This document shows, one piece after another, positions 1-23,134 of a stretch of DNA of 23,134 nucleotides. Location of the stretch: positions 1 through 23,134 of IMG/VR virus record IMGVR_UViG_3300027784_000052; one strand, given 5' to 3'. This DNA is from a virus. The notes beneath the pieces are model-generated. The model was not told the origin of the DNA and ran no database searches. It saw nothing but the letters and a program-made list of their open reading frames with translations. The stretch's first letter is position 1, and the number at the start of each line of letters is the position of its first letter. The translations under genes and the position numbers were made by a program.

Positions 1-312
1 ATTCATTACAAAGGAACAAGACAAGGACCAAAGCCAAAAGAAGTTGAGGCAATAGCAAGGAAACATCAGTTCGGACACTTTGATGGAATGACCGACAGTT
101 ATAATTATAGTAATTGGAATGACGAAATACCCCAAGCCAAATATGTCCATGTTTCAGTAGATACAAAAGAACTAAGAGAAGAAATGAAAGAGGAGTTTAT
201 GAAGCGATACGGATTAAAAACTTTCGAGGATAAAGAGGCAAGAGAAAGGTTGGGAATGTGGGCAGACCAAGCACTTTATAGATTTATGCAGGAGAGTCTT
301 GGGTGGGAGTAA
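1..312 (+). CDS. Hypothetical protein, 5' end outside window
   Basis: The reading frame is open from base 1, so the first visible ATG (position 88) is probably internal and the gene begins upstream. The visible part encodes about 103 residues ending in EMKEEFMKRYGLKTFEDKEA and RLGMWADQALYRFMQESLGWE-like helical sequence. It is charged and probably soluble, with no membrane segment. I do not recognise a family. It is the first of a run of small early genes in the same direction. A short in-frame extension after its stop codon carries a 24-bp repeat also found at the end of the gene at 8227. Confidence 0.6.
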   Translation: MHYKGTRQGPKPKEVEAIARKHQFGHFDGMTDSYNYSNWNDEIPQAKYVHVSVDTKELREEMKEEFMKRYGLKTFEDKEARERLGMWADQALYRFMQESLGWE

Positions 313-348
313 GCTGTTGACTTTGTCCTTCTTAAAAGAAAAGGTCGA

Positions 349-372
349 GAAGAGGTTAGAAAAAAGTAAAAG
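349..372 (+). repeat. 24-bp direct repeat, intergenic copy
   Basis: This stretch, beginning GAAGAGGTTAGAAAAAAG, is identical over 24 bases to 8422-8445. There it forms the last codons (EEVRKK, then TAA) of a small membrane-protein gene. Here it is intergenic but still reads REEVRKK-stop, in frame with and downstream of the stop of the preceding gene. It looks like an orphaned gene end. Confidence 0.6.
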
Positions 373-381
373 CATAAAATT

Positions 382-573
382 ATGAGAAAATTTGAAGCAA
401 AAAGATACGCCGACCTGGACTGCGAATACTGCCTCGGGGAGGGGGTTATAGAGCACGACCCCCTCGGCCCGGAGGAGAGAGCGAACACGGAAACGTGCAT
501 TTGTTCGGCAATAAATTACGAAGACAGTCAACACGATATGTACGACGAATGGAGGGACGAAGGAAGATTATAA
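382..573 (+). CDS. Small cysteine-rich (zinc-finger-like) protein
   Basis: The gene encodes 63 residues. C14 and C17 sit in CEYCLGEG, and C39 and C41 sit in TCIC. The CxxCxGxG motif is like one half of a DnaJ-type zinc-binding repeat, so one zinc ion could be bound. The rest is acidic, and no enzyme domain is visible. The ATG follows the A-rich leader AAAATT without a Shine-Dalgarno sequence, as for most genes here. G+C in the middle of the gene (around 420-480) is clearly higher than in its flanks. The function is unknown. Confidence 0.6.
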   Translation: MRKFEAKRYADLDCEYCLGEGVIEHDPLGPEERANTETCICSAINYEDSQHDMYDEWRDEGRL

Positions 574-592
574 ACTTAAACAAAATAAAACT

Positions 593-1147
593 ATGGGAGT
601 AACAATACATTATAGATTATCTCAAAACAAGGGGAACGTAAAAAGAACATTAGACAGAGCCGAAAAAGTAGCAGAGGGAATGAAAGAAACTCACAAGGAA
701 ACCTCTTTCAAGATAAAAAGATATAGCGAAAGAGAACTATACATAGATATTGGCGGGTGCGAAACATTAGCATTTGATTTTCGGACCGATAAGGAATGGG
801 AGGAACGAGCAGAGGGCGGGTGGAATTACGAATATGCAACACTTAAAGATTACAAGTATTTCAAAGAGGAAGAAAATGCACTGTGGACAAGCGGGTTTTG
901 TAAAACTCAATTCGCCGAAGATTTGAAAGAGCATAAAATGGTAGCAGATCTGATAAGAGTCGTCGCCGGTTACTGTGATTTTGCGGAGGTAAATGACGAG
1001 GGAGATTATTACCACTCTGGAGATATGGACGACGCCGAAAAAGCAATAAAAGAGAACGGGGCTTTAATAGATAGCGTTACAGGAAAATTAAAGGAGCTTG
1101 GCTACAAAGAAGAAAACATTATTAAAGGAGAAACTAAGATAAAATAA
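593..1147 (+). CDS. Hypothetical protein (184 aa)
   Basis: This is a soluble protein of mixed alpha/beta character starting MGVTIHYRLSQ. It has a central motif FCKTQFAEDLKEHKMVADLI followed by a conserved-looking GYCDFAEVNDEGDYY segment. I recall proteins with a similar start and a C/TKTQxA motif in bacterial genomes, but I cannot name a function. The ATG has the leader ACAAAATAAAACT. The next gene begins 5 bases after its stop, so the two are probably co-transcribed. Confidence 0.65.
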   Translation: MGVTIHYRLSQNKGNVKRTLDRAEKVAEGMKETHKETSFKIKRYSERELYIDIGGCETLAFDFRTDKEWEERAEGGWNYEYATLKDYKYFKEEENALWTSGFCKTQFAEDLKEHKMVADLIRVVAGYCDFAEVNDEGDYYHSGDMDDAEKAIKENGALIDSVTGKLKELGYKEENIIKGETKIK

Positions 1148-1151
1148 AACT

Positions 1152-1316
1152 ATGACTAAACAAGAAACAAAACAACATATAGAGAAACAGCTTAAAAAGT
1201 GCAACGACGAAATAGACAAGATGATCGTAGCCGGAGAACCTTACACGCGAAGCTATTGGGAAAAAAGGAGGCAACAACTGGTAGAAGAGTTAAAAAAGGT
1301 CGCATTAAAAAAGTAA
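1152..1316 (+). CDS. Small coiled-coil peptide (54 aa)
   Basis: This short ORF starts at ATG 1152 with the same AAAATAAAACTATG leader as the gene at 593. It encodes MTKQETKQHIEKQLKKCNDE followed by helical, highly charged sequence ending KKVALKK. It fills the gap between two other genes. The last 19 coding/stop bases and 3 more (1298-1319) recur at 1589-1610. The function is unknown. Confidence 0.5.
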   Translation: MTKQETKQHIEKQLKKCNDEIDKMIVAGEPYTRSYWEKRRQQLVEELKKVALKK

Positions 1317-1319
1317 TAG
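1298..1319 (+). repeat. 22-bp direct repeat, copy at gene end
   Basis: This 22-base stretch, beginning GGTCGCATTAAAAAAG, contains the stop codon of the 54-aa gene and is repeated exactly at 1589-1610, 291 bases downstream. Confidence 0.7.
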
Positions 1320-1354
1320 CAAGTAGCTAAAAAAATACGGTTGCTTGCGAAAAT

Positions 1355-1585
1355 ATGAGAAAAAAATATTTGAAGCTTACAAGGGAGCAAAAAGAAAGGG
1401 GAGTACAATTTTCTAGTGAGTTTGTAGGAGTAAACAATCCTATAAGACACGAAATAACAATGGAGGAGTATAGAGATAACCCCCAAGAGGCTGAAGAAAA
1501 GGAGAAGAGATTGTTAGATGATAGCTTTTTCAAAGGGTGGGGAGAAGATAGCGAGGGAGGAGTTATACACGAGATTAGAAGATAA
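1355..1585 (+). CDS. Hypothetical protein (76 aa)
   Basis: This is a charged, probably soluble protein of 76 residues (MRKKYLKLTREQKERGVQ... to ...GGVIHEIRR). It has a segment VNNPIRHEITMEEYRDNP but no cysteine pairs or membrane segment. It is not recognised. It lies in the early gene run, and its stop is followed at once by the second copy of the 22-bp repeat. Confidence 0.5.
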   Translation: MRKKYLKLTREQKERGVQFSSEFVGVNNPIRHEITMEEYRDNPQEAEEKEKRLLDDSFFKGWGEDSEGGVIHEIRR

Positions 1586-1588
1586 AAG

Positions 1589-1610
1589 GGTCGCATTAAA
1601 AAAGTAATAG
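1589..1610 (+). repeat. 22-bp direct repeat, intergenic copy
   Basis: Exact copy of 1298-1319. Here it lies between the stop at 1583-1585 and the ATG at 1620, so it is not part of a current gene. It still encodes the tail VALKK-stop in one frame. Confidence 0.7.
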
Positions 1611-1619
1611 TTAAATAAA

Positions 1620-1874
1620 ATGCCAAAAGGAAAAAAACAAGAAGACCAAAGCAGGAGAAAAGCGACGAAGGTATTCACTGGGATAATGCTATACGTATTC
1701 CTCTCGGTAATAGCCATGGCCGCTTTAACAACAACGGTTATAAGTCAAAGAGGAGCAACAGCGAATCTACAAGAAAAGGTCGAATTAAGAGAAAAAGAAA
1801 TAAATCAACTAATAGATTACTGCGACATGGACGTCAAGGTAATCGAAATCAAGAACCATGAAAAAGAAAATTAA
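1620..1874 (+). CDS. Small membrane protein with coiled-coil tail
   Basis: The gene encodes 84 residues: a basic N terminus (KGKKQEDQSRRKATK), one hydrophobic segment at about residues 18-41, then a helical charged tail (NLQEKVELREKEINQLID). The positive N terminus suggests the tail faces outward. The gene overlaps the next gene, also a single-pass coiled-coil protein, by 17 bases. The pair resembles a lysis or envelope module in topology, but no spanin-specific motif is visible. It lies directly upstream of the transglycosylase-like region. Confidence 0.6.
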   Translation: MPKGKKQEDQSRRKATKVFTGIMLYVFLSVIAMAALTTTVISQRGATANLQEKVELREKEINQLIDYCDMDVKVIEIKNHEKEN

Positions 1875-2169
1875 CAGGGTAATTATATTATTGGCGGTAA
1901 CAGGGGTAATGATTTGGGGAGCGTTCTGGTACACGGCCCCGGAGGAAGCAAGACCAGAACCGGAAACAGAAGCCCCGGAATTGACAGAGCAAGAAAAGAG
2001 AATAAGAGAAGTAATGAGCCGGGAAGAGTTCCAAGATAGGATAGAAACAGAGGCGGAAAAGATTTACTGGGAAGAGGAAAGAGAGAGGGAAATAGAAGAA
2101 CACGAAAAACGGCTTGAGAGGATAGAAAAAGAGCTGGAGCAGCTCCGGGAAGATAGCATCTCTTTTTAG
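1858..2169 (+). CDS. Membrane-anchored coiled-coil protein; probable N-terminal part of a transglycosylase
   Basis: The gene encodes 103 residues. A signal-anchor (about residues 8-25, VIILLAVTGVMIWGAFWY) is followed by a Pro/Glu-rich stretch and a long charged helix to the end. It stops at TAG 2167-2169 directly after a TTTTT run. In the -1 frame the reading continues without a stop into the lysozyme-like sequence downstream, whose own first ATG falls only one codon before the likely catalytic Glu. I infer that this ORF supplies the membrane anchor and stalk of a wall-degrading enzyme, through frameshifting or because a base is missing. As a separate gene it would be a small inner-membrane protein of unknown role. 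Confidence 0.6.
   Translation: MKKKINRVIILLAVTGVMIWGAFWYTAPEEARPEPETEAPELTEQEKRIREVMSREEFQDRIETEAEKIYWEEEREREIEEHEKRLERIEKELEQLREDSISF
2161..2169 (+). promoter_or_regulatory. Possible -1 frameshift site (TCTTTTTAG)
   Basis: In the upstream frame the codons are TCT TTT TAG. The Phe tRNA could slip back one base and still pair perfectly with TTT, after which the frame reads TTA GCT ACC CCC and stays open to 2534. A perfect 6-bp hairpin with a 3-base loop (GAGCTG-GAG-CAGCTC, 2131-2145) lies just upstream. Natural programmed slippage, a real inactivating deletion and a homopolymer sequencing error cannot be told apart from sequence alone. Confidence 0.4.
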
Positions 2170-2210
2170 CTACCCCCGCATCCAAGGAAATAGAAAAGGT
2201 AATCATTGAA

Positions 2211-2534
2211 ATGGAAGTAGGGAGCCGGGAGAATTGCCACGATTTGAGGCACGGCTCTGGCGAGATTGGCTGCAGGGGGTACCTTCTACAAACTTGGCAG
2301 GAATACGCAAGAGAAATTATAGGATACGTCCCGGAGAGAACAGAAGCAAACGAAAGATACGTAACGATAAAGAAGATACAGAGATGGCTGGATCAAGGAA
2401 AGGATCCGGAAACCATATTCTTAATATGGAACCAAGGAAGAGAAGGAGCATGCCGGGCAGGAATAAATTCCCACGGAGTAAGATATAATTCTTGTGCATA
2501 CGTCCGGGGAGCAATAAGAATGCTTGAAAAATAA
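2211..2534 (+). CDS. Lytic transglycosylase / lysozyme-like domain
   Basis: The first ATG is 2211 (107 aa), but the frame is open from 2157, and the upstream residues (TPASKEIEKVIIE) look like the start of the fold. The pattern IIEMEVGSREN, GSGEIGCRGYLLQTW, ERYVTIKKIQRWLDQGKDP and IFLIWNQG matches the layout of SLT/lysozyme-like domains. The Glu in MEVGS is the best catalytic candidate. Four cysteines (in ENC, IGC, ACR and SCA) fit an extracytoplasmic, disulfide-bonded enzyme. With an ATG start the domain would lack its first helix and any export signal. A -1 shift at 2163-2167 would give a 225-residue membrane-anchored enzyme. Likely role: peptidoglycan cleavage. Confidence 0.6.
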   Translation: MEVGSRENCHDLRHGSGEIGCRGYLLQTWQEYAREIIGYVPERTEANERYVTIKKIQRWLDQGKDPETIFLIWNQGREGACRAGINSHGVRYNSCAYVRGAIRMLEK

Positions 2535-2537
2535 GAC

Positions 2538-2566
2538 TGGACAAGGAAGACGAAGTATGATAAACT
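2538..2566 (+). promoter_or_regulatory. Probable sigma70-type promoter
   Basis: TGGACA (2538-2543, 5 of 6 to consensus) is followed after 17 bases by TAAACT (2561-2566, 4 of 6). It sits in the short gap before the HTH gene at 2590. Its -35 region (TGGACAAGGAAGACGAA) closely resembles that of the stronger promoter at 6472 (TGGACAAACAAAACGAA), which supports it. Confidence 0.45.
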
Positions 2567-2589
2567 GATATAAAATAAAAAAACAAAAA

Positions 2590-2862
2590 ATGCTGAAACA
2601 AAAAAGAAGAACAAAGAGGATAAATCCTGAGAAGTGGTATTCGTTAATTGAAATTGTGGAGGGTCGACTATTGGCTAACCTCCGTGGCTGGAAGAGCGTG
2701 CGGAGAGTAGTAAATGCCGATAAAAAACACAAGAACCTTCTCGGTACCGTGATCACCGGCACCGGAAGGGGAACGAAATACCGCGTGAAGGGAGAGAACC
2801 TGAAAAGGTTCAAAGAGGAGTGGGAAAGCGGCAAGTACCGGCTCCTCGAAGAAGAATTATAA
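2590..2862 (+). CDS. Helix-turn-helix DNA-binding protein (90 aa)
   Basis: This is a small basic protein. The block KWYSLIEIVEGRLLANLRGW then SVRRVV looks like an excisionase/AlpA-type HTH, and ITGTGRGTKYRVKGENLKRF looks like the wing plus final helix. I recall very similar small HTH proteins in Patescibacteria genomes. It is probably a transcriptional regulator or excisionase-like factor that binds phage DNA. It follows a probable promoter at 2538 and heads the recombination gene cluster. The local G+C content is higher than that of the preceding genes. Confidence 0.6.
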   Translation: MLKQKRRTKRINPEKWYSLIEIVEGRLLANLRGWKSVRRVVNADKKHKNLLGTVITGTGRGTKYRVKGENLKRFKEEWESGKYRLLEEEL

Positions 2863-2885
2863 AACAATAAACAAAACAAAAGAGC

Positions 2886-3314
2886 ATGAAAGACTTAAAC
2901 AAAACACTTCAAAAATACACCAAAGCCAAAGAGGCCTTGGATAAACACCTCCAAGAGAACAAGGAGGTATTCGACAAGCACCAAGAGATTGTAGGAAGCG
3001 TAATGGACGCGGAACAGGAGCTCCGGGAAGTAACATACATAGAACAAAGAAATGCAGAGAATGACAGGATCCGCGTAACATACAGCCCGGCCTACAAGAA
3101 ATACTATGACGGCGATTACATAATTAAAAAGGTCGACAAAAAAACCCGGGAGAACCTCTTCGGGGAAGGTGCCTTGAGATACGACGTAGACAAGAGCAAG
3201 CTCGAGAAAATGGTAGAGCAAGGAAAGGTGCTTCCCAAAATCCTACAAGAGGCCTACCGGGAAGAGGAGTTAAAACCTCGAATAAGAATAAGTGAAAAAG
3301 TTAATAAAGAATAA
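2886..3314 (+). CDS. Coiled-coil hypothetical protein (142 aa)
   Basis: The N-terminal 55 residues form a long charged helix (LNKTLQKYTKAKEALDKHLQ onward). Next comes an aromatic-rich middle, VTYSPAYKKYYDGDYI, and a charged C terminus. The next gene starts 2 bases after its stop. The position immediately before the annealing/exonuclease genes recalls phage proteins that protect or load DNA ends (Gam or Gp157 type), but no motif proves this. The function is unknown. Confidence 0.55.
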   Translation: MKDLNKTLQKYTKAKEALDKHLQENKEVFDKHQEIVGSVMDAEQELREVTYIEQRNAENDRIRVTYSPAYKKYYDGDYIIKKVDKKTRENLFGEGALRYDVDKSKLEKMVEQGKVLPKILQEAYREEELKPRIRISEKVNKE

Positions 3315-3316
3315 TT

Positions 3317-4198
3317 ATGGCCAAAACAAAAGCCGAGCAAAAAAAGTGCATAGAGTGCGGAAAGAAAAAAGACATTAAAGAGTTTAAGGACAAGAAACTA
3401 AAAAGCGGATACGGAAAGAAGTGCCAAAAGTGTAAAGGAGTAAAGAAAAGAAAGCCAAGAAGAAAGAAAGATGGGCTGGTAAAAATGACAAGCCCTGTTC
3501 GCCCGGAAATGGAGTTCTACGTAGCAAGCGATCAAGCAGACGAACAAGCAATTGAAGCCGAAATAATGGGGCAAGTCCTTCCACACTTCATTTACAAGTT
3601 CAAAGACGGTAAAGGAAACGAAGTGAAAGGATTATCGCTTCAAGGGGTAAGAGAAACCACCCGGAGAATAAACAGAATGAAGAGCAGCGGGCAAAGGATA
3701 AGGATAAGCCCGGAACCTCCAATTATCAGCAGAGACGTGGAATACAATGGCAAGAAAGGCATTGAAATTCTCGTTTACGCGGAGGACATTGAAAGCGGAG
3801 GAGGAAGCTGGGGAAACGCCTTCGAGCCATACGTAAAGGTAGGGAAAGGAGGAAGGACATACCCGAGCCAGTTCCCGGAGAGAGTGGCATTAAGCAAGGC
3901 ACAGAGGAACGCCCTGCGCGCGCTCATACCGGAAACAACTGCCGTAGCAATGATAGACCAACTCTCGAAGGACCAAAACAAGGTAAAGGAGATAGAGGCC
4001 CCGGCGCAACAAACCGACGTAATAGAACCCCAAAAGACAAGTGAACAGCAACTCTACGCAAGTAGCTTGAAAAGAATACAGCAGATCAAAGACGACAAGG
4101 AATCGCTGGAAAAGGCGAAAGCAAAGGTCGACGAGCTCCCAATAAACAAAGAGAATAAAGAAAGATTGAAAAATGAAATTCAAAGCCACCTCAAATAA
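3317..4198 (+). CDS. Zinc-ribbon protein, candidate single-strand annealing recombinase
   Basis: The 293-aa product begins with a zinc ribbon (C11, C14, C36, C39) and a basic linker. A globular domain of about residues 60-225 follows, containing VKGLSLQGVRETTRRINRM, VEYNGKKGIEILVYAEDIE and FPERVALSKAQRNALRALIPE. The ALSKAQRNALRALIPE helix is typical of phage proteins found beside exonucleases. The C-terminal tail is a charged helix. The gene overlaps the next one, a RecB-type nuclease, by 26 bases. That arrangement matches the annealing-protein/exonuclease pairs of phage recombination. The assignment rests mostly on context, and an unrelated ssDNA-binding role is possible. Confidence 0.5.
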   Translation: MAKTKAEQKKCIECGKKKDIKEFKDKKLKSGYGKKCQKCKGVKKRKPRRKKDGLVKMTSPVRPEMEFYVASDQADEQAIEAEIMGQVLPHFIYKFKDGKGNEVKGLSLQGVRETTRRINRMKSSGQRIRISPEPPIISRDVEYNGKKGIEILVYAEDIESGGGSWGNAFEPYVKVGKGGRTYPSQFPERVALSKAQRNALRALIPETTAVAMIDQLSKDQNKVKEIEAPAQQTDVIEPQKTSEQQLYASSLKRIQQIKDDKESLEKAKAKVDELPINKENKERLKNEIQSHLK

Positions 4199-4823
4199 GC
4201 TGCCACTTCCTTACATAAGCTATTCGCAATGGTGGTTATTCAAAAGAGATCCAGAAGAGTACTTCCAGCAATACTATATTGCCCGGGTGGACGAACAGAC
4301 AGACCCCATGCTTCTTGGAAAGATATTCCAAGAGGCGTGGTGCGACCCGGAGGGTTATGATTATGCAAAGGAACTATGGGACGCCGGCTTCACACCAGAC
4401 AAAGCAAGAATAATGAAAACCGCCTTGGATCACCCGTACTTGATAAAAGCGGAAGAGATGAAAGAAACGGAAAAGGAGATAAAGGCAACCCCCCGGAAGA
4501 AAAGAGCGAAGGAACTCGGGCTAACTTATACAATAATGGGAGTACTCGACGGCTGGGACGGAAGAGTAATTGAAAACAAGTTTGGAGCCCCATGGAGCCA
4601 GCAAAGAGCAGACGAGGCAGAGCAAGCGACATGGTATGCGCTTCTAACTTACATAGAAGAAGGAACTATACCGGAAATAATTCTGCAAAGCATAAACAGC
4701 CGGCACGGGATACCCTCGTGTTTCAGAACGAAGAGAAACAAAAATGACCTCAAGCAAATGGTCGAAGAAATAAATAACATGGTGAAGCTCCTTCGAGCAG
4801 GGGACTTTACCCAAAGAGCATGA
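4173..4823 (+). CDS. PD-(D/E)XK exonuclease, RecB/Cas4-like
   Basis: This 216-aa protein has the order of motifs expected for RecB-family nucleases. An N-terminal ISYSQWWLFKRDPEEYFQQYY is followed by LGKIFQEA, the metal-binding D126 (GVLDGWDG), E134-N-K136 (VIENKFG) and the motif Q151-xxx-Y155 (QATWYA). It probably degrades or resects DNA ends to give single strands for the neighbouring annealing protein. No iron-sulfur cysteine cluster of the Cas4 type is visible, so it is closer to simple phage exonucleases. It overlaps the previous gene by 26 bases and the next by 4. Confidence 0.75.
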   Translation: MKFKATSNKLPLPYISYSQWWLFKRDPEEYFQQYYIARVDEQTDPMLLGKIFQEAWCDPEGYDYAKELWDAGFTPDKARIMKTALDHPYLIKAEEMKETEKEIKATPRKKRAKELGLTYTIMGVLDGWDGRVIENKFGAPWSQQRADEAEQATWYALLTYIEEGTIPEIILQSINSRHGIPSCFRTKRNKNDLKQMVEEINNMVKLLRAGDFTQRA

Positions 4824-5449
4824 GCGAATACAGAGAACAAAAGATATGGCCACTGGCCAAAATCGTAAGAAGAATAATTAAAGAGAACCCGCTTGCTTCA
4901 AAGGAGGACGATTACTTCCGGGCCCTTTTGATAAAAGAGATACCGGAACTGGAGAATAAAGAAAGGTGCATAAACTGCGAGGCGAGCATGAGGGAACACG
5001 TTTTCAAAATGGACGTGTTAAACGCCCTTCTCCTGAAACTGATGGGAGACGAAGTAAAGAGAAGAACCAACGCCGGGGAGAATTTCACAGAAGCAAACAA
5101 GATAAGGGTAAGCAATATGGAAAACTGGCCCCACTCGGCAAGGTGCAGAACGAACAAGATAAAACTTCTTGGATTGATAGCCAAGGCAGATAAAAAGGCA
5201 CATTGGTCGGTAACGAGAAGAGGATTCGCCGCGCTCCGGGGAGAAGAGATCCCGGCAGAGGTCGTAGCGTGGCGCAATAGGATAGAAGAAAGGAGTGGAA
5301 AGACAACAACCCTCGAGGAGGTATTCAAGAAACATAGGGCCTATTGCTCGAAAAGGAAAAAAGAAAGCCCTCACAGGCGAAACATGGAGGGATATGACAG
5401 GAACGAATGGATCCACTTCGGGGAAATTAAACAAGGAACGCTAATATAA
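4820..5449 (+). CDS. Hypothetical protein with zinc site and winged-helix-like C-terminal half
   Basis: The product is 209 aa. C50 and C53 (CINC) with H105 and C109 (HSARC) could form one zinc site. Downstream, KIKLLGLIAKADKKAHWSVT then RRGFAALRGEEIP has the shape of a winged-helix domain, where the wing typically reads W-x-V/I-T-x-x-G-x-x-x-L. It is likely a DNA-binding protein of the recombination/replication cluster. I recall similar proteins in phages but no proven function. Start ATG overlaps the nuclease stop (ATGA). Confidence 0.55.
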   Translation: MSEYREQKIWPLAKIVRRIIKENPLASKEDDYFRALLIKEIPELENKERCINCEASMREHVFKMDVLNALLLKLMGDEVKRRTNAGENFTEANKIRVSNMENWPHSARCRTNKIKLLGLIAKADKKAHWSVTRRGFAALRGEEIPAEVVAWRNRIEERSGKTTTLEEVFKKHRAYCSKRKKESPHRRNMEGYDRNEWIHFGEIKQGTLI

Positions 5450-5457
5450 ACAAAACA

Positions 5458-5955
5458 ATGAGCCAAAAATATAAAGAGAAGTTAGAAAAAAACCTCGCGC
5501 AACTGGAAACCTTCGACAAGTTCCTCGAAAGAGATAAGACGGCGGATCTTGTAATAAACATTGCAAGGCACATACTGAAAAATCCCGGGGACTTCCAAAG
5601 CACAGGCTGGCTTCTGAAGAACGGAGCAAAGCTCGCTTCTTACTACGCATACCTTGAAGGGAAATCAAACCAGACGAGACAGGAGGCAGAAGTGGCCGAA
5701 TTGACGCTAAATTCAGTGCAAGACGGACTTTTGATAGCATATCGACAAGATGGTGCGAATACGACAGAAGCTCGCTCACAGGCAAAGATAGACACCGAGG
5801 ACAGCGCCATCGACGTAGTAAAGAAAAAACAGCAGGCCGGATACTATAACACTGCCGCCCGGGCCGCGGAAAAGGTCGTATCATTCATTCAGAGCACCCT
5901 TCGCAATAAGGAGAGCGAAAGAACAAGCTCCCCGAGCATTGAGAAGGGACAATAA
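5458..5955 (+). CDS. Helical hypothetical protein (165 aa)
   Basis: It is almost entirely helical, hydrophilic and rich in Ala, Glu and Lys, with no cysteines or membrane segment. It has a segment ILKNPGDFQSTGWLLKNGAK and a C-terminal AARAAEKVVSFIQSTLRNKE. The ATG is preceded by TAAACAAAACA. Its place between the recombination genes and the HNH nuclease suggests a DNA-metabolism accessory protein, but I do not recognise the family. Confidence 0.55.
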   Translation: MSQKYKEKLEKNLAQLETFDKFLERDKTADLVINIARHILKNPGDFQSTGWLLKNGAKLASYYAYLEGKSNQTRQEAEVAELTLNSVQDGLLIAYRQDGANTTEARSQAKIDTEDSAIDVVKKKQQAGYYNTAARAAEKVVSFIQSTLRNKESERTSSPSIEKGQ

Positions 5956-5956
5956 A

Positions 5957-6121
5957 ATGAGAAAAAAATTATCATACATTTTTACAGTACCCGCCTCAAT
6001 TCTATTTTGGATAGCAGAACGAGTAGCGGGAGGAAAACTGGCATGGCGCTGGGAAGAAGTAATTGAAAAGACAGAGTTTACTTGCAAGAGATGCGGACAC
6101 AAAGGTAAACCGAAATTCTAA
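5957..6121 (+). CDS. Small protein with hydrophobic N terminus and CxxC knuckle (54 aa)
   Basis: It starts at ATG 5957, immediately after the previous stop. A hydrophobic stretch (about residues 6-20, SYIFTVPASILFWIA) is followed by GGKLAWRWEE and a single zinc knuckle, FTCKRCGHKGKPKF. It could be a membrane-associated zinc-binding peptide. The last base of its stop is the first base of the next ATG. An upstream in-frame TTG at 5939 is less likely because it lies inside the previous gene. Confidence 0.5.
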   Translation: MRKKLSYIFTVPASILFWIAERVAGGKLAWRWEEVIEKTEFTCKRCGHKGKPKF

Positions 6122-6468
6122 TGAGAAAGATCCCGGAAAAACTAAAAAAAGAGATTGAAGAAAGCGGGCAGAACGACGGCTGTGTATTAGACACCGGAGA
6201 ACACGGCCCATGCGAAGGAGGAATAGAATGGCACCATTGCTTCTTATATGCCGGAAAGCAGATAAACGAGAAATGGGCCATACTCGGCGCTTGCCAAAGA
6301 CACCACAAACTCGCCCACGGAAACAAAGAAGTGAAGAACGCCTTCCGCCGGGAAAGTTTGAAAAGAGCAGCCCCGGAGGATCTTGAGAAGTATCCTCGGG
6401 AAAGTTGGGAACAATTAAAAAAATACTTAAAGGGCGAAGAAGAGCCAGAGGAGGAAATACCCTTTTAG
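6121..6468 (+). CDS. HNH endonuclease-like protein
   Basis: The product is 115 aa. The HNH signature is visible as IEWHHCFLYAGKQINEKWAI followed by LGACQRHHKLAHG. H38/H39 form the beta-alpha-metal start, N49 is the central Asn and H61/H62 are the distal His. C21, C31, C40 and C58 may add a structural zinc. The product could act in replication, recombination or packaging-related cleavage, since free-standing HNH proteins occur in all these roles. The tail is acidic. It ends the recombination operon, and a strong promoter begins 3 bases after its stop. Confidence 0.7.
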   Translation: MRKIPEKLKKEIEESGQNDGCVLDTGEHGPCEGGIEWHHCFLYAGKQINEKWAILGACQRHHKLAHGNKEVKNAFRRESLKRAAPEDLEKYPRESWEQLKKYLKGEEEPEEEIPF

Positions 6469-6471
6469 GAT

Positions 6472-6500
6472 TGGACAAACAAAACGAAAGGGTATATAAT
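6472..6500 (+). promoter_or_regulatory. Strong sigma70-type promoter for replication genes
   Basis: TGGACA (6472-6477, 5 of 6) and a perfect TATAAT (6495-6500) are separated by 17 bases. It begins 3 bases after the HNH stop and 25 bases before the HTH gene at 6525, so it should drive that gene and the replication initiator. Confidence 0.75.
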
Positions 6501-6524
6501 GAGAATAGAAATGAAAACAAAAAG

Positions 6525-6692
6525 ATGGATAAAAAAACACAAAAAGCAATAAGGAACAGAGTGATAGTAATGGCTTGGGAAGAAATGAAGAACGATATAA
6601 CCATGCAAGATTTAGCAAGGGCATTAAAGATATCTCTGACAACCTTTTATAGGGTAGTTAAACGAAATACAAAATGCGAAAAAGAAGAATAA
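6525..6692 (+). CDS. Small HTH protein (55 aa)
   Basis: I chose ATG 6525 because the upstream in-frame start at 6405 would lie inside the HNH gene and upstream of the promoter. The peptide MDKKTQKAIRNRVIVMAWEE, then DITMQDLARALKISLTTFYR, is a clear helix-turn-helix: QDLARALKIS is the first helix and turn, and TTFYRVVKR the recognition helix. It is a likely repressor or regulator acting on the adjacent promoter or origin. It overlaps the initiator gene by 19 bases. Confidence 0.65.
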   Translation: MDKKTQKAIRNRVIVMAWEEMKNDITMQDLARALKISLTTFYRVVKRNTKCEKEE

Positions 6693-7432
6693 TAGATCAA
6701 AGGAACAAGGAAAAATTCCCAATTGATGACGAATACATCAATGGATACGCAAAACATTGCACAGTCTATGGAACTGCCGTTTATAATTCACTATGCCGAC
6801 ACGCTGATAAGGATCAGTTTAGCTTCCCAAGTATGAAGCTAATGGGAGAACAACATGGGTGTAATACGAAATCAATAATGAAGGGAATAAACCGTTTGGA
6901 AGAATACAATATAATTCAAGTACATAGACAAAGAGACAAAGGAGGAAGATGGAAAAATAATGGGTACATTTTAGTAGACAAATCAGAGTGGAAAGAGCTA
7001 CCAAGTCCACGAGAGGGACACGGTACCATGTCCACGAGAGGGACTTCACCAAGTCCGTCTGATGGACTTGACCATGTCCACGAGAAGGACAATAAGGATA
7101 CACATAATAAGGAGGCACATAATAAGGAGTTAACGGAAGCTGAAGCTTCCCGGGAATTAAACAAAGAAGTTCAAGAAGTATTTGATTATTTCTACAAAAA
7201 TATAAATCCTCACATACCACTAAAACACCCGGCGCAATGGAACTCAGGAAGAAAATTGATAGAAAAATACGGAAAAGAAAAAGTAATAAACGCGGCGAAG
7301 GCAGCAAAGGTAGCAAACGCCGACAAGTACGGCCCAACGATAACAACAGTAAACCAACTGGAAAGGAATTTTGCTAAACTCGTTTGGTATTACAAGAAAA
7401 AAGAAGGATCAATTAAAGGCATAAAAATATGA
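6674..7432 (+). CDS. Replication initiator with internal origin
   Basis: The product is 252 aa. Residues about 20-105 look like a winged-helix/HTH initiator domain (YGTAVYNSLCRHADKDQFSF, SMKLMGEQHGCNTKSIMKGI, RLEEYNIIQVHRQ, then a GGRWKNNGYILVD wing). Residues about 110-150 are a hydrophilic linker whose DNA carries the iterons. The C-terminal part (VFDYFYKNINPHI to NFAKLVWYYKKKEG) resembles the DnaD-like C-terminal domain of phage replication proteins. This is the layout of lambda O-type initiators, which bind repeats inside their own gene and recruit a host helicase. No helicase gene is visible, so a host helicase is presumed. Confidence 0.7.
   Translation: MRKRRIIDQRNKEKFPIDDEYINGYAKHCTVYGTAVYNSLCRHADKDQFSFPSMKLMGEQHGCNTKSIMKGINRLEEYNIIQVHRQRDKGGRWKNNGYILVDKSEWKELPSPREGHGTMSTRGTSPSPSDGLDHVHEKDNKDTHNKEAHNKELTEAEASRELNKEVQEVFDYFYKNINPHIPLKHPAQWNSGRKLIEKYGKEKVINAAKAAKVANADKYGPTITTVNQLERNFAKLVWYYKKKEGSIKGIKI
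7001..7090 (+). repeat. Iteron array, probable replication origin
   Basis: Four 19-bp iterons start at 7001, 7026, 7049 and 7072 (spacing 25, 23, 23). The consensus is CCAWGTCCACGAGAGGGAC, with W alternating A, T, A, T. Each carries the inverted repeat GTCC-N7-GGAC. Copy 3 has a different core (GTCTGAT) but keeps both arms, and copy 4 has one change (GAGAAGGAC). The array lies in the linker of the initiator gene, as in lambdoid phages. Confidence 0.75.
7091..7129 (+). repeat. A/T-rich direct repeats beside iterons (candidate unwinding element)
   Basis: Directly after the iterons, CACATAATAAGGAG occurs twice (7101-7114 and 7116-7129), preceded by a partial copy AATAAGGATA (7091-7100). The A/T-rich composition and position match the DNA-unwinding element of a lambda-type origin. 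Confidence 0.55.
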
Positions 7433-7749
7433 CAAAAGAAATAGAGAAAAAACAAAAAATAATAGTCCTCCGGGACGGAACACAAATTTGGTTAGAATGG
7501 GAAAGAGCGGAAAGATTTGAGGAAAACCTTCAAAAAATAACCGAGAGCAAATTTGTAAAAATAGACGGAGAAACTATAAACACGGCTGATATAACGGGAG
7601 TTTTGAAACCGAAAACAATTGAGGAAACAGTAAGAAGAAGGAACGGGCAATGGAAAGACAATAACGGGAAATGGAGAAACAAAGGAGATTACGTTTGCCC
7701 TCAATGCGGAAACGCCATACCAAGAGGAAAACAATGCGGATATTGTTAA
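7429..7749 (+). CDS. Hypothetical protein with C-terminal zinc ribbon
   Basis: The product is 106 aa. The N-terminal two thirds resemble a small beta-rich domain (IIVLRDGTQIWLEWERAERF, FVKIDGETINTADITGVLKP). The C terminus is a compact zinc ribbon, CPQCGNAIPRGKQCGYC, with C90, C93, C103 and C106. It overlaps the initiator stop by 4 bases (ATGA), so it belongs to the replication operon. The function is unknown. Confidence 0.6.
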   Translation: MTKEIEKKQKIIVLRDGTQIWLEWERAERFEENLQKITESKFVKIDGETINTADITGVLKPKTIEETVRRRNGQWKDNNGKWRNKGDYVCPQCGNAIPRGKQCGYC

Positions 7750-7771
7750 ATAAAAAAACTAAGAAATAACT

Positions 7772-8194
7772 ATGAAAAGAATAAAAATACACCCGGAAAT
7801 TTTCGAAGGACTAAAAATAGTCTTCCAAGACCACTACGAAGAAGTAATGCTAATGGCAAAAAAAATAGAATTAGGAGGATTGGAAGACATAGAGATAGAA
7901 AGAAGAGAGTCGGGAAAGGCAATAAAAATAAAGGCAGACGAAAGCGTGGACACGGTAGAGATAGATGACACAGAGGAAGAAAAACACGAAGCGCAGACAA
8001 TGGGCTCGGTAGTCTTTGACGAGGAGGGAAGGGCATTTGGAATTATAACAGCAGGCAAGTCCACGGAGAATAAAGAAGACATCTTCAAACAAGGGTTAAA
8101 AAGTTTTATAGGGGACATAGCACCTTACCTTACCGAGCAGCAATTAGCAGGAAAGGCGGAAGAACTTCAGAAAATAATAAACAGTAGACCATAA
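7772..8194 (+). CDS. Hypothetical protein (140 aa)
   Basis: It is acidic and soluble. It starts MKRIKIHPEIFEGLKIVFQD, has a charged middle (KADESVDTVEIDDTEEEKHE), then a predicted strand pair GSVVFDEEGRAFGIITAGK and a helical C terminus. There are no cysteines and no membrane segments. The leader is GAAATAACTATG. I do not recognise a family. It is probably co-transcribed with the membrane protein and SSB downstream. Confidence 0.55.
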   Translation: MKRIKIHPEIFEGLKIVFQDHYEEVMLMAKKIELGGLEDIEIERRESGKAIKIKADESVDTVEIDDTEEEKHEAQTMGSVVFDEEGRAFGIITAGKSTENKEDIFKQGLKSFIGDIAPYLTEQQLAGKAEELQKIINSRP

Positions 8195-8226
8195 GTAAAG
8201 GTCGAATAAAAACCAAACAAAATAAC

Positions 8227-8442
8227 ATGGAAATAATGATCATAGGAATAATAATCTTCGCTGTAATATGCTATTTTATGGCGAAAAGCCGAGGAAGAAG
8301 CCCTGCTCTCGGAGCAATCCTTGGCGCCCTCTTTGGGATATTTGCGGTGATAGGATACGCGATCGCCGGGAAGACACAAATAAAGAAAGCTGAAGAAATG
8401 GAAGATTTCATGAGGGCAAGGGAAGAGGTTAGAAAAAAGTAA
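8227..8442 (+). CDS. Small two-pass membrane protein
   Basis: The 71 residues contain hydrophobic segments at about 2-19 and 27-46, the second Gly/Ala-rich (ALGAILGALFGIFAVIGYAIA). Between them is a short basic loop (KSRGRSP), and a charged C-terminal helix follows. This topology suits a holin, a superinfection-immunity protein or a generic phage membrane peptide. No lysin is adjacent, so holin is only a possibility. The last codons form one copy of a 24-bp repeat also present at 349-372. Confidence 0.55.
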   Translation: MEIMIIGIIIFAVICYFMAKSRGRSPALGAILGALFGIFAVIGYAIAGKTQIKKAEEMEDFMRAREEVRKK

Positions 8443-8445
8443 AAG
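8422..8445 (+). repeat. 24-bp direct repeat, copy at gene end
   Basis: Identical to 349-372. Here it encodes the final EEVRKK, the TAA stop, and 3 bases beyond. Confidence 0.6.
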
Positions 8446-8460
8446 TAAATTCTAAAAAAA

Positions 8461-8835
8461 ATGACTAAAAAACAAACAAAGGACACCGAGAAAAAAGACA
8501 GCTACAAGGAGGAATTTACCTTCGGGGAATTGCTTCAAAATATGAAGAACGCAAGGAAACAAAACCTCGTGGAATCTATGGTTGATATAGGATTTCTTGA
8601 AGTGCTCGCGACAGAAGACCCGGAAAGAGAAGTCCCGGACGACAAAGGAAGATTGATCCCAATTCAGCACCGGATAGATGAGATAACAATAGGAATGGGA
8701 AACATCAAGAGAAGGTTGGCGGCGATTGATGAGTTGATAGCAATTGACAAAAGCAACAAGCTCGGGCAGAGATACGACGACAAAGTAGTAAAAGAGGCAG
8801 AGAAGAGAAGAGAAGAAAGAAAAGAAGAAAAATAG
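8461..8835 (+). CDS. Hypothetical helical protein (124 aa)
   Basis: It is charged and mostly helical, with no cysteines and a Lys/Glu/Arg-rich tail (EAEKRREERKEEK). A central segment, RLIPIQHRIDEITIGMGNIK then RRLAAIDELIA, suggests a two-helix coiled coil. It ends 13 bases before ssb, so it is probably part of the same transcript. Not recognised. Confidence 0.5.
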   Translation: MTKKQTKDTEKKDSYKEEFTFGELLQNMKNARKQNLVESMVDIGFLEVLATEDPEREVPDDKGRLIPIQHRIDEITIGMGNIKRRLAAIDELIAIDKSNKLGQRYDDKVVKEAEKRREERKEEK

Positions 8836-8848
8836 TAAAAACAAAATT

Positions 8849-9208
8849 ATGATAAACAAAGTAACCATAGTCGGGAACCTTACCGGGGATCCGGAACTAA
8901 AGAAGCTACCGAACGGAACGAGCGTAGCTAACATAGTTGTAGCGACAAATAGAACTTACAAGGACAAGGACGGAAACAAGCAAGACGAAGCAGAGTTCCA
9001 CCGGGCCGTAGTTTTCGGAAAAATGGCTGACAACTGCGCGGAGTATTTAATAAAAGGCCAGCAATTGGCCGTGATAGGGAGATTAAGAACCCGGAGCTGG
9101 GAAGACAAGCAAGGGAACAAGAAATACATGACAGAGATTATTGCAGACTCGGTAACTTTCGGGAGAAAACCTAAAGTCGAAGGAAAAGAGGAACAAAAGG
9201 AATTATGA
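8849..9208 (+). CDS. ssb: Single-stranded DNA-binding protein
   Basis: This 119-aa OB-fold protein of the bacterial SSB type carries MINKVTIVGNLTGDPELKKL, NIVVATNRTYKD, EFHRAVVFGKMADNCAEYLI, GQQLAVIGRLRTRSWEDKQG and KYMTEIIADSVTFG. It covers ssDNA during replication and recombination, and probably works with the annealing protein at 3317 and RusA next door. It ends in KPKVEGKEEQKEL. The long disordered linker and the usual acidic tip (DDDIPF) that recruits host partners are missing, so contacts with host proteins may differ. It overlaps rusA by 4 bases. Confidence 0.93.
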   Translation: MINKVTIVGNLTGDPELKKLPNGTSVANIVVATNRTYKDKDGNKQDEAEFHRAVVFGKMADNCAEYLIKGQQLAVIGRLRTRSWEDKQGNKKYMTEIIADSVTFGRKPKVEGKEEQKEL

Positions 9209-9642
9209 AAGTGATACAATTTGTTATAGAAGGTAACCAAGAAAACTCGAAAGGAAACCCGATTCCCTACAAGAGAACAACGCGAGGGTCACATTGGAAC
9301 GAAAAGACAAAGAGGTATAACGCTTGGAAGGAGTTCGTGGTAGGAGAATTTCTTAAAAGCATAGAGAATAATTACCCGGAGTACTTACAGAAATTTCAGA
9401 GAAACTGGATAAACCGAGGAAAGCCCATAGAGCTTCAAAAAGACGCCAAGGTAAAGGTCGATATGGTAATAGAGTGGAAGAACAAGAACCACGGAGACCC
9501 AGACAACGTTTGGAAAGGAATAGTGGATGCGCTTTTTGATGAAGACAAAAACATAGACGGATCATTCAGCTCGGGAGTAACCGGGGAAGGAGCAGTAGAA
9601 GTGACAATTATTTACGATAACGAACCCTTCAGAAATGAGTGA
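9205..9642 (+). CDS. rusA: RusA-type Holliday junction resolvase
   Basis: The product is 145 aa. The family's acidic motif is clear: HGDPDNVWKGIVDALFDEDK, with D98, D100 and N101, then D108 in the DAL helix and an acid cluster at 112-118. The N terminus (FVIEGNQENSKGNPIPYKRT) matches the usual first strand and the loop rich in Pro and basic residues. It cleaves four-way junctions left by recombination or replication before packaging. Its ATG overlaps the ssb stop (ATGA) and its end overlaps the next gene by 8 bases. Confidence 0.87.
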   Translation: MKVIQFVIEGNQENSKGNPIPYKRTTRGSHWNEKTKRYNAWKEFVVGEFLKSIENNYPEYLQKFQRNWINRGKPIELQKDAKVKVDMVIEWKNKNHGDPDNVWKGIVDALFDEDKNIDGSFSSGVTGEGAVEVTIIYDNEPFRNE

Positions 9643-9925
9643 AGAAAAGTGTCCATTATGCGGGGGAAGAGTGGTAAAAATTTGCAAGAGCTGCAAAAGC
9701 AAGATGAAAGAGAAGCAGAAGCCAACAGTACTTTTGAAATGGCAGCACCTTCATAAAATGGAGTGCCCGGCATGCAAAAAAACCTTGACAGAAGGACAGC
9801 TCAAAGACGAAAAGATAATAAGATATTGCCCGGATGAGGAATGCGACTTCAGGATAAAGGAGGAAACCATTAAAGAGATATTAAAAAACCCGACGCACCC
9901 GGCTAACGTTTTCAAAGGAAGATGA
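9635..9925 (+). CDS. Tandem zinc-ribbon protein (96 aa)
   Basis: Eight cysteines form two zinc sites: CPLC (6, 9) with CKSC (17, 20), and CPAC (44, 47) with CPDEEC (65, 70). The arrangement resembles double zinc ribbons of topoisomerase C-terminal or nucleic-acid-binding type. It has no catalytic domain, so a DNA or RNA-binding adaptor role is likely. It overlaps rusA by 8 bases and the next small gene by 4. Confidence 0.65.
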   Translation: MSEEKCPLCGGRVVKICKSCKSKMKEKQKPTVLLKWQHLHKMECPACKKTLTEGQLKDEKIIRYCPDEECDFRIKEETIKEILKNPTHPANVFKGR

Positions 9926-10044
9926 AAAAACAGAAAGCATTTTGGGGAAAATGGTCAGACAAAGTAGAAGAAATGACTCTTGATGAAAAAATACAGAGAT
10001 CATTAAAAGATATTAAAAAAGAGATATGTCAAAAGAGAAATTAA
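9922..10044 (+). CDS. Small peptide (40 aa)
   Basis: A short ORF starting ATGA on the previous stop encodes MKKQKAFWGKWSDKVEEMTL then a basic helix ending CQKRN. It fills the gap before the methyltransferase gene and overlaps its start by 19 bases. Translational coupling is plausible. Only length, position and overlap support it. Confidence 0.45.
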   Translation: MKKQKAFWGKWSDKVEEMTLDEKIQRSLKDIKKEICQKRN

Positions 10045-11522
10045 AGTGGACAACAGAAAAAAGAAAAGTAAAAGAGCTCGTGCCATACGAGAAGAACCCG
10101 AGAAGAATAACCGAAAAACAAAGAGAGCAACTAGAAAAATCTTTGAGCGATTTTGATTTAGTAGAAATACCAGCAATAAACACGGATAACATAATAATTG
10201 CCGGACACCAACGAATGAAAATAATGATACTTCAAGGCAGAGGAGAGGAGGAAATAGATGTAAGAGTACCGAACAGGAAATTGACAAAAAGAGAGTTGGA
10301 AGAATACAATATAAGAAGTAATAAGAACACCGGAGAATGGGACTGGGAAAAGCTAGCAGAAATGGATAGGGAAATGCTTTTAGAGATAGGATTTGACGAC
10401 AAGGAAGTACAGAAGATCATGGACGCGAACGAAAGAACAGAGAAAGCAAGAGCAACCCTTGCGGAAAGATTTATAATGCCACCTTTTAGCATATTAGATT
10501 CCCGGAAAGGAGAATGGCAGAAAAGAGAAAGAGCGTGGTATGAAATAATAAACGTCACAGGGGAGAAGGCCGACTCGGGAGGATTAGGAAAAAGTAAAGA
10601 AGGAGTATTATACAAAGAAGGCGGAGGAGGAGACCCCCATTATTATAAAGCAAAGGAAAGAATTAAAGAGTTTTTAGGAAGAGACATTAGTAACGAAGAA
10701 TTTGAAAAGAAGTATTACGAAGTCCAGCCCCTCAACGACGGAAGCTCGGTATTTGACCCGGTTTTGACAGAACTAATGTACACATGGTTCGCACCGAAAG
10801 GAGGAAAAGCACTAGACCCCTTTGCAGGAGAGCAAACAAAAGGAGTCGTCGCCGGAGAAATTGGAATGGAATACACCGGAGTAGAATTAAGAGAAGAACA
10901 AGTAGAAATAAACAACAAAGCATGCAGTAACTACAAAGGAGTAAAATATCACACCGGAGACAGCAACGACATAGACAAAATAGTAAAAGAAAAAGATTTT
11001 GATATTATTTTCACTTCACCGCCATATTATGATTTAGAGATTTACAGCAAAGAAGATTTAAGCGCTCTCGGAACATACGAGGAGTTCATGGAGCAGTACA
11101 AAAACATTTTCAAGAAAGCAATAAGCAAATTGAAGGACGATAGATTTGTCGTAGTAAAGGTAGGGGAGATCAGAGACAAGAAGACCGGAGAATACAGAAA
11201 CTTTGTAGGAGACAACATAGCATTATTTAAGGAATTAGGATTACACTATTACAACGAAATTATATTCGTAAATTGCATAAGCACATTACCATTTAGAGTA
11301 ACAAGGCCGTTCAACACTTCAAGGAAAATAGGAAAAACGCACCAAAACTTACTAACCTTTTACAAAGGAGAAGCGCAAAATCTTTTTAAGGAAGAAAAAG
11401 CAGTGTGGAGCATACACCAAAATCTCTTAGCATTTTTCAAAGGAAACCCGGACAAGATAAAAGACCAGTTTGGAAACATAGTCGTAGAGCAAGATATAAT
11501 TTTCAAAGAAGATGAGCAATAA
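10026..11522 (+). CDS. ParB-domain / DNA methyltransferase fusion
   Basis: The product is 498 aa. Residues about 12-110 are a ParB/sulfiredoxin-like domain (VKELVPYEKNPRRI, AGHQRMKIMILQG). A linker with PPFSILDSRKGEWQKRERAW, typical of this phage fusion, follows. The SAM-dependent methyltransferase then has motif I at 264-270 (DPFAGEQ), GMEYTGVEL, and catalytic motif IV TSPPYY at 330-335, indicating N4-cytosine or N6-adenine methylation. The C-terminal half contains two similar motifs, THQNLLTFYKG (438-448) and IHQNLLAFFKG (463-473). Its likely role is to modify phage DNA for protection from host nucleases. The target site cannot be read from sequence. Confidence 0.85.
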   Translation: MSKEKLKWTTEKRKVKELVPYEKNPRRITEKQREQLEKSLSDFDLVEIPAINTDNIIIAGHQRMKIMILQGRGEEEIDVRVPNRKLTKRELEEYNIRSNKNTGEWDWEKLAEMDREMLLEIGFDDKEVQKIMDANERTEKARATLAERFIMPPFSILDSRKGEWQKRERAWYEIINVTGEKADSGGLGKSKEGVLYKEGGGGDPHYYKAKERIKEFLGRDISNEEFEKKYYEVQPLNDGSSVFDPVLTELMYTWFAPKGGKALDPFAGEQTKGVVAGEIGMEYTGVELREEQVEINNKACSNYKGVKYHTGDSNDIDKIVKEKDFDIIFTSPPYYDLEIYSKEDLSALGTYEEFMEQYKNIFKKAISKLKDDRFVVVKVGEIRDKKTGEYRNFVGDNIALFKELGLHYYNEIIFVNCISTLPFRVTRPFNTSRKIGKTHQNLLTFYKGEAQNLFKEEKAVWSIHQNLLAFFKGNPDKIKDQFGNIVVEQDIIFKEDEQ

Positions 11523-12021
11523 AGAAATAAACTTATTAGAAAAAAGAATAAGAGCAGAAGTGATTAAGAAGTACATGGAGAGAACAGGAAAGAAGAAGGC
11601 GGTATGCTTTACATGTGGAAACGCAGCGAAAGCCCTAAGGGAAACCGGAGTAGAAACGCTGGCAATAGGAGAGAAGGAGGAATTAAAACCGGGCCACTGG
11701 TTCACGCAGATAGAAATAAAAAACACATTCCCAGAACACTTCAACGCAACGAGTGGAGACATACCTATATTTTTAATGGAAGAAATTGCAAGAAGAATGA
11801 GAATAGCTATAGGAGAAGAACCCCCCAGGGAGATCAGAATAGGGAGTGGAGAGACGGCCGTAGTAATGGCTCTCGCATACCCCGGAAAGATAAACGAATT
11901 TGTATTAGTAAGAGACGGAGGAGAGGAGACAGAATACAATAAAAAAGCAACCCTGAATAGATTAGTAGAAGTGATTTACCGGAGGAGGATTGAGAACGCT
12001 TTCACATTTAAGAAAAGATGA
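11512..12021 (+). CDS. Conserved-looking unknown partner of ParB-methyltransferase (169 aa)
   Basis: The product contains AVCFTCGNAAKALRETGVET, LAIGEKEELKPGHWFT, FPEHFNATSGDIPIFLMEEI, IGSGETAVVMALAYPGKINE and ENAFTF. The Gly/Ser-rich GSGET and the ATSGDIP motifs look like ligand or active-site loops. I recall similar proteins in phage and CPR sequences, but no function. It overlaps the methyltransferase by 11 bases and TerS by 4, so it is tightly coupled to DNA modification or packaging genes. A role in nucleotide or DNA-modification chemistry is only a guess. Confidence 0.55.
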   Translation: MSNKEINLLEKRIRAEVIKKYMERTGKKKAVCFTCGNAAKALRETGVETLAIGEKEELKPGHWFTQIEIKNTFPEHFNATSGDIPIFLMEEIARRMRIAIGEEPPREIRIGSGETAVVMALAYPGKINEFVLVRDGGEETEYNKKATLNRLVEVIYRRRIENAFTFKKR

Positions 12022-12788
12022 ATAAAAAGACTGAAAATAAAAAAGAAAACAGCAAAAAGAAAGAAAAAGGCATTGTGCAAGAATGTGAAAATAACGGAAT
12101 TCAAAAAAAAGACATTTATTACGAATTTATAGTATGGAGTGGACTCCCTCCAACAGAAAGATTAAAGCTAGGAATAGAGACACAAGAAGATTTCTGCAAC
12201 GTTCATAAAATCCACAGAAACACCTTGACAAAATGGAAAAAGTTAAGTGACTTCAAAGAAAGGGTAGAAAAGATAAGAAGAGACTGGGCCTTCGAAAAAA
12301 CAAGTGATATTATTTACGGAATTTACCGCTCTTCAATTAAAGGAAACCCGGCAAGTCAGAAATTGTGGTTACAATACTTTGCTAATTTTGAGGAGACGAC
12401 AAAAGTAAAGCAGAGAATAAAAGTCGAAGTAACAGAAGAAGATATAAGGAATTTAATAAATGTCCTACCAAGAGAAAGACAACAACATTATTACGGAGAA
12501 CTTGCAAATCTCGCAGACGAAGCAGAGTACTATGGAAATAGTCAGCAAGCTGAGAACGTCATTGGAGACGGCAAAAGAGGAGGGACTAATGAAATCTTTA
12601 AGGGAGAGATACAAGGAGAAGCCGATAACCTTCCACAAGAGATATCAGGTAGAGGGATCACCGATGAAATGGCCACGGGTGATAAGAAACACTTACGCAC
12701 AATTATGGCTCAACAAGACCACACGGGCGATTATCAAAGCGCCGAGAGGAGGTGGGAAGAGCAAGCTCCTTGGAACGATCGGATTTGA
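12018..12788 (+). CDS. Terminase small subunit-like, with long C-terminal overlap
   Basis: The first 175 or so residues look like a phage terminase small subunit. A basic N terminus is followed by an HTH-like segment (FCNVHKIHRNTLTKWKKLSD), a helical middle (ASQKLWLQYFANFEETTKVK) and VTEEDIRNLINVLPRERQQH. The rest (about 75 residues from 12550 on) is Gly-rich and lacks visible fold features. It is simply the terminase large gene read one frame off. TerS would recognise phage DNA and load TerL. The long tail may be a lost stop codon rather than a working domain. Confidence 0.65.
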   Translation: MNKKTENKKENSKKKEKGIVQECENNGIQKKDIYYEFIVWSGLPPTERLKLGIETQEDFCNVHKIHRNTLTKWKKLSDFKERVEKIRRDWAFEKTSDIIYGIYRSSIKGNPASQKLWLQYFANFEETTKVKQRIKVEVTEEDIRNLINVLPRERQQHYYGELANLADEAEYYGNSQQAENVIGDGKRGGTNEIFKGEIQGEADNLPQEISGRGITDEMATGDKKHLRTIMAQQDHTGDYQSAERRWEEQAPWNDRI

Positions 12789-14034
12789 CAAGTGGTATTT
12801 CAAGGACCGGAACGTCTTGGACATGGGAGGATCAATGGTGCAGGCGGAAATCGTTTACGGATACTTCAAGGATTATACTGAAGTAGATCCGGAGATAGAG
12901 GAACACGTGGAAGGAGACGTACTCCGGCACAAGACGGTATCGGTAAACAGAAAGTATTTCTCCTGCGTGACAGCAAGCCAGAAGCAAGTAAGAGGAAAGC
13001 ACCCGGACGTCCTATTGAGTGACGAGACATGCGAGACAGAAGACCAAGTGGTGCAGGCGGCGATTCCAACCGTAAGCACAAGTGAGAACCCGCTCGTAGT
13101 GATGGCCAGCACCTTTCACCAGATATTTGGTATCTTTCAAGACACGTGGGATAACGCGGAGCAATACGGATACACAAGATTCGAGTGGGACATATTCGAT
13201 GTAACGAAGGAATTCAGCCCGGACATTTGGAAAAAACATAAGCACATAGACGACATAGACGAGTTGATTGAAAGAGCAGACGGAAGGACAGGAGACCCGG
13301 AAGGTTGGATCCCAATAGAAAACGTAATTCAGGCATGGAAAGAGAAGCCGACGCTGGACTGGTTCGACATCGAGTACATGGGAAGTAGACCAAGCGCGAC
13401 AGGGCTCGTCCTGAAACCGGAGCAAGTGGACATTACCTTTATTGACGAAGAAGAGGAAAAAGAGTATCCTGTAGTAAAGGGAGCGGAACGAGTGATAGGA
13501 ATCGACTGGGGATTCAGCAGCATGACCAGCGTAGTCGATATGATGAGGTACCGGGACGACACGAAAGTGCTGGTAGACAACAAAAACTACACGCAGGTGG
13601 ACAGCGCAGATATTATCAAAGACGTAGTGGAAATGGTAAGGGAAGGAGGACACCGATTCATACTGGCAGACATCGAAGGAAAGTTTGAGAACTCGGCACT
13701 CCAGAATGAGCTGAATAAGCAGGGGATCAAGTGCGAAGTAATAGAAGTGAACTTTGGAAAAGAGAAAACGGAGATGGTGGGAAACCTCCGGGCCCACTTC
13801 GAAAAGGAAAGGATAAAAATACCACACCGCTTCAAGGTTGCTTATTGGCAATTGAAGAGATATAGATACCAACCGGGAACAGACAAGCCCATGAAGGGAG
13901 ATGATCACATCCCGGACGCAATTATGTGCGCCCTTCAAAAAGAAGGTTGGCAAATAGGGAAAAGAGAAAGTACATTGGCGCCAACAGGAGGAGGGACAAC
14001 TATAACAGGGGGTTTGCAGAAAAAAGGAATATAA
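12460..14034 (+). CDS. terL: Terminase large subunit
   Basis: The product is up to 524 aa. The ATPase carries Walker A APRGGGKS (94-101), Walker B VLLSDE (184-189) and coupling motif VVMASTFHQ (213-221). The nuclease carries acidic residues D349 (GIDWGF), D404 (ILADIEG) and the DDHIPDAI cluster (481-488). It pumps DNA into the prohead and cuts it. ATG 12460 immediately follows an in-frame TAA. Later ATGs (12532, 12589, 12664) are possible starts, since the first 40 residues look unstructured. Any of them still overlaps TerS. Confidence 0.9.
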   Translation: MSYQEKDNNIITENLQISQTKQSTMEIVSKLRTSLETAKEEGLMKSLRERYKEKPITFHKRYQVEGSPMKWPRVIRNTYAQLWLNKTTRAIIKAPRGGGKSKLLGTIGFDKWYFKDRNVLDMGGSMVQAEIVYGYFKDYTEVDPEIEEHVEGDVLRHKTVSVNRKYFSCVTASQKQVRGKHPDVLLSDETCETEDQVVQAAIPTVSTSENPLVVMASTFHQIFGIFQDTWDNAEQYGYTRFEWDIFDVTKEFSPDIWKKHKHIDDIDELIERADGRTGDPEGWIPIENVIQAWKEKPTLDWFDIEYMGSRPSATGLVLKPEQVDITFIDEEEEKEYPVVKGAERVIGIDWGFSSMTSVVDMMRYRDDTKVLVDNKNYTQVDSADIIKDVVEMVREGGHRFILADIEGKFENSALQNELNKQGIKCEVIEVNFGKEKTEMVGNLRAHFEKERIKIPHRFKVAYWQLKRYRYQPGTDKPMKGDDHIPDAIMCALQKEGWQIGKRESTLAPTGGGTTITGGLQKKGI

Positions 14035-14048
14035 ATTATAATAAAACA

Positions 14049-16508
14049 ATGAAAGTATTAGGTTTCGAAATAAAACGCGCCCAACAAGCGGCGGAACCTC
14101 AAAAGAAGCCGGAGACAGAGCTTGGTGATTCTGGAACAGAAAAGTACGTTGGGATAATAAGGGAAGAATACGTCAAAGAACTCACAAATGAACAAGGGGT
14201 AAAGAAATACGATGAGATGAGAAAGAGTGACGGCACCGTGCGTGCCGCTATTGTCGTTACGCAACTCCCGATAAGGAGAGCGGAATGGTTCGTAACCCCG
14301 GCAAGCGAAGATGACAAGGATCAAGAGATAGCCGAATTCGTAAAGAAGAACCTCTTCGAGTGGCAAAGAATGGGCTGGGACGATTTACTTCGCCAAGCCC
14401 TTTTGAATTTGACATTCGGAGTAATGCCATTTGAGAAGGTATTCGACGTAAAGGACTGGGAGGGAAGAAGCTACATAATATCACAATTGGCGCCCCGGCT
14501 TCCCAAAACAATAATGTCGTGGGAATTGGACGACGGCACGGAAGGGATTCAGCAACAAAGACGGGACGGAGAAACAGCTCAAATCCCCATGGAAAAGATG
14601 GTTGTGTTTATAAACGAAAGGGAAGGAGACAATTACTGGGGAACGTCAATCTTAAGAAGCGCATACCGGCACTGGTATCACAAAAGCAATTTTTATAACA
14701 TAGACGCCATAGCATTCGAAAGACAGGGAGTGGGAGTGCCATACGCAAAGATGCCAAGCGGAGCAACGGATAAGGACGAAAAAGATGCAAAGAATTTGCT
14801 GGAAAACTTGAGAGCAAATGAAAAAGCATACATACTCGAACCGCATAATTACGAAGTCGGGTTCAAGGACATGGGGGGAAAGCAATTGAGAGATCCCAGC
14901 CCAAGTATAAAACACCACGACCGGCAGATAACGAAAGCGGTGCTTGCTCAATTCTTAGAACTCGGAGGAGGAGAGTCCGGGAGCTACGCTCTATCAAAAG
15001 ACCAGAGCGACTTATTCCTGCAAAGCATGGAGGCGGTTGCAAATGAAATAGCAGACACCTTTAATAAGGAATACATAAGAGAATTAGTGGATCTCAATTT
15101 TGATAACGTGGAAAACTATCCTACGTTGGATTATTCAGGAATATCTTCAACAGACGTGAAAGGATTGGCAGAAGCATATCAAACCCTTACGAATGCCGGA
15201 GGAATTAGAAGAACACCAGACGATGAGCAATACTTCCGAGGCATGCTTGGACTGCCAGAGGTAACCGAGGAGGAGAAAGAACGCCGGGAGGAAGAGAAAC
15301 CGGACATGACTCCCAAAGAACCAGAAGAAGAACCTGAAAAAGAAACTGAAGATGAATTAGGTCTTTCGGAACTAAAAAAAAACAAGAAAATCAACCGGCA
15401 CGACATAGGGGTAAGGATTAAAGAGAAGGTGGACGGAATGAGAATGAGCGAGTCTATTGACTTTCTTAGGAAGCACATTGAAAACATAGAGAAGGCCGCA
15501 GAGCAAGACGAATTCTACAAGCAAGTGAAAGGAGCCCTCACAGCCCGGCTCAAAGAAAGGGAGAGGGAGATATTTCAGGAAACAAATGACTTCAAGAGCT
15601 GGAGGCCACTAACATTCGCAGAAAAAAAAGTAAGCTTCCAAAGCATAAGAGATAAATTGGACGAAGCGGAAGAGGGGTTCAAGGAAGAAGCGGAGAAGCT
15701 ACTCGAAGAAGAAAAAGAGAGATACGTAAGCAAGGTGGGAAAAGCAATAATGGATGCGGACAAAGATAAAATCAAGAAAACGGAGTTTATGTGCAAGACG
15801 GATTACCTGAAGCTGATTAAAAAATACCTGAAAGAAATTTATGTCTTCGGAAAGAACAACGCCGCCCGGGAAATGGGAGAGGATACACCACCTAATAAAA
15901 GAGACACACTCCGGAACATAGACATAGCAGCTGACACAATAGTGGAGGATCACCTTCATACATTCCAAACCAAAGCGAAACAGGCCATAGTAGAATCAAT
16001 AAGAAAGCCGGACGAGAAAGAAGAGTATTCAGAAGAAGAGAAGAAGAAGATATTTAAGGAAAACAAATCCCGGGCCATCGCAGCAATGGGAGCAGCATTG
16101 ACGAAAGGCATTTCAGATAAAGTAGGAAACACCGCTGCGATAATAATGGGAGGATACCTAAACCGAGGAAGAGAGGACACCTTCGAGAAGTATGAAGATA
16201 AGATTCACGCCTTGCAAAGAAGCGAGATCCTTGATAAGAAAACCTGCGATTACTGCTTATCAGTGGACGGAAGAGTGGTAGAGAAAGACGACCCTTTCGC
16301 CAGTCACACGGTCTTCCATTCAAACTGCAGAGGAATTTGGGTAGAGATATTAAAGACAGAAGAGGAGTTGCCACGAATAGATGGAGTGCCAAAGACGCTC
16401 CGGGACAGAATTGACGACGCGCCAAATACCCTGATCCAGCCAAGAAAGCCAACTACCCGGAAAGGAACACCAGCCGGAGATTTCGTAAGAAAGAAGAAGA
16501 AAGAATAG
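14049..16508 (+). CDS. Portal protein (Mu gp29/DUF935-like) fused to MuF domain
   Basis: The product is 819 aa from ATG 14049. The in-frame start at 13926 lies inside terL and is rejected. Residues about 20-400 are portal-like (DGTVRAAIVVTQLPIRRAEW, LNLTFGVMPFEKVF, GDNYWGTSILRSAYRHWY). An acidic linker (about 404-439, many EEE and EKE) joins a long helical region to a C-terminal MuF domain with C733 and C736 (CDYC), C760 in HSNCRG, and ALQRSEI. Mu encodes these functions as two genes, gp29 and gp30; here they are one. The portal forms the DNA gate, and MuF proteins are minor head components that may be carried into the host. Confidence 0.82.
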   Translation: MKVLGFEIKRAQQAAEPQKKPETELGDSGTEKYVGIIREEYVKELTNEQGVKKYDEMRKSDGTVRAAIVVTQLPIRRAEWFVTPASEDDKDQEIAEFVKKNLFEWQRMGWDDLLRQALLNLTFGVMPFEKVFDVKDWEGRSYIISQLAPRLPKTIMSWELDDGTEGIQQQRRDGETAQIPMEKMVVFINEREGDNYWGTSILRSAYRHWYHKSNFYNIDAIAFERQGVGVPYAKMPSGATDKDEKDAKNLLENLRANEKAYILEPHNYEVGFKDMGGKQLRDPSPSIKHHDRQITKAVLAQFLELGGGESGSYALSKDQSDLFLQSMEAVANEIADTFNKEYIRELVDLNFDNVENYPTLDYSGISSTDVKGLAEAYQTLTNAGGIRRTPDDEQYFRGMLGLPEVTEEEKERREEEKPDMTPKEPEEEPEKETEDELGLSELKKNKKINRHDIGVRIKEKVDGMRMSESIDFLRKHIENIEKAAEQDEFYKQVKGALTARLKEREREIFQETNDFKSWRPLTFAEKKVSFQSIRDKLDEAEEGFKEEAEKLLEEEKERYVSKVGKAIMDADKDKIKKTEFMCKTDYLKLIKKYLKEIYVFGKNNAAREMGEDTPPNKRDTLRNIDIAADTIVEDHLHTFQTKAKQAIVESIRKPDEKEEYSEEEKKKIFKENKSRAIAAMGAALTKGISDKVGNTAAIIMGGYLNRGREDTFEKYEDKIHALQRSEILDKKTCDYCLSVDGRVVEKDDPFASHTVFHSNCRGIWVEILKTEEELPRIDGVPKTLRDRIDDAPNTLIQPRKPTTRKGTPAGDFVRKKKKE

Positions 16509-16550
16509 GGAGAGAAAAAAAGATTTGTAGAAGGGGATAGCTCTTTCAAA

Positions 16551-16557
16551 AAGGAGG
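16551..16557 (+). promoter_or_regulatory. Consensus Shine-Dalgarno sequence
   Basis: AAGGAGG followed by an 8-base spacer and TTG (16566). It is the only textbook ribosome-binding site I see in the window, and it decides the TTG start of the next gene. Confidence 0.8.
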
Positions 16558-16565
16558 TGTTACAA

Positions 16566-16844
16566 TTGAAGAACGAAAAGAGTAACCACCACGTTACGCC
16601 GACAAGCCGGAGTAGGTTCGGAAGAGAAGTAACCTTGCCCAAGAAGTTTCACAGTGCGTGGCACGTAATTTTCGGAAATCTCTACGGAAGAGAAGCAGAA
16701 CTATTCATCGAGGAAGTAAATGAAATGATGGACTTCGAGGAAGAGATCACGAACGATGATTTAAGAAAGGCAAGGGAGAGAACCCGGGGATTGGAGTTAT
16801 ACGAATTCCAAAAAAGACACGCGAACGGGAGGCGAAGAAAATGA
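16566..16844 (+). CDS. Small HNH-like protein with TTG start
   Basis: The product is 92 aa from TTG 16566, chosen because a perfect Shine-Dalgarno sits 8 bases upstream. A GTG at 16557 overlaps that site and is unlikely. The motif NHHVTPTSR followed by LPKKFHSAWHVIFGNLYGRE resembles a small HNH-like family (HHxxPxSR ... HxAWHxLFGN) that I recall from CPR and other bacterial genomes. The C terminus is helical and basic. It sits between the portal-MuF gene and a small unknown, an odd place for a nuclease, though HNH proteins near terminase and portal do take part in packaging. Activity is unproven, since the second metal His is not obvious. Confidence 0.55.
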   Translation: MKNEKSNHHVTPTSRSRFGREVTLPKKFHSAWHVIFGNLYGREAELFIEEVNEMMDFEEEITNDDLRKARERTRGLELYEFQKRHANGRRRK

Positions 16845-17032
16845 CTAAGAAAGGAGAGGCGATTTACAAAGAAGAATACAACGTCTTTTTAGTAGAAACA
16901 GAAAAAGGTATTTACAGGGTGGAGACTTATTTTCAAATCAAGAGAGAAGCAACACCGAGCCCGAAAGAAACGAGATACAAAACGAAAGTAAAAGAGGTAA
17001 AATGCGAAAAAATCATGAAAAGAAAGAAGTAA
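16841..17032 (+). CDS. Hypothetical small basic protein (63 aa)
   Basis: It is Lys-rich, starting MTKKGEAIYKEEYNVFLVET then EKGIYRVETYFQIKRE, with likely beta strands. Its ATG overlaps the previous stop (ATGA), so it is translationally coupled to the HNH-like gene. It is the last gene before the terminator/promoter region. Not recognised. Confidence 0.5.
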   Translation: MTKKGEAIYKEEYNVFLVETEKGIYRVETYFQIKREATPSPKETRYKTKVKEVKCEKIMKRKK

Positions 17033-17047
17033 CACTCACCAAAAGGA

Positions 17048-17116
17048 AAGGGGAGACACCGAAGTCGCGGGAGGCAAAATCCCAAAACAAAAGCGGTCCC
17101 TCTCCCCTTCTTTATT
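17048..17116 (+). terminator. Stem-loop terminator closing the packaging operon
   Basis: AAGGGGAGA (17048-17056) pairs exactly with TCTCCCCTT (17101-17109). ACC/GGT next to it can extend the stem across a CCC bulge. A T-rich tail (CTTTATT) follows. The loop is long (44 bases) and contains a small GGGA...TCCC hairpin, so folding is less certain than for a short-loop terminator. Confidence 0.55.
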
Positions 17117-17117
17117 C

Positions 17118-17146
17118 TTGACTATAAAAAAGAAAAGTATTAAAAT
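17118..17146 (+). promoter_or_regulatory. Promoter for head-structure operon
   Basis: TTGACT (17118-17123, 5 of 6) and TAAAAT (17141-17146, 5 of 6) are spaced 17 bases apart. They lie just after the terminator and 10 bases upstream of the protease ATG. This should start transcription of protease, decoration and capsid genes. Confidence 0.65.
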
Positions 17147-17155
17147 AAAAACACC

Positions 17156-18349
17156 ATGAAAACAAAGCAACAAGTCGAAAGAGTTCCAATCATTTTTCCT
17201 ATAAAGCTGTCGGAGGAAGGAGCCGTCCCGGGAGATATTCACGTGCTTCCAATAGGAGCATGGGATCACCCGGTATACGGAAAGATAGTAATAAATCAAA
17301 ACGATATTCAAGAGTTTATCCAAAACTTTGAAGCAGGATTAAGGAAAGGAATATCAGTTACAGCCGGACACGAAGCAATTGACGAGAAGCCGGCAGTCGG
17401 ATGGGTGAAGGAACTTTATGCAAGAGGTGACGGGCTTGGCGCAAAAGTAGAATGGAACGAAGAGGGCAAGGAGCTCCTCAAAAATAAAAAGTTCAAATAC
17501 TTTTCGCCGGAATTCTACCGTGAGTATGAGGACCCGGAAACCCGGGAAATCTATAAAAACGTCTTCACGGGAGGAGCCCTGACGAATAAACCTTATTTCA
17601 AAGGACTGGAAGCCATAGTGCTTTCAGAACATACAATTAAAAAGTTAAATGAGAACACCATGAATATAGAAGAACTATTACAAAAGAAGAAAGAAGACTT
17701 GACCGCCGAGGAGGTTGAATTCCTTAAAGGTCAAAATCAAGACGAACTTACCGACGAACAGAAGGAAAAGACGAATGAACTTCTTAAAGATGATGATGAA
17801 GGAGAGGGAGAAGGCGAAGAAGGTGCGGGAGAGGGAGAAGGCGGAGACGAAGGAAGTAGCGCCAGTGGAGAGAAAGAAGGAGCAGGAGGAACCGGAGAAA
17901 CACAAGGCACGGAAAAGAAAATCCAAGTGGACGCTTCCTACCTCAAGACACTTGAGAGTAAGGCCAATGAAGGCCAGCAAGCATTCATTCAAATGAAAGA
18001 AATGCAAGTCAAAAACGACGTCAACGAAATGACGTTTAACGAGAAGAACAAAGACGGGAAATTCCTTCCTAAAACAGCGCCAAAGCTGAAGAGCTTTTTA
18101 GAGAAGCTCACCCCGGAGCAGTACTCCAGTTTCAAAGCGTTAGTAGAGGAACTTCCAAAGGTCAACATCTTTGAAGAATTAGGTGATAGCCAAGCAGCCG
18201 AGAACGATCCCAGCAAGCAAGTAGATAAACTTGTAGAGAAGAAGATGAAAGATGATAGCGCAATGAAGTATTCAGACGCGTTGAGAGAGGTCTTGGCAGA
18301 AAACCCAAAACTGGTAACGGAAAGGGAAAGCCATCTTCAAGGAGAGTAA
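17156..18349 (+). CDS. Prohead protease (Mu gpI-like) with C-terminal scaffold
   Basis: The product is 397 aa. Residues about 8-160 match the Mu gpI-type head maturation protease, with DIHVLPIGAWDHPVYGKIVI, FEAGLRKGISVTAGHE, KPAVGWVKEL, LLKNKKFKYFSPEFYREYED and FTGGALTNKPYFKGLE. The C-terminal part has a long Glu/Gly-rich low-complexity stretch (about 213-255) and a helical end, as expected of scaffold. It likely processes the head and its own scaffold. An internal ATG at 17660 (M169) would give the scaffold alone. The gene directly follows the promoter at 17118. Confidence 0.8.
   Translation: MKTKQQVERVPIIFPIKLSEEGAVPGDIHVLPIGAWDHPVYGKIVINQNDIQEFIQNFEAGLRKGISVTAGHEAIDEKPAVGWVKELYARGDGLGAKVEWNEEGKELLKNKKFKYFSPEFYREYEDPETREIYKNVFTGGALTNKPYFKGLEAIVLSEHTIKKLNENTMNIEELLQKKKEDLTAEEVEFLKGQNQDELTDEQKEKTNELLKDDDEGEGEGEEGAGEGEGGDEGSSASGEKEGAGGTGETQGTEKKIQVDASYLKTLESKANEGQQAFIQMKEMQVKNDVNEMTFNEKNKDGKFLPKTAPKLKSFLEKLTPEQYSSFKALVEELPKVNIFEELGDSQAAENDPSKQVDKLVEKKMKDDSAMKYSDALREVLAENPKLVTERESHLQGE
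17660..18349 (+). CDS. Probable internal-start scaffold protein
   Basis: The ATG at 17660 is in frame with the protease and lies at the domain boundary. It has the leader GAGAACACCATG, nearly the same as the protease's own AAAAACACCATG. It would give 229 residues starting MNIEELLQKKKEDLTAEEVE. Mu makes its scaffold (Z) from an internal start within protease gene I, so the same arrangement is likely here. No separate scaffold gene is visible. Confidence 0.5.
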   Translation: MNIEELLQKKKEDLTAEEVEFLKGQNQDELTDEQKEKTNELLKDDDEGEGEGEEGAGEGEGGDEGSSASGEKEGAGGTGETQGTEKKIQVDASYLKTLESKANEGQQAFIQMKEMQVKNDVNEMTFNEKNKDGKFLPKTAPKLKSFLEKLTPEQYSSFKALVEELPKVNIFEELGDSQAAENDPSKQVDKLVEKKMKDDSAMKYSDALREVLAENPKLVTERESHLQGE

Positions 18350-18374
18350 AAATTAGTAACTAAAAACAGAAACC

Positions 18375-18758
18375 ATGAGTCAAGCAATCAGAGACTTCGA
18401 AAAAACATTCATAGCCGCCGAGGACCTTTCAGAAAAGCAATTCCACTTCGTCAAAATGGACTCGGACGGAGAGGTTGAATTGGCAACAGATGAAAACGAC
18501 GCAATCGTCGGCGTGCTCCAAAACAAGCCGGATAACGGAGAAGCGGCCCTCGTAAGATTTGCAGGAACCACGAAAGTAAAGTGTGGAGACACAATCGGAG
18601 TAGGAGCATACGTTACAAGTGGTGCGGGTGATGACGGAGAAGCAGAACCAACCACGACCGCAGGACAAGTAGTCAGAGGAATTCACATTGGACAGGAAAG
18701 CGCCTCGGACGGAGATGTAACAGAAATCCTGTTGACATACTTCCATCACAAGGAATAG
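18375..18758 (+). CDS. Head decoration protein (DUF2190-like)
   Basis: The product is 127 aa and beta-rich, with the pattern AAEDLSEKQFHFVKMDSDGE, ATDENDAIVGVLQNKPDNGE, VRFAGTTKVKCGDTIGVGAY, VTSGAG and VTEILLTYFHHKE. This repeated strand-turn layout matches phage capsid-stabilising (DUF2190) proteins, which sit on the outside of the mature head. Its place between protease/scaffold and major capsid gene is the usual one. Start context is AAACCATG. Confidence 0.75.
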   Translation: MSQAIRDFEKTFIAAEDLSEKQFHFVKMDSDGEVELATDENDAIVGVLQNKPDNGEAALVRFAGTTKVKCGDTIGVGAYVTSGAGDDGEAEPTTTAGQVVRGIHIGQESASDGDVTEILLTYFHHKE

Positions 18759-18786
18759 AAATTAAAAAAATAACCAGAAAAATACC

Positions 18787-19707
18787 ATGTTAACACGAAC
18801 CGACGTAATGATAGATCCAGTGCTTTCCAATGTTTCAAAGAAGTACACGAATCAGGAATTTATCGCAGACAGGATAATGCCCGTGGTTCCCACAGCGAAA
18901 CAAACCGGAAAGTATTACATCTACGACAAATCAAACCTTCGCAGGGACGTAACCTTGCGCGCTCCCGGAAGCGGAGCAAACGAGACCAGCTTTGGTCTCT
19001 CGACGGAGGACTTCATCACGAAAGACCACGCATTGAAGGACTTCATTCCTGACGAAGTTCAGGAACAAGCGGACGCGCCACTCAATCCTCTTATTGACGC
19101 AACCGAAAACCTTACCGAAAAGCTGTTGATTGATAGAGAAAAAGAACTTGCAGAGACAATGGAAGACACAAGTACATTGACAGAGAACACCACCTTATCA
19201 GGAACAGACCAATGGAGTGATTATTCTAACTCTGATCCAATAGGAGATATAAGAGATGGAATTGAAAACGTACACAGCAAAACCTTTAAGAGACCAAACA
19301 CAGTAGTGTTAGGCCAAGAGACATACAATAAGCTCATTGACCATCCACAAATTGTGGAGAGGATTAAGTACAGCCAGCTCGGAATAGTTACCACCGAATT
19401 ACTTGCAAGAGTCTTCGGAGTAAACGAAGTTCTTATCGGAAGCGCCGGAGAGAACACAGCAAAAGAAGGACAAAGCGATTCCCTCGGATACATCTGGGGT
19501 AAACACGCTTGGGTCTTCTACAAAGCTCCCGGAATGGGATTGAAACAACTAACCTTCGGATGGACATTTGCCTACAAGACAAGGATAGTGGAGAGATGGA
19601 GAGATGAAGACAGAAAAGGAACCTACGTAAGGACTGGAAACGACAACTACACTCAAAAGGTCGTTTGCGCGGAAGCAGCATACTTGATCAAAGACGCCGT
19701 AGCATAA
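18787..19707 (+). CDS. Major capsid protein
   Basis: The product is 306 aa, a normal length for a phage capsid subunit. It begins DPVLSNVSKKYTNQEFIADR, then IMPVVPTAKQTGKYYIYDKS and LRAPGSGANE. Further blocks are TEDFITKDHALKDFIPDEVQ, DQWSDYSNSDPIGDIRDGIE and RPNTVVLGQETYNKLIDHPQ, then YSQLGIVTTELLARVFGVNE and YIWGKHAWVFYKAPGMG. This string is familiar from a widespread family of HK97-fold-type major capsid proteins, distinct from Mu gpT. No protease-removed delta domain is obvious at the N terminus. A strong hairpin follows its stop. Confidence 0.85.
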   Translation: MLTRTDVMIDPVLSNVSKKYTNQEFIADRIMPVVPTAKQTGKYYIYDKSNLRRDVTLRAPGSGANETSFGLSTEDFITKDHALKDFIPDEVQEQADAPLNPLIDATENLTEKLLIDREKELAETMEDTSTLTENTTLSGTDQWSDYSNSDPIGDIRDGIENVHSKTFKRPNTVVLGQETYNKLIDHPQIVERIKYSQLGIVTTELLARVFGVNEVLIGSAGENTAKEGQSDSLGYIWGKHAWVFYKAPGMGLKQLTFGWTFAYKTRIVERWRDEDRKGTYVRTGNDNYTQKVVCAEAAYLIKDAVA

Positions 19708-19711
19708 CCAC

Positions 19712-19749
19712 TAAGCGAAAGGGGAGGCAACCCCTCCCCGGAACGCTTA
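19712..19749 (+). terminator. Strong hairpin after capsid gene (partial terminator or mRNA protector)
   Basis: TAAGCG (19712-19717) pairs with CGCTTA (19744-19749), and inside it GGGGAGG (19721-19727) pairs with CCTCCCC (19733-19739) around a 5-base loop. Total 13 base pairs with a small internal loop. No proper T-run follows, so it may stabilise the capsid mRNA or only weaken read-through. Confidence 0.65.
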
Positions 19750-19759
19750 CTCTAAAACC

Positions 19760-20215
19760 ATGAGTAAAGATTTCAAGAAACATCAAATAGCTGTCCGGCA
19801 CGACTACAAAACCGTCAGAGGGGAAGTATCCGTAGAACCGGGACTAACGGTTATGAAAGTGGCAATGGCGATTTACGATTTCAGTAAGCACGGCGGAGAC
19901 CAAGGAGACATTGGCTTGGGAGTTTACCTTCCAAAGAATGCCATAGTCAGGAACGCGTACGCACACGCCATTGAAGAATTCACGTCAGACGGAGCAGCAA
20001 CACTTGCCTTTAAGGCAGCAACCGCCGGAGATCTTGTAGGAACAACCGCGAAAGGAGATTTAGAAACTGGAGATCTTGTAGACGGAGCAGCCGACGGAGA
20101 CGCGACAAACATGATTCTGCTTGACGCAGAAAAAGAAATCACAGCCACAATTGCAACAGCAGACGCCACCGCCGGAAAGGTTGCCGTGTTCGTAGAATAC
20201 TTTATAAGCCAGTAA
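19760..20215 (+). CDS. Virion structural protein downstream of capsid
   Basis: The product is 151 aa. The pattern MAIYDFSKHGGDQGDIGLGV, YLPKNAIVRNAYAHAI, TSDGAATLAFKA and GKVAVFVEYFISQ resembles a beta-sandwich protein found in many phage head clusters (YDFSxDGG ... GLGVxxPxNAxI). It is possibly a head fibre, decoration or spike-type subunit. Composition becomes Ala/Gly/Asp-rich in the middle (about residues 85-135). Start context is AAACCATG, 10 bases after the hairpin. Confidence 0.6.
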   Translation: MSKDFKKHQIAVRHDYKTVRGEVSVEPGLTVMKVAMAIYDFSKHGGDQGDIGLGVYLPKNAIVRNAYAHAIEEFTSDGAATLAFKAATAGDLVGTTAKGDLETGDLVDGAADGDATNMILLDAEKEITATIATADATAGKVAVFVEYFISQ

Positions 20216-20219
20216 AACT

Positions 20220-20432
20220 ATGAAATATAAAGTAATCAAAAACCTAAAACACGACGGAACAGTCTACACTCCCGGAGATACCGTGGAGTTAAACGATAAC
20301 GTCGCGAATGGCCTCCTCAAAAGCGAAGTGGTAGAAGAGATAAAGGAGAAGACCCCTAAAAAGACGGCCCAGAAGGCAAAACAGACCAAGAAGAAGGCAA
20401 AGGACATCTCCGAGGAAGCCTACGAACTATAA
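20220..20432 (+). CDS. Small head-tail region protein (SH3-like N terminus)
   Basis: The product is 70 aa. The N-terminal 40 residues, MKYKVIKNLKHDGTVYTPGD then TVELNDNVANGLLKSEVVEE, match a small beta-barrel fold common just after capsid genes. The remainder is a Lys-rich tail (KTPKKTAQKAKQTKKKAKD). It could bind DNA or nearby head proteins. It starts 4 bases after the previous stop. Confidence 0.6.
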   Translation: MKYKVIKNLKHDGTVYTPGDTVELNDNVANGLLKSEVVEEIKEKTPKKTAQKAKQTKKKAKDISEEAYEL

Positions 20433-20475
20433 GCAGGAGTTAGTCGACCCTTGCTAAACAAAAGAATGCAGGAAC

Positions 20476-20574
20476 ATGCTAACTAAAATAGTAACCTTGA
20501 GAGAATTGGCCGCAACCGAGGACGGAGAAGGCGACGCCGAATTCACTTACGAAGTAAAAGCATTTCTAAAATAA
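20476..20574 (+). CDS. Very small peptide (32 aa)
   Basis: ATG 20476 to TAA 20574 encodes MLTKIVTLRELAATEDGEGD followed by AEFTYEVKAFLK. It ends 2 bases before the next start, which has the ACCATG context of the operon. The G+C content and codon use match its neighbours. Support is limited by its length. Confidence 0.4.
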   Translation: MLTKIVTLRELAATEDGEGDAEFTYEVKAFLK

Positions 20575-20576
20575 CC

Positions 20577-20888
20577 ATGAACTATACAGCAGAAATTAAA
20601 AAGGTGGACAAGGAGAGGCATCAGGCCTCTAACACAAACTTCCTCAAGGTAGAATTCGCAATCCTTAATGAAGAAGAGGAAGAAGTGAAGACCAAGAAGA
20701 TTGGACTATCCCCGAACACTTCCAAGGAGGATATTCAGGAGGAGGTTCAAAAGCACGTTAACGCTCATGCGAACGAGGAGAAAAGAGCGGAGAAGCAAGA
20801 GAAGATTGACAAAGAGGACGAGAACGTTAAGGAGTTGAAAGTGCTTGAGGGAACAAAGGTCAATGCAAAACAAACTAAGAAAAAATAA
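20577..20888 (+). CDS. Hypothetical protein of head-tail region (103 aa)
   Basis: A short beta-rich N terminus (MNYTAEIKKVDKERHQASNT, NFLKVEFAILNEEEEE) is followed by a long, highly charged helix with EEKRAEKQEKIDKEDENVKE and a Lys-rich end. It is probably a small structural or assembly protein. No family is recognised beyond its position among connector/tail genes. Start context is TAACCATG. Confidence 0.55.
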   Translation: MNYTAEIKKVDKERHQASNTNFLKVEFAILNEEEEEVKTKKIGLSPNTSKEDIQEEVQKHVNAHANEEKRAEKQEKIDKEDENVKELKVLEGTKVNAKQTKKK

Positions 20889-20890
20889 CC

Positions 20891-21469
20891 ATGCTAAAAC
20901 TAAGAAAAAGCGGTAAGCAAAACCTACGTGAAAACGTAAGATACGAACTCCGGGACAGGGAAGGGAACGCAAAACCCATTTTTCAGGACAACGGCTTATT
21001 CACATTTCTGATGAAGAAAGGAATTGTTGGACCGAACTTCAAAAAGATACCATTCCTCCTCGGAAGCTGGCAGACCGAAAGGATCGTCTCAAACCTGATT
21101 ACCAATGACGGACTCGCCGGAGTAGCAAGTAGGATAAACGGAGCCGGAGCAGAAGACGCCTTCACCTACATTGCAATTGGTACCGGAACGACAGCAGCAG
21201 ACGTAGGAGACAGCACTCTTGTAACAGAAACCGACAGAGAAGACGCAACGGCTTCAAGAACCACCACGACAGAAACAGACGACACCGCCCGGCTTGTTCA
21301 TACGTTTACTTTCTCTGAATCAGCAGACATAACAGAGTCCGGAGTATTGAACGCCGCAACCGACGGAACCTTACTTGCAAGACAAGTATTCTCGGCGATC
21401 GGAGTGCAAGATGGCGACAGCTTACAGGTAACTTGGGACTTCCAAGTAGAAGACGGCGGAGAAGCGTAA
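20891..21469 (+). CDS. Tail or virion surface protein (192 aa)
   Basis: After a basic N terminus and an amphipathic segment (FQDNGLFTFLMKKGIVGP), the protein is beta-rich and Thr/Asp/Ala-rich. It carries FTYIAIGTGTTAADVGDSTL, DDTARLVHTFTFSESADITE, SGVLNA and LARQVFSAIGVQDGDSLQVT. This IAIGTGTTA ... ESGVLNA ... GDSLQVTWD pattern is typical of a phage structural protein family found near tail-fibre genes. A terminator follows its stop. Confidence 0.65.
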   Translation: MLKLRKSGKQNLRENVRYELRDREGNAKPIFQDNGLFTFLMKKGIVGPNFKKIPFLLGSWQTERIVSNLITNDGLAGVASRINGAGAEDAFTYIAIGTGTTAADVGDSTLVTETDREDATASRTTTTETDDTARLVHTFTFSESADITESGVLNAATDGTLLARQVFSAIGVQDGDSLQVTWDFQVEDGGEA

Positions 21470-21492
21470 AACTAACCGCTAACAGATTAGAC

Positions 21493-21530
21493 AGAGGGCT
21501 TGCCGAGTTTTTGGTGCGCCCTCTTCTTTG
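21493..21530 (+). terminator. Intrinsic terminator after structural operon
   Basis: AGAGGGC (21493-21499) pairs with GCCCTCT (21518-21524), with an inner GCC/GGT pairing near the loop. It is followed by the T-rich TCTTTG. It lies between the tail-protein stop and the ATG at 21536. Confidence 0.75.
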
Positions 21531-21535
21531 TTAAA

Positions 21536-21904
21536 ATGATAGGAAAAATAAAGGCGTTCGCCATTTATTACAGCAACCGAGTAGAGTACGGCTACACCTA
21601 TGAGGACTGGAAAAACCTGCCGGATCACGATGTCCAGCTGGCTTTGTTTTTCTTTATGCACGGGAAAAGAACTCATATTTCAGGGTCAGATTATTATGGA
21701 CTAACCGAAAAAGGAAAAAGAACATTTTCAAATGATACTCGGGAGATAGAAGGACATATGAAATACGGAAAATGGACTACGGACGAAAACATAAAAAGAA
21801 TATCAGATGAGGCAACAGAAAACACAGGGAAGGATTTAGACCAAAAATGGCTATTGCCGGAAGACAGGAACAAAGTAAGAATTGAAAGAGAAGAAGCTAT
21901 ATGA
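21536..21904 (+). CDS. Hypothetical protein (122 aa)
   Basis: I chose ATG 21536 because the in-frame start at 21500 is a TTG inside the terminator stem-loop. The product starts MIGKIKAFAIYYSNRVEYGY. It has an aromatic-rich N-terminal half (DWKNLPDHDVQLALFFFMHG, SGSDYYGLTEKGKR) followed by a charged helical part. It is a soluble protein with no membrane segment. I recall similar small proteins before tail genes in phages but no function. It overlaps the next gene by 4 bases (ATGA). Confidence 0.6.
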   Translation: MIGKIKAFAIYYSNRVEYGYTYEDWKNLPDHDVQLALFFFMHGKRTHISGSDYYGLTEKGKRTFSNDTREIEGHMKYGKWTTDENIKRISDEATENTGKDLDQKWLLPEDRNKVRIEREEAI

Positions 21905-23134
21905 GAACATACTATTTCAAAATTGACGATGCTCCAATACAAATAACAGGTTGGGAGGTAACAAAGGTAATGTCAACGGGAACAGAAGACCCCGATACTT
22001 TTGACGTAACAACAAGCCCAGGAGATACAATAAGTTTAGGAGCAATAACAGGAACGCTTACTCCGAACAATGATGAATGGGGAACGCAGGGATTTTCAGT
22101 AAGAATAGAGCTATCAACAGCAGGAGATGATAAGGAAATGAGAGTAAGAGCTCACAGGGTAAGCGATGACGGAACAATACAGGAAAGCAGCGATTGGAGC
22201 AATATGGAAGAATTTGGAGAAGAACCTCCGACTCTTAATTTTACAATACCCGAAAAGGCGTGGACTAACGGAGAATGTAGTGACAGATTGGCGATAGAAA
22301 TAGAGTTAACAGACACAAGGGGACACGGACCATCCCATACAGCAAGATTTCAAGTAGGGGACGCTTCTTATTGCCAGTCAGAAATAGACCATCACGGAGG
22401 AACTTGCACAGCTCCCGAATATGTTCAAGTAACAGAAAGAGCCCAATTCAAAGAAGACCGAACTACCCTTGCAGAAGGAGAACAGATAAAAGAAAAGAAT
22501 GTATTTCTTGACGCAAGAATAAATAGTTTAGTAGGAGGAGATTTTGTAAAACATAAGGTAGAAGTGAAGAAAAGCGGAGACGCTTGGACAGGAGAAGCAA
22601 CAAAGATAGGAGACGATGTAATAAGAGACGCCCCAGACCCTCGGAATGTTTCTTCAATGCCGATGGTTTACGATTCAAAGCGAAAGAGGTTTGTTTATTT
22701 CGGAGGACAAGACCAAGACGGAAACCTAAGGAATGATACTTGGGAGATAAATTTCAAACCGAAGATAGACCCGAAACCTCAATTCAGAGAATTATACCCT
22801 GGAACAAGTAATGGAATACCAAACGGAAGATATGTCCACGGAGGGATTTACGACAGCGAAAACGACAGAATGATAGTGATAGGAGGGTGGAGCGGAAGTG
22901 CAGAAAATGATGTGTGGGCATTGCAATTTACCGAAGAAGACAGACAAGGAACGTGGGAGTACATACACGACTTGCCATTTTCGGACGGGCTATACAACCT
23001 CAAAGAAGTAATGGCTTATGACGCAACAGAAAATACCCTTTATTTAGTGGGAGGAAATGACGAAGGAACGGGGAGGGATTGGGTGTATAAAATGGATTTA
23101 ACAAAAGGAGAAGAAAGCTGGACACAACTAAAAG
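21901..23134 (+). CDS. Kelch-type beta-propeller protein, 3' end outside window
   Basis: The frame is open from ATG 21901 to the window edge (411 residues visible). The N-terminal 240 residues are beta-rich and Thr/Asp/Gly-rich (DTFDVTTSPGDTISLGAITG, FSVRIELSTAGDDKEMRVRA), like a virion-attachment region. From about residue 250 there are kelch-like repeats: MVYDSKRKRFVYFGG with NDTWEI (near 255), GGIYDSENDRMIVIGGW with NDVWALQF (near 309), and VMAYDATENTLYLVGG with WVYKMDL (near 370). More blades are expected beyond the edge. At the end of the structural operon, a tail-associated receptor-binding or adhesin role is likely. Confidence 0.75.
   Translation, partial: MRTYYFKIDDAPIQITGWEVTKVMSTGTEDPDTFDVTTSPGDTISLGAITGTLTPNNDEWGTQGFSVRIELSTAGDDKEMRVRAHRVSDDGTIQESSDWSNMEEFGEEPPTLNFTIPEKAWTNGECSDRLAIEIELTDTRGHGPSHTARFQVGDASYCQSEIDHHGGTCTAPEYVQVTERAQFKEDRTTLAEGEQIKEKNVFLDARINSLVGGDFVKHKVEVKKSGDAWTGEATKIGDDVIRDAPDPRNVSSMPMVYDSKRKRFVYFGGQDQDGNLRNDTWEINFKPKIDPKPQFRELYPGTSNGIPNGRYVHGGIYDSENDRMIVIGGWSGSAENDVWALQFTEEDRQGTWEYIHDLPFSDGLYNLKEVMAYDATENTLYLVGGNDEGTGRDWVYKMDLTKGEESWTQLK

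Follow-up and report, generated by a model that had tools for sequence, protein, structure and literature searches.

A gene for a putative membrane-anchored wall-degrading enzyme in a phage record with Mu-like head genes, interrupted at a short T run, probably by a non-programmed indel

Membrane-anchored wall enzymes of phages are exemplified by the SAR endolysins, e.g. phage Mu gp22 (PMC9239132); Rz-like spanins combine an N-terminal anchor with a coiled coil, and at programmed −1 frameshift sites two open frames in −1 relation meet (PMC5009743). The locus described here was compared with all three. It lies in a window of 23,134 bases, the whole of one virus record, which carries Mu-like head genes and in which a profile search matched the phage families portal, head protease and major head protein. 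In this window an ORF for an anchor and a coiled stalk ends at a T run, and a C-terminal domain follows in the −1 frame (Table 1). The joined protein would resemble the SAR endolysins as a membrane-anchored phage wall enzyme, here too beside Mu-like head genes, and would differ from them in a coiled stalk of ~75 residues between anchor and enzyme. With Rz-like spanins it shares the N-terminal anchor and coiled coil (weak profile matches), but the homologous stalk of a related phage bears an enzyme-like domain and there is no obvious lipoprotein partner. Programmed −1 sites (PMC5009743) are similar in the two open frames at the T run and in that P-site re-pairing is possible, whereas here the stop codon occupies the A site, a stimulator is lacking and the split is not conserved. 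Closest in layout are the anchored SLT/Rpf-like, DPBB (RlpA-like) and Glucosaminidase-like proteins of ten related phages (L027, L041, L051, L052, L180, L185, L002, L024, L031 and L184), which have the same order of anchor, linker or stalk and C-terminal wall-degrading domain and mostly the same downstream neighbour; in contrast to the locus studied here, theirs are single ORFs, and its domain matches none of theirs by sequence. The joined protein would belong with the membrane-anchored phage wall enzymes, with a layout like that of anchored endolysins and a long stalk added.

Table 1. Positions of the features of the interrupted gene and its surroundings in the window
Feature	Position	Strand	Remarks
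Small membrane-plus-coil ORF	1620..1874	+	Overlaps start of the 1858 gene; a similar ORF precedes the L184 gene
Anchor-plus-stalk ORF	1858..2169	+	103 aa: basic N-terminus, hydrophobic anchor, charged coiled stalk; ends at TAG
6-bp hairpin 5′ of the break	2131..2145	+	Arms 2131–2136 and 2140–2145; not significant (z −0.11)
Sole stretch open in both frames	2157..2168	+	12 nt; contains most of the T run
TTTTTAG, frame-break site	2163..2169	+	T run 2163–2167 plus stop codon
−1 frame continuation, C-terminal domain	2166..2534	+	122 aa; lysozyme-like by motifs only; coding by codon usage
First ATG of the second frame	2211..2213	+	Without start context (score −6.52)
Conserved downstream neighbour, position marker	2590..2862	+	Homologues in related phages

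The original prediction had described an anchored coiled-coil ORF from 1858 that stops at T5-TAG, a −1 frame open onward to 2534 and a joined product of 225 aa, and all of this was confirmed. The ORF ends with TCT TTT TAG, where the stop codon (2167–2169) begins with the final T of the run; the −1 frame stays open over 2157–2534, and the two parts (103 + 122) add up to 225 aa. The N-terminal membrane anchor was read from the sequence as a basic N-terminus with one hydrophobic stretch; the stalk behind it is highly charged and coil-forming. To locate the frame switch, a codon model trained on the window's other genes was used. The best switch point was 2157–2159; the T run came to within about 2 bits of it, and points further on did much worse. 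The 15 codons from the TAG to the first ATG of the second frame (2166–2210) scored +5.4 bits, and at least +5.4 bits were reached by 58% of true coding windows of 15-codon length, against just 0.5–3.9% of open out-of-frame windows. ATG 2211 lies one codon 5′ of the proposed catalytic Glu, as had been predicted, and 64% of internal ATGs score as high in start context; ATG 1858, at 5.31, outscores 83% of the genes of the phage. Since 15 coding codons precede ATG 2211 and start context is absent there, ORF 1858–2169 and the −1 frame are one gene in two frames, which bears out the earlier view that the domain lacks a proper separate start. A chance overlap of two frames was ruled out by the start contexts, the codon-usage switch and the coding score of 2166–2210. 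Throughout the window, gene starts lie in A-rich sequence in which C or C/T immediately precedes the ATG, and a Shine-Dalgarno-like motif was found for one of the phage's 29 genes.

The stalk was compared with that of a related phage, L184 (record G026), in which a 240-aa ORF occupies the same place as the 1858 gene. The two stalks are homologous, with 37% identity over 65 aa (pairwise BLASTP E 1e-5) and a shuffle z of 6.7 with composition kept; a second search gave 41% identity (E 6.2e-4). A stalk alignment scan of viral contigs returned no match. Because the L184 stalk continues in frame into a domain that is weakly Glucosaminidase-like, the stalk is read as a carrier for the C-terminal domain and not as a free-standing protein. 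This comparison also bears on a reading with two proteins, a spanin-like anchored coil from 1858–2169 and an enzyme translated separately, either from 2211 or through reinitiation past the TAG, which was judged improbable. The first ORF does have weak Rz-like spanin profile matches (E 0.0022) and reinitiation 42 nt past a stop is possible in principle; however, ATG 2211 has the score of an internal ATG and is preceded by 15 coding codons, the homologous L184 stalk leads into an enzyme-like domain, and, with the ATG one codon before the Glu, an enzyme started at 2211 would have neither the helix in front of the Glu nor an export signal. No lipobox was seen by eye in 1620–1874 or 1858–2169. Upstream of the anchored gene, both here (1620–1874) and in L184 (reverse strand, 379–579), a small membrane-plus-coil ORF is present (layout by eye), for which a role as lysis partner is possible.

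Related phages were gathered via neighbouring and head proteins. The nearest major head protein in a cellular genome assembly was that of L066 (labelled Patescibacteria, 52% identity), a match that suggests Patescibacteria as hosts without proving it, so that these phages probably infect this group. In 13 related phage records an uninterrupted ORF with N-terminal hydrophobic anchor, linker and C-terminal domain was found, and a split version in none of the 13. In most of them this ORF lies directly upstream of the homologue of 2590–2862; it is farther from it in L004, L025 and L061, and in L031 the anchored ORF is present and the 2590–2862 homologue was not found. Conversely, L003, L039/L186 and L060/L187 have the marker homologue with no anchored enzyme gene beside it. 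The C-terminal domain is SLT/Rpf-like in L027, L041, L051, L052, L180 and L185 (profile matches were run for L027 and L180, and the other four align with L027 at 39–58% identity) and a DPBB lytic transglycosylase domain in L002, L024 and L031. L004, L025 and L061 have a further domain type, with weak wall-peptidase profile matches in L004 and L025 and L061 placed with them by sequence resemblance alone. L184, with its weakly Glucosaminidase-like domain, is the remaining record of the 13. In L051, two anchored lysozyme-like ORFs were observed in one early region (2381–2908, judged by eye, and 4270–4716). The original prediction had held that one fused ORF in related phages would support an error or decay, and it is this arrangement that the 13 records have.

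The C-terminal domain of the interrupted gene was searched against Pfam, PHROGs and NCBIfam with no match, and no homologue of it was found in viral contigs, phage records, 46 relatives' records or 380 genomes of the phylum to which the L066 genome, labelled Patescibacteria, belongs. By eye, its motifs are an E, about 20 residues later G-YLLQ, then WNQG and a final YVRGAIRM helix, an order that seems to be as in lytic transglycosylases; the spacing from the Glu to the G-LLQ motif is near that of L180. A search of relatives' ORFs for E...GxxQ...WNxG...YV gave none, and neither profile nor pairwise comparison detected significant similarity to the SLT-like and L184 domains. AlphaFold modelled the domain poorly, whether by itself or together with putative distant relatives (mean pLDDT 57.6 and 60.8), and with these low-confidence models a PDB and viral fold search gave no convincing match. 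The four Cys of the domain are in keeping with an exported protein. That the domain is wall-cutting we infer from its motifs and the position of the gene, and on the same grounds the label ‘transglycosylase’ is plausible. Of the membrane-anchored transglycosylase that had been proposed, the single anchored, stalked gene is thus upheld by codon usage, start context and relatives, and the enzyme class stays at plausible, given motifs and position.

The reading that we favour, and consider likely, is that 1858–2534 is one gene for an anchored wall-degrading enzyme which was broken by a non-programmed indel or recent slippage mutation. The N-terminal anchor would hold the enzyme in the cytoplasmic membrane, the coiled stalk would extend outward from it, and the C-terminal lysozyme-like domain would cut peptidoglycan, probably in order to lyse the host or remodel the envelope; a change of one base in the length of the short T run, which lies in the linker leading to the domain, would break the frame of the assembled copy. 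Simplest and most likely as causes of the break are an assembly or sequencing indel and a recent natural mutation. For a check on frame errors, 551 proteins of relatives were matched to the window, none of them in two frames; together the matches span 15.2 kb, in which there are 84 homopolymer runs of at least five bases. As frame errors were absent elsewhere in these 15.2 kb, the contig is not generally error-prone and an isolated assembly error would not be particularly likely. The window has 15 T runs of five in 23 kb, and for one of them to lie inside so small an overlap is unusual; the placement fits a slippage-type cause, and error, mutation and recoding all predict it. Against the favoured reading count that the C-terminal domain has not decayed and that no relative was found with exactly the same C-terminal domain on a stalk. 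A more specific version, with which it overlaps, is that a real, natural frameshift arose recently, in an allele that is decaying or switching, with no technical error involved. We hold this possibility tentatively, since the break sits in a homopolymer and the rest of the contig is without frame errors, yet downstream of the break there are no further stops and no loss of codon bias. A run of five bases is also short for a phase-variable switch, which counts against a natural switching allele.

Programmed frameshifting, which had been proposed as the function of the site, was not borne out. In this reading, programmed or functionally tolerated −1 slippage at T TTT TAG would produce mainly the bare stalk, with anchored enzyme as the minor product. 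Two coding frames in −1 relation do overlap at the site, both are intact and coding, a second frameshift is absent from the 15.2 kb covered by homologues, and tRNA-Phe in the P site could re-pair from UUU to UUU perfectly while the ribosome waits at the stop. In T_TTT_TAG, however, the stop is in the A site and only the P-site tRNA can re-pair, which leaves no tandem slippery heptamer X_XXY_YYZ; the downstream RNA folds no better than shuffles (z −0.69 and −0.06 for pseudoknot-free folds); Shine-Dalgarno use is nearly absent (1/29 genes); and among the 13 relatives' records, in which the gene is fused throughout, none has the split gene, although the same C-terminal domain was found in none of them either. 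On this evidence the reading is unlikely. The 6-bp hairpin noted just upstream is present, but against shuffled sequence it is not significant (z −0.11) and it was dropped as a signal. Recoding of the TAG was likewise rejected, as TAG also ends several other genes of the window, e.g. 6121–6468, 8461–8835 and 18375–18758. Genes are known that tolerate a frameshift through compensatory shifting at a low level (PMC5009743); a real T5 allele could thus conceivably be expressed weakly. That the T5-TAG is real and that single-tRNA −1 slippage at the stop yields mostly stalk and a small fraction of anchored enzyme seems quite unlikely; if true, slippage would keep a potentially lethal anchored enzyme scarce.

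Two other loci of the window were recorded. ORF 12018–12788 overlaps the large terminase gene (12460–14034) by about 330 nt in another frame, and for some 280 nt of this overlap an alignment in both frames was obtained with L022 and L027, which hints at conserved double coding. Near its N-terminus the protein of 3317–4198 is rich in Cys and gives weak profile matches to HNH/endonuclease VII (residues 2–52); the ORFs homologous to it in L003 and L004 have no such stretch.

The analysis averts a false report of programmed frameshifting at a T run before a stop codon. Beyond this single break, it points to a group of phages, with hosts that are probably Patescibacteria, which retain a gene for an anchored, putatively wall-degrading enzyme, mostly beside one conserved neighbour. 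Across the group, unrelated families of predicted catalytic domains appear to have been swapped onto the anchors, and one stalk has been kept with different domains.
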